This document shows, in pieces, positions 1-64,000 of a stretch of DNA of 64,000 nucleotides; within the stretch, counting starts at the first letter, position 1; each line of letters starts with the position of its first letter. This DNA comes from Candidatus Hepatoplasma crinochetorum (lineage in GTDB: Bacteria > Bacillota_I > Bacilli_A > Mycoplasmatales > Hepatoplasmataceae): positions 248,001-312,000 of the forward strand of contig CWGI01000001.1 in NCBI GenBank assembly GCA_001179805.1. The letters run 5' to 3'. The translations under genes were made by a program, and so were the position numbers. The notes below the pieces were generated by a model. The model saw only the letters and a list, made by a program, of their open reading frames with translations. It was not told where the DNA came from and ran no database searches.

Positions 1-1683
1 TATTAAATCATTATCAATAATATCAGCTTTGACATTGTTGAATGTAAAAGTAGTTCCATCGTAACTATAATGATTAATAGTTGGAATTTGTAGATGATAA
101 AAAATTTGTCGATCAGTTTCGCTTATTAAATTAGTTGTTGAATCAACTTTTGCATAAAATCCCTTATTAACCTGTGCAACAACTTGACTACCTGCTGTTG
201 TGCCTGTTAAATTGCTAATGTAAGTATCAGTATTTTCACCATTAAAAGTATCATCAATTGAATTATATTTATCAAAATCTGTAATCGGCAATGAATCATC
301 AGTTCAAGTTATTCCATCTGTAGTTTCTGATCCATAAGCGGGAATAAAAAATTTATCTTTATTAAGAGCTGTAATTGGTAATGTTTCACCATAAGCACTA
401 TAAATATCTTTAAATACATCACGATATTCAAGTGCTAATTCTTCATGAAAAGAATAATAATAATCAAACATTCCTGATTGTGAATTATAGATAGATGTAT
501 CAAAATCAGGATTTGTATAATTTTGACTAATTAAATTACCATAAATTTCCATCAATACTAGTGAAACTGTAGAACTATTGCCGATACTACTTGATAAATC
601 AGTAACACCAGAATCAGTAAATGTCGGTGTTGAAACATAATCGGGATTTTTAAAATCTAAAAATTCTCAATCATCAATCCCTGATCCATTTACAGCTTGA
701 TAAGAAATAACCGCAAGATCAGAAAGAAATATTCAAACGTCATCGATATTATCGGCTGTAAGTGCAAATGATTGTGTTTCACTAACTAATCCATTTTTAA
801 TTGGTGATTCAAAAGTAAAAGGAATTAAAATATCTTCATAAGAGATCGGTTGATAAATTTTTTGATAAAAATCAAAAAGAAATTGATGATTTAAAACTGT
901 TTGGTTTAAAATTGGATCATCATATAAAATTTCTTGCTGATTATAATCACCATTCAAAGCATAATATCTTTTCGATGATTCTGTATCTAATGTTGAACGA
1001 TATTTTTTTGTATTTGGATCTGTATTATCATCAAAATAAAGATATGTATCTGAGGTGATGATATTAGAAATCGATGATAAAAGAGAATTTGCAATTAAAT
1101 TACTACGATATTGTCCCTCTGTATCAAATCCCTTTGATAAAAGATTTTCATCTCACTTATCTTTTCAATCATCCCCATATTGATCACGATAAGTATCTTT
1201 TTCATCACTTATTTGATTATCTGCTTTATTTTCAGCATCATCTAAATTTTTTTGTGAACCTAAATCATCATCAATTAATATTTGATAAGCTCAAATTACA
1301 GAATTATCTTTTAAATATTTTGTTTCATATTGAGCAGGATTACTTTGTTTATCAATATATTCTTGAATAGCTTCCTTTGTATAACATTTACCACCAATAC
1401 AGATTCTATCTAGTGATTTTTTATTTGATAATCCTAATCCAAGTCCCAATCCAAGAGCTAACAAAATAATAAAAATAATAAAGATAATAATAATTGCTTT
1501 TAAATGTCTTCTAAATCAACCTTTATCTGAATTATTTTTATCCTCATAAAAAGAATGATCATTTTTCTCTTTATTTGATTCCTTTTCTTTTATTTCGGTC
1601 TTTTTTTTACTTTGTTCATCTTTATTTTTCAAAATGTCTTCATTAAAAATAAGTGAATCTTTTACTTCTCTATGCTGAGCCAT
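1..1683 (-). CDS. Membrane-anchored extracellular protein, partial (C-terminus off the window)
   Basis: The frame is open for all 561 codons from an ATG at 1683 to the left edge. The first ~60 residues are highly charged and probably cytosolic. They are followed by one strongly hydrophobic segment (about residues 62-85, rich in I, F, L and a GLGLGLGL run) and then a long Asp/Tyr/Asn-rich domain predicted to lie outside. Part of that domain, after the membrane segment, loosely resembles the SurA/PrsA-type chaperone N-domain (an alternating Lys/Asp/Trp helix followed by a G-F-D-x-x-G-Q-Y-R-x-x-L segment). Mollicutes often carry such anchored proteins, for example the P80-type membrane complex protein. 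The chaperone idea is weak and rests only on that resemblance. It is transcribed divergently from pgi. Confidence 0.7.
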
Positions 1684-1843
1684 AATTATTATTATTATAA
1701 TAAAAAAAAAATTATGTTTTATAAAAATAATGATTAAATAACAAAATTAAATCTAAAATAGTAAAATTATTTTAGATTATAAATATTTTTAAATGCACTT
1801 AGTTTAATATTAGATTTTATTATCAAAAAAATTAAGGTAAAAA

Positions 1844-3130
1844 ATGATCAAACTTAACTTAAAATATGCAAAAATTGCAAACAAAATACAAAAATATCAA
1901 TCTCAAATTGATAATATTCACCAGATGATTATAAATCGTACTGGAAAAGGAAATGAAATGCTTGATTGATATGATTGAGCAAAAAAAATTACAAATACAG
2001 AAATTAATGCGATAAATTTTAAAATCAAAAATTTAAAAACAATTCATAAAATAGATACATTATTAGTAATAGGAATCGGTGGTTCTTATTTAGGATCAAA
2101 AGCAGGAATTGATTTTATTAAAGGTTCAATAAGATCAAATAATAAAATTATATTTACTGGAATTAATATTTCAGGTAGTCATTACAAACAAATTGAAGAA
2201 AAACTTGAAAATAAAAAGTGAGCAATCTGTGTTATTTCTAAATCAGGAAAAACAATCGAACCAGCGATTGCTTTTAGACATTTTTCAAAACTTTTAGAAA
2301 AAAGAGTTGGAAAAGCAAAAATGAAAGATTTAATTACGGTTGTTACGGATCAAAAAGAAGGTTTATTAAATAATTTTGTAAATAAGTATGGATATCAAAA
2401 ATTTGTTATTCCTAATGGAATTGGAGGAAGATTTTCTGCTATCACTTCTGTTGGTCTTTTTCCAATGGCTTTTGTTGGAATAGATATTAAAAAATTTTTA
2501 GATGGAGTTAAAAAAGCAATGAATGATTTTAGTTCAAATAAATTAAAAGATAATATTGCTTATCAATATGCGGTTGCAAGATTCATTTTTTATAAAAAGT
2601 GAAATTTAACATCAGAAATATTTGTTACCTATAATGAAGATTTAATAATGTTAGGAGAATGACTTAAACAATTATTCGGTGAATCAGAAGGAAAAGAAGG
2701 AAAAGGATTATTTCCAAATGCTGTAACTTACACAAGAGATCTTCACTCACTTGGTCAATTTATTCAAGAAGGAAAAAAAACTTTTTTTGAAACAATTATT
2801 TGAAATGAAAATAGAGAAGAAGATATAAAAATTGTAAAAGATGATGATAATTTAGATAACTTAAATTATTTAGAAGGAAAAACAATTGATTATATTAATA
2901 AACAAGCTTTAAGAGGAGTTTTAAAAGCTCATACAGAAGATGGAAATATTGCAAACATTATAATAAGTTTTAAAAAAAATGATGAATATACACTTGGGTA
3001 TTTATGATATTTCTTTTTTATTAGTGTAACTTGTTCAGGTTATTTATTAAAAATAAATCCTTTTAATCAACCAGGGGTAGAAATCTATAAAAAAAATCTA
3101 AATAAAAATCTAAAAGTAAATAATAACTAA
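1844..3130 (+). CDS. pgi: Glucose-6-phosphate isomerase
   Basis: This 428-residue cytosolic enzyme interconverts glucose 6-phosphate and fructose 6-phosphate at the top of glycolysis. The substrate-binding loop G-I-G-G-S-Y-L-G-S is at about residues 77-85. The SKSGKT phosphate-binding motif follows near 130. The catalytic Glu lies in G-E-S-E-G-K (about 279-283), the ring-opening His in K-A-H-T-E-D-G-N (about 361-368), and the conserved C-terminal N-P-F-N-Q-P-G-V-E motif carries the region of the catalytic Lys. The length matches the short bacterial form. In-frame TGA codons encode Trp. The ATG follows an AAGG-containing spacer. It is the first gene of a rightward group. Confidence 0.96.
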
Positions 3131-3188
3131 TTATTATTTTAGTGTTAAAATTTTAATTAGTTATAATTTTAAAAAATAAAGGAAATGT

Positions 3189-4211
3189 ATGGATAAAAAA
3201 TTAGAAAATTTGACAGTTCAACAACTTAAAGATGAACTTAAAAAACAAAATATAAAATTTAAATCATCCAATAATAAAAAAGAACTAATTAGTTTATTAG
3301 AAGAAAAAGATAAAACAAACGATAATAAAAAATCTTCTAAAAGATTATTTTGTAGATTATTTAAAAAAAGACATGTCGATGAACACGAAGAAGGAAAAGA
3401 AAAATTAATTGAAGGAAAATATCAATTAGTAATTAAAAACCTTAAGAAAAAATATGGAAAAACAGAAGTTTTAAATGGTATTAATTTAAAAGTTCTTCCA
3501 GGAGAAAAAGTAGCAATTGTTGGAGCAAATGGTGCAGGTAAAAGTACATTATCTGAAATTATCGCGCAAGTAAAAGAACCAACAAGTGGTGAACTTCATT
3601 ATTCTTTTGGAAAAACAAAAGAAAGAATTTCAGCGAAAATTGGAATTCAATTTCAAGATTCATCTTATCCTGATTTTTACAAAGTTAGTGATATCGTTAA
3701 ATTTATTATTGATGCTTCAGAAATTAAAATTTCTCCTGAGCAATTAGAGCACCTTTATGAAACTTTTGATGTTAAATATCTTAAAAAAGATGTCGCAAAA
3801 GGACTTTCAGGTGGTCAACAACAACGTTTAAATGTTCTACTTGCAATTGTAAATAATCCTAAAATTTTAATTTTAGATGAAGTTGGAACTGGATTAGATG
3901 TTGAATCAAGAACAAAAATAAAATCATATATTAAATCTTATATTCATGAAAATGCTGCAACATTATTACTTGTTTCTCACAATTCAGATGAAGTTGTTGA
4001 ACTTGTTGATCGTGTTGTTGTTATTCATAGTGGAAAGATATATGAAGATAGAACTTTAAAATCAATCTTAAAAGAATGAAAACAATTTGATGATTATATG
4101 AATAATCTTTATTTAAATGTTTTCAAAAAAAATCTTGATCTTAGAGTGAATAAAACAGGACGTGAAAAGCAAGATAAAAAAAATAAAGAAAAAAAAGGAG
4201 AAAATAAATAA
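3189..4211 (+). CDS. ABC transporter ATP-binding protein with an N-terminal HeH/SAP-like helix pair
   Basis: This 340-residue ATPase powers an ABC-2 type exporter together with the two permeases that follow. The Walker A motif G-A-N-G-A-G-K-S-T is at residues 112-120, the signature L-S-G-G-Q-Q-Q-R at about 206-213, Walker B I-L-I-L-D-E at about 226-231, and the H-loop S-H-N is near 260. Unusually, the first ~40 residues (L-T-V-Q-Q-L-K-D-E-L-K and later K-K-E-L-I-S-L-L) look like a HeH/SAP helix-extension-helix motif. A Lys-rich linker joins this to the ATPase at about residue 80. The C-terminus is also Lys-rich. The substrate is unknown. Confidence 0.9.
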
Positions 4212-4216
4212 TAAAT

Positions 4217-5089
4217 ATGTTTGCACTTTATAGAATGCAAGCCAGAGTATGATTTAAGAATCCTTTTTCTTATTTCAATTTTATATTTGCGACATTTTTC
4301 CTTGTTGTATTAGGAGCTATTTCAGGAGTTCAAGATACAACAGCGGGGGTAAGTGATCAACAGGTACAATTGCTAGTCCAAACATCATTTGGAATGGCTA
4401 TTTCTGCTATGATCATAAGTTCAGCAAATAACTTTGGTTTTACGGTATTTAATTTACGAGATTCCGTTCTTTTAAAAAGAATAGGAGCCACTAAAATCAC
4501 AAAAACGCAAGTTATCTCAGAAATCGTTCTTTGAGGAGTTACAACATTATTTTTTGTAATGATTTGAATTTTCTTCTTACAATGATTATTGGGAGTTACA
4601 GGATTTTTTGGAACATATAATGATGTTACTCCTTTAAATCCATTATATGGACAAAATATTGAAACAGATTGAGCAACAATTAAATGAGGTGGTTTAATCG
4701 TTGCAATCTTAATAGGAGCAATAGTTAGTTATATAATTGCATTATTCTTTATTTCAATTTCTCCTAATACAGATACTTATAATATAATCACATTATTTTA
4801 CTTCTTCTTCGCCGCCTTTTTAGGTGGAGGAGTAACAATTGCAAGCACCAGAGATTGAATGGAAATAGCCGGTAAATTTACACCTATTGGTTGAAATAGA
4901 GAATTTATAGTAAGTTCTATCAATGGATTTGATGTCTTTAACTTTACCGCTGATAATATTGTTAATCCACCATTTGATAGTGTTCAAACAATTGAAGGTT
5001 ACACAAGTGCATTAGACTTCTTTATGCCATTTGTATTTATGATTGTTGTAATGCCATTTACTGTGAAGGCATTCAAATGAGATCAATAG
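4217..5089 (+). CDS. ABC-2 type transporter permease, first subunit
   Basis: This 290-residue integral membrane protein starts 5 bases after the ATPase stop. It has about six hydrophobic segments. It begins with the short basic stretch typical of ABC-2 permeases (M-F-A-L-Y-R-M-Q-A-R), and the cytoplasmic loop L-L-K-R-I-G-A-T-K-I-T is also found in the next gene. That shared loop is the usual coupling-helix region of ABC-2 permeases. Several TGA codons encode Trp. Two permeases plus one ATPase suggest a heterodimeric exporter. The exported substrate cannot be predicted. Confidence 0.85.
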
Positions 5090-5107
5090 AGGGAAAGGAA
5101 TGAAAAA

Positions 5108-5866
5108 ATGAGTTCGCTTTATAAATTAATTTTAAAAACAAATATTAAATCACCAGCATTAGCCTTTCCGCTTGTAACACCTATTGTTTTTGTTTTGGTT
5201 TTTGTAACCGGAACAAATGATCAAGAACTTACGGCATCGTTTTTCAAGATCATTTCAATAATGCTAATGCAATCTGGTACCTTTGGATTTGGATTTAATA
5301 TGATTGCCCTGAAAAAATCAATCATGTTGAAAAGAATCGGAGCAACAAAAATTACTAAACCACAAGTTTTGATGGCAAGTATTTTCTATGGATGGACGAT
5401 GTTATTAATAAGTTTAATTTGAACAACATCATTCACATTTATCCTTTCAGCTTCAGGATATTATCAATCATCAATCGACGGACATACATTACATATGGAT
5501 TTTGGTTCTGTAGTTAATTGAGGATATATAGTATTAGGAATGATTATTTCAATTCTTGTTAGTTATGCAATCGGTATGATGTTTGTATCACTTGCAAGAA
5601 CAGATGAACAATTTGCAATGATGGCAATGTTCTATATGTTCTTTACAATCTTACTTGCAGGTTTATTGATAAACAATGAAATAAGACAAGAGATACCATG
5701 AATGGTCTGGGTCGGATACTTTAACCCTACGGTATGAGCAAATGATGTAATTAACTTCGGTGTAATTGGTACTAACGTCGAAGAATTATGATTAGAAATA
5801 GTTGTACCAATTCTATTCGCAGCAGCTGCAATCGGTGTTTCATTAAAAACATTTAAATGAGACTAA
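5108..5866 (+). CDS. ABC-2 type transporter permease, second subunit
   Basis: This 252-residue integral membrane protein is a paralogue of the preceding permease. It shares the loop L-K-R-I-G-A-T-K-I-T-K and the ending T-F-K-W-D. The ATG at 5108 was chosen because the ATG at 5100 is in another frame and soon meets a stop. A purine-rich GGGAAAGGA lies upstream as ribosome-binding site. It closes the ABC operon and is followed by a strong terminator at 5899-5929. Confidence 0.85.
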
Positions 5867-5898
5867 AAATTAAAGCAAAATAAGTTTAATAACTTTAA

Positions 5899-5929
5899 AA
5901 AATTAGATTTAATAATCTAATTTTTTTTT
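5899..5929 (+). terminator. Intrinsic terminator of the ABC exporter operon
   Basis: A 9-bp stem AATTAGATT/AATCTAATT with a TAAT loop is followed by a run of nine T. It lies 33 bases after the permease stop and just before the tRNA promoter. Confidence 0.85.
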
Positions 5930-5950
5930 ATCTAAAAAATAAAAAATTAT

Positions 5951-5978
5951 TTGCTTTTTTCATTAAAAAATGTATAAT
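5951..5978 (+). promoter_or_regulatory. Promoter of the tRNA cluster
   Basis: The -35 TTGCTT (5951-5956) and the -10 TATAAT (5973-5978) are 16 bases apart. The first tRNA begins 27 bases after the -10. Confidence 0.7.
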
Positions 5979-6004
5979 TAATGAGGTATAAATCCAAGTT
6001 ATTT

Positions 6005-6091
6005 GGAGGGGTAGCGAAGTATGGCTAAACGCGGGTGACTGTAGATCATTTCCCTTTGGGTTCGGGGGTTCGAATCCCTCCCCCTCCACCA
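6005..6091 (+). tRNA. tRNA-Tyr (anticodon GTA)
   Basis: A 7-bp acceptor GGAGGGG/CCCCTCC, a T arm at 6064-6080 and an encoded CCA (6089-6091) are visible. The anticodon loop contains GTA. The long variable arm fits bacterial class II tRNA-Tyr. Confidence 0.95.
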
Positions 6092-6096
6092 TTAAA

Positions 6097-6171
6097 TGGT
6101 CTGTAGCCAAGCGGTAAGGCACATGGTTTTGGTCCATGTATGCGTAGGTTCGATTCCTTCCAGACCAGCCA
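6097..6171 (+). tRNA. tRNA-Gln (anticodon TTG)
   Basis: The acceptor stem TGGTCTG/CAGACCA, discriminator G and encoded CCA (6169-6171) are present, with TTG in the anticodon loop. It starts 5 bases after tRNA-Tyr in the same transcript. Confidence 0.95.
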
Positions 6172-6176
6172 TTATT

Positions 6177-6252
<76 letters not shown>

Positions 6253-6254
6253 AT

Positions 6255-6342
6255 GCCCAGGTGGTGGAATTTGGTAGACACGAGGGACTTAAGCTCCCTT
6301 GGTCATTAGACTGTGCGGGTTCAAGTCCCGCTCTGGGCACCA
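6255..6342 (+). tRNA. tRNA-Leu (anticodon TAA)
   Basis: The acceptor GCCCAGG pairs with TCTGGGC. The anticodon loop CTTAAGC gives TAA. A long variable arm and encoded CCA (6340-6342) fit a class II tRNA-Leu. It is the last of the four clustered tRNAs. Confidence 0.95.
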
Positions 6343-6356
6343 CAAGAAAAATTGAG

Positions 6357-6381
6357 AGTAAGTTTAACCTTACTTTTTTTT
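6357..6381 (+). terminator. Terminator of the tRNA cluster
   Basis: A short stem AGTAAG/CTTACT is followed by eight T, 15 bases downstream of tRNA-Leu. Confidence 0.75.
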
Positions 6382-6426
6382 AAGTTAATTTTCGGATAGA
6401 ATTTAATTTAAAAAAAAGTAAATTGG

Positions 6427-6432
6427 TATAAT
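6427..6432 (+). promoter_or_regulatory. -10 element very close to the start codon of the next gene
   Basis: A perfect TATAAT ends 8 bases before the ATG at 6441. Initiation 6-7 bases downstream would give a nearly leaderless mRNA. No Shine-Dalgarno sequence is visible. No clear -35 was found. Confidence 0.4.
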
Positions 6433-6440
6433 TCCTTATT

Positions 6441-7070
6441 ATGGATAATAAAAATTTTAAATTTAGAATAGATGAACGAAATATTCAATTAATATTAAAT
6501 AGATTAAAAACAAATTCAAAATTAAAATGAATTTTAATTTTAGGATTTACAATTATTCCTTATACTCTCTTCTGACTTTTATTCGGAGGAGGAGATGGAA
6601 GTAATTTCATTCTATGATTAAATCAAAATGATGCGACAAGATTAGCATACGTAGAGATTAATTATGGTATTCAATGGGCAATTGCATTAGTTTGAGCACT
6701 TTTATCATTAATAATTATTGATATGATGAGTAAAAAAAATAAAGAGATTAAAAAAGACGTTTATTTTCCAATCGTCGGTTGAACTTTTGTAATGATTAAT
6801 TTTTGATTAATTCCAATTGGTCTTTGAACATTGTTACTTGCGATTCCCTTTTATATCTGTGGCGTTGCGATTGTGATTATTATACAAATCTTTCTATTTA
6901 TGAATAATTATCAAAAAAATATCCAAAAAATGCAAGATAATTTTCCAAACGATATTAATAATCCAAATAGTAATGAAATAAAAATTGATGATAATAAAAA
7001 GGAAAATAAAGATCACAAAGATAAAGATAATAAAGATAACGATGATCAAAATACAATTGATATTAAATAA
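6441..7070 (+). CDS. Four-segment membrane protein of unknown function
   Basis: I do not recognise this 209-residue protein. It has a basic N-terminus and four hydrophobic segments, roughly residues 33-52, 75-95, 110-130 and 132-155. It ends in a very hydrophilic Lys/Asp/Asn tail of repeated K-D-K-D-N-K-D. It ends 2 bases before the potassium-channel gene, so the two are probably co-transcribed. An accessory role to the channel is possible but is inferred only from that spacing. Confidence 0.75.
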
Positions 7071-7072
7071 AT

Positions 7073-8149
7073 ATGTTAACAGTATTAACAGATGACAACG
7101 TTAAAAGTTCAAAAAATATTTTTGCAAAAATAAGATTTTATATTTATAAAATTATTGAACCTTACCCTGATCAAAATAAGACCTTTGCATATATTAGTTA
7201 TATATATAATATTCTTACAATAGTTGTTGCTTTTCTTATTCTTCTTCCTGCCTTTTGATCTGATAGTGGAAACCATCTCTTTATCGATTGATTAAATGAC
7301 AATGAAATTTATTTTTATATTATTCTTACAATTGATTATTTTTTAAGATGATTTACATCGGACTATACACTAAGAAAAGGTTATAAATCCTTCTTATTGT
7401 TTTTTGTTTCTTTTTGAGGAGCGATAGATTTTTTAGGAATCATTCCAATCTGATTTGGAGCAGATGCCTTTGCAATCTTTTTAATATTTAGACTATTTAA
7501 AATAATAAGATTTTTCCCTCGGATAAGTTCGGCTTTTGCTTTGATAAACAAAACATTATTCAGAAGATGGAGAATCCTTACAATTGTTTTTATTAATTTT
7601 ATTTTTATGATCTTTTTTGGGGCGGCTTTTATCTGATTATTCGAAGGAGATGGAAATAATCCAAATATAAATACTTTTTGAGATGCTGTCTATATGATGT
7701 TTATTACGATGACAACGATTGGATTTGGTGATATCTCGCCTGTAACAACAGGAGGAAGAATCGTTGTTTCTATTTTTTCTCTTGTTGGTATTTCAATTAT
7801 TGCAATCATTACAGCTATAATTGTTACTAGTTTTACAGATGAATTAGAAGAAGTAAGAAAAAGAATAAATAAAGAAAATAAACTCACCCGTGATCAATTA
7901 TGAAAAAAATATCGAGGACTAACAAAAGAAGAGATTTTAAATCTCCTTACAACAAATAATGTTGATCATTCCGAAAGACAAAGACATGATGAACTTGTAA
8001 ATATTTACATTACTTTCTTAATTAAAAGACAAAATAAAAAAAATAAAACCGATCAAGTTGAATCAATAAATGCAAACGAATTAGTAGAACAAGAAGGAGA
8101 AGATTTTATTGAAAATCTAGAAAATAAAAAAAAACCTAAAGGATCTTAA
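7073..8149 (+). CDS. Voltage-gated-type potassium channel
   Basis: This 358-residue membrane protein has the six-segment plan of Kv-like channels. The selectivity filter T-T-I-G-F-G-D is at residues 214-220 and is preceded by a pore helix. An S4-like segment carries spaced arginines (F-R-L-F-K-I-I-R-F-F-P-R). The GYG of most K+ channels is GFG here, a variant known in bacterial channels. The C-terminal ~110 residues are cytosolic, charged and probably partly coiled. Known relatives conduct K+ and set the membrane potential. It follows the small membrane protein at 2-base spacing. Confidence 0.88.
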
Positions 8150-8219
8150 TAGTATTAAATTTATTAATATTTTTTCTTTAATTTATATAAATTATCAAAA
8201 CTTAATCTTTAATTTATAT

Positions 8220-8225
8220 TATAAT
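8220..8225 (+). promoter_or_regulatory. Candidate -10 box of the HNH gene
   Basis: A TATAAT lies 55 bases before the ATG at 8281, and AAAAGGGA serves as the ribosome-binding site. No convincing -35 was seen. Confidence 0.4.
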
Positions 8226-8280
8226 TTAATTTAGAAAATTGAGAGAGTAATAGTATTAATAATAAAAGGGATTAAAAAAA

Positions 8281-9012
8281 ATGGGAAAAACTATTTTGTC
8301 TAGGGAAAAAGCAGTTGAATTAATTCAAGAAGTATTTAAAGATAATAACTTCGCTTCATTGAGTTTACAACAAATTTTTGAAAATAAAAAATTGGCTAAA
8401 TATAAAAGTCAATACAAAAATGAAGAATCATATCAAAGTGCGATTAAATGAAATTTAGAAGTAAATTCAAAAGATTCTAAATTATGAGATCAAAAAAATA
8501 ATATCTTTGAAAATAGAAATATTGGAGAAGGAATTTGAGGAGTAGTAGGAGATAAATTTCATCAATACGAAGAAATTTCATCTACTAATAAAAAAAAGGA
8601 TTCAAAAAAAGATGATTCAATTTTTGAAAAAATCAAAAAGGAAATTAAAAAAATAACAAAACCAAAAAAAATAGAAAAAGAATCAAATTCATCAAATCAA
8701 ATGAATAGTGAATTAGATGATGATTTAAAATTGATTGTTACAAAAAAAGTTACATTAAATGAAGAACTAGCTTCTGAAATTAAAGAAAGAGCAAATGGTA
8801 AATGTGAATATTGTGGGCAAGAAACTTTTAAAGATGATCATAATGAAAATTATTTAGAAGTACATCACATTACATTTTTAAGTAATGGAGGAGAAGATCA
8901 AAAAGATAATTTAATCGCTCTTTGTCCTACATGTCATCGTAGAGCTCATTCTTCAAGTGATAAAGAAGAATTTAAAGAAGAATTAATAAATATTGTAAAA
9001 GATAAAAATTAA
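8281..9012 (+). CDS. HNH endonuclease domain protein
   Basis: This 243-residue protein has an unrecognised N-terminal region of about 100 residues, possibly a winged-helix-like DNA-binding part. A Lys/Ser-rich linker follows, then a C-terminal HNH nuclease. The HNH part shows C175-x-x-C178, V-H-H-I around H195-H196, an N in D-N-L, and C215-P-T-C-H219 with a following His. This is the zinc-stabilised beta-beta-alpha-metal fold seen in McrA-type restriction enzymes and other HNH nucleases. It stands alone, with its own promoter and terminator and no adjacent methyltransferase. A role as a solitary restriction enzyme is an inference. Confidence 0.85.
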
Positions 9013-9030
9013 ATTATTTAATCAAAAATA

Positions 9031-9054
9031 AAAACCCTTAAAAAGGGTTTTTTT
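9031..9054 (+). terminator. Terminator after the HNH gene
   Basis: AAAACCCTT and AAGGGTTTT arms form a strong stem followed by T residues, 18 bases after the HNH stop. The AT-rich flanks would let it work on both strands. Confidence 0.85.
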
Positions 9055-9123
9055 ATTAATAATGATAAATTTTAAATATATTTTAATATCCATTTATTAA
9101 TTTCTATTGAAAATAATTGAAAT

Positions 9124-9828
9124 CTAAAGAATCTTAATAGTATCAGCTTTATTTTCAATTTTAACTTTAAAATAAAATTTTTTGATTATTCTTGCTAAGG
9201 TAATATAAAGAATATAATTATCTTTATATCTAAAACATATATTTTTATCTCCACGTGCAAAAATAACAAATCCATAATCATATAAAATTACTTTTTTTAT
9301 CTCCTTATATTTAAATACATCGATAATCTGTTGTTTTTTTTGATTATAAAAAACAATTTCAAAAGCAGAAAAAATAAGTTCTCCTTTATTTTCTAATTGA
9401 TATATATGATTTTGATCTAGTAAATATTGATTTACATTCTTATAAAGAAAATAAGCTATCTTGCTTAATTTTATTCCCTGATAAGAAGAAGGATAAGGTG
9501 TTTCAATTGTTTTAAAAAATCTTCGATTTGTAAAATCTCTTGCAAGCATATATTGTAAATTTAAGTCTTCATAATTATAAAGTCTTAAATCTAATTTTAA
9601 AATTAAACGCTTCATCTTATTAAGAAATAATTGATTATTATGATAATTTCTTTTTTTTCAATCCTCAAATAATAATTTTTTATAATCATTAAATAATAAA
9701 TAATCAAAATTTCTTCCAATTTCTTTAATATCTTTTTTTGATAATTTATCCAAATTATCAAGATTTAGCCTTTGATTTATTTTATAAAATTGATATTGAA
9801 TATTAACTTTTTCTTTGATTGTTGTCAT
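9124..9828 (-). CDS. Hypothetical protein, 234 residues
   Basis: I do not recognise this protein. The ATG at 9828 extends the frame through a TGA Trp codon upstream of an internal Met. The N-terminal half is Lys/Asn/Leu-rich and helical. The C-terminal third alternates beta-like hydrophobic stretches (I-I-D-V-F-K-Y-K-E-I-K-K-V, then G-F-V-I-F-A-R-G-D-K, then C-F-R-Y-K-D), a pattern reminiscent of small PH-like or YcxB-like barrels. No membrane segment or catalytic motif is evident. Confidence 0.6.
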
Positions 9829-9917
9829 ATTTTTAATTATATAAGTATTAAATTAAATTAATTTCGTAAAATATATAATTTATTTAATAAATTAAATAAT
9901 AAGGAATATAAATATTT

Positions 9918-9968
9918 ATGGAAAATAGAAATGATCTAAGAACTTTAAAATATAAGGAAAAATGATAG
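9918..9968 (+). CDS. Possible 16-codon upstream peptide
   Basis: A short frame (ATG at 9918, an AAGGAA site upstream, TGA read as Trp, stop TAG) lies just before the small membrane gene at 9973. It could be a translated leader or chance. Confidence 0.2.
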
Positions 9969-9972
9969 TAAT

Positions 9973-10248
9973 ATGAAAAAAAATCTTCAAAAATATGTAT
10001 TTAAAATATTTATTTCTTTAATTTTTATAGTATTATCTATTTCAATAATAATTTTTGAAATAGAATGATTAAATGAAGATCCAGCTCGCGAATGACCTAC
10101 TTTATATAAAGGATTATTAGGTGCAGATATAATTACTTTAATTCTTTCTATTATAATGTTAATTTGGAATATTTTTAATTTTTATAAAGAGTGAATAGAA
10201 AATATAACAAGAAAAAATAAAGATAAAAAATATTTAAAGTTTAAATAA
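9973..10248 (+). CDS. Small two-segment membrane protein
   Basis: This 91-residue protein has a basic N-terminus, a first membrane segment at about residues 9-29, an acidic loop, a second segment at about 50-68 (I-T-L-I-L-S-I-I-M-L-I-W-N) and a Lys-rich tail. Its size, topology and the motif L-I-W-N-aromatic match the protein at 47516-47776, so the two may be paralogues. It contains three TGA Trp codons. The function is unknown. Confidence 0.6.
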
Positions 10249-10281
10249 ATTGTTTTAAAAGATATATTTATAAAAATAATT

Positions 10282-11067
10282 TTATAAAATGTGATTAAAT
10301 AAAATGTTATTAACTTTACTTTTTAAATTATTTTTAATAATTTCATTATTTGAAATATTACTAAAAACTTTTTTTAAATCTTCAAAAGAAATATTTGAAA
10401 ATTTAGTTCAAAATTCTTTTCCTCTAAGCAAGTTTTTATTTTCTTCTAAATAATCAACTTTTCATCTTTTTTCTTCATTAAAAAAATATAAAATTGGTTC
10501 AATTTTTTTATAATTAATTTTATTTTGCTCAAAATATCGTCTTAAAGCAAAAGTAGTTTCAAATAATTTTTTATAAATATTCTCATGTTTTCCTGTATCA
10601 TGATTATCTAGATATTTTATTTCAAATAAATAATAATTATTATCATTATCATATAATAAAAGATCAATATCTTTTTTTCTAAATTTAGTATTTAATAAAA
10701 AATCTTTATATTCTACATTAATCAAAAAATCTAAATTAAGTTTTTTTTCTCTCATATAATTTTCTATTGCATTGTTTTCTTCATTTGAAATAATTCCAGG
10801 AATTTTTTTTCCAGATAAATCTGATAAGTTATATTTTTTATCTTCCTTTATAATATCTCTTATTAATTTTTCAATAAAATTTCCAAAACTAATATTTATT
10901 GATTGCATAAAACTTATTAAATTTCTAAATTCAATAGGTAAAAAATGTATTTTATTTTTATTATTAACATTTTTTTTATTAAAGGTTTTTAATTCCATTT
11001 TAGATTCTATTAAATCATTCATGTTATTTGAAATTATTTTTTCTAATTTCTCTTGATTTATATTCAT
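10282..11067 (-). CDS. Type II restriction endonuclease, HinfI-like (by context)
   Basis: This 261-residue protein starts 2 bases after the stop of a HinfI-type methyltransferase and has about the length expected for HinfI. A PD-(D/E)XK core is visible: D133 and D135 in K-D-I-D-L-L-L, then E149-x-K151 in L-F-E-I-K-Y. The frame continues through two TGA Trp codons to a TAA at 10282-10284. If it matches its partner it cleaves GANTC. The specificity is inferred from the methyltransferase, not read from this sequence. It is very A/T-rich, like other RM genes. Confidence 0.8.
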
Positions 11068-11069
11068 TT

Positions 11070-12158
11070 TTATTTATTCTCTTTTCTTATATCATCAATT
11101 AAAATATAATTTTCTTTTTCTTTAATATATCAATATTTTCATCCATTTAAATATCTTCCGTTTTCAAATAGTTCAGTTGCTTTATGAATTGAATATTCAT
11201 TTTTATTTACTTCTATTCTACCTTCTAAATTTAAAAAAACTTTTTCTTTTCTTGAATTATATAAATATTTTGTTTTTATCTTGTTTTCTTTTATTAAATC
11301 AATAATTTTAGGATATTTAACTTTTTTATCAAATATAGCATTAACCTGATCAATTAAAGGATAATCATCATTTAAAATAATTTCTATTTTGTCAATTCTT
11401 TCTTGAGCATATTTTACATATTTTTCATTATTTTCTATTCCTATAAAATTACGATGTAATTTTTTCGCAACAGCACCAGTTGTACCTGTACCAAAAAATG
11501 GATCTAAAATAATATCATTTTTTTTTGTGGATGACAAAATAATTCTTTTCAATAATTCTTCTGGTTTTTGTGTATTATGCAATTTATTACCTTTATTATC
11601 TTTTAATCTTTCTTTTCCCGAACAAACTGAAAAACGCCAAACACTACCCATTTGTTTATTTTCATTTAAATTTTTCATTGTTTTATAATTAAATGTAAAT
11701 TTAGAATTTTTAGATTTTACAAACCATATTAAATTTTCATTTGAATTTACAAATTTTGTTCCTCTAAAATTAGGTGTAGGATTTGTTTTTTCTCAAGTTA
11801 AATCATTTATTACCCAAAATTTTAAATTTTGGATAATAAATCCTAATCTATAAATATTGTGAAAAGTACCCATTACTCAAATAGATCCATTATCTTTTAA
11901 TATTCTTCTACATTGATTTAATCATTTTTTTGTAAAATTATCATATTCTTTATAAGAATTAAATTTGTCTCAATCATCATTAACCCCATTATATTTATTT
12001 CCATCTATTCTATAAAGTATTCCTGATCCTGTTTGCATAAAATAAGGAGGATCAGCAAAAATTAAATCTATTGATTTAGAAGGAATTTTTTTTAATTTAT
12101 CTAAACAATCTCCTAATATAATCTTATTTTTAAAGTTATCTATATTATTTATTTTCAT
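11070..12158 (-). CDS. Adenine-N6 DNA methyltransferase, HinfI-like (GANTC)
   Basis: This 362-residue methyltransferase has the beta-class motif order. The catalytic motif D-P-P-Y is at residues 36-39 and the AdoMet-binding D-P-F-F-G-T-G is at 219-225. The segment after D-P-P-Y (F-M-Q-T-x-G, then N-x-x-G-V-x-D-D-W-D-K-F), the block G-S-I-W-V-x-G-x-F, and the stretch F-T-F-N-Y-K-T-M-K match my memory of M.HinfI closely. The family methylates adenine in GANTC and includes CcrM. Several TGA codons encode Trp. It lies immediately upstream of the predicted nuclease and would protect host DNA from it. Confidence 0.92.
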
Positions 12159-12206
12159 CTAATAAATTATAAAAAAATATAGTTATAAATTTAACAAGTT
12201 TTATGT

Positions 12207-13304
12207 TTAAATTAAATCTTTTAAATAATCATTTATTTCTTTTTGTTTATAAGGAATATCCATAGTTAAATTCTCTCTAAAATTTTCAACTATATTTTTT
12301 AATTGACTTTTAAAACCTAAAATTTGTAATTTTCCAGAAAAATAAAATAATTTATATAATGCTTCTATTGAATCACATAATGGTTCATATTTTTGATTTA
12401 ATCAATTTTTAAAAATAATTGTTTTATTGTGGTATATTTTATTTCTTAAAAATTTAATTTTTTCTAATTCATCAATAAATTCTTTTTTAATTAAAATTAT
12501 GGATTCTAATTTATTAAATTCTAAAATCTCAACATCAATATTTTCATTTTTTATACTTTCTCAATAATTAATATTTCTTAAATTTGAAAAAAGTAATTTT
12601 AATAATTCTGAAAAATAATCATCATTTATTTTTTGAATTAAACCAATATAATCTTCAAAATTCATTTCTTCAAATATTATTTCTAAGAATTCATTTGATT
12701 CTTTTAATTTATCTACATCTGTCCCAAGCAATTTAATAGATTTATAAAAATCTGATTCTTTATTTATTTTCTGCAAAATTTGTGGACAAAATTTTATTTT
12801 TGAAAAAGTTAAATTGTTTTTTCTCATTATCACCATAAGCATAATTCTTAAAAAATATTCAAAATTATAAATTTGATCACCAATTAATTTTCTAAAAGTA
12901 TCTTGCAATTTATAAAATAAACCAAAAATTTGAAAACTAATATTTTCGTTTTTTTTATAATTTATTTTAAGTATTTTATCATAAATATATTCAATAAATT
13001 TGTAATTATAAGTATTAGAAATACTAAAAAAATTATTTAAATAATTTTCAGAAGTAAAAGGAATATTATTATTTATTTTATTATTTATTTCTTCTGAATC
13101 AATTTTATTATTTCTATTAAATAAATTTCAAATTTTTCTATAATATTCATTATCTTTTATAGTTTTATAAAAATTTTCATTAATTTCAATATTTCTTTTG
13201 ATTGTTTCATTTTGGAATAAATTTCAAAATTCAAAAAGAGAATTTATTTTTTTTCTTTTTTCTTCTTCTTTAATTTCTTTATAAAATCCATTTTCTTTAT
13301 TCAT
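12207..13304 (-). CDS. Helical HEPN-like protein next to the RM system
   Basis: This 365-residue, Lys/Asn/Ile-rich, all-helical protein is read through several TGA Trp codons from an ATG at 13304. Near the C-terminus is L-R-N-K-I-Y-H-N-K, with R287 and H292 spaced as in the R-x4-6-H motif of HEPN ribonucleases and AbiU2-type proteins. No other domain is recognised. It lies 48 bases upstream of the HinfI-like methyltransferase on the same strand, which suggests a defence island. HEPN membership rests on this one motif. Confidence 0.55.
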
Positions 13305-13371
13305 CTTTAATCTCGCTTTTTAGTAAACTTATTTAATATAAAAATTATAAGTAAACTTCTCAAATATATTA

Positions 13372-13410
13372 TAAACAAAAAAAACATCCCTATTATAAGA
13401 AATGCTTTTA
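13372..13410 (-). terminator. Terminator of the rpl-rpo operon
   Basis: On the minus strand a roughly 10-bp stem with GU pairs (AAAGCATTTC/GGGATGTTTT) is followed by a T-rich tract. It lies about 20 bases after the rpoC stop. Confidence 0.6.
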
Positions 13411-13430
13411 TTTTTTTTACTTAAAAATAT

Positions 13431-17411
<3,981 letters not shown>

Positions 17412-17424
17412 AATTTATTGCTCC

Positions 17425-20400
17425 TTATAATGAATTATCAATTTCTACTTCTTCATTTTTATCATTCAAGAATCGAAGATCGATTCCTAAACCACGCAAC
17501 TCATAAAATAGAACTCAGAAACCTTCAGGAATATTTGGTCTTGGTAATCTTTTTCCTTTTGCAATTGAGTTATATAATTCATTTCTTCCTTTAATATCAT
17601 CAGATTTTAATGTAAGCATCTCTTGTAAAAGATTTGAAGCACCATATGCTTCAAGTGCTCAAGCTTCCATTTCACCAAATCTTTGCCCTCCATTTTGTGC
17701 TTTTCCACGTAATGGTTGTTGTGTAATTAGTGAATAAGGACCGATTGAACGAGCATGCATTTTATCATCAACCATATGTGAAAGTTTAAGCATATACATA
17801 ACTCCAACAGTTATCTTATCTTCATATCTTTGGCCTGTGATTCCATCTATAAGATAGAATTTTCCTGATTGATCTAATTTTGCTTCTTCTAAAATATTTG
17901 CAATATCTTGCTGTGTTGCTCCATTAAAAATTGGTGTTGCAATTTTTACATTTAATTTTTTTGCAGCCATTCCTAAGTGAACTTCAAGAATTTGACCGAT
18001 ATTCATTCTTGAAGGAACCCCTAATGGATTTAACATCACATCAACCGGTGTTCCATCATCAAGATAAGGCATATCTTCTTCTGGTAAGATCCGAGAAACA
18101 ACTCCTTTATTTCCATGTCTTCCAGACATTTTATCGCCTTCTTTTAATTTTCTTTTTTGGGCGATAAATACTTTTACAATTTTTTCAATTCCGTCATCTA
18201 AACGATCACCATTTTCTTTCGAAATAATCTGTACATCTTGTACGATTCCTTCTGCTCCGTAAGGAACTCTTAATGATGAATCTTTTGTATTTTTTGATTT
18301 ATTTCCTAAGATAGCATCTAAAAGTTTATCTTCTGGTGATAAATCATCTTCACCTTTCGGAGTTACTTTACCGACTAATACATCACCGACTTTTACCTCT
18401 GAACCGACAATTATTATTCCATCTTTATCTAAATTACGCATCGATTCTTTTGAAGAATTAGGAACATCAATTGTGATTTTTTCTTTTCCTAATTTTGTAT
18501 TTCTCTCTTCAATTTTATGTTCTTCAATATGAATTGAAGTAAAAGCATCTTCTTTGATTAAACGGGAAGAAATAATAATTGCATCTTCATAGTTGTAACC
18601 TCTTCAAGTTGTAAAGGCAACAAGAACATTTTTTCCGATCGCAAGTTCAGCTCCATCAACTGAAGGTCCATCAGCTATAATATCACCTTTTTTGATTTTT
18701 TCATTTAACTTAACGATTGGTTTTTGATTAATCAGAGAAGCTTGATTTGAACGTAAGAATTTTTTAAGTTTATAAATTTGTTCTTTATTCTCTTTATTAT
18801 TTATTTTGATTAATTTTGAACTAACAAAAGTAACCTTACCATCTTCATAAGCTCTTAATACTGTTGGCGAGTATTTTGCAGAAACTTCTTCAATTCCTGT
18901 TCCAACAATAGGAGATTCTGATTTAATTAAAGGAACCGCTTGTCTTTGCATATTAGCACCCATTAAGGCTCTATTTGCATCATCATTTTCAAGAAATGGA
19001 ATATGAGAAGTTGCGATTGAAACAATTTGTTTTGCTGAGACATCAATTAAGGTAATTTCATCTCTTTTAGCAGAAAGAAATTCACCATCTTTTCTCGCAA
19101 TTAAAGAATTAGCAACAATTTTATTATTCTTTATTTCAACATTTGCAGGAGCGATAATGTGTCCTTTTTCATCATCAACAGTCATATATTTAGGATTATT
19201 TTTGTCTATTAGACCTTTTTTAACTTCAAAATATGGTGTTTCTAAAATTCCATATTCATTTATCCTTGCATAAATTGCTAAATTTAAAATTAAACCGATA
19301 TTAGGACCTTCTGGAGTCTCAATTGGATCAATTCTACCATAGTGGGTATCATGAATTCCCCGAACCACTAAAGAAGCTGTATCTCGAGAAAGACCTCCAG
19401 GACCAAGGGAAGTAATTCTTCTTTTATTTGATAATTCAGCAAGCGGATTAATTTGATCCATAAATTGAGAAAGTTGAGAAGAATTAAAGAATTCTTTGAA
19501 TACAGATTCAATTAACTTATGATTGATAGAATTTTTAATCGTAACATTTGAAGTATCTTTTGCAGAAATTCTTCCTTTTAAATTTTTTTCAATTCCGATT
19601 AAACCAATTCTAAATTGATTTTGTAATAATTCATTGATTGATTTTATTTTTCGATTAGAAAGAGAATCAATGTCATCATAATCGCTGATTCCTTGCTCAA
19701 GATTGATAAAATAACCGATAGTTGCAATAATATCAGCAATAGTTAAGACTACATCTTCTTTATAAGAAGATGATAAGATGTTAATTGTTTTTTTATTATC
19801 GATTGGATCATAAATTTCAATAATATTAACTTGTGTAAAATTTTTGATAATTTTATCTTCAGAATTTTTTTTATCTGAAAGATCATATTTTTTAAGTGGA
19901 TTAAATTCACCAAAAATTTCATGATCAATTTTATAATTTGTGTATTCCAAATTATTTGCTTTTCAATAATTGTCAATTTGAAGTGCTTTTTGTAAATCAA
20001 TTTTAGTATCTTTTTTAAAAATTATATTTCCAGATGCGTCAACTAAATCTCTTGCTAAAGTTTGCCCTAAAACTCTACTTTTAGGAGCAAATTTTACATT
20101 CAATTTATATCTTCCTGTTTTAGAAAGATTGTATCTTTTAGAATTAAATATTAAATTAGAAATTGAATCATTTACTGCTTTTTTCTCAAAACGATCACCA
20201 GAATGGATAACTTTAAAAATTGCTCTTCTTGCTTTATAAGGTTCCATTTCTTCTTTTGTGATTTTTTTAAATGATTCTTCAATCAATTCATGTTTAGAAT
20301 AAATATTTAAAACATCTTCTTTTGTTAATCCAAAAGCATTTAATAATGTAACAAGTTTTAATTTTTTTGATTTATCAATTCTTAATTTAATATCACTTGG

Positions 20401-20985
20401 ATTTATATTTAATAATTTATAATCACGATAATCAAATTCAATTCATGATCCACGACCAGGAATAATTGAAGATAGTTTATAAACAGAAGAATCAGAAGTT
20501 GATTGTGCTCTTGATGCTTTTAATTTTTCAAAATAAACACCAGGAGAACGAACAATTTGACTAACAATCACACGTTCAGAACCATTAATAAGAAATGATC
20601 CACCTTCAGTCATGATCGGTAAATTTAAGATAAATGCATCTTTATCATCAACAACGACCCCTTCTCTTAAATTAATCATTTTAAAATGGGCGTATATTGG
20701 AGCTGAAAAATTAATTCCTTTTTCTTTTGCTTCATTTATAAGATCTATATATTTTGATTTATCAGGCATTTTGATTTTTAGACCTGTGTATTCTACACGA
20801 ATTTTATCCTTAGTAGAATGTACGGGAAAAATTTCACGAAAGATTTCATCTATTCCATATTCAATAAACTTTTCGAAACCTTTACATTGAATATCCAATA
20901 AATTAAAAACAGGTAGATCTAGTTCGTTTTTTTGATAATTTCTTCGTTTGGTATTTTTACCATAAGTTTGAATTTTATAATTCAT
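17425..20985 (-). CDS. rpoB: RNA polymerase beta subunit
   Basis: This is the 1186-residue beta subunit. Conserved blocks include the fork-loop/rifampicin region (S-Q-F-M-D-Q[12 protein letters not shown], with G-P-G-G-L-S-R), the segment [12 protein letters not shown], and the C-terminal K-x-S-G-R-H-G-N-K-G and E-M-E-A-W motifs. The rif-region position usually occupied by His in T-H-K-R-R is Asn here (S-N-K-R-R), as in other mollicutes. That substitution is linked to natural rifampicin resistance, so resistance is a reasonable inference. It lies between rplL and rpoC. Confidence 0.97.
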
Positions 20986-21100
20986 ATTTTCTCCAATTAA
21001 TAAATTTTATATCATTAAGATTTTAAAATTAAATCACCTTTTATAAAAGAGAAAAAAGAAGATAAGATTATCCTCTCTTTTTAAGTTTTAGATAGAGTAC

Positions 21101-21460
21101 TTATTTAATTTCAACATCTGCACCAATTTCTTTAAATTGTGCGGCAAGTTTTTCAGCTTCATCAGCATCAATATTTTCTTTGATGTTTCCACCATTATCA
21201 ACAAATTTCTTTGCTTCCATTAATCCTAATCCTAAAACATCACGGATAAGTTTAATTACAGCTAATTTATTTTCTCCCGGTCCTTTTAATACAACAGTTT
21301 TTTCAGAATTTTCAGCGTTATCTCCTTGTTGTCCTGCTGCAGCAACTTGTAATGCAGCTGAAACGTTAAATTCTTCTTCAATTGCTTTGATTAATTTATT
21401 TAAATCAACCACTTTCATTTCTTTTAATTCTTTAATAAAATTTTCAATATTTAGTGCCAT
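21101..21460 (-). CDS. rplL: 50S ribosomal protein L7/L12
   Basis: The 119-residue stalk protein recruits translation factors. The start at 21460 is preferred because a GGAG site sits just upstream and the protein then begins M-A-L-N-I, as in the family. An N-terminal dimerisation helix, a short Ala-rich hinge (A-A-L-Q-V-A-A-A-G) and the C-terminal domain with K-x-x-V-I-K-x-I-R and G-L-G-L-M-E-A-K are all present. It follows rplJ in the operon. Confidence 0.96.
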   Translation of the reverse strand: MALNIENFIKELKEMKVVDLNKLIKAIEEEFNVSAALQVAAAGQQGDNAENSEKTVVLKGPGENKLAVIKLIRDVLGLGLMEAKKFVDNGGNIKENIDADEAEKLAAQFKEIGADVEIK

Positions 21461-21473
21461 TCTATACTCCTTC

Positions 21474-21977
21474 TTAATTTTCTTTTTTTGCAATTTCTGT
21501 TAATACAACTGCCAAATTGCGAATATTTCCTTGTAAAGCCGATAATAACATTGATAATAAAATATCTTTTCCAGGTAAAGAAGCAATTTCTAAAATTTCT
21601 TTTGGTCCGTAGAATATATTATCAATATAACCCGCTTTTAATTTAATTTGAGGATCTTTTTTTCCTTTTGTGAATTGTTTGATTAATTTATAAAGTTCAG
21701 CAAGTGCTTGTGATTTTTCTGCTGGAATAATAAGAAATGATGATGAATCTTTTAAATAATCAACGATTTCTGGTTTACTTGCATCTTTAAAAGCAATTTT
21801 TGCAATTCTATTTTTATAAACTTTGTCTAGTCCTTCAACTTCCTTAATTTTTGCTTTAATTAAAGAAATATCAGTCGCTTTTAAACCATGATAACCTCAA
21901 ACAATAATTGCATATGAATTATTTATTTTTTTTGTAAGGTTTTCAATTTGAACTTTTTTATCTTGTCTTGTTAGCAT
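21474..21977 (-). CDS. rplJ: 50S ribosomal protein L10
   Basis: This 167-residue protein anchors L7/L12 dimers to the ribosome through its C-terminal helix. It has the expected length and the N-terminal K-x-x-x-I-x-x-L-T-K-K-I pattern. The segment W-G-Y-H-G-L-K-A-T-D-I corresponds to the conserved Y-x-G-L-T region. It lies between rplA and rplL with short spacers. No separate L10 leader fits in the 11-base gap after rplA. Confidence 0.92.
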
Positions 21978-21988
21978 TTTTATTATCC

Positions 21989-22678
21989 TTAATCTTTTGC
22001 AATTCTAATCCCAGGACCCATTGTTGTTGATAAAAAGATATCAATAATATATTCTCCCTTTACTTCACTAGGTCTTTTTGATTTAATCAAACTGAAAATT
22101 GCTTCATAATTTTCTTTCAATTCTTGGTCTGAAAAGGATAATTTTCCAATTGAGAGATTAATTAATCCTTGATCATTTGTTCGATATTCAATTTGCCCTT
22201 TTTTAATATTTGTAATTGCATTTTTAATATCTGTTGTTACTGTTCCTAATTTTGGGTTGGGCATAAGTCCCTTTGGACCTAAAAGTTTTCCATATTTTGC
22301 AAATTTAGCCATATATTTAGGTGTTGTAACAATAAAGTCAAAATCAAATCAATTTTCACGTTGAATTTTTTCTAAAATAAATTCATCATTTACATAATCA
22401 GCTCCAGCTAGTTTTGCTTCTTCTTGATCATGTTTATCTGCAATTACCAATACTTTTGCTATTTTTCCTGTTCCATTGGGTAAAACAAGTGATCCACGTA
22501 ATTGTTGTGAAGCTTTTTTAACATCCAAATTAAGATTAAAAGAAACTTCAACAGAAGGATTAAATTTCTCAAAAGAAATTTTTCTTATGATGTTTAATCC
22601 TTCTTCAATTGAATATAAATGGTCTTTATCAATTAATTTATTTGCTTTCTGTAAATTTTTTGATATTTTTTTAACCAT
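21989..22678 (-). CDS. rplA: 50S ribosomal protein L1
   Basis: The 229-residue L1 protein forms the mobile stalk at the ribosomal E site and in many bacteria represses its own operon by binding leader mRNA. The hallmark K-L-L-G-P-K-G-L-M-P-N-P-K-L-G-T-V-T block is intact, and R-G-S-x-x-L-P-N-G-T-G-K is in the first half. The frame joins across a TGA Trp codon. Its ATG overlaps the rplK stop by one base, which suggests translational coupling. Confidence 0.96.
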
Positions 22679-23112
22679 TATTTATCTTCTCCGTTTTCTT
22701 TTTCAGCAATTTTGATTCCCATATTTTTAGCAGTTCCAATTACCATTCTCATCGCTGCTTCAAGATCTACAGTATTTAAATCTTTCATTTTATATTTAGC
22801 AATCTCTTTTACTTGTTCTAATGTTATTTCTCCGACAATTTCTTTTCCAGATTTTTGTGAACCTGATTTAATTCCTAAAGCTTTTTTGATCATTACTGAA
22901 GTTGGGGTTGTCTTCAATTCAAATTCAAACGAACGATCACTATAAGCTTTTATTATGACAGGAACAATATCACCGTTCCGATCTTTTGTTGCATCATTAA
23001 AAGCACGAGTAAATCCAACCATATCAATTCCAAGTCCAGCAAGTGCTGGTCCTGGTTTTGCTTGTCCAGCTGGAAATTGCAATTTTGCAACTCTTGTTAA
23101 TTTTTTAGCCAT
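22678..23112 (-). CDS. rplK: 50S ribosomal protein L11
   Basis: This 144-residue protein is part of the GTPase-associated centre. The N-terminal domain holds P-A-G-Q-A-K-P-G-P-A-L-A and the C-terminal rRNA-binding domain includes S-G-S-Q-K-S-G-K. It is the first gene of rplKAJL-rpoBC and is preceded by a structured leader (23140-23242). Confidence 0.96.
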   Translation of the reverse strand: MAKKLTRVAKLQFPAGQAKPGPALAGLGIDMVGFTRAFNDATKDRNGDIVPVIIKAYSDRSFEFELKTTPTSVMIKKALGIKSGSQKSGKEIVGEITLEQVKEIAKYKMKDLNTVDLEAAMRMVIGTAKNMGIKIAEKENGEDK

Positions 23113-23139
23113 TTCTTTATTCTAACCTTTCAAAAGTAA

Positions 23140-23242
23140 ACTTTAGTTTCACCAGGTAAATTATTTCTATTACTAAAGTATATTTATTAAATAAACTATT
23201 TAATAATAACCTCAGTAGCGTATTTAAACATTTGTGGCTACT
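23140..23242 (-). promoter_or_regulatory. Structured leader of the rplK operon
   Basis: Two hairpins can form in the mRNA between nusG and rplK. One pairs AGTAGC with GCTACT (plus positions 23214-23219 and 23237-23242). The other pairs an 8-base arm at 23140-23147 with 23172-23179. L11-L1 operons are often autoregulated by L1 binding a leader that mimics rRNA, so these hairpins are candidates. No known consensus was matched. Confidence 0.4.
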
Positions 23243-23305
23243 TTCTTTGGTTTAAATTATTTAAATAATTAAACACGATAAAATTTTAACATAAAATTAA
23301 ACTTT

Positions 23306-23881
23306 TTAAACTTTTTCTAAATAATCTAAGGGAAGATCAATTACTATTTTTCTACTAAACATTTCAATTTCAACAATAACATTTTGTTTAATAAAAGAAA
23401 TCTCTTTTACTCTTCCTTTTTTACCGATAAATTCACCTTGTTTAATTACAACATAATCATCGATTTCGTATTTAACGTTTGCGATCGCTTCTTTATTATC
23501 TGTTACTTTTTGTAACTCTTCGTAATTTTTTATTAAATTTATTTCATCTTGTTTTATTTTTGCAATTTGTTCCTCTGGAATAGGAGTCGGTTTTGTTCTT
23601 TGTCCACTAGATCCAACAATTCCGGTAACATATTGTGTATTTCTTATGATATATCAAGATTTATCAGTCATATCCAATTTTACATATATATAACCAGGAA
23701 ATAATGGTTTCTTTTTAATTTTTTTTGTCTTTGTTTGATGATATTTGAAAGGAATATAAATTTCTGAAATTCCTGTATCTTTATCCTCAAATTCGCGATT
23801 ATCCAAGTCTTCTTTTACTTTTTGTTCGTAATTTGAAATAACTTGTACTATATATCATTTAATATTTTTATTTTTTTCCAT
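23306..23881 (-). CDS. nusG: Transcription elongation/antitermination factor NusG
   Basis: This 191-residue protein binds RNA polymerase and modulates pausing. The NGN domain begins W-Y-I-V-Q-V and contains L-F-P-G-Y-I-Y-V. The C-terminal KOW domain shows G-E-F-I-G-K-K-G-R-V. It sits between secE and rplK, as in most bacteria. Confidence 0.95.
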
Positions 23882-23908
23882 TAATAATATTTCCTTTCGT
23901 GTAAATTA

Positions 23909-24076
23909 TTATGATAAATAATCAATTAGTGAAGTAACACCTCAAGAAAATAAAACAATAATAACTGTAAGAATAACAATTACAAGCAATGTAAGAAAAA
24001 AGACTTTTAATACTTGTTTAAATTTTGCTCATCTAATTGTTCTAAATTGAAGTGCAAGTCTTTTGAAAAAATTCAT
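23909..24076 (-). CDS. secE: Preprotein translocase subunit SecE
   Basis: This 55-residue protein has a basic N-terminal amphipathic part (with R-W-A-K-F-K-Q) and a single C-terminal membrane segment (F-F-L-T-L-L-V-I-V-I-L). This is the minimal SecE form that clamps SecY. Its ATG overlaps the rpmG stop by one base. Position and topology support the call more than sequence does. Confidence 0.9.
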
Positions 24077-24237
24077 TATTTTGTTTCTTTGTGTAAGGTT
24101 ACTTTATTGCAATTTTTACAATACTTATTAAATTCTAAATTTTTATTAATTCCAGAAGATTTATTAACTGTATAATTTCTTGAAAAACATTCACTGCAAA
24201 CTAAAGTAACTTTATTCTTACCTTTTTTATTTTTCAT
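24076..24237 (-). CDS. rpmG: 50S ribosomal protein L33
   Basis: This 53-residue protein has two Cys pairs (C14-x-x-C17 and C41-x-x-C44), which mark the zinc-binding L33 form, and the Y-x-x-x-K-S family pattern in between. It lies between the sigma-like gene and secE, matching the rpmGB position in Bacillus. Confidence 0.9.
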
Positions 24238-24302
24238 TTTTTTTATTTGTTACACAAATTATATTAAAAATCAAAAATTTTAAAAAAATAAAAAGCAACA
24301 TA

Positions 24303-24938
24303 TTATTCTATGTTGCTAAAAACTTTTAATTTGTTTGTAATTTTTTTGCGATAACGATAAATAGTTTTCGCTGGAATGTTTAATTTTTCCGCAGTTTCTT
24401 TTACGCTTCCTTCTGTTTCTAATAATTTTTCTAAAATTTTGTTTTCCTTATCTGTAAAAATTTTGAAATCAATTGTTTTAATTACTCATGTCATAAAATC
24501 TTCATCATCTTTGAAAGTTTCCTCTTTTAAAATAAGATTATAATTAAAATTATCATTATCAATTGGAATTGCATAATTTAATAAAATATGATTTTTTGTT
24601 GTAAATTTTTTTGCATAATTTTTTAAGTCATATTCAATAAATGTCTCAATATAACTTGCAAATTTTTTTAGTCCATCTAATTTATAATTAATTGTGCGCT
24701 TATAAAAGCAATATATTCCATATTGAAAATAGTCTTCAAATTTTAGAGGGGAATTATCAAATCTCAATGCTACCTTATTTGATATTTTTTTAATAAAAGA
24801 TTCGTATTTAATTAACAGTATTTTAAAGTTTATATCATTTTTTTTATCTTTATTTTTTTGAATTTGTAAAATTAGTCTTTTTTGTTCTTCATAATCTAAT
24901 TGTTGATAATTTATTTGCTCATTTTCTTTAATTATCAC
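24303..24938 (-). CDS. Sigma-70 family factor, SigH-like by position
   Basis: This 211-residue protein starts at a GTG (24938), because the upstream frame is closed by TAA. Residues ~40-105 resemble sigma region 2 (L-I-K-Y-E-S-F-I-K-K-I, then D-Y-F-Q-Y-G-I-Y-C-F, then F-A-S-Y-I). The C-terminus has a region-4-like helix-turn-helix (S-V-K-E-T-A-E-K-L-N-I-P-A-K-T-I-Y-R-Y-R). Gene order (rlmB before, rpmG-secE-nusG after) equals that of Bacillus sigH. Distant SigH-type factors are known in mollicutes and linked there to recombination gene expression. The regulon here is unknown. Confidence 0.8.
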
Positions 24939-25644
24939 TATTTAAAGCGTAAAGAAAAATACCGACCGAAGTTGCAACATTTAATGATTCAACTTTAGAA
25001 TCGATATTAATACTCGATGTATAATCAGATGAATTAATTAATGATAAGCGAATACCTTTTCCTTCATTTCCAAAGATTAAAACTAATTTTTGATTTAATT
25101 TTTTTAATTCTTTTGGTTTATATTTCCCTTTTAGAATTGTTGAGACAATTCAAAAGTTATTCTTTTTTAATTTTTTAATAACATTTGCGACTGAACTTAT
25201 AGTTACAATATCAATATCTAATCATGTTCCTGAAGAAGATTTAATAACAGTATTTGTAAGTTGCGCACTATTATCTTGTGTAATTAAAATTCCACTAACA
25301 TTAAAAGCAACAGCATTTCGTATAATTGCTCCTAAATTTTGCGGATCTTGTATTCTATCCAAAAATAATAAAATTGGATTCTTATCATTTTCTATTTTTT
25401 TTAGTAATTGATCTAATGTTATTTTTTCCGGGAGATCAATCTCGGCAATAACATTTTGAAAATTACTTACATTCGGAAATTTTTTTTTCCAATAATGAAA
25501 ATCAAATTCTAGCACATTTATTTCATTTTTTTTGAGCTCTTGATAAAATAAAAAATGTTTATTTTTATCTAAATAAACTTTTCTAATTAAATCACGCCTT
25601 TTGTTAAAAATTTCCTTTACGGAGTTTATTCCATATATTTGCAT
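24928..25644 (-). CDS. rlmB: TrmH/SpoU family RNA 2'-O-methyltransferase (RlmB-like)
   Basis: This 238-residue SPOUT-knot enzyme transfers a methyl group from AdoMet to a ribose 2'-OH, typically of 23S rRNA. Motif 1 is D-P-Q-N-L-G-A-I-I-R-N, motif 2 I-F-G-N-E-G-K-G-I and motif 3 L-N-V-A-T-S-V-G-I. The N-terminal L30e-like substrate-binding part is present. The end overlaps the sigma-like gene by 11 bases, and the start lies 4 bases from the cysS stop. Confidence 0.92.
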
Positions 25645-25648
25645 AACA

Positions 25649-26815
25649 CTATTTTTTCATTAAATATTTTAAATCAAATCCAAGAATCTTTAAATTAAAA
25701 ATAAATTTTTGATATTCAGTTCCATCAAATTTCTTATTCAAATTTTTTAATTGTAACATTAAATATGAAATTGAATTTGGTGTATCTAAATCATTTTCTA
25801 AAATTTTGATAAAATTTTGATCTACTAAAAAATTTAATTTTTTAGTATCAAATTTTTTATCGACTTTTTCTAAAAAATTAAATATTTTTTGCATTTGAAT
25901 TTTCGCATTTTTGATAACATTTTCATTAACATTAATTGGTTTTTGATAGTAACTTAATAAAAAAAGCATTCTCAAAACATTTGCCGAATGATTTTTTAAA
26001 AAATCTCTTCCATAAACAATATTTCCTAAAGATTTTGACATCTTTTTATTATTAAAATTTATATGGCCAACGTATAGTCATGCTTTTGCTAATTGATTAG
26101 TATGAATTGCCTCATATTGAGCCATTTCATTGACATGATGAGGAAAATAAAGATCAATTCCCCCACCATGAATATCAATTCCATTACTACCAAAATATTT
26201 TTCAATGAGATAAGAACATTCAGTATGCCAACCCGGTCTACCTTTGCTTCAAGGTGAATCGAAGTTTATACCTGTTTTTGTTTTTTTTCACAGAGCAAAA
26301 TCATTTTGATTTTTTTTGATAATAATTTTGCTTTGTTTATTTATTAATTCACCCATATCTATATTAAGTTTTGAATTATATTTTTCTCATTTATTTATTG
26401 AAAAATAAACATCTCCCTCAATTTGATATGCATAACCCAAATCCAGCAATTTTTTTATAAAATTTATCATTCCTTTGATATTATCGGAAACTTTCGGAAG
26501 ATAAGTTGGTTCGAGGATATTCATTTTTTCAAGAAGATCAAGATAATCTTTTAAATATTTTTCTGATATTTCTTTTTCTTTTACTTTTTCTTTTAAAGCT
26601 CTATCTATTATCTTGTCATCAATATCAGTAATATTATGAACATAAATTACTTTCTGTTTATTTGCTTTTGCCAATCGATGTAAAACATCAAAAATAACAA
26701 CGGATCTTAAATTACCGATATGAGGATAATCATAAACTGTAGGACCACAAAGATAAAATTCAATTTTATTCTTAAATTCAATTTTTTGCTTTGTATAAAA
26801 ATCTACTATAAACAT
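25649..26815 (-). CDS. cysS: Cysteinyl-tRNA synthetase
   Basis: This 388-residue class I synthetase charges tRNA-Cys. The zinc ligand region C-G-P-T-V-Y-D, the HIGH-like P-H-I-G-N and the K-M-S-K-S loop are all seen. The length is at the short end of the family, as in other mollicutes. Several TGA codons encode Trp. It is downstream of two tandem structured RNA units whose last terminator ends about 28 bases before the ATG, so readthrough could control expression. Confidence 0.96.
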
Positions 26816-26837
26816 ATTGATAAAATTATAATAAATA

Positions 26838-27051
26838 AAATAAAAAGTAGATAGGATTTAACTATCTACTTAATCATAAATGTGCTTAAAGGATTTAGAT
26901 ATCTAAAATATTTAATGAAATGATGCCGCTCTTTGAAATAAAAAGAGCAACATTTATGCGAGACGCCAAGTATCTTAATTAAATAAGAATGCATAAATGC
27001 TGCTATTTTTCTCTTATTTAATTATTTTGATACTAGGCAATATATATTATA
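26838..27051 (-). ncRNA. Structured RNA unit B (promoter, RNA, terminator) upstream of cysS
   Basis: On the minus strand the unit has a -35 ATGAGA (27070-27075), an 18-base spacer and a -10 TATAAT (27046-27051). An RNA of about 200 bases ends in a terminator hairpin at 26843-26870. The segment 26944-27052 is identical to 27207-27315 in copy A except for one base. A 10-bp helix (27029-27038 with 26965-26974, one mismatch) is extended by a perfect 12-bp helix (27012-27023 with 26977-26988). The loop of that hairpin (26991-27003) can pair over 13 bases with 26947-26959, as an alternative or pseudoknot. I cannot match it to a known RNA family. Confidence 0.65.
26843..26870 (-). terminator. Terminator of structured RNA unit B / possible attenuator of cysS
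   Basis: AGTAGATAG/CTATCTACT arms with a 7-base loop are followed on the minus strand by TTTTTATTTTATTT. The cysS start is 28 bases further on, which makes readthrough control plausible. Confidence 0.75.
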
Positions 27052-27069
27052 TCCATTTGATTTTTGAAA

Positions 27070-27075
27070 TCTCAT
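27070..27075 (-). promoter_or_regulatory. -35 element of structured RNA unit B
   Basis: ATGAGA sits 18 bases upstream of the TATAAT at 27046-27051. That is the same spacing as TTGAGA/TATAAT in copy A. Confidence 0.5.
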
Positions 27076-27094
27076 AAAATTCAAAATTTTTTGG

Positions 27095-27125
27095 AAAAAA
27101 AAGTAGATAGGAAAACCTATCTACT
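27095..27125 (-). terminator. Terminator of structured RNA unit A
   Basis: A 10-bp stem AGTAGATAGG/CCTATCTACT with a 4-base loop is followed by eight T on the minus strand. Confidence 0.85.
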
Positions 27126-27302
27126 CAATCATTAAATGCACTTAGGGGATTAATATCTTTTGAATATTTAATGAAACATGATATCGCTCTTTTTTAAAAA
27201 TAAAAAAGAGCAACATTTATGCGAGATGCCAAGTATCTTAATTAAATAAGAATGCATAAATGCTGCTATTTTTCTCTTATTTAATTATTTTGATACTAGG
27301 CA
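27095..27302 (-). ncRNA. Structured RNA unit A, near-identical to unit B
   Basis: This copy has its own -35 TTGAGA (27333-27338), an 18-base spacer, the -10 TATAAT (27309-27314) and a strong terminator (27095-27125), giving an RNA of about 208 bases. The core 27207-27315 matches copy B with one difference (GATGCC versus GACGCC on the plus strand). The 3' part between core and terminator has diverged, yet a GCTCTTTT/AAAAGAGC hairpin and the terminator stem persist. That is the pattern expected of an RNA with conserved structure. It begins 43 bases after the DUF3800 stop. Confidence 0.65.
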
Positions 27303-27308
27303 ATATAT

Positions 27309-27338
27309 ATTATATCTTTTGAAAATTTTATTTCTCAA
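27309..27338 (-). promoter_or_regulatory. Promoter of structured RNA unit A
   Basis: TTGAGA (27333-27338) and TATAAT (27309-27314) are 18 bases apart. This is the best consensus promoter in the neighbourhood. Confidence 0.7.
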
Positions 27339-27344
27339 AATTAT

Positions 27345-28100
27345 CTAATTTATTTTAAATAGAAAATAATTATTCATTTTTAAGCGATAATAATCACTTT
27401 TAATCAAGTAATTATTGAAATAAATTTGATCAATATAAAAATTTTTTTTCATAAATGGTTTTTGATGAAAATTAAACCATCTTTCAAGATAAGAGATTAA
27501 ATCAGCAATTTCTATTATTACATAGTATTCTTTATTTTTTTTATCAATAAAATTAATATTTTTTTGAAATAATGTAAATTGATTAAATGATTTAAAATTT
27601 AATTTAAATAAATTAAGAAGATTATTATCAAGATATTGTCCTCTTGTTTCGATAAATATTTGACTATTGAAGAAAAAGTTATCAATTAAAAGTTTATTAA
27701 ATAAAAACCTAATTGAATTAAAATAAGGGTCAATTGTTTTTTCTTGGTATTTATTATAAAGAGAGATTATATCAATCTTTATTTGATATATTTTAAAATT
27801 TTGTAACTCTAATAAATTTAGAAATTTATGGATATATATTTGATAATTTTTATCATATTTTAATTTAAAATTGAAAAATTCATAACTATGAAAAACAAAT
27901 TTTTCTGTTTTAAAATATCTTATTTTAAATTGTTTAATTTTAAAATTAAGATAATCAAAAGTTGATTTATTTATTAAAACGAGAGTAATAAAATTTAAGG
28001 TTTCATTTTTTGTAAAATTTTTCTTTGATTTACTTTTATAAACTTTTTGTAGATGGTTATTTGTTATTCCAGATTCATCAATTCCAATGTAATATTTCAT
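27345..28100 (-). CDS. DUF3800-family protein
   Basis: This 251-residue protein begins Y-I-G-I-D-E-S-G and near the C-terminus has I-E-I-A-D-L-I-S-Y. These two hallmarks of the DUF3800 family carry the conserved acidic residues D8, E9 and the later D. The family is predicted to have an RNase H-like fold and often sits in defence or mobile regions, but its activity is not established. It is very rich in Phe, Lys, Asn and Ile. It lies directly upstream of the two structured RNA units on the same strand and downstream of tRNA-Cys. Confidence 0.8.
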   Translation of the reverse strand: MKYYIGIDESGITNNHLQKVYKSKSKKNFTKNETLNFITLVLINKSTFDYLNFKIKQFKIRYFKTEKFVFHSYEFFNFKLKYDKNYQIYIHKFLNLLELQNFKIYQIKIDIISLYNKYQEKTIDPYFNSIRFLFNKLLIDNFFFNSQIFIETRGQYLDNNLLNLFKLNFKSFNQFTLFQKNINFIDKKNKEYYVIIEIADLISYLERWFNFHQKPFMKKNFYIDQIYFNNYLIKSDYYRLKMNNYFLFKIN

Positions 28101-28166
28101 TACATTAAATTTATAAAGAAAATTTGCTTTTTCAATTTTTTTTTATAAATTTAACTAAAATAACAA

Positions 28167-28241
28167 TGGAGGCGCGGATCGGATTCGAACCGACGATCAA
28201 AGAGTTGCAGTCTTCTGCCTTACCAGCTTGGCTACCGCGCC
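28167..28241 (-). tRNA. tRNA-Cys (anticodon GCA)
   Basis: On the minus strand the acceptor GGCGCGG pairs with CCGCGCC. The discriminator is T and CCA is encoded. The anticodon loop CTGCAAC gives GCA. It lies 1.4 kb upstream of cysS on the same strand. Confidence 0.95.
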
Positions 28242-28288
28242 ACTAATAATAATATTAATCTTAGATATTATACCGTAAATTTAGATAA

Positions 28289-28316
28289 CAAAAAAGAACC
28301 TATTAATAGGTTCTTT
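28289..28316 (-). terminator. Terminator of tuf
   Basis: AAAGAACCTATT/AATAGGTTCTTT arms are followed by T residues on the minus strand, 24 bases after the tuf stop. Confidence 0.85.
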
Positions 28317-28339
28317 CTAAATTTATTAGTATTTTTAAA

Positions 28340-29527
28340 TTACTCAATAATATCAATTACTGTTCCAGCTCCAACTGTTCTTCCACCTTCACGAATTGAA
28401 AATTTTGTATTTTTTTCAATTGCAACCGGTGAAATTAATTCAATTGTTAATTCTGTATTATCACCTGGCATTACCATTTCAGTTCCTTTAGGTAATGTAA
28501 CAATTCCCGTAACATCAGTTGTTCTTAAATAAACTTGCGGACGATAATTTGTAAAGAAAGGAGTATGTCTTCCACCCTCTTCTTTTTTAAGCGCATAAAC
28601 TTGTGCTTTAAATCTTTTATGAGGAGTGATTGATCCTGGTTTACAAATAACCTGACCACGTTGTACTTCTTTACGGTCAACACCACGAAGTAATAATCCA
28701 ACATTATCACCGGCTTCTGCATAATCTAATAATTTTCTAAACATCTCGATTCCAGTAACGATTGTTTTTTTAACTTTTTTACTTAAACCGACAATTTCAA
28801 CTTCTGAACCCTCTTTAATTTCACCACGTTCAACTCTTCCAGTTGCAACAGTTCCTCTTCCAGTAATTGTAAAGACATCTTCTACTGGTAGTAAAAATGG
28901 TTTATCTTTTTCACGTACAGGAATAGGAAAATATGAATCACATGCATCAACAAGTTCACCGATTGCTTTTTCGTATTTTTCATCACCTTCAAGTGCTTTT
29001 AAAGCTGAACCATAAATAAATGGTGTATTATCTCCATCAAAACCATATTTTGATAATAATTCACGAACTTCCATTTCAACAAGTTCAATCATCTCTTTAT
29101 CATCAACCATATCCACTTTATTAATGAAAACAATTAATTTTTGAATTCCTACTTGTTTAGATAAAACAATATGTTCACGAGTTTGAGGCATCGGTCCATC
29201 AGTAGCTGAAACAACTAAAATTGCACCATCCATTTGTGCTGCTCCAGTAATCATATTTTTAACATAATCTGCGTGTCCAGGAGCATCAATATGTGCATAA
29301 TGTCTTTTTGCTGTTTCATATTCGACATGTGCTGTATTAATTGTAATTCCACGTTCTTTTTCTTCCGGCGCTGCATCAATAGCATCATAAGACATTTTTT
29401 TAGCAAAACCTTTTTTTGCAAGATAACTTGTGATTGCTGCTGTTAATGTTGTTTTACCATGATCAACATGACCGATTGTTCCTATATTAATATGTTCTTT
29501 TGAACGATCAAATTTTTCTTTTGCCAT
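28340..29527 (-). CDS. tuf: Elongation factor Tu
   Basis: The 395-residue GTPase delivers aminoacyl-tRNA to the ribosome. G1 is G-H-V-D-H-G-K-T, G3 D-A-P-G-H-A and G4 N-K-V-D. All three domains are complete. The start at 29527 (M-A-K-E-K-F) is preferred over the Met three codons upstream because it matches the family and has a purine-rich GAAAGTGAG site before it. It is a single-gene unit with its own -10 box and terminator. Confidence 0.98.
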
Positions 29528-29598
29528 TTTTCTCACTTTCTTTAAAATATCGTTAGTTTTAATAAACTAAATTTATTAATTAAAATACAATGACATAT

Positions 29599-29604
29599 AT
29601 TATA
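29599..29604 (-). promoter_or_regulatory. -10 box of the tuf promoter
   Basis: TATAAT preceded by GA on the minus strand lies 72 bases upstream of the tuf start. The same GATATAAT context occurs at the structured RNA promoters. Confidence 0.55.
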
Positions 29605-29657
29605 TCTTAACAAATCTTATAATAAATATAAAATATAAAAACTATTAATTAATAATA

Positions 29658-29870
29658 TTAATTAATTTGGCGAACTTCAAATTGATTTGCAAAATGATTT
29701 TCAAGTTCTTTTTCAATTTTTGTAAGGCTGACATGTCCTAAATATCTTAATGTATTTCCACTTTTAAAAATAACTTGGATATCATCTTTATTTTTATGTA
29801 TAAGATAATCTTCAATATCATTTGATGATATCTGAATTTCTGGATTTCAGCGAATTTGATATTTTGCCAT
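29658..29870 (-). CDS. Small hypothetical protein, 70 residues
   Basis: The protein begins M-A-K-Y-Q-I-R-W-N-P-E and has no membrane segment. The pattern of short beta-like stretches (I-Q-V-I-F-K-S-G, then L-R-Y-L-G-H-V-S-L) followed by a charged helix suggests a compact soluble domain. It is preceded by a good AAGGAG site and follows trmB by 47 bases on the same strand. I do not recognise the family. Confidence 0.6.
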
Positions 29871-29917
29871 TTTATAATTTTCTCCTTGATTGATAAATCA
29901 ATCTCTGATTTTAATAT

Positions 29918-30562
29918 TTACAATATATTTTTAGAAATTTCAAGATAATAAACAGGTTTTTCTAATTTAAGAAATTTTTCTTCATATTCTGTTTTGACAA
30001 TTTTTTCGTTTGTTAATTGATGTAAATCAGATATTTTTTTAAGAATAAAAAATTTATCTTTTAATTCTTTTTCTGAAAGATTTAATAAAACAAAATCAAA
30101 TAAAATCTTTTGATCTGTTTTAATGATTAATTTTCCTTCTTCTTTTAAAATTTGATAATAATAAAGAAGTAATTCTTTAGTAAGCAATCTTCTTTTATGA
30201 TGCTTTTTTTTAGGTCAAGGATCAGGAAAATTAATAAAAATCTTCTCAATTGATGATTTTTGAAATCATTCTTTTAAATTATTAATATCAGAAAGAATAA
30301 ATCTTACATTTGTTAATTCTAATTTTTCAATCTTTTTTAATGCTTTTGCTTGAATTGTTGCGATCTTTTCAATTCCAATAATTTTAGCAAAATTATTTTC
30401 AAGTGCGATTTCAGAAATAAATTTTCCTTTTCCATTCCCTATTTCAAGTCATATATCTTTACTATTATTAACAAAATCTTGATATCTTTTTGCTGTATTT
30501 AAAAGATATTTTGAATTTTTTAAATAATTTATAGCACCTGTTTTTATCCGTACTCTTCCCAT
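29918..30562 (-). CDS. trmB: tRNA (guanine-N7-)-methyltransferase
   Basis: This 214-residue Rossmann-fold enzyme makes m7G46 in tRNA. The AdoMet site L-E-I-G-N-G-K-G and the family signature F-P-D-P-W-P-K-K-K-H-H-K-R-R are clear. TGA codons encode Trp in D-I-W-L-E-I-G and elsewhere. The ATG at 30562 lies shortly after a terminator. Confidence 0.95.
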
Positions 30563-30596
30563 ACATAAATTTTATCTTTTTTTCATTTTTAAAAGC

Positions 30597-30626
30597 AAAA
30601 AAGTGAATTAAAATTCACTTTTTTAG
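30597..30626 (-). terminator. Bidirectional terminator downstream of uvrA
   Basis: AAAAAAGTGAATT/AATTCACTTTTTT arms form a long A/T-flanked stem. It can end the uvrA transcript or a short RNA starting near 30699. Confidence 0.8.
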
Positions 30627-30711
30627 GTAAAAGATCTTTCACAAACACCCCTTTTTTTCTCCCGTTCTTCATAACTAAAATAAGTGTTTAGTTTTACAAT
30701 TAGTTATTATA
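30627..30711 (-). ncRNA. Candidate small RNA (or 27-residue ORF) after uvrA
   Basis: A TATAAT (30706-30711, minus) follows the uvrA stop by 10 bases. An RNA from about 30699 would run into the terminator at 30597-30626, giving about 100 bases. It contains AACTAAA/TTTAGTT arms and a GC-rich AACGGGAG-to-GGGGTG stretch that is unusual for this genome. A 27-residue frame starting M-K-N-G-R-K-K-G also lies in it, without an obvious ribosome-binding site. Confidence 0.3.
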
Positions 30712-30720
30712 GCACGTTAA

Positions 30721-33540
30721 CTATTTTAAAATATATTTTAAATATTTTCCTGTTGCTGATTCTTTACTTTTTATAATCTCTTCTGGAGTTCCTTTTGCGA
30801 CTATTTTTCCACCTTTTACTCCCCCTTCAGGACCTAAATCAATAATATAATCAGCAACTTTAATTACATCAAGATTATGTTCAATAATAAGAATTGAATC
30901 TCCTTGATCGACAATTTGATTTAAAACATCTAATAATTTTTTAATATCATGATGATGTAATCCTGTGGTCGGTTCATCTAGAATATATAATGTTTTTCCG
31001 GTTGCTTTTTTCTGTAAATGAGTCGCTAATTTAACTCTTTGTGCTTCTCCTCCCGATAATAAGGTAGAAGAATGACCTAGTTTAATATAATCAAGACCGA
31101 CATCTTTTAGATATTTTAATTTTCGACTAATCTTAGGTTGATTTTTGAAAAATTGATTCGCTTCTTCTACTGACATATCTAAAATATCAGCGATATTTTT
31201 TTCTTTAAATCTAATTTGCAATGTCTCTTCGTTATATCTCTTACCATTACATTCATCACATTTTACATAGACATCAGGAAGAAAGTGCATTGGAATTTTT
31301 AAAATCCCATCTCCTTGACATTTTTCACATCTCCCACCTTTTACATTAAATGAAAATCTTCCAGAATTAAATCCTTTTATTTTTGCATCATTTGTATTTG
31401 CAAAAAGTTCACGAATATCAGTGAATACACCTGTATAGGTAACAGGATTTGAACGAGGTGTTTTTCCGATTGGATCTTGTGAAACCCGAACAATCTTATC
31501 GATATTTTCTGTTCCTTTTATAGCACTACATTCTCCTGGAACATCAAAATGATTTCCATGTGAGATTAAATTATGAATTCTTTTATAAATAATTTCATTT
31601 ACAAGTGTTGATTTTCCTGATCCAGAAACACCAGAAATAACAACAAATTGTTTTAAAGGAATTTTTACATTAATATTTTTTAAATTATTAGCTTTTGCCC
31701 CATAAATTTCAAGATAATTTTGAAATTTAATTTTTCTTCGTTTATTAGGAATTAAAATTTGATCTTTTCCAGAAAGAAAATTACCAGTATGGGTATCTTT
31801 TTTTGCTACTTCAATTGGTTTTCCAAAAGCGACAACTTTCCCTCCATAAATTCCTGCATCAGGACCGATATCAATTAAATAATCTGATTCAAGCATCATT
31901 TCTTCATCATGTTCAACAACGATAACGGTATTACCAAGATCACGAATCTCTTTTAATGTATTTATAAGTCTTTCATTATCTCTTTGATGTAATCCGATTG
32001 AAGGTTCATCTAATACATAAATCACCCCTGTTAATTTAGAACCTAATTGTGAAGCTAACCTTATTCTTTGACTCTCTCCTCCCGAAAGAGTATTGGCCAT
32101 TCTATTTAAAGTAAGATAACTTAAACCGACATTTATTAAAAAATTAAATCTTGACTTAATTTCGCTTATTACTAAACTAACAATTTTTAATTCTTGTTCA
32201 CTTAAATGAAGTCCACTAATTCATTTATTGGCTTCTTCAATTGATAAAGTTGTAACATCGTAAATATTTTTATGATTAATTTTGATCGCAAGCGTATGCT
32301 CATTTAATCTTGATCCTTTACATTTATCACAAATGCTTGTAGCAAAAAACTGTTTATAATAGCTTCTTGCAAAATCTGAAGTTGTTTCCAGATTTAATCT
32401 CTCAATCATTGTTGCCAACCCTTCAATATAATCATATTTACGGATTGTATGTGATTTTGAGGTGATTTTATATGAAATTGGTTTATCTGAACCTTCAAGA
32501 ATAATTTTTTGTTCTTCTTCAGAAAAATCCTTTAATTTTTTATTAAGAGGAATATCATATTCCTTAAATAAAGTAACAAATTTTTCTCAAGTAAGTCCAC
32601 TTAATTTATCACCAAAATATTTAATTCCTCCTTCAAGAATTGTTTTTTCAGGATCAACCATTTTTTCTCAAGTAACTTGTTGAATAAATCCTAATCCGTT
32701 GCATTTACTGCAAGCCCCTAATGGAGAATTAAATGAAAATAATTTAGGTTCAATTTTTGGCATCGAAAAATCACCATGTTTACAACCTAATTTAAGTGAA
32801 TATAATTCTTCTGTTTTTTCTGTTAGATTCTCAACACTTACTAATCCATCAGCATATTTTGTCGCAAGACTTAAACTTTCATAAATTCTTGATCTATTTT
32901 CAATATTTAAAATAACACGATCAATTAAAATATCAATTGTATATTTTTTGTGAGCACTTAATTCTTTTATTTGATCTAAATGCAATATTTCATCATTTAC
33001 TCTTATCCGTAAAAATCCTTCTTTTTTAAGTTCGGAGATTTCTTTTTTAAATGTTCCTTTTTTTTCAGAAACAAGTGGAGCAAAGATTTGTAATTTAGAA
33101 TTTTCTTTTCAATTATAAATTTGATTAATAATCTGAGTAATTGTTTGGGAAGAAATTTGTATATTATGATTAGGACAATAAGGGATTCCAATTCTTGCAA
33201 ATAATAAACGATAGAAATCGTAAATTTCTGTAATCGTACCAACTGTTGATCTTGGATTATTAGAAGTAGTTTTTTGATCAATTGCAATTGCAGGTGACAA
33301 TCCTTCAATTGAATCAACAGCAGGTTTTGCTGTTCCTCCTAAAAATTGTCTTGCATAATTTGATAAAGAATCAACATATCTTCTTCTTCCTTCGTTATAA
33401 ATAACATCAAAAGCAAGTGAAGATTTTCCTGAACCAGAAACACCGGTAATTATAATTAGTTTGTTTTTTGGTAATTCTAAATCAATATTTTTTAAATTAT
33501 TTTCTTGTGCATTTTTAATTATTATCTTATCGTTTATCAT
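30721..33540 (-). CDS. uvrA: UvrABC excision nuclease subunit A
   Basis: This 939-residue ATPase finds DNA damage for nucleotide excision repair. It has two ABC modules with Walker A G-V-S-G-S-G-K-S in each, signature L-S-G-G-E-S-Q-R in the first and L-S-G-G-E-A-Q-R in the second, and zinc-finger Cys pairs including C-E-K-C-Q-G-D-G ... C-D-E-C-N-G. The full family length is reached by reading TGA as Trp. It lies downstream of uvrB on the same strand, separated by a small membrane gene and a candidate RNA. Confidence 0.97.
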
Positions 33541-33684
33541 GTCTCATATATATTATTTGTTTACTATTAATTAAATTATATTCTTAAATTAACTTAATAA
33601 TATTAAGAAGAAAGAAATTAATTAATCTTATTAAGTTAAGCTATTATTAATTTAAATAATTAGATAAATTCTATAAAATAAAAA

Positions 33685-33716
33685 AATGAGCTAAGCCCCG
33701 TGGAGAACCGCTCATT
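33685..33716 (-). terminator. Terminator-like hairpin between the small membrane gene and uvrA
   Basis: AATGAGC/GCTCATT with an 18-base loop is followed on the minus strand by seven T. Confidence 0.65.
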
Positions 33717-33750
33717 AGTGTACAAGTAAATGTAAACTAATATAATTATA
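33685..33750 (-). ncRNA. Candidate small RNA with its own promoter and terminator, upstream of uvrA
   Basis: On the minus strand a TATAAT (33745-33750) is followed by an imperfect hairpin (TTAGTTTACA with TGTACACTAA) and a second hairpin. The second has AATGAGC/GCTCATT arms enclosing a GC-rich loop with GGTTCTCCACGGGG, then TTTTTTT. The second hairpin also looks like a terminator. The unit is about 55-60 bases. It could be a free RNA or a leader/attenuator of uvrA (ATG at 33540). No known family was recognised. Confidence 0.4.
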
Positions 33751-33752
33751 CA

Positions 33753-33785
33753 CTGATTAATAAGATTATTAATCTTATTAATCAG
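33753..33785. repeat. Perfect 15-bp inverted repeat at the small RNA promoter
   Basis: Arms CTGATTAATAAGATT and AATCTTATTAATCAG flank a 3-base centre, directly upstream of the TATAAT at 33745-33750. It could be an operator or a hairpin. Confidence 0.6.
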
Positions 33786-33801
33786 AAAATATTATAAAAA
33801 T

Positions 33802-33827
33802 AAAAAAAGGATAATAAAAATTACCCT
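33802..33827 (-). terminator. Terminator after the small membrane gene
   Basis: AGGGTAAT/ATTATCCT arms with one GU pair and a 4-base loop are followed by T residues on the minus strand. Confidence 0.7.
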
Positions 33828-33844
33828 CTTTTACATTCTTTACT

Positions 33845-34069
33845 CTATACAAATCAAATTCAGTATACTCCGATTATGATCGCTGGAATTCAGAAAATTA
33901 CAAGAACAATTGAAATAAGCACTCTAACTAATGTATTACTTTTCATTCATTCAAATGCTTCAGTTGAAAATCAAACAATAAATAAATTAAGTAATCAAAT
34001 AAATGCCATTATTGTAGCAAGAATCTTTCATCCAGTACCACTTTTAAGTTTATTTTTAAAGTCGTCCAT
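33845..34069 (-). CDS. Small two-segment membrane protein, 74 residues
   Basis: After a short charged N-terminus (M-D-D-F-K-N-K-L) there are two hydrophobic segments, about residues 15-36 and 50-73, rich in Trp (mostly TGA). A GGGGGA-type ribosome-binding site lies upstream. It ends between uvrB and uvrA and has its own terminator. I do not recognise it. Abundant Trp at membrane borders fits a real membrane protein. Confidence 0.6.
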
Positions 34070-34131
34070 AATTAATCCCCCTTTCAATTTTTGAATTATA
34101 CCACAGAAATTTTTAAAAAAATATTCAAAAA

Positions 34132-36084
34132 TTAATAATTACTTTTAAGTTCAGTAATAAGGTCACGTAATTTGATCGCTCTTTCAAAATCATATTCTTT
34201 TGCTGCTTTTTTCATTTCTTTTTCCAAAACAGCAATTTTTTGTTTTGATTTTAATGATGATAGTTTTAACTTTTTATCTTGTTCAAATTCCTTAATTAAT
34301 GGTTTAGGAATCGCCTTTACAATTGTCGTCGGTGTGATATTATGTTTCTTATTAAACTCGATCTGAATAGCTCTTCTTCGATTTGTTTCATCGATCGCCC
34401 CTTGCATTGAATTTGTTATTTTCTTCGCATAAAGAATCGCTTTTCCATTTACATTTCTTGCGACTCTTCCGATCATTTGAATTAGTGATCTTTTATTTCG
34501 TAAAAAACCATCTTTATCTGCATCTAAGATTGCAATTAGAGAAACTTCAGGAACATCTAATCCCTCTCTTAAAAGATTAATTCCAACGATTGCATCATAA
34601 AAGCCAATTCTTAATTTACGAATTACTTCTTCTCTTTCAAATGTTTTTAAATCACTATGAAGATAGGCAACAGAAAATTCTGTTTCTGTAAGATATTTTG
34701 CGATATCCTCTGCTAATTTTTTCGTAATTGTATTAATAAAGACACGTTCATTTGCTTTTTTTCTTGCTCTTATCTCATTTACAATATCTTCTAATTGATT
34801 TTCAACATTTTTTACATCGATTACAGGATCTAAAAGTCCCGTTGGTCTGATAATTTGTTCAACATATTTATTATTTGTCTTTTTAAGTTCATAATCACCT
34901 GGAGTAGCAGAAACAAAAATGATTTGATTCATTTTTTTTTCAAATTCAAGAAATCTTAAAGGACGATTATCAAGAGCACTTGGCAATCTAAATCCATATT
35001 CTACTAATGTTTTTTTTCGTGAATAATCACCCTCATACATTCCTCCAACTTGTGGAATAGTAATATGAGATTCATCGACTATAAGTAAATAATCTTTTGG
35101 AAAATAAGAAAAAAGAGTAGCGGGTGGTTCGCCATGTTTTCTTCACGGTTCAAAATAGATTGAATAATTTTCAATTCCACTAGTCATTCCAAATTCTTGT
35201 AATTGTTCAAGATCAAAATTTGTTCGATTTTCTAAACGTTGTTTTTCAAGTAAAAGATTTTTACTTTCAAAATAATCTAACCTTTTTTGTAAATCTTTTT
35301 TAATTTTTATGATTGCTTCTTTTAAAAGCGAATTTGAAACAACATTTGCATCTGCTGGCGTAATTGTAAATTTATCATAATATTTTATCGGCGTTTTTTT
35401 AAGAGAATCAATTGCAACTATTTCTGTTATTTGATCACCAAAAAAGTCAATTCTAATATTAAATTGATCAGATCATGCTGGAACAATTTCAATGATATCG
35501 CCTCGTGTAATAAAAGAACCAGGAAAGAGATCTTCTTTTCTTTTATATCCCAATCGAACAATATTTGTTAATAGTTCTTTTCGAGTTACACTTTTACCGA
35601 GTGAAATTTCAAAATGGTGTTTTTTATATTCTTCTGGTTCTCGGTGACCATAGATCGCAGCGACCGAAGCAACGACAATTACATCATTTCTTGAAGTAAG
35701 GGCATTTAAGGTTGAATTTCGCATCATTTCGATCTGTCAATTTTGAACAGATCTTTTTTCTACATAGAGATCGCTTTTTGGAAGATATGCTTCTGGTTGA
35801 TAAAAATCAAAGTTTGAAATATAATATTCAACTCGATTATCAGGAAATAATTCTTTAAATTCAACGTAAAGTTGATTTGCTAAGGTTTTATTATGAGCAA
35901 GAACAAGCGTTGCTTTATTAACATTTTTAATTACATTTGCAATCGTAAATGTTTTTCCTGTTCCAGTCGCTCCTTGCAAAATATTATATTTTTGCTTTTC
36001 ATTTAAAGCCTTAGTAAGACTTCTTATCGCCTGTTTTTGATCACCAGCTGGTTTTTTTTCCGTTGTTAATAAAAACTTTTCCAT
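34132..36084 (-). CDS. uvrB: UvrABC excision nuclease subunit B
   Basis: This 650-residue helicase-like protein loads onto damage found by UvrA and recruits UvrC. Walker A is G-A-T-G-T-G-K-T near residue 40. The beta-hairpin Y-Y[12 protein letters not shown] and the helicase motifs (Y-L-H-S-D, G-L-D-x-P-E-V-S-L, Q-M-I-G-R-V-A-R-N) are present. The C-terminal UVR motif (E-K-E-M-K-K-A-A-x-x-Y-D-F-E-R-A-I-x-L-R-D) closes the protein. Its start overlaps the spacer after metK. Confidence 0.97.
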
Positions 36085-36088
36085 AAAG

Positions 36089-37078
36089 TTATTTTAAAAT
36101 ATCTTTTAGATAAAAAATAACTCCTCCTTTTAAAACAATTTCTGATCAATCAAGATTATAAACATTAGATTTTTTAATTCAATCATTTAATGACAATTTG
36201 TAATCATCATACTCAAATTCATCCATTTTATTATTTTGATAGGTTCTAACAATCACTTTTGGAATTTTGTCACCAATCTTATAATTAAGTTCGACTAGAG
36301 CTGTTTTTACTTTTTTTGCTTTTGCAAATTTATAAGCGAGTTCAGAAGCGATTAAAACTCCTGTTTTATCAACTTTTGAAAAATCTTTTCCACAAAAAGC
36401 TCCGCCTCCATGACTAACTCCGGCTCCAAAAGTATCAATCATTAATTTTCGTCCTGTTAATCCGGTATCTGATAACGGACCGCAGATCAATCATTCTCCT
36501 TTTGGATTGACAATAACATCAATTTTTAAATTAAATTTTAAAAATTGATCTTGTAAAAATAATTTAATTTGATTGTGTTTATTTTTTTTTATTCCACAAA
36601 CTGAAATCGAAAGTTCTTGTAAATTTTGATTGAAAAGTAATTTTCAATCCGGAGCAATCGCAAATTTATCTCTTAAATTATCAATAATTTGATAAAGCAT
36701 TAAAATTCTTTCATATCTTTTTTGATTATAAAAACCATAGATTACACCTTGATCAGCAGCAACAATTTCTTTTTTTTGGATTTTTATTAATTCTGGTGAT
36801 TGTGAGTTTATGTCATTTATAACTTTTATCTTTTGATAATTAGGTCATCATTTTTGCCCATAAACTCTTTCGATCGCATCATAAACTAATTTTTGATAAT
36901 CAATTTTTGCTTTCGAAAAGATTTCTCCTCCCAAAAAAACAACATTTCTTGTTACCATTACCTCAGCAGCGACTTTTGCATTTTGATCTTTTTTTAAATT
37001 TTCGATCAAAATCTTTTCTGAAATATAATCAGCAAAACGATCCGGATGTCCATATCCTACTAATTCAATTGTTTTCAT
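36089..37078 (-). CDS. metK: S-adenosylmethionine synthetase, short divergent form
   Basis: This 329-residue enzyme makes AdoMet from methionine and ATP. It shows G-H-P-D-R (usually G-H-P-D-K) near residue 9, A-D-Q-G near 110, D-T-x-G in the middle, and [14 protein letters not shown] (usually G-G-G-A-F-S-G-K-D). The family is normally about 380-400 residues, so this form lacks some 50-70 residues spread over the protein. With at least three DNA methyltransferases and several RNA methyltransferases in the window, AdoMet supply matters. It lies between hinT and uvrB. Confidence 0.88.
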
Positions 37079-37092
37079 TTTAAAAAAATATA

Positions 37093-37491
37093 TTAATTAT
37101 CATCTTTATCTTTAAGAATATTGTAAATCTCTTCTACACTATATTTATTTAATTTTGCTGATACTTTACCATCATAAAAAGGAATTATATGCATATGTGT
37201 ATGAAAAACTTTTTGTCCTGCAAAAGCACCATTATTAAAAAGAATCTTTGTTCCTTTTGCTTTTAGTTTTTCTTCTTGTAGTTTTTTTACTCTTTTAGCA
37301 GCATTAAATAAAGAGATAATTGTATTATCTGCTTCTTGATAAATATCCTCTTTTCAAACTTTTGGGATAATAAGAATATGTCCAGGATTAAAAGGATAAA
37401 TATCCATAATCGCAATTAAGAGTTTTGTTTCAAATAATTTAAAACTTTCGGTTTCACCATTGATGATTTTTAAAAAAATATCTTTTTCCAT
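37093..37491 (-). CDS. hinT: HIT-family nucleotide hydrolase
   Basis: This 132-residue protein carries the histidine triad H-T-H-M-H-I-I-P and the preceding N-N-G-A-F-A-G-Q. The family hydrolyses nucleoside phosphoramidates such as adenylyl-lysine. It starts after pyk in the leftward glycolytic cluster and is followed by metK. Confidence 0.92.
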
Positions 37492-37510
37492 TTTTCCACT
37501 TTTAATTAAT

Positions 37511-38920
37511 TTAAACTGTAATTTTACGAAATTCTTGTTTTGTTGCTAATAAAACTTTGGTATTTTTTTTAATACCACATTCAATTAATAATTTACGTAC
37601 CTTTTCATCAGAAGAATAGTCCTCTAAATTTGGATAGTATTTTGCATAAACACCATAATTTGCCCCAAATTTCGTAACTTTTGATTTATCTTTAATAAAT
37701 CCTAAAATAATTGCGTTTGCCCGAAAACGAGAAAGTGCATTGATCATTCTCCCTTTTTCAGAAAAGACAGCAATATATTTTGCATCATTTGTTAATGCTT
37801 TCTTAGCGACAAGATAAGCTGTTTCGGCATTAGAAGAATCAACGTAAGCATATGCTTTTTCGTATGAATCTAAATAATTATAATTTTTTTCTGCTTCTAA
37901 ATTAATTCTTGCCATTGTTTCAACAGATTCTAAAGGAAAATCACCCGATGCAGATTCTCCTGAAAGCATTGTTGAATCGGTTCCTGAGATCGCAGCATAA
38001 TAAATATCTGTTACCTCTGCTCTTGTAGGTCGAGGATTTTCCATCATTGAATCTAACATCTGTGTTGCGATTACAATTGGTTTTCCTCATGCTCGACATT
38101 TTTCAATAATTAGTTTTTCATAAAAAGGAACTTCATAATAAGGAATTTCAACACCTAAATCTCCCCGAGCAAGCATAATAGAATCAGAATGATTGATAAT
38201 TTCATTTAAATTTTCGATCGCTTTTAATGCCTCAATTTTAGACATAATTAAAACATCTTGACCTTTATTTTTATTTAAGAATTGACGAAGATTAATTAAA
38301 TCTTTTTGACTACGAACAAAAGAAGCGGCAACATAATCGATTCCTTCTTTAATTCCTCATTTGATAAATTCTTTATCATGTTCATTTAAAAATGGTAAGG
38401 TAAGATCTGCTCCTGGAATATTCACAGCCTTTTTTGTACCAATAAAGTGATTATTTTCTGATTTTACGGTTACTATTCCATTTTCTTTATTAATTGCTTT
38501 TACAATTAGCGAAAGTTTTCCATCATCAACCATAATAAGTTGACCGATCTTTACGGTATTTGCAAGATCTTTATAAGTAACTGAAAATTTATTATCTTTT
38601 CCTAAGATTTCTTTTTTACAATAAATTTCAAGAATATCATTACGTTTTACTTTTAATTTATTTCCTTCAATCTGATGAATTCTAATCTCTGGACCTTTTG
38701 TATCTAAAAGAATTGAAATCGGTAGATCTAATTTTTCTCGTACTTTTTTAATTACTTTTATTCTTTTTCCATGCTCTTCTATGTCGCCATGAGAAATATT
38801 TAAACGAACAACGTTTACACCATGTTTGAACATTTTTTCCATTAATTCTTCTGTTTCAAAAGTTGGGCCTGCCGTTGCGATAATTTTTGTTTTTTTAATG
38901 AAAGTATTATCTAATTTCAT
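37511..38920 (-). CDS. pyk: Pyruvate kinase
   Basis: This 469-residue enzyme converts phosphoenolpyruvate and ADP to pyruvate and ATP. The substrate and metal motifs L-D-T-K-G-P-E-I-R and A-R-G-D-L-G-V-E are seen, as are M-V-D-D-G-K-L and the M-L-D-S-M region with its arginine. The C-terminal regulatory domain is present. Three in-frame TGA codons encode Trp. It follows pfkA by 27 bases. Confidence 0.96.
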
Positions 38921-38947
38921 AAATTTTTTGCTCCTTTTTAAATAATA

Positions 38948-39904
38948 TTAAATTGATTTATCATACTCTTTTAATAATTCTTCTTTTGATGGTCTTTTCA
39001 TTTTTACGATTTCGAGAATATCTTTTGTATTCAATTTATTATCTGTAATATTTACAGCGACCCCATTTTTACCTTTAATAAGCATTTTGATCGCATAATT
39101 TGCCATCCTAATTGTAAGCAATCTTTCAATTGGGTTTGCACTTCCGCCACGTTGAATATGTCCCAAGATAGTAGCTTTTGTCTCTTGTCCAGTTGCTTTT
39201 TCAATCTCTTGTGCAACTTTATTTAAATCTTTATAAATATATTCAGAAATCATAACAATTTTAGAACGTTTGGAATCACTTTTTTTTAATTTTTCAATAA
39301 TTTGTTTTACATCTAATTTTCGCTCGGGAGTAGATAATACCTCAGCTCCGGTAATGATAGCAGCGTTTATTGCGAGATCACCACAACCATGTCCCATAAC
39401 CTCAACTAAATTAATTCGATTATGTGATTCTGATGTATCTCTTAAATTATCAACCGCTCTTACAATTGTTTCAAGTGCGGTGTTAAATCCAATCGTATAA
39501 TCAGTAGAGGAAATATCGTTATCAATTGTTCCTGGAAGAGCGATTGTTTTTATTCCCATCTCAGTAAGTTTTGCAGCACCCATATAGGTACCGTCCCCAC
39601 CGATGCAGATAAGAGCTTCGATTCCTTCTGCTTTTAAATTATTTACTGCTTGTTTACGAATTTCTAATTCTTTAAATTGAGGGAATCTTGCAGAATAAAT
39701 TACTGTCCCCCCTTTACGATCGATAAACTTAACTTCTTCTTTTGTAATTTTTTCAAAATTATTATCATAAAGACCTTTATATCCTTCAAAGACTACGTAT
39801 GGTTCAATATTATTGTTGATCGCAGCATTTACAATCGCTTTCAAGGCAACATTCATTCCAGGACAATCACCACCTGAGGTTAAAATAGCAATTTTCTTAA
39901 TCAT
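38948..39904 (-). CDS. pfkA: 6-phosphofructokinase
   Basis: This 318-residue ATP-dependent kinase makes fructose 1,6-bisphosphate. The motifs G-G-D-C-P-G-M-N, C-I-G-G-D-G-T and P-G-T-I-D-N-D-I (with the catalytic Asp) are intact, and G-H-I-Q-R-G-G is near residue 250. The enzyme could also act on tagatose 6-phosphate if the LacAB route operates here, which is an inference. It lies between eno and pyk. Confidence 0.96.
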   Translation of the reverse strand: MIKKIAILTSGGDCPGMNVALKAIVNAAINNNIEPYVVFEGYKGLYDNNFEKITKEEVKFIDRKGGTVIYSARFPQFKELEIRKQAVNNLKAEGIEALICIGGDGTYMGAAKLTEMGIKTIALPGTIDNDISSTDYTIGFNTALETIVRAVDNLRDTSESHNRINLVEVMGHGCGDLAINAAIITGAEVLSTPERKLDVKQIIEKLKKSDSKRSKIVMISEYIYKDLNKVAQEIEKATGQETKATILGHIQRGGSANPIERLLTIRMANYAIKMLIKGKNGVAVNITDNKLNTKDILEIVKMKRPSKEELLKEYDKSI

Positions 39905-39973
39905 ATCATTCCTTTTAATTTATTTTAAATTAAAAAGAAAGCGAAAAATTATCACTTTCTTTTTGCAAATAAT

Positions 39974-41272
<1,299 letters not shown>

Positions 41273-41410
41273 TTATATCTTTCTCCTTGTTTAAGATTTT
41301 ATAAAAATAATTTTAAATCTAAGTTTTAGCAAAATTTAAACTATATATACTTTTGTATATATATACAAGAATTATAAACAAAATTTATTATTATCTCTGA
41401 TAAATTTAAT

Positions 41411-41440
41411 AAAAAAACCTCTCTTTTATTAAGAGAAGTT
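41411..41440 (-). terminator. Terminator of rpmE
   Basis: A 9- to 10-bp stem (AACTTCTCTT with AGAGAGGTT on the minus strand) is followed by T residues, about 28 bases after the rpmE stop. Confidence 0.75.
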
Positions 41441-41467
41441 TTACTTAAGTTAAAAAGAATTAGAAAA

Positions 41468-41677
41468 TTATTTTTTTGTTTGTGAGACTCTTTTATTAAA
41501 TCTATCAATTCTTCCGGCTTTAATATTTGCGCCCATTTTTCCTGTATAGAAAGGATGGCATTTAGAACAAACATCAATTTGTAAATGTTTCTTAGTTGAA
41601 TTTACAGTAAATTCTGAGCCACATGTAGAACATTTTACAACTATCTTATAGTATTCTGGATGTAATTCTTTTTTCAT
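41468..41677 (-). CDS. rpmE: 50S ribosomal protein L31
   Basis: This 69-residue protein starts M-K-K-E-L-H-P-E-Y and keeps the zinc-binding pairs C-S-T-C and C-S-K-C-H-P-F-Y-T-G, marking the C+ form of L31. It has its own terminator. An AAGGAGAAT site precedes the ATG. Confidence 0.96.
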   Translation of the reverse strand: MKKELHPEYYKIVVKCSTCGSEFTVNSTKKHLQIDVCSKCHPFYTGKMGANIKAGRIDRFNKRVSQTKK

Positions 41678-41747
41678 GATAATTCTCCTTCTTCTTTTTA
41701 ATATACTTTATAAAGTATAACAATTTTTGAACAAAAATAAAGCAATC

Positions 41748-42614
41748 TTATCTTGCTTTATTTGCTGTTCCAAATAATTTAATTTTTTCAGAAACTGTTT
41801 CTTTCATATTTTTATAAGCGTATGTTCCAATTACTTTTCTTGGATCATATCCAGTTCCTTTTCGATCAAGTTTTTCTTCTATGTATTTACGAATTCCCTT
41901 TGTAAAGGCTTCCTGAATCTCTGTATTTACATTTATCTTTGCTTCTCCTGAAGCGATTGCTTTTTTGATTTGATCATCAGGAATTCCACTTCCCCCATGT
42001 AATACTAAAGGTAAATTAGTTGCCTTTGCATATTTAACCATTTCATCAAATCCTAATTTAGGTTTCCCTTCATAATGTCCATGAACTGAACCTAATGAAG
42101 CAGCCAACATTGTAATCCCGGTATCTGCAATACTTTCGCATTCTTTTAATGAAGCATAATTTATCCCACCGACAACACCATCTTCATTTCCACCGACAGT
42201 TCCAACTTCTGCTTCTACAGAAGCATTATGTTTATTTGCATAATTAACGACTTCTTTTGTTCTTTTTACATTTTCATTGATATCTAAATTAGATCCATCG
42301 AACATCACAGATTTATATCCAGCGTCGATTGCTTTTTTACAATTTTCAACAGATTGACCATGATCTAAATGTAAAACAACAGGAATTGTAATTTTTAAAT
42401 CTTTTATTAAACCTTCTACCATTCCAACAATAGCATTAAAACCACCCATATATTTTACAGCACCCTCTGATGTTCCTAAAATAACAGGAGCTTTCATCTC
42501 TTGACAGACTTCAAGCGTTGCTTTTGTTCACTCTAAATTATTAATATTATATTGACCGACAGCATATTTACCTTTTTTTGCATCATTCAATATTTTTTTT
42601 GCATTTGATAACAT
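41748..42614 (-). CDS. fba: Fructose-bisphosphate aldolase, class II
   Basis: This 288-residue zinc enzyme splits fructose 1,6-bisphosphate. The first zinc ligands are in L-H-L-D-H-G-Q, then E-A-E-V-G. G-S-V-H-G-H-Y and L-V-L-H-G-G-S-G-I-P follow, and I-N-V-N-T-E-I closes the active site. The family's N-terminal A-V-G-Q-Y-N-I-N-N is also present. It is likely the main glycolytic aldolase, because its gene sits among rpmE, rpoE and glycolytic genes. A diverged paralogue lies at 53022. Confidence 0.95.
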
Positions 42615-42693
42615 AGTTATGTTTCCTTCTTTTCTTATTTAATATTTCTAAAAAATTAAAATACAGTAAGTATTATAAAATAAAAAAATTAAA

Positions 42694-43071
42694 TTAATTA
42701 TCCTCTTCTTCGTTATTTTCAAAGACTGGAGAATCTTCAACCTCATCCTCTTCTTCATCCAAAGTTAAATCATTCGCTTTTAATAATTCTTGATCATCTT
42801 CTTTTTCAATTTGACTACCAAAAACATTAACATTAATAACCCCGATCTCTTTTAATGAATAATTTTCTCTTAAATCTCAAATTTCATTTCCAATCATAAT
42901 CAATTTTTCATCATTAATCATCGAAATAAAGAAATCTGATTTTATCTCTGCTTCTTTTTTATTTGTTTCAATTTCATTAAAAAGATCTTTTTTAATATTA
43001 TTTCAAATTAGATCAAATTTTTTTGCACCATTTTCTTTAATAAAATTGATTGCAAGATCTACGTTTAGCAT
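42694..43071 (-). CDS. rpoE: RNA polymerase delta subunit
   Basis: This 125-residue protein has a folded N-terminal HARE-HTH-like domain (A-I-N-F-I-K-E-N-G-A-K-K-F, I-W-D-L-R) and an extremely acidic C-terminal tail of Asp/Glu. This is the layout of the Gram-positive and mollicute delta subunit, which increases RNA polymerase recycling. It lies between argS and fba. Confidence 0.88.
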
Positions 43072-43132
43072 TTATATTCTCCTTTGATGTATAAAATCTG
43101 TATTCTGTTAATAAAAATATTATAAATTAAAT

Positions 43133-44782
43133 CTACATTTTTTGAATTACATCTATTTTTAAGATATTAAAAATACGATCCAATAAATTTTTAAGTGCAA
43201 GGATTAAAATTAGCCGTTCATCTTCTATTTCTTTATTATCATTTATGATTTTACAGCTATTATAATAACTATGAAAAATTTGTACCAATTCTTTTAAATA
43301 ATTTGTAAGAATTAAAGGTTCGCGATTTAAAGCTGCTTGTAAAACTTGATCATGAAAAGAAGCAATTTTTAAGAGTAATTTTTCTTCAATTTCTTCTTCT
43401 GCAAGGTATTTATAATTAGTTTTTAATTTAAGTTTATTTAATCTATCTTTTTCAACTTTATTTAATAATTGATGAATTCGTGAATTTGCATATTGAATAT
43501 ATCAATAAACATTATTAATATCTTTTTTATTGATTTTAGCAATATCAATCGCGTGCATCTGTGATTTTGCTTTTGCTAAAATTGAAAACTTAAATACACC
43601 AAGATCAACTTTTTCTAAGATTTCTCTTATTCTAATCGCTGTTCCTTTTCTTTTGGACATCTTAAATTCCTGCCCATTCTCAAGTAATTTAACAATTGTA
43701 ATATAATCAACTTCTAATTTATTTGATTTATATCCTAAGATTTCAAGTCCTGATTTAATTCTTTTTTCATATCCATGATGATCACCACCTCAAAGATTAA
43801 TCATTAAATCATAACCTCTTGTAAATTTTTGAACATGATTTGCAAGATCAGCGACCATATAAGTAAAGCTATCATCACTCTTAACAAGAACACGATCTTT
43901 AGTATCAAAAAAAGCTTCTGTATTCAACCAACTTGCCCCATCCTTTTGATAAAAGTATTTTGTTTTTTTCAAATCCGATAATACTTTTTCAACTTTATGA
44001 TCTTGAAATAATTTTTCTTCAGAAGTATAAATATCAAAATCAGCAATTTTAAGAGATTTTAAATCTCTTTTAATCTCAATCAAATAATGCTCAATTGCCA
44101 TTTTTTTAATTTTAGCAATTATTTCATTTTGATCTTTTAAATAAAAGATCTCCTTATTATTTTTTGCAAGTTCATAAGCATAATCAATAATTTCATAACC
44201 ATTATATTCAGAGCTTTCAACAAAATTATTTTTAAGATTTAATTTTTTTGAAGCATGATAATAAATTGATTTAGCAAGATTATCAATTTGATTCCCACCA
44301 TCATTTATATAATATTCTCTAATTACATTATGTCCAATGTAATCTAATAGCATTATCGTTGTTTCACCAATTATTGCATTTCTTGCATGTCCTAAATGTA
44401 AATAACCGGTAGGATTTGCAGAAACAAATTCATAATTAATTTTTAATTTTGAAATAGTATCAAATTTTTCTTGATAATCCTTTGCAAAATAAACAAGGGC
44501 TTTTGCAATTATTTTTTCCTTCTTAATGAAAAAATTAATAAATCCAGGTTTAGTTATTGTAATTTTTTCAAAATAAGCAAAAGTCTCTAAAAAATCTTTA
44601 ATCTTTTTTGCTACATCAAAAGGATTATCTTTATTTTTTTTAGCAACAATAAGGGCAAGATTTGTATTATAATCACCAAATTGTTTATTTTTGCCTTGGA
44701 AAACTAAGATTTCAGTAGAGGAAAAATCTATTTTGGAATGTTTTAAATATTTTTGCAAATAAAAAATTATTTGTTCTTTCAT
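43133..44782 (-). CDS. argS: Arginyl-tRNA synthetase
   Basis: This 549-residue class I synthetase has the N-terminal tRNA-binding domain (F-G-D-Y-N-T-N-L-A), the HIGH-like motif in N-P-T-G-Y-L-H-L-G-H-A-R-N-A, and K-R-K-G-T as the KMSKS-like element. The ATG is 2 bases from the stop of the upstream HD gene, which indicates one operon gltX-HD-argS. Confidence 0.96.
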
Positions 44783-44783
44783 T

Positions 44784-45930
44784 TTAAATTTTTAAACCTA
44801 TTTTTTCTGTTTTTAAATTGCGATAATCATTAACTTTAATATTAATCACCGTAGAGACATCGCGTAATTTTTTAATTTTATGATCATTAAATAAAATTAA
44901 AGCTTCTTTACTATGATTGCTTTCTTGATAAAAAGAAAATGAAGTTTTAAGGTCAATTTTTTCCCATGTAAATCCTTCTTCTTTTGCATCCATATTTTTT
45001 AATTCATCAATATCACAAACAGTCGCTCTTTTTTGGTATATGAGATGAGTTGAAATTTTATGAAGAATTTGATCTTTTTCTGAAAATGCCTTCTTAATAA
45101 AACATCAAATTGTATTATCATCAAGATTAAGAAATTTTTCTGTTGATAATTCTTCTTCTTTTAAAAGTGGAATAATTTCTTGATAATCATTTTCTAATTT
45201 ATTTAAATTAAATAAGTATTTTAATCTTTTAAAAAATCATATGAAAAGAATTGAACAAGCGATATTTTTAGGACTATTATAGACAACTTTATTCATATGA
45301 TATCTTCCAAGAATCATCGCTTCAATTGTTGAAATCGCTTTTTGTGAAAATGCTAATTTATTATCAATAATTTTAGCATTACGGATTAATCAATTATATT
45401 CAATTTTGCCATAATCAAGACCAACGTGATATGAATCTCTTAATAAATAATCTAAACGATCAACATCTATTTCAGAAGATATTAATTGGTTAACTCAATC
45501 CAAATGATATTTTCCTTGTAAGATTAAATTAACTGCTTCTAATAATTTATCATTTTCTTCTCTTAAAATTTTATTAATTTCTGTACTTTGATCATTAATT
45601 ATTTTAAGAGAATATTTTTCATGATTTATCTTTGAAATTTGTTCAAATAAGTGTGAAAATGGACCATGTCCAATATCATGCAATAAAGCAGAGGCAAGTA
45701 TTGCTTGATAAGTTAATCTATCGATTTTAATATTATCTTCTTGAAATTTTTTTAAAAATTTCTTTGCTAATTGATAAACACCTAAACTATGCGATAAGCG
45801 ATTATGGGTAGCACCAGGAAATTGAAAATTTGTTAATCCTAATTGATTTATTCTCGCCAATCTTTTAAATTCTTTTGTATTAAAAAGTTTTATTAAAAAC
45901 TCTTCTTCGAATGTAATGTTTTTTAAAACA

Positions 45931-45950
<20 letters not shown>
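44784..45950 (-). CDS. HD-superfamily phosphohydrolase
   Basis: This 388-residue protein has the metal-binding H-N-R-L-S-H-S-L-G motif near residue 50 and [12 protein letters not shown] near 95, then [11 protein letters not shown]. These mark the dNTPase-like/YwfO branch of HD proteins. Known relatives hydrolyse dNTPs or nucleotides. The substrate here is unknown. The start overlaps the end of gltX by 20 bases, and its stop is 2 bases from argS. Confidence 0.9.
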
Positions 45951-47361
<1,411 letters not shown>

Positions 47362-47515
47362 AACATAAATTATTAATTATTATACTATTTAAGAATAATA
47401 AGAGATAAATCTAACAAATTTGTTTCTAATTTAAAAAATTAATAAACAAATATTAATAAAGAAATTAATGACAATATATAATATATATATAAATAAAAAA
47501 GGGGATAAAATAAAT

Positions 47516-47776
47516 ATGAATAAAAATAATGGAACTAAAGATAATATTATTTGAAATATAGTTGCTTTTTTATCAATGATGGCAATAATTACTTTTTGTT
47601 CAGTAGAATTACATGATATGAATGTGTTAAATATAAAAGATGGTGGAGAAGCATTTTTATATGTATTAGGAATAATTACAGCGTCTATAGTATTAATATG
47701 AAATTTATATAGAATATATTTAAAATTTCCAAAAGAAATTATGAAAAAAAATAATCATAAAAAAGAAGAAAAATAA
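47516..47776 (+). CDS. Small two-segment membrane protein, 86 residues
   Basis: Two hydrophobic segments lie at about residues 13-32 and 48-66, with a short polar loop and a Lys-rich tail. The second segment ends in S-I-V-L-I-W-N-L-Y, like the protein at 9973. A clear AAGGGG site precedes the ATG. It stands alone between divergent or convergent neighbours and shares a bidirectional terminator with the gene at 47850. The function is unknown. Confidence 0.6.
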
Positions 47777-47805
47777 AATATAAAACTAAATTTTCTTAAT
47801 AAATA

Positions 47806-47838
47806 AAAAAGCAAAGCAGAATCTGCTTTGCTTTTATT
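47806..47838. terminator. Bidirectional terminator between convergent genes
   Basis: AAAGCAAAGCAGA/TCTGCTTTGCTTT arms form a nearly perfect stem with A and T tracts on either side, between the genes ending at 47776 and 47850. Confidence 0.88.
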
Positions 47839-47849
47839 TTAAAATTTAA

Positions 47850-48323
47850 TTACTGATGTTTAATTTTATAAGAATCTTGATATTTTTGATCAATTTTTTT
47901 AACCATATCTCTTACTTTTACACCTAGATAAATATTTAATTTTGCTTCGTATTCTTCGTTTGCTTTTTCTTCTAATTCTTTTTCAAAAATTTTAACTTTT
48001 GTTTTTAATAAAGTTAATTTTTTACTTATTTTTTCATAAGTTTGATTTTTATAGAAATCACTAAAATCTTTATCTTTATGATCATCAAAAATTTTAAATA
48101 ATACATCAATCTGTGTTTTATTTATAAGAATTTTAGAAATTAATTGATACATTTTTTCAATATTTTCAATTTGATCATTTATTTTTCCTTCAATAAACAT
48201 TCTATCTGTAATTCTTAAATCTTGTCTTGACTTTGGTTTTAAAATCTCATTAATTGGACTTGAACTATGGATGTTTTTTACATCCATTTGATTTAGTTCA
48301 TTTAATATTTCTTTATTTTTCAT
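47850..48323 (-). CDS. Hypothetical coiled-coil protein, 157 residues
   Basis: The protein is hydrophilic and rich in Lys, Glu, Ile and Asp. The second half (T-L-L-K-T-K-V-K-I-F-E-K-E-L-E-E-K-A-N) shows heptad-like spacing typical of a coiled coil. There is no membrane segment or signal peptide. It has no clear relatives in my memory. An AGAGGTTAG site precedes the ATG. Confidence 0.6.
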   Translation of the reverse strand: MKNKEILNELNQMDVKNIHSSSPINEILKPKSRQDLRITDRMFIEGKINDQIENIEKMYQLISKILINKTQIDVLFKIFDDHKDKDFSDFYKNQTYEKISKKLTLLKTKVKIFEKELEEKANEEYEAKLNIYLGVKVRDMVKKIDQKYQDSYKIKHQ

Positions 48324-48433
48324 TCTAACCTCTTATGCTTAGTTAAATTTCTAAAATATTTTATAAATCTTGCATATATATTATTTATACTAAATAATAA
48401 AAGAAAATGTAAAAAATAAAAAAAATAATGAAA

Positions 48434-48464
48434 TTTAACAATTAATAATTTAATATAGATATAA
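48434..48464 (+). promoter_or_regulatory. Promoter of the small ORF at 48521
   Basis: TTAACA (48434-48439) and TATAAT (48459-48464, with upstream GA) are 19 bases apart, and the ATG is 57 bases downstream. Confidence 0.45.
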
Positions 48465-48520
48465 TGAAATGTTTCTATAATTATAATTTAGATTTAAAGA
48501 AAGTAGGACAGTAGGATAAA

Positions 48521-48640
48521 ATGAATAAAAAAGAATTAAAAGATTTAATTAATAAAGATGAAATGAAAATGCAACTTTTAAATGAATTATCTAAAAAACC
48601 AGAATTTAAAAAAACATTAGAAAATTTTGCTAAAAACTAA
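48521..48640 (+). CDS. Small Lys-rich peptide, 39 residues, possibly truncated
   Basis: The frame M-N-K-K-E-L-K-D-L-I-N-K has a promoter and a downstream terminator, so it is probably expressed. After the TAA the same frame stays open for another 19 codons (I-L-N-F-E-K-I-A-N-Y and on) to a second TAA at 48698-48700. It may be an intact tiny protein or a 59-residue gene with a nonsense mutation. The peptide is amphipathic and helical. Confidence 0.45.
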   Translation: MNKKELKDLINKDEMKMQLLNELSKKPEFKKTLENFAKN

Positions 48641-48698
48641 ATTTTAAATTTTGAAAAAATAGCAAATTATATTAAAGAAAAATTAAAAGAATTTAAAT

Positions 48699-48731
48699 AA
48701 AAAAGAACATCATAAAGGTGTTCTTTTTTAA
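48699..48731 (+). terminator. Terminator after the small peptide gene
   Basis: AAAAAAGAACA/TGTTCTTTTTT arms enclose a 9-base loop. It could also end the leftward operon at 48751. Confidence 0.8.
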
Positions 48732-48750
48732 ATTTATTAAACTTTATTTT

Positions 48751-49740
48751 TTATTTTTGATCGTATAAAAGCATAGCAGAATATGAAGCTCCATATAATC
48801 CCGCATCATTTCCAACATTACATAATTCAACTCTTGTTGTCTCTCTTATAAAATCATGCGTAAACCTTTTATAAACAGGTTCAAGATATTTTAGTAATGT
48901 ATCATTATCGTGTGCTAATCCCCCACCTAAAATAATTGTTTCGGGATTTAGAATCATTGCGATTGTAGCTAATTCTCTTCCCCCATATTCGGCAAAATCC
49001 CTTGCTGCCATTATCGCTAATTTATCATCCTTACGTACTGCATCTCAAATATTTTTGCCATTAATTTCTTGACCATCAAGAATTGATTTAATATTAGGAT
49101 TATTTCTCTTTAATTGATTAAAGATATTAATAATACCTGTTGCTGAAAAAGTAGGTTCTGCACATTCAGGTAATCCACAAGTACATTGAAATCTTGTTTT
49201 AAATCCTTGTAAAGGAATATGACCAACTTCACCTGCAGTTCCACCTGAACCTTGATATAGTTTACCGTTGATAACAATTCCTGCACCAAGACCGGTTCCT
49301 AATGTAAGAAAGACAAAATTATCAACATCGCGCGCTTTTCCGATAAATTTTTCCCCTAATGCAGCCATGTCGCAATCATTATGAACAGCAACAGGAAGAT
49401 CATTTCATCATTTTTTAAGATCTTTTTTTACATCATAATTTTTTCAACCGATATTTCCGGAAAATTTTACAACTCCATCTAGTGAAGGAAAACCAGGAAT
49501 ACCAATCCCCATTGCAATCGCTTTTTTTCCTTCATATTTTTTGTCTTTTAATTTATTTCGAAATTGTCTTGTAATTTCTTGTGGAATAAATTTTCCTTTT
49601 TCTCTTAAATCAGTTTTAATTTTTCAACGATCAAGCATTAATCCTGCTCTTGTAATTATTGCTAATTTAATAAAAGTACCACCGATGTCAACAGCAAGCA
49701 ATAGATCTTTTTTGTTATATTTATCCTTGATGTTAATCAT
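48751..49740 (-). CDS. ROK-family sugar kinase (glucokinase-like)
   Basis: This 329-residue kinase phosphorylates a hexose with ATP. It has the phosphate loop D-I-G-G-T near residue 17, G-T-G-L-G-A-G-I-V, the catalytic H-N-D-C-D, and the ROK zinc site region G-H-I-P ... C-T-C-G-L-P-E-C-A-E-P. Glucose is the usual substrate for this branch. Because lacA and lacB sit directly upstream, galactose or another hexose cannot be excluded. Its start overlaps the lacB end by 8 bases. Confidence 0.88.
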
Positions 49741-50227
49741 GATATTTTCCTTTTTCTCAATCTGCTAATTCTTTTGCAAAAGATACATCTTTATTTTCCT
49801 TTACGATCTTGTCTAAAAATTCAACAACTTTTTGATCACCGCTAAATTTTTCATTTATAAAAATGTCTACTGCTTCTTCGATAATTCCAAGACCGGTAAT
49901 TCTTCCGCCAAAAGCGATGATATTAGCATCAAATTGTTTACGAGAAATTCTTGCACTTGATAGATCTCTTACAAGTGCAACTCTTGCTCCTTTTACTTTT
50001 TGTGCAGAATTAGAAATTCCAACTCCAGTACCACATATCGCAATTCCATAATCATATTTATCATTTACAACAGCTTCTGCTACTTTTTGACCAAATATTG
50101 GGTAATGTGTTCTGATAAAATCATATGTTCCGACATCTAAAACTTGATGTCCCTTTTCAATTAAGGAATCTTTTAGTTTATTCTTAACATCAGTTACGAT
50201 ATGATCACAACCTATTGCAATTTTCAT
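49733..50227 (-). CDS. lacB: Galactose-6-phosphate isomerase subunit LacB (RpiB/LacAB family)
   Basis: This 164-residue protein begins M-K-I-A-I-G-C-D-H-I-V-T-D-V-K. It has D-V-G-T-Y-D, R-T-H-Y-P-I-F-G, C-G-T-G-V-G-I, R-V-A-L-V-R-D and I-A-F-G-G-R-I, which are closer to LacB than to general RpiB. The family isomerises aldose and ketose sugar phosphates, here probably galactose 6-phosphate to tagatose 6-phosphate with LacA. The frame runs through a TGA Trp codon to a TAA inside the kinase start. RpiB activity remains possible. Confidence 0.85.
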
Positions 50228-50237
50228 ATTCTCACGC

Positions 50238-50672
50238 TTATCCTAATTTATTTAACATATCAATTCTAATCATATGTCTTCCAGCAGCAAATTTTGTTCC
50301 AAGAAATAATCTTGTAATCTCTTTTGCAATATAAATATTTGTAATATTTGCACCTAAACTAATCCCAATTGCATTATTATGTTCTCTTGTCATGTGTGCT
50401 GAATGTTCATCTGCACATTGTGCGACAATCATTTTTTTAACTTTTGCAGCAGCACAAAAACCAAGTCCACCTGATTCATCAATTAAAATTAATCGATCGA
50501 TTGCATTTTTATCTACTATTTTTTTACTAACATTAACAATTTCATTTAAATAAGAAATATCATCGTTTTTAAGTACAAGATCGGTATCTTTTTTAAGATT
50601 ATTTTTAATATAACTATTTAAATTATTAGCATATTCTTTAAAATTATATTTTGCAATAATAAAAATCTTCAT
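50238..50672 (-). CDS. lacA: Galactose-6-phosphate isomerase subunit LacA-like
   Basis: The start at 50672 (M-K-I-F-I-I-A-K-Y-N) has a good AAAAGGAAA site and is preferred to a Met 22 codons upstream inside the previous gene. This 144-residue protein is diverged at the N-terminus but ends with S-A-H-M-T-R-E-H-N-N-A, then G-R-H-M-I-R-I-D-M-L-N-K, typical of LacA. The catalytic Cys of LacB/RpiB is not conserved in LacA either. LacA and LacB form a heteromeric isomerase. Confidence 0.82.
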   Translation of the reverse strand: MKIFIIAKYNFKEYANNLNSYIKNNLKKDTDLVLKNDDISYLNEIVNVSKKIVDKNAIDRLILIDESGGLGFCAAAKVKKMIVAQCADEHSAHMTREHNNAIGISLGANITNIYIAKEITRLFLGTKFAAGRHMIRIDMLNKLG

Positions 50673-50683
50673 TTTGTTTCCTT

Positions 50684-51736
50684 TTATGCGGTTTGTTTTC
50701 TTGCTTTTCGTGCTGATTTTATATTCATTGTAAATCAATAGTAAAGAGGCAATAAATTAGAGACAAATAGTAAAATACTTTGAATTGAGAGAATTAAATT
50801 TCCTGCTTGAAAATAAACAACCATCTGTGCTATCATTGCGACTTCAAATGAGACTCAAGCTCAATATGTTCTACGAGTAAGTAAAATTAATCCTGAAACT
50901 TGGAAAATTCCCACCACCATATCTCAATAAGGAGCTACATCATAAATAACACCAGATTCAACAACATAAGAATAAGCATAACCATATCCTCCAATATCAA
51001 CAGTATCAACAAGTTTAGCTGTTGGATCATCTAAAGTCGGATCGGTCTCACTAAAAGTATAGAATGTTTTAGTATCTGTAAATATTGCTGGTGTGATTAA
51101 TAGTAATGATGCTACAACAAATACGACTGCGACCCCCACCACAACTAATACTCATTTTGTATTAAGTTGTGATAAATAAGGATCAGTATCACTTTTTTTA
51201 TCTTGTTTATCTCAGGCAAAATAACGTTGTTGTCCTAAAACAAGACCGATAATTTGTGAGATTGCAATTCATCATGCTCCATAGATAATATCTATAATCA
51301 AGAAAGAACCCATTGAAATTTGATTTCATCAGATAAATCTTTTTGAAAATTTAATCAAAAAGATATTTGCCATAAATTGACAAAATGACGCAACCAAAGA
51401 TAGTGCTAATAAAAATCACGAAATAACATAAAATGGTGCTGTTTTAGAAACACCATCTGCCGTTACTATTCCGTATTTTCCATTTATCGTTTTCCCAAAT
51501 GCTGATTGATTACTTGCATTATTCCCTAAGCCAAATAATATTATATTTATAATAGAGATCAAAAGTAAAATCCCAATGAAAATTATCATTGTATACAATG
51601 TAAAATCTTCTTGCGATCACTTTTTAGGATGAAAAAATCTTGAAAAATCAATAAACGAATCACGATGTTCGACAGAACTAATATCGTGACTATTTGTCTT
51701 TTTAACTTCCGTTTTTTCTTTTATTTCTTTTGTCAT
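50684..51736 (-). CDS. Polytopic membrane protein, possibly PnuC-like
   Basis: This 350-residue protein has a charged cytosolic start and about seven hydrophobic segments. Between segments an extracellular-like loop is rich in Thr, Asp and Tyr. The C-terminal half (Trp-rich helices ending L-L-P-L-Y-Y-W-F) resembles nicotinamide riboside transporters of the PnuC family, but only weakly. It heads an operon with lacA, lacB and the ROK kinase, so a sugar-related transporter is an alternative. The start has an AAGAAAT region but no strong SD. Confidence 0.6.
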
Positions 51737-51896
51737 TTATTAATAATATACCTTTGTAACCTTTTTTATACTATGCTTTAATTTTGTAAAAAACAAATCA
51801 AATTAATTAACAAATCCCCTTTTATATAACAACTAATTTTATCTTTACAACTAAATAATAATACTTTAAATTAAGTTTAATCTCACAAAAATAAAA

Positions 51897-51919
51897 TTTG
51901 TATATACAAGTTAATAATT
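51897..51919. repeat. Left copy of the 23-bp direct repeat flanking the TIR/RipA pair
   Basis: This 23-base sequence, starting TTTGTATATACAAGTT, recurs in the same orientation at 52922-52944 with one mismatch (A versus C at position 17). It contains the 12-bp palindrome TTGTATATACAA. It lies 10 bases beyond the RipA stop. Confidence 0.75.
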
Positions 51920-51929
51920 TTAAAAATTT

Positions 51930-52454
51930 TTACATCAAAATTGATGAAGAAATAATAATAATTAAAGATAAAAATAAAAATAAAATTGGAAATAATTTTT
52001 CAATATCCGTAAATTTATAATACTTTTTTTGTAACACTTGATAAATATCATATTCATCATCAAAAATTGATGTTTTCATTAATTTTTCCGATATTATTTT
52101 CATTATTTCAAATTTAGCTGTATTCAATTTTTTATAATAAATTATTTGTTTATATCACAAAATACATATAAAAAAAATTATGATTGATAAAATTAAAGAT
52201 ATTCAATATTCAATCGTTTCCATAAATATAGTTAAAGAAAAAAGCGAAACAATTAGGGTTAAATAAAAAGTTGTATTTATTAAAATTCTTCTATTAGTAG
52301 TATTTTCTTCTGTGTCAATAAATTTTATATAAGTTTCAAAAAGAAACTTCTCTTCTACATTGTTTAATTTTAAATTTTTATATTTTTCTTTCTTTTGATC
52401 TAATAAATCTTTATGTTTTTGATTTTTATTATTATTTCATTTTTTTAATTGCAT
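51930..52454 (-). CDS. RipA-family small membrane protein
   Basis: This 174-residue protein has a charged N-terminal helix, two hydrophobic segments at about residues 61-82 and 85-102, and then Y-Y-K-K-L-N-T-A-K-F-E-I-M-K. This L-N-x-x-K-F motif with the preceding Trp/Tyr helix is the hallmark of the RipA-type octameric membrane protein family. A last hydrophobic segment ends the protein. The gene overlaps the TIR-like gene by 23 bases, indicating coupled expression. A membrane effector role is inferred from this pairing. Confidence 0.72.
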
Positions 52455-52833
52455 TTCTTAATGATTCTTTATTTCAATTTACAATTTCAATATTATTATA
52501 ATTTTGATAAACAATAGGGATTTGATAAGTTCCTCATTTTTTAATTAAAACTATTGGTTTATTTTTTTTCATTGCATAATCAATTTCATATGAGTGTAAA
52601 GAATCTTTATCATAAGAGGAAGTTTGATTATTAAAAGCGATAAAAACATTACTTAAATCTATACAATTTCTAATATGTTCTTTTATTCTAGTTTCATAAG
52701 GAACATCTCCTTTACTGATTTCATAAAAATTAAAATTATAGTAATCATCATTATGTAATCAATCTTTTAATTTTTTATTCTCTTCATCATCTTGATTTCA
52801 TCGATGACTATTAAAAATATTTATTCTAGGCAT
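52432..52833 (-). CDS. TIR-like domain protein (MTH538/ThsB type)
   Basis: This 133-residue protein is a single small alpha/beta domain. It begins R-I-N-I-F-N-S-H-R-W, continues with an S-K-G-D-V-P-Y-E-T-R-I-K-E-H-I segment, then S-N-V-F-I-A-F, and S-Y-E-I-D-Y-A-M-K-K-N-K-P-I-V-L-I near residues 94-110. This fits the TIR-like family found in Thoeris ThsB, with the Glu in S-Y-E as the candidate catalytic residue. A strong SD (AGGAGG) precedes the ATG. It overlaps the downstream RipA-like gene. A role in phage sensing or signalling is inferred. Confidence 0.75.
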
Positions 52834-52921
52834 ATTAATACCTCCTAATTTCATATATTAATTATATTAATTTAATCTAAAAAAATATTATTTTAATTAT
52901 ATTAATATAAATAAAAATAGA

Positions 52922-52944
52922 TTTGTATATACAAGTTCATAATT
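52922..52944. repeat. Right copy of the 23-bp direct repeat flanking the TIR/RipA pair
   Basis: It matches 51897-51919 at 22 of 23 positions in direct orientation. It lies 88 bases upstream of the TIR gene start and before the promoter region of the second aldolase. Confidence 0.75.
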
Positions 52945-52986
52945 GCCTTAAATTATTTCGTAATTTTTAGTATATTAATATTAAAA

Positions 52987-53009
52987 ATGATAATTATTAT
53001 AATTATCAT
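52987..53009. promoter_or_regulatory. Perfect palindrome upstream of the second aldolase (candidate operator)
   Basis: Arms ATGATAATTAT and ATAATTATCAT flank a single T. The palindrome ends one base before AAGGAGAT, the ribosome-binding site. A possible promoter (TATATT near 52970, with TTAAAT 17 bases upstream) precedes it. The position suggests a repressor site or an mRNA hairpin. Confidence 0.5.
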
Positions 53010-53021
53010 AAAGGAGATATT

Positions 53022-53879
53022 ATGCCTCTTATGGGTGGAAAAATCTTATTAAAAGATGCAATAAAAAGAAATTATGCAATCCCCGCATTTGGAATTGTGA
53101 ATTTAGAGGGAGCAAAAGCAGCGATCTTAGCTGCAGAAGAATTAAATGCCCCGATTATTTTACAAACAACTGAAGGGGGAATCAATTATGCCGGGCATGA
53201 AGAATTAGCAGCAATAGCTATTGCTTGTGCTAAAAAGGCAAAAGTTCCTGTAGCTGTTCATTTAGACCATGGTCGTGATATTAAATATCATAAAAGATCA
53301 CTTGAACTTGGTTATACATCACTTATGATTGACGGTTCAGTATTATCATTTGAAGAAAACATTAATATTACAAATAAAGTAAGAAAACTTATTAAAAATA
53401 AAGATATCACACTTGAAGCTGAACTTGGAATTATTGGCGGAAAAGAAGATGATATCGAAGAAGATTCAGATCATTTTACAAAAGAAGAAGATGCAATTAA
53501 ATTTATTAATAAAACAGATATTGATATGTTAGCTATCTCTTGTGGTACTAGTCATGGTTTTTATCGTAAAGAACCTAAAATAAATCTTGAATTGATAAAA
53601 AGAATTTATGATAAAACAAAGATGCCCTTAGTATTGCATGGTGGAACAGGAGTTCCTTTAGATCAAATAACTAAATCTGTAAAAGCGGGAATTAGAAAAG
53701 CTAATTTTGATAGTGAACTTAAAAAAGCTATTATCTGTGGAATCTTAGAATATATGTATAAAAATCCTGATGCTTTTGATTTAAGAAAAATCTTTCAAGA
53801 AGGAATAAATCAGGCAAAAGAAGTTGCTAAAAGTAAGATAAAAGCTGTACAAGCAGATGGTAAGAATTGATTGAGATAA
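53022..53879 (+). CDS. Class II aldolase, GatY/KbaY/Fba family (second copy)
   Basis: This 285-residue zinc aldolase keeps the active-site blocks A-V-H-L-D-H-G, E-A-E-L-G-I-I-G-G, G-T-S-H-G-F-Y and V-L-H-G-G-T-G-V-P, and the N-terminal Y-A-I-P-A-F-G-I-V-N. It is clearly diverged from the housekeeping fba at 41748. The frame is extended past a TGA Trp codon to a TAA at 53877-53879. Its neighbourhood includes lacA/lacB, so tagatose 1,6-bisphosphate is a plausible substrate, though fructose 1,6-bisphosphate is equally possible by sequence. Confidence 0.88.
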
Positions 53880-53898
53880 AGAAAGATGAATTATAATT

Positions 53899-54252
53899 AT
53901 GGAAAAAGATAAAAATAAATTTAATAAAGAAGATTTAATTTTGGAATTAAAAGAAATTTGCTCTTCAGAAGAAAATATAAAAGATCTAAAGGAAATTTTG
54001 CTTTTTGAACAAAAATTTCCATTTAAACAAAAAAAATATAAATCAATTAATTTAGGTTTTATTAATAATTTGATTAAAAATTACGAAATACAACAAAATC
54101 ATGAAAGTAGAAAGTGATTTTTTGATTATTTTAATAATCCTTTTTCAAGAAATCCTTACATTACTTTTAATTTAAATCCCGAACAAAGAAAATTAATAAT
54201 TCAAACTTTAAATGAATTAAAAGATGATATTTTTAAAAAAAAAAATAAATAA
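53899..54252 (+). CDS. Hypothetical protein, 117 residues, at the edge of the accessory island
   Basis: This soluble, helical, Lys/Asn/Glu-rich protein has no motif I recognise. The frame includes one TGA Trp codon and ends K-K-K-N-K. It starts 19 bases after the aldolase and precedes the KAP-like NTPase by about 100 bases, so it may be the first gene of that unit. Codon use is as A-rich as in the following island genes. Confidence 0.55.
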
Positions 54253-54355
54253 AAACAACAATAAATTATTTTAAATTTATTTGAAAAATACTTTAAAAAA
54301 ATTAAGAAAGTATGCTAATAAAGTGATTAATAAAATAAAAAAGGAATATTTTGTA

Positions 54356-56065
54356 ATGGAAAAAGAATCAGAGAATTTTATTATAAATAAAGGTTATTCA
54401 ATTGAATTAATTGTGAAAGAAGATGATTTCGAATTAATTGAAGTAAGTAAAAAATTTATTAAATATATAGAAATAGAATATAAAAAATATAAAAAAAAAT
54501 TAAAAGAAGAAGAAGAAAGATTTAAAAAATATTTAGATAAAAAAAATGCTTATTTTTCACAAGAAAAATTATTAAAAAAATCACCACTTACAATTTTAAA
54601 CGCTCCATGAGGAAGTGGAAAAACATTTTTTATAGAATCTTTCACAAAGCATTTTATTGATAATAAAATAATTGCTAGTAAATTTAAAAAAATAATTATA
54701 TTAGATGCTTGAAAATATTCAAATTCAAAAAATATACCTGATGAAATAATGTCAGAATTATTTTATATATTATCAGAAAAAAATACAAAAAATGAATTAA
54801 AAGAAAAATTTATAAAATTAAGTATAAATCTTTTTAATGCAACAGCTCTTTCTTGAATAAATAAATTTGGATACATGAATTTCGAAAATATTAAAAAAAA
54901 TATTAAAGAAAAGAAAAAAGGGGATATAGAAAATTTATTTATTAATATTTCTAAAGAAATTAAACCAACTTTAGTAATATTTGATAATATCGAAAGAATA
55001 GGTAAATATTCTTGAGAAATAATGAAAGCAATTTTTAAAATATCTCAAATTGATAATTTATGCTTTATTTTACCAATGAATATAAATAAATTAAATGATA
55101 ATAAAAAATCTAATGAATATCCAATTGAAAAATATGTGGATTTACCAATTTTTGAATTTAAACAAGATTATTTATCTTTTTTGCAAAATAATAAAGTAAA
55201 AAATGAAGAAGCAATTTTAATAAATAATATTTTAAATACTGAAATTGATGGAAAAAAATTATCAATAAGAGAGGTAGAACAAAGATTTAATGCAAATAAT
55301 ATTTTAAATGACGAAAATTATTTCTCTAAAATGAATAAAATAATAAATAAAATTTGAGAATCCAAAATACATGTTAAAAAACAATTTTTAAATAATGAAA
55401 ATATTGAAAATTTACTATTTTATTTAAAGTCTTTATTAAATAATTTTAATGAATTTAAAAAAACAGTATTAGTAATAAAAAATCTATATTTAAATATAGA
55501 TAAAGAATTGGATTATTTAATTAAATTTATTCAAGAGAAAAATTGAGATTTTTTTATTGATTATTCAGATTGAATAAAGAAATATAATGAAATAATAAAT
55601 AAAATAAAGGAATGTGATAAAAATATAAATATTGAATTCAAAAATCAAAACAAAAATGTAAATGAAATAGAAGATATCAAAAGCAAAAAAGAAGAAAATA
55701 TTATTCAATTAAAAGAAAAAATTAATAGAGAAGATGAAAAAGGACTTTCAAAAGATAATCATAAAAAAACATTATATTTAAATGAAATAGAGATGGAAAA
55801 AAAAGATTTAAATGAAATATATATAAAAATAAAAAATATAAATATAGAAAAGAAAAAAATTCAAAATATAAAAGAAAAAAATAAGTCATATAATTTATTA
55901 TTAATTAATAAAAAAATAGAATACGAAAATATATTAAAAGAATTAAATGAAAATATTGATACATTTTTAAAGAAAAAATATATAAATTGAAAAGAAAAGA
56001 TTAATTTTACTTATAATAATTCAAATTTTTGAAAAGAAAAATTTATAAATGAATTATTAATTTAA
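54356..56065 (+). CDS. KAP-like P-loop NTPase
   Basis: This 569-residue protein has Walker A A-P-W-G-S-G-K-T at residues 83-90 and Walker B L-V-I-F-D-N-I-E-R at about 206-214. Both fit the KAP family of P-loop NTPases, in which W-G-S-G-K and D-x-x-D/E-R are typical. The ATG at 54356 (M-E-K-E-S-E-N-F-I-I) is preferred to a TTG 25 codons upstream because the paralogue at 63623 begins at the same place and AAGGAA precedes it. The C-terminal third is a long Lys/Glu/Asn coiled coil. No membrane segment is evident, unlike many KAP proteins. The role is unknown; related proteins occur in defence and membrane-associated complexes. Confidence 0.78.
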
Positions 56066-56132
56066 AAAATGAAAATGGAAATGAAATATTTATTTTTTTA
56101 TATATAATTTTTTTCAAAATAAGTTTTAAAAA

Positions 56133-57155
56133 ATGGAAAATAATAAAAAAAAATTATGTCAATATTTTACAAAAGAAAAATTTTGAATATATGAAGATAT
56201 TTTAAATATAATTAAAAAAAATAATTTTAAAGAAATATTAGATCCTTTTGCTGGAAATTGTGATTTATTAAAATTAAAAATATTTAAAAATATAGAAATA
56301 AAAAAAGGATTTGATGTTGATTATTTTTATTTAAATAAAAATATATCTTTTAATGACTCTTTAATAAAAATACCAAAACAAAATAAATCAAAATGTATTA
56401 TTGTTACAAATCCACCTTATTTTTCAAAAATTTCTGCATCAACAAAAAAAAACAAAGATATTTTTTTTTATTTTGAAAAAAATAAAAAATATCATGATAT
56501 ATATATGTTTGCAATTGAAAATTCCTTGAAAGCAACTAGATATTCAATATTTATAATACCTGAAACATTTTTATTTTTGAAAAATAATCCATTTGAAAAA
56601 AACATTATATCTGTCAATATTATTGAAAAAAAAATATTTTTAGATACTAATTTTCCAGTCATATCCGTTTTGTTTGATGCAGAAAAAGAAATATTAGATT
56701 ATAAAATATATAAAAATGGAAAATTTTTATTTACAAAAAGTAAATTGAATAATTTTAAAACAAAAAATTTAAATAGTAAACTTAATATAAAAAAAGATTT
56801 AATTTCATTTAATAATCCATCAGGGAAAATATTTTTAAAATGTATTGATGGTTTTAATAAAGATAGGAAAATTTATTTTGATTTATTGGAAAATAATAGT
56901 AAAAAAATAATAATAAAAAATAGTTCTAGATCAGAAACAATTATTAATATTAATTTACAAAACCTTGATTTTCAAGAAATTATTAAGTTATCTAATTTAA
57001 AATTAAATTTTTTAAGAAATGAAACAAATGATTTAATTTTTAGTCCATTTAAAGGAAATAATGAAATTAATAAAAGAAGAAGAAGATTAGATTTCATTAC
57101 AGCAAGAAAAATATTAATTAAATCAATTGAAGAATTAAATTATGTTAAAAAATAA
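56133..57155 (+). CDS. Adenine-N6 DNA methyltransferase, gamma-class-like
   Basis: This 340-residue methyltransferase has the AdoMet-binding motif I L-D-P-F-A-G-N at residues 36-42 and the catalytic N-P-P-Y-F at 93-97. The order motif I then NPPY is that of gamma-class N6-adenine enzymes such as M.TaqI. It overlaps the predicted nuclease gene by 14 bases. With the m4C-type enzyme downstream it could protect the two strands of a non-palindromic site. The recognition sequence is unknown. Confidence 0.82.
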
Positions 57156-58011
57156 AGAAATTTTAAAATTATCCATTGAAAATAAAGATGAAATTTTCAT
57201 TGAAAATATCAAAACAGAAAATTGATTAGAAAATAATATTAATTTTTATAAAAACTTTATAGATTTAGTTAAATCTTTTTCAACTATAGAATCTTCCTCG
57301 GAAAAAGAAAAAATTTTCAAAAAAATAAAAAAAGATTTTTTAAATAATGAAATGTTTTCTTATTTAGATTTTTCTTCTTATTTATTTACATTTAATATAA
57401 CAAAATCAGTTCTTAAATCTATATCTGAATCAGAAATAAAAAAATTATTAAATTTATATTATATAGAAAGAATAAAACTTTATGAAAATTTAAATATACC
57501 TATAAATTCAGCAGTTATGCAAATATTAAAAGATGAGCATTCATCAAGAAAAAAAGGTAAATACGGGCAAAAGGAAATATCAAAAATATTATTAGAAAAT
57601 AATTTTAAAAAATTTGATTACTTAGAATCTGAAAAAATAAAAAACAATGAATTTTCTATAAAGGAACAGGAAATTTCAGAAATATGTAAAAAAGAAAAAA
57701 TAAATTTTGAATATAAAAAAAATAATTTAAATAAAAATCCTGATTTTATTTTTAAATTTGACAATTCCTTTTTTATTGGGGAACATAAATATTTAAAAGA
57801 ATTTGGAGGAGCACAATCTAAACAAATTTTAGAAACAATAAAATTCATATCTTACAATGAAAATAATATTTATTATATATCGATTATAGAAAGTTTTATT
57901 TTTGAAAAATTTTTTGAAAAAAACTCTGGAGAATTAAATAAAATATTAAGTGAAAGTAAAAATTTTTATTGTAATAAAGAAGGATTTAAGAAATTAATTA
58001 ATAGTTTATAA
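57142..58011 (+). CDS. Predicted type II restriction endonuclease, PD-(D/E)XK type
   Basis: This 289-residue protein begins inside the end of the methyltransferase gene. A catalytic core is visible in N-P-D201-F-I-F-K-F, then I-G-E214-H-K216, matching P-D-x(12)-E-x-K of restriction nucleases. The rest is helical and Lys-rich. No close family name is recognised. Position between two methyltransferases supports the restriction role. Confidence 0.72.
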
Positions 58012-58040
58012 ATTTAATTTAAAATTTATAATAAATAATA

Positions 58041-59189
58041 ATGCAAGAAAAAACAAATAATTATAAAAATGAATTACATTCAATTTGCACTTATTTAGCA
58101 ATGTTTCCCCATAATATTCCACATGAATATATAAAAAAATATACTAATAAAGGAGACATTGTATATGATCCTTTTTCCGGAAGAGGAACAACAATATTAG
58201 AATCACTACTTTTAGAGAGAAAAGCAATTGGAAATGATTTAGCACCTTTAGCTTATGTTTTAACAAGAGCAAAAACAATTAATGATAATTTAAATAAAAT
58301 AATAAAAAGAGTAAATAAATTAAAAAAAGAATATGATCAATGAAAAAATATAAATAAAATTGATTTAAATAATAAAGATTTTAAAGATGTTAAATATTTT
58401 TATAGTGAAAATAATTTAAATCAATTATTTTTTCTGAGAGAAAAAATAGGTAAAAATTATAAAAAATTAGATAAAATTAATAATTTTATTTTAGCAATTG
58501 CTTTAGGTTTAATGCATGGACAAATTAGAAAAGATAATTCAACAATTTATTTTTCAATATCTATGCCTAATGGATATTCAATGTCTCCTAATTATGTTAA
58601 AAACTATAAAAATAAATATAATTTAATTCTTCCTGAAACTAATATTTTTGAACAAATAATTGACAGAGTGTTAGTAAAATTAAAAAATAATAAAATAAAT
58701 AATCTTAAATTAGAATCTAAAATATTTAACAAAGATGCTTTGAAATCAAAAGAATTTATAAGAAAAGAAAAACCTAAATTAATATTTACATCTCCCCCAT
58801 ATTTAAATGCAGTTAATTATGTAGAACAAAATTGATTAAGATATTGATTACTCGGATTTAATAAAGAAGAAAATAAAAACATAAAACTTGATGACAAACA
58901 TAGTAAAGAAAAATACAAGAATTTTTTAAAAAATTTTATTGTTGAAATGGAAAAAATATTAGATCAAAATGGAAAATTAATAATTGTAATTGGAGATTTG
59001 AAAAATAAGAAAATTAAAATTGAAGAAATTATTAAAGAAATAATTTTAAATATAAAAAATCTAAAAATATCAGAAGAAATAAAAAAAGAAAAAATTAATT
59101 TAAAATTAAGTAGACAAATGGGAAAATCAAAAGAAGGAAAATTAATAAATTATGATTGATATTTCATAATTGAAAAAAAAGAAGAATAA
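58041..59189 (+). CDS. DNA methyltransferase with TSPPY motif (probable N4-cytosine type)
   Basis: This 382-residue protein has motif I Y-D-P-F-S-G-R-G-T-T around residues 42-51 and the catalytic T-S-P-P-Y at 250-254. S-P-P-Y is typical of N4-cytosine methyltransferases, although some adenine enzymes share it. The N-terminal H-N-I-P-H-E-Y-I-K-K region resembles site-specific enzymes of this group. It ends directly before the ParB-like gene, with TAAATG joining. Confidence 0.82.
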
Positions 59190-61355
59190 ATGAATACAGA
59201 AGAAAAATATATTTTTGAAAAATTTAAAGAAATAGATTTAAAAAATCTTAAATTGCTATCTATAAATCCAAGATTTACAGATTTTGGAAATAAAAGTGAA
59301 AATTTTTCAATAGAAAATATTTACTATGAATCTTTTAATAAAGAAACAGAAATTGAAACATTTAATAAAATATTTTCTAGTGAAGAAAATTTAGAAAGTT
59401 CATATGAATTATTTGAAAGTTTAATTGACAACGGATATGATAAATATATCGATAGAATATGAATTATTAAAACAAAATATAATAATAATTATGTTTTAGA
59501 GGGTAATAGAAGAATTCTTTTTTTAAAAATAATTTTTAATGTTAATAATTTAAGAAATTTTTTCTTTGAAAACGAAGAAAAAATTTCTTATGATATTTGT
59601 AAAAATTTTTCAAATCTTGAAGAAAAAAATAAATGTAAAAATAAAAAAAAAAAATTTTTTAAAAAAATTAAAAATAAAATTGAAGAAAATAATTTTGATA
59701 AAAAAAATATTCTTTTGTCAACAAGAATTTTTTTTGAGAAGTGTAATAATGATTTAAATTTAATAGAAAATGAATGTTTTAATTTTGAAAAAACAAAAAA
59801 TAAAATTTTAAAAAATTTAAGAAATAAACATATGGTTCCAAATATCAAAGGAAAAAAAGATTGAAATAGATTATTAGTATTAAAAACTTATTTGGAAATA
59901 TTTAAAATTTACAATAATAAATATGCAAACTATGAGGAAATAATAAGAGAAATATCAAAAGATTATCAAATAGCTTTTAAAAAAGTAAATCAAGATTTAA
60001 GATCATCATTTTGAATTGATAAATTATTAAATAATTTAGATAATGAAAAAAGGGAAAAAATATTATTAAATAAGAATTATAAAATTTCTGCAATTGAAAT
60101 TTCACCCTCTACTTTAAAAATAAAAAATAAAGAAAATAAAATTGAAACATTACAAAAGAAAATAAAATTAAAATTTATATCTATTAATAATATTGAAATA
60201 AAAAATACAAATTGAAATAATCTTGCAAATTTTTTATTTGATAATTTTGAAAATGGTAATTTTACAACAAGAGGATGAAAAAATGAAAATGAAAATTACA
60301 AATTATTAAATTTTTTTGGAATAGAAGAATATAGTTTAAAAAAATCATATTTAAAATATAAGGAAAAAAGAAAAAATAATGAAAAAATTGAAGATGATTT
60401 AAAAAAAGAAGCAACATTATATAAACAAATTGAAGAAAATAAGAAGAAAATAAATCCTCAAAATAATAAATATATATATAAAATTGAAATAAAAAATGAT
60501 ATTTATAATTATATTGATGAATTAAAAAATATACATTATGCTTTACAAAATTTAAAAAAAGTAATAAATTGAATAACTACATATGAATTAACATGAATAC
60601 TAATTCCAAAAGATGAATTTATATTATCAAATTCAAAAAATGAAGAAATATTATATGAAATAATTGGATCATTCGCCGGTTTAAGAATAATTTTTGATTA
60701 CTTAAATCTTTTTATAATTAAAAGAAATGGATTACTTGATAAAAATATTAAAAATGAAATTTTAAAAGTCATTAATTTTATGAAATTAAAATATAAATTT
60801 TTAGATAAAGTTAAAAAATCAAATAGTGATTTTGAAAAATGACAAGAAAATATTTTAGATGAAATAGATAAATTTAATAAGGAAAAATATATTAATATTA
60901 CTTTAAATGAAGAAGAAATTGAAAAAGAAATTTTTTCTTGATTAACAATAGAAGAAAGAATCAAAATAAATTTTAGATTAAGCATTAATCAAGATATATT
61001 ATTTAAAGAAAATATAAATTTAAAAGAAAATTATGATAAATTAACTAAAACATGAAATAAAATAAATGAAATAAATTTTGAAAATGAGATAATTAAAGAT
61101 AATGATTGAAATAAAAAACCTTTAAGAAATTATATTTTACATAACTTTCTTCCTATTTTAGAAAGAATTAAAAATATTGATAATAGAGAATATTTTCAAA
61201 AAATAATAGAATTAGTAAGTAGATTTTTAGATGAATTAAGAGTAATAATAGATTTTATAGAAGACGATATAAATTTTAAAATATCTGAAAGAATAGAAAA
61301 AAATAATAATTTATATAAAAATAAACAAAAACAAAAAAATGATAATTTAGATTAA
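59190..61355 (+). CDS. Large ParB/sulfiredoxin-like N-terminal domain protein
   Basis: This 721-residue protein has I-N-P-R-F near residue 27 and Y-V-L-E-G-N-R-R-I near 100, which together mark a ParB/Srx-like nucleotide-binding or nuclease domain. The remaining ~600 residues are helical, Lys/Asn/Ile-rich and not recognised. The start codon directly follows the stop of the m4C-type methyltransferase gene, so it belongs to that operon. Large ParB-N proteins near methyltransferases occur in phage and defence loci. The activity is unknown. Its stop overlaps the stop of the convergent ATPase gene by 3 bases on the other strand. Confidence 0.68.
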
Positions 61356-62992
61356 TATAAAAGTATATCTAACTGATCTTCATCAAGATTAGAATAATAA
61401 TCTTTAATTATTGAAATTGTTGATTCAATATTATCTAAAAAATCATGTTTATTTGCTATATTTTTAAAATTTTCGTCATTTTCTTTTATTAATATAAATT
61501 GAAATTTTTCATTCAATTTAATATCTTTTTTTAAATTTTTGAATTCTTGTAACCCACTAACTTCATTTGTATAAAAAATTTTTTTGCTTTTATCATTAAT
61601 AAAATTATTTTTAGAATTTGCATTAGCTTCATCTAATGTTAATGAGTCTCTAATTAATTTTTGATTTTCTGATGATATATAATTATCTTCTATATTTTGT
61701 ATTTTTTTTAAAATAGATGAACCAAATTTATCTCTAGTAACATTAATAATATTTTGATTTTTATTAATCATATAAGGCGAATGAGTTGAAAATATAATAT
61801 AAATATTATTACTATTTGAAATAATTTCACTTAAATAAGATAAAAGTTCTGTTTGAAGTTGCAAATATAAATTTTTTTCAGGTTCATCAAAAAGAAAAAT
61901 AAATTTATCATCATTTTTTTTATTTTTGTAAATATTTATTTTTAAAATTATTTGAAAAAAAGCATTAAATCCAGAACTACTATTCTCAGGATCTTTGTGA
62001 TCAATAAAATAATTATTATTTTTATTTGTAAAATCTATTCTAAAAGAATCATTTGTTATTTCAAAAATAAATTCAGCATAAATGGAAAATTTTTTAAAAA
62101 TATTATTTAATTTACTATTAATTACATTTTCTATTGATTTTTTTAAATCTATAGCTTTATTACTATTTAAATTTGTATTATTATAATAATCAGATAATTT
62201 AGATTTTAAATTATATTCCTCATTCGGATCAAAAAAATAAAACATTTCTTGCATTTCATTTTTTGAATTTAAATCAACATTAGATTTTTCAAAATAATCT
62301 CTTAATTTATAAATATGACTAATTTTTCCACTATTAGCGTCTTCTACATATAAAATATTCACATCATTATTAAATATTATTTCTATTAAAAAATAAATAA
62401 CATCAAATATTTTTTTTATATTATCATTGGATTCTTTTTTTAATTTATTTTGAATTTTTGTTTTGTCTTCAATTAATGATAAAAAATTAAAATCATCAGA
62501 TCATTTGGGGAAAAAATCAGTAATATAAGAAAATAAAATTTCTCCTTTTTCTTTAAAGATAAATTTTATTAATTCAAATAAAATTCCTTCTTTTTTTTCT
62601 AAACTGTAATTTACAATATTTGTTACTTTTTTTGTAAATTCTTTATTTTTTAATAAATTATCTATTCCCTTTAAATTTATAGATTTTAGTCTTTCATTTA
62701 TTTGTTTTATTTCTTCTTTGCTAAGATTCATTTTAATAAAAATTTCAGTTTTTAAATCATAAAAATTTTTATATTCACTAGTTATTTTAGTTTCATTAAC
62801 ATTCGGAATATAATTTTCTTCTATTTCAGGATTCTTCATATGATTTATTGCCTTTAAAACATTTGATTTTCCAGCTCCATTCAATCCTATTAAAACATTT
62901 AACTTTTTGTTGTAAAAAGTAATTTCTTGAGGAAGAAGAATAGTTTTAAATCTCTGTATTTTTACATTAATCTTATTTTCGTTATTATTCAT
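61352..62992 (-). CDS. AAA/OLD-like ATPase (SMC/ABC-type ATP-binding fold)
   Basis: This 546-residue protein has Walker A G-L-N-G-A-G-K-S at residues 36-43, an ABC-like signature S-S-G-F-N near 339-343, Walker B F-I-F-L-F-D369-E370-P-E, and the S-T-H-S-P-Y motif after it. This is the layout of AAA15/AAA21-type and OLD-family ATPases that act in phage defence or DNA repair. The C-terminal ~130 residues are too short and diverged for me to assert a TOPRIM nuclease domain. It is transcribed toward the ParB-like gene. Confidence 0.8.
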
Positions 62993-63051
62993 AATTCTAA
63001 TCTTTTAATTATTCTTAAAATATCAGTTAAATTATATATTAAATTTATTTT

Positions 63052-63129
63052 AATTTTCTTAATACTAATTCTAAAAAAATGATTCCTTTTTTCTTAATTT
63101 TAATTTTATTAATTAATATTAAGAAAATT
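63052..63129. repeat. Imperfect 19-bp inverted repeat with a 40-base spacer
   Basis: The arm AATTTTCTTAATACTAATT at 63052-63070 matches the reverse complement of 63111-63129 at 18 of 19 positions. It lies 60 bases upstream of the ATPase start. It may be a terminator-like hairpin, a protein site or a relic of a small mobile element. Confidence 0.5.
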
Positions 63130-63540
63130 ATTTTTAATATATAAAAGATTAAAAATTTATTAGAAATAAGAAAATATCATAAATATATTATTCTTTTTAT
63201 TTTTTATAATGAGTATAGTTTTAATAAGTAGAAAAATTATATAGATATAAATTTTTTGTATAAAAAATTTAAAACAAAATATGATATTAAAAATTTTTCA
63301 AATCCAGAATTCCATAAAATAAAAAAATAATGGAAAATTGAAAAATGATTATTATAATAGAATTTTAAAAATCAAAAAATCTTTTAAAATAATTGCTTTT
63401 TTTAAAGCCCTTAAAAATAGAATTAATATATAAAAAATAAAATATATTATGTATAAATAAATTCAACGATAGTTGATATAAAAGAAAGAAAATAATTAAG
63501 TACTTAGAATCTAATTAAAATAATTCTTATTTAAATTATT

Positions 63541-63558
63541 ATTTCATATATATGAAAT
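63541..63558. promoter_or_regulatory. 18-bp palindrome upstream of the second KAP-like gene
   Basis: ATTTCATATATATGAAAT is a perfect 9+9 palindrome located 36 bases upstream of the -10 box. It may be a regulator site. Confidence 0.4.
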
Positions 63559-63593
63559 CTAAATTATAATATTTAAATTCAATCATATTCTTA

Positions 63594-63599
63594 TATAAT
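63594..63599 (+). promoter_or_regulatory. -10 box of the second KAP-like gene
   Basis: TATAAT lies 24 bases before the ATG at 63623, and AAAGAG serves as a weak ribosome-binding site. Confidence 0.45.
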
Positions 63600-63622
63600 C
63601 TAAAAAAGTAAAGAGTTATTAA

Positions 63623-64000
63623 ATGGAAAATTTTATTGTAAATAAAGGTTATTCAATAAGTTTAATTGTAAAAGAAGATGATGCAGAATTAATTAATGTA
63701 GGAAATGAGTTTATTTCTGAAATAAATAAAGAATATCTTAAATATAAAAATAAATTAAGGCAAGAAATGAAAGAATTTGAAAGATATAGGGAAAATAATA
63801 ATGTATATTTTTCACAAGAAAAAATACTAAAAAAATCTCCTCTTACGATCTTAAATGCCCCTTGAGGAAGCGGAAAAACACATTTTATTGAGAAACTTGC
63901 AAAAAACTTTATTGACCAAAAAATAAACCTTAAGACATTTAAAAATATTATTATTTTAGATGTTTGAAAATATTCTAATTCAAAACATATTCCTGATGAA
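63623..64000 (+). CDS. Second KAP-like P-loop NTPase, partial (runs off the right edge)
   Basis: The visible 126 codons are a paralogue of the NTPase at 54356. It begins M-E-N-F-I-V-N-K-G-Y-S-I-S-L-I-V-K-E-D-D, has an acidic/basic helix, then S-P-L-T-I-L-N-A-P-W-G-S-G-K-T-H-F-I-E and I-I-I-L-D-V-W-K-Y-S-N-S-K. Walker A sits at about residues 78-85. The two copies flank the RM/ParB/ATPase genes in the same orientation. The frame remains open with TGA as Trp to the end of the window. Confidence 0.8.

What the first reader, a model, noticed from the sequence alone, without database searches (positions are those of the whole stretch)
26838..27340. Two tandem, near-identical structured RNA units upstream of cysS
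Seen: two units on the minus strand, each with TATAAT, a -35-like hexamer at the same 18-base spacing, a roughly 200-base body and a terminator. A 109-base core (26944-27052 and 27207-27315) differs at one base, while flanking parts have diverged yet keep their hairpins. Inside the core a 10-bp plus 12-bp helix competes with a perfect 13-base pairing (26947-26959 with 26991-27003), so the RNA looks bistable. The last terminator sits about 28 bases before cysS, as in an attenuator. I could not match riboswitch or T-box consensus motifs. Inference: either duplicated trans-acting small RNAs or a tandem regulatory leader for cysteinyl-tRNA synthesis.
Basis: partly seen in the sequence, partly recalled or inferred. 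Interest (0 to 1): 0.75.

Follow-up and report, generated by a model that had tools for sequence, protein, structure and literature searches.

The report
Twin structured RNAs beside DUF3800 gene
Two near-identical small RNAs in an isopod gut symbiont look like partners of the neighbouring RNase H-like (DUF3800) gene rather than a control switch for the cysteine-tRNA gene after them; their fold matches no known RNA family.

Summary
Two tandem minus-strand units, each with a strong promoter, a structured body and a terminator, share a ~109-base core with one difference. The window is a 'Candidatus Hepatoplasma' genome (Mollicutes; isopod symbiont). No Rfam family matches.

It is a diverged DUF3800 protein with an RNase H-like fold, under purifying selection like cysS. 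DUF3800 genes often neighbour structured RNAs, and I found DUF3800-I RNA beside other mollicute DUF3800 genes, including a second one in H. crinochetorum.

The order DUF3800-like gene, RNA, cysS is kept in 4 of 4 Hepatoplasma species. Three family members without the gene lack the RNA before cysS. cysS appears to have its own promoter after the last terminator. A cysS attenuator is therefore unlikely.

In H. vulgare the core is rewritten, yet P1, P2 and the 20-bp loop-to-3'-flank helix all still pair (11 of 20 double changes). This supports a two-state or pseudoknotted RNA. The two cores evolve in concert within species.

Best reading: autonomous small RNAs that partner and restrain the DUF3800 nuclease, working like AbiF-RNA or type III antitoxins. 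The association is well supported; the mechanism is inferred.

The parts
27345..28100 (-). DUF3800-like protein gene (251 aa; IDESG..H..E.R..E.AD motifs; RNase H-like fold predicted), directly upstream of the RNA units
27333..27338 (-). Unit 1 -35 hexamer TTGAGA
27309..27314 (-). Unit 1 -10 hexamer TATAAT
27203..27303 (-). Unit 1 conserved core RNA (UUGCC ... GUUGCUCUUUUU)
27292..27301 (-). Unit 1 P1 5' strand
27275..27286 (-). Unit 1 P2 5' strand
27254..27273 (-). Unit 1 loop strand (PKa) of the 20-position loop/3'-flank helix
27240..27251 (-). Unit 1 P2 3' strand
27228..27237 (-). Unit 1 P1 3' strand, containing ACUUGGC, conserved to H. vulgare
27203..27222 (-). Unit 1 3'-flank strand (PKb); pairs with PKa, or by its 3' part with the next hairpin
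27181..27216 (-). Unit 1 hairpin that uses the 3' part of PKb (third alternative pairing)
27130..27173 (-). Unit 1-specific 3' domain, 0-1 differences among three species
27095..27126 (-). Unit 1 intrinsic terminator and U-tract
27070..27075 (-). Unit 2 -35-like hexamer ATGAGA
27046..27051 (-). Unit 2 -10 hexamer TATAAT
26940..27040 (-). Unit 2 conserved core RNA (P1 27029-27038/26965-26974; P2 27012-27023/26977-26988; PKa 26991-27010; PKb 26940-26959)
26923..26953 (-). Unit 2 hairpin that uses PKb
26837..26871 (-). Unit 2 intrinsic terminator
26825..26830 (-). Putative cysS -10 box (TATAAT), 9 bases before the ATG, kept in G003 and, shifted, in G002
25649..26815 (-). cysS (cysteinyl-tRNA synthetase), downstream neighbour, probably not part of the unit
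28167..28241 (-). tRNA-Cys, upstream neighbour; absent from the H. vulgare locus

Best explanation
The two units are independently transcribed, autonomous small RNAs that form one module with the upstream DUF3800-like RNase H-fold gene. Each core has a 5' hairpin (P1+P2) whose ~20-base loop is complementary to the 3' flank. The RNA can therefore switch or refold between the P1/P2 hairpin and the loop/3'-flank helix; P1 can coexist with the latter as a pseudoknot, but full P2 hardly can across a ~5-base linker. Proposed mechanism, inferred: the abundant tandem RNA binds the DUF3800 nuclease and holds it inactive, as an antitoxin-like or scaffold partner comparable to abiF-motif RNA with AbiF, and loss or refolding of the RNA frees the nuclease. 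Shown here: units, promoters and terminators in sequence, structural conservation, linkage, predicted fold of the protein. Inferred: transcription, RNA-protein binding, direction of control. I put the partnership with the DUF3800-like gene at about 0.7 and the inhibitory direction given partnership at about 0.6-0.7.
For: Order DUF3800-like gene, RNA, cysS kept in 4 of 4 Hepatoplasma species although the upstream neighbours changed. The motif ACTTGGCN{1,2}TCT is non-coding only at these loci, and the core RNA is absent elsewhere in 119 mollicute genomes at comparable score. The protein: the only Pfam family matched is DUF3800, in 2 of 4 homologues, weakly (E 0.012). Foldseek top viral hit is a DUF3800 protein, E 9e-5, probability 1.00; nearest solved folds are RNase HII, E 0.02. 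dN/dS 0.18-0.30, similar to cysS. Known DUF3800-I RNA sits beside DUF3800 genes in mollicutes, including H. crinochetorum downstream of the gene on the same strand as here. Structure: z -8.3 and -5.3; a covariance model built without H. vulgare finds its RNA full length at E 4e-4; the loop/3'-flank helix has 11 of 20 double and 3 single compensated changes. Precedent: abiF-motif RNA is an antitoxin for the adjacent AbiF (PMC12373285).
Against: Linkage to cysS is equally conserved (4 of 4). The DUF3800 assignment of the window protein itself does not pass Pfam's cut-off, and profile comparison with mollicute DUF3800s was not significant. The RNA lies downstream of the gene with its own promoters, unlike the antitoxin-terminator-toxin order of type III systems. 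Nothing shows toxicity or binding. Only one divergent homologue carries the covariation.
Confidence: 0.5

Rival explanations
1. A tandem attenuator or regulatory leader for cysS: the last terminator is read through according to the RNA's state, controlling cysteinyl-tRNA synthetase.
For: cysS is the downstream gene in 4 of 4 Hepatoplasma species. The terminator lies close to cysS, tRNA-Cys is adjacent in three species, and the RNA has alternative pairings.
Against: cysS has a putative TATAAT 9 bases before its ATG, after the terminator. G005, G006 and G008 have cysS 7-53 bases after another gene, with no RNA. In H. vulgare another promoter/terminator unit lies between the RNA and cysS. There is no T-box or riboswitch match.
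Confidence: 0.12
2. The RNA guides or scaffolds the DUF3800 nuclease to nucleic-acid targets (RNA-guided effector), with the 20-base 3'-flank segment as a masked guide.
For: RNase H-like fold. DUF3800 occurs in Cas12a2-linked loci (PMC10910872). The 20-base segment is completely different in H. vulgare, always with a complementary internal strand.
Against: The segment is invariant between tandem copies and three species, unlike a changing guide. No other near-perfect target stands out in three genomes.
Confidence: 0.15
3. General trans-acting small RNAs unrelated to either neighbour (6S-like or antisense regulators), which merely lie in this intergenic region.
For: Own promoters and terminators, two copies, concerted evolution.
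Against: Presence follows the DUF3800-like gene in the family. There is no 6S match in any of 10 genomes and no conserved distant target was seen.
Confidence: 0.18

Closest known systems
DUF3800-I RNA (Rfam RF02969) and the other DUF3800-named RNA motifs
   Same: Small structured RNA next to a DUF3800 gene, own terminator, found in mollicutes including H. crinochetorum.
   Different: No sequence or covariance-model match to the window RNAs at E up to 10. Different architecture: DUF3800-I is a hairpin, a branched stem and a terminator stem of about 115 nt, often upstream of the gene; here two tandem units lie downstream.
abiF motif RNA / RCd22 with AbiF (type III-like toxin-antitoxin)
   Same: Structured RNA with its own terminator beside a nuclease-like gene, with duplicated motifs; shown to neutralise the protein (PMC12373285).
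   Different: Unrelated protein family and RNA fold. There the RNA precedes the gene; here it follows it and has its own promoters.
ToxIN type III toxin-antitoxin
   Same: Repeated, pseudoknot-capable RNA beside an endoribonuclease-type gene (PMC8860590).
   Different: ToxI repeats are short (36-nt units) in one transcript upstream of the toxin. Here there are two ~200-nt units, each with its own promoter and terminator, downstream of the gene.
T-box / amino-acid leader of aminoacyl-tRNA synthetase genes
   Same: Position before an aminoacyl-tRNA synthetase gene, terminator near the gene.
   Different: No Rfam match, own promoters, and a putative separate cysS promoter after the terminator.

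Membership tests
DUF3800 protein family (PF12686) | Profile score over the curated cut-off | tested here: not met
   Window protein: no hit. Two of four homologues hit only DUF3800, weakly (best E 0.012).
DUF3800 protein family (PF12686) | RNase H-like fold with DESG and acidic motifs | tested here: met
   Foldseek top viral hit a DUF3800 protein at E 9e-5; RNase HII nearest in PDB; DESG, E.R and E.AD invariant. The model is of medium confidence (pTM 0.64).
DUF3800-I RNA (RF02969) | Covariance-model match | tested here: not met
   No match for the window RNAs at E up to 10; none in G000 or G003.
DUF3800-associated RNAs (as a kind) | Structured RNA conserved next to a DUF3800 gene | tested here: met
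   4 of 4 Hepatoplasma species, taking the gene as DUF3800-like.
T-box / riboswitch leader of cysS | Known aptamer or T-box consensus | tested here: not met
T-box / riboswitch leader of cysS | RNA continuous with the cysS mRNA | tested here: inconclusive
   Terminator and putative cysS -10 box lie between; transcripts cannot be tested here.
6S RNA (RF00013) | Covariance-model match | tested here: not met
   No match in 10 family genomes; positive controls found.
Type III toxin-antitoxin | Repeat RNA array, terminator, then toxin gene | tested here: not met
   RNA units lie downstream of the gene with their own promoters.
Type III toxin-antitoxin | Protein toxic alone and neutralised by the RNA | not testable with these tools
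   Needs co-expression assays.
tracrRNA of the type II-A CRISPR system | Anti-repeat to the CRISPR repeat, near cas9 | not tested
   Anti-repeat not tested. In the 657,101-bp genome the RNA lies at 542.9-543.3 kb, far from the published CRISPR array at 320.6-322.9 kb (PMC3942034).

The most novel reading that the evidence does not exclude
A new class of DUF3800-partner RNA that switches between two mutually exclusive, co-evolving folds to arm or restrain an RNase HII-like nuclease, kept as two concertedly evolving copies in a reduced symbiont genome.
Probability: 0.25. Interest if true: 0.8.

Novelty: new variant of a known kind. Interest (0 to 1): 0.5.

Why it matters
DUF3800 proteins and their neighbouring RNAs are widespread but, as far as the papers searched here show, their function has not been established. 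This is a compact, duplicated example whose RNA shows two alternative pairings preserved through near-complete sequence change, kept in a ~620-kb symbiont genome. It gives a small, testable protein-RNA pair for asking whether these RNAs inhibit, scaffold or guide the nuclease.

Tried and rejected
Rfam at gathering and permissive thresholds: only chance matches. 6S RNA: rejected. cysS leader: disfavoured. The tRNA-Cys D-loop GCCAAG is complementary to the conserved CUUGGC, but only over 6 bases by eye, which is easily chance. A conserved distant base-pairing target of GCAUAAAUGUUGC: none stood out. Relatives of the protein in viral contigs, phages and plasmids: none; RNA core in viral contigs: none. 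Profile comparison with canonical mollicute DUF3800s: not significant. Covariation within the three close species: no double changes, so all covariation rests on H. vulgare. MAFFT shifts the H. vulgare row by about one base in the loop, so I counted pairs on a hand alignment and checked homology with a covariance model built without it; with default filters over many loci that model missed the H. vulgare RNA.

Full report
WHAT WAS CHECKED. The two units are real and lie on the minus strand at the stated place. Each has a promoter with 18-base spacing: TTGAGA...TATAAT (11 of 12) and ATGAGA...TATAAT (10 of 12), the two best of 13 hits in the scanned region. The overall number of promoter-like hits is not above chance (shuffles 17.5), so their score and duplication carry the weight. 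Each unit ends in an intrinsic terminator; the scan found 5 terminator-like sites in 1.75 kb against 0.3 expected. The cores differ at one of 102 aligned positions. Unit 1 folds at -62.2 kcal/mol (z -8.3) and unit 2 at -49.4 (z -5.3); no shuffle did as well. No Rfam family reaches its gathering score on the units, and permissive hits are chance-level.

WHERE IT IS. The window lies in a 621-kb genome. Relatives of the same genus are 'Candidatus Hepatoplasma scabrum' Ps-JP (AP027133.1, G003) and 'Ca. H. vulgare' Av-JP (AP027131.1, G001). G002 has 657,101 bp, the published length of 'Ca. H. crinochetorum' Av (PMC3942034); this identification is by length. G000 may be H. crinochetorum Ps, which is an inference.

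THE MISSED NEIGHBOUR. Directly upstream on the same strand, ending about 6 bases before the -35 box of unit 1, is a 251-aa gene (27345-28100). It occurs only in the four Hepatoplasma genomes among 320 of the order, always followed by the RNA and cysS. Invariant motifs are DESG, H71, E.R and E.AD..SY. The window protein itself has no Pfam hit, but two of the four homologues in the alignment hit one family only, DUF3800, at best E 0.012. An AlphaFold2 model (pTM 0.64) finds a DUF3800 protein as top viral match (E 9e-5, probability 1.00) and RNase HII as the nearest solved fold (E 0.02, probability 0.90). hhalign against canonical mollicute DUF3800s was not significant. dN/dS is 0.18-0.30, similar to cysS at 0.19-0.24, so the gene is under purifying selection. 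I call it DUF3800-like with good but not complete confidence.

WHY THAT MATTERS. DUF3800 is an RNase H-fold domain with a catalytic rearrangement, previously linked to putative ncRNAs (PMC10910872). Rfam holds DUF3800-named RNA families (PMC11701678). I reproduced the association. In 10 mollicute DUF3800 loci scanned, 4 carry a DUF3800-I RNA over its cut-off, one of them H. crinochetorum's second DUF3800 gene, with the RNA downstream on the same strand as in the window. Across 119 genomes many top DUF3800-I hits lie within a few hundred bases of a DUF3800 gene, though some are orphans. The window RNAs do not match that model.

STRUCTURE AND EVOLUTION. The core is a 5' hairpin (P1 10 positions, P2 12 bp) whose loop is complementary over 20 positions to the segment just after P1. 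Within the three close species there is almost no variation and no double change. H. vulgare supplies the test. A covariance model built without it finds its RNA between the DUF3800-like gene and cysS, full length, at E 4e-4 in a search of that 570-base stretch with filters off. It starts with the same UUGCC a few bases after a TATAAT, and P1, P2 and the loop/flank helix all pair although most letters differ: in the loop/flank helix 11 of 20 pairs changed on both sides and 3 on one. Its 21-bp stem is longer than any in 500 shuffles. In H. vulgare the loop/flank fold is the more stable (-33.9, against -26.1 for the 5' hairpin alone); in the window the 5' hairpin wins (-25.0, against -19.2). A linker of about 5 bases cannot span the full P1+P2, so P2 and the loop/flank helix are probably alternatives, while P1 plus that helix could form a pseudoknot; this is geometric inference. 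A third hairpin uses the same 3' strand. Within a species the cores differ by 1-3 positions, between species by 5-9, whereas the 3' domain of unit 1 is almost identical between species (0-1 of 49) and differs by 10 or more from unit 2. The duplication therefore predates the species, and the cores are homogenised, by gene conversion or selection.

AGAINST A cysS LEADER. In three other Hepatoplasmataceae genomes that lack the DUF3800-like gene, cysS starts 7-53 bases after another gene and has no such RNA. This is confounded by genus, since all carriers are one genus. A TATAAT sits 9 bases before the cysS ATG, after the last terminator, the same in G003 and present in shifted form in G002. It was the only one of ten gene starts inspected with TATAAT in the preceding 30 bases. 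In H. vulgare a further promoter-terminator unit separates the RNA from cysS. Linkage to cysS in all four species remains a point in the leader's favour.

MECHANISM. Most likely the RNAs are partners of the DUF3800-like nuclease and keep it in check. Close functional precedents are abiF-motif RNA, which neutralises AbiF and co-purifies with it (PMC12373285), and ToxI (PMC8860590). Association: well supported. Binding, inhibition and switching: inferred. A guide role is possible but less likely, because the candidate guide segment is invariant across copies and three species.

VERDICT. A real structured RNA pair that matches no Rfam family, a new variant of the known kind 'RNA next to DUF3800'.

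Noticed in passing
L024 2369-2386 and 2728-2745: In H. vulgare an 18-base block ATGTGAGACTTGGCGGTC from the RNA occurs again as a perfect inverted copy upstream of cysS, flanked by its own 6-7 bp complementary arms (AGAATCC/GGATTCT): a possible reduced antisense copy of the element.
   Followed up: partly
L024 2455-2690: A second promoter-plus-terminator unit of about 215 nt between the RNA and cysS in H. vulgare, folding only moderately better than shuffles (z -2.15), without convincing Rfam match and without clear homologue in nine relatives.
   Followed up: partly
L033 1438-2169 and 2232-2359: H. crinochetorum (G002) has a second, canonical DUF3800 gene with a DUF3800-I RNA downstream.
   Followed up: yes
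G001:C1:290750-290859: Sub-threshold DUF3800-I RNA in H. vulgare without a DUF3800 gene detected by Pfam search in that genome: possible orphan.
   Followed up: no
window 27130-27173: The unit 1-specific 3' domain (CATTAAAT...AATCCCCTAAGTGCATTTAATG) is nearly invariant across three species while its unit 2 counterpart has diverged, suggesting a separate function.
   Followed up: partly
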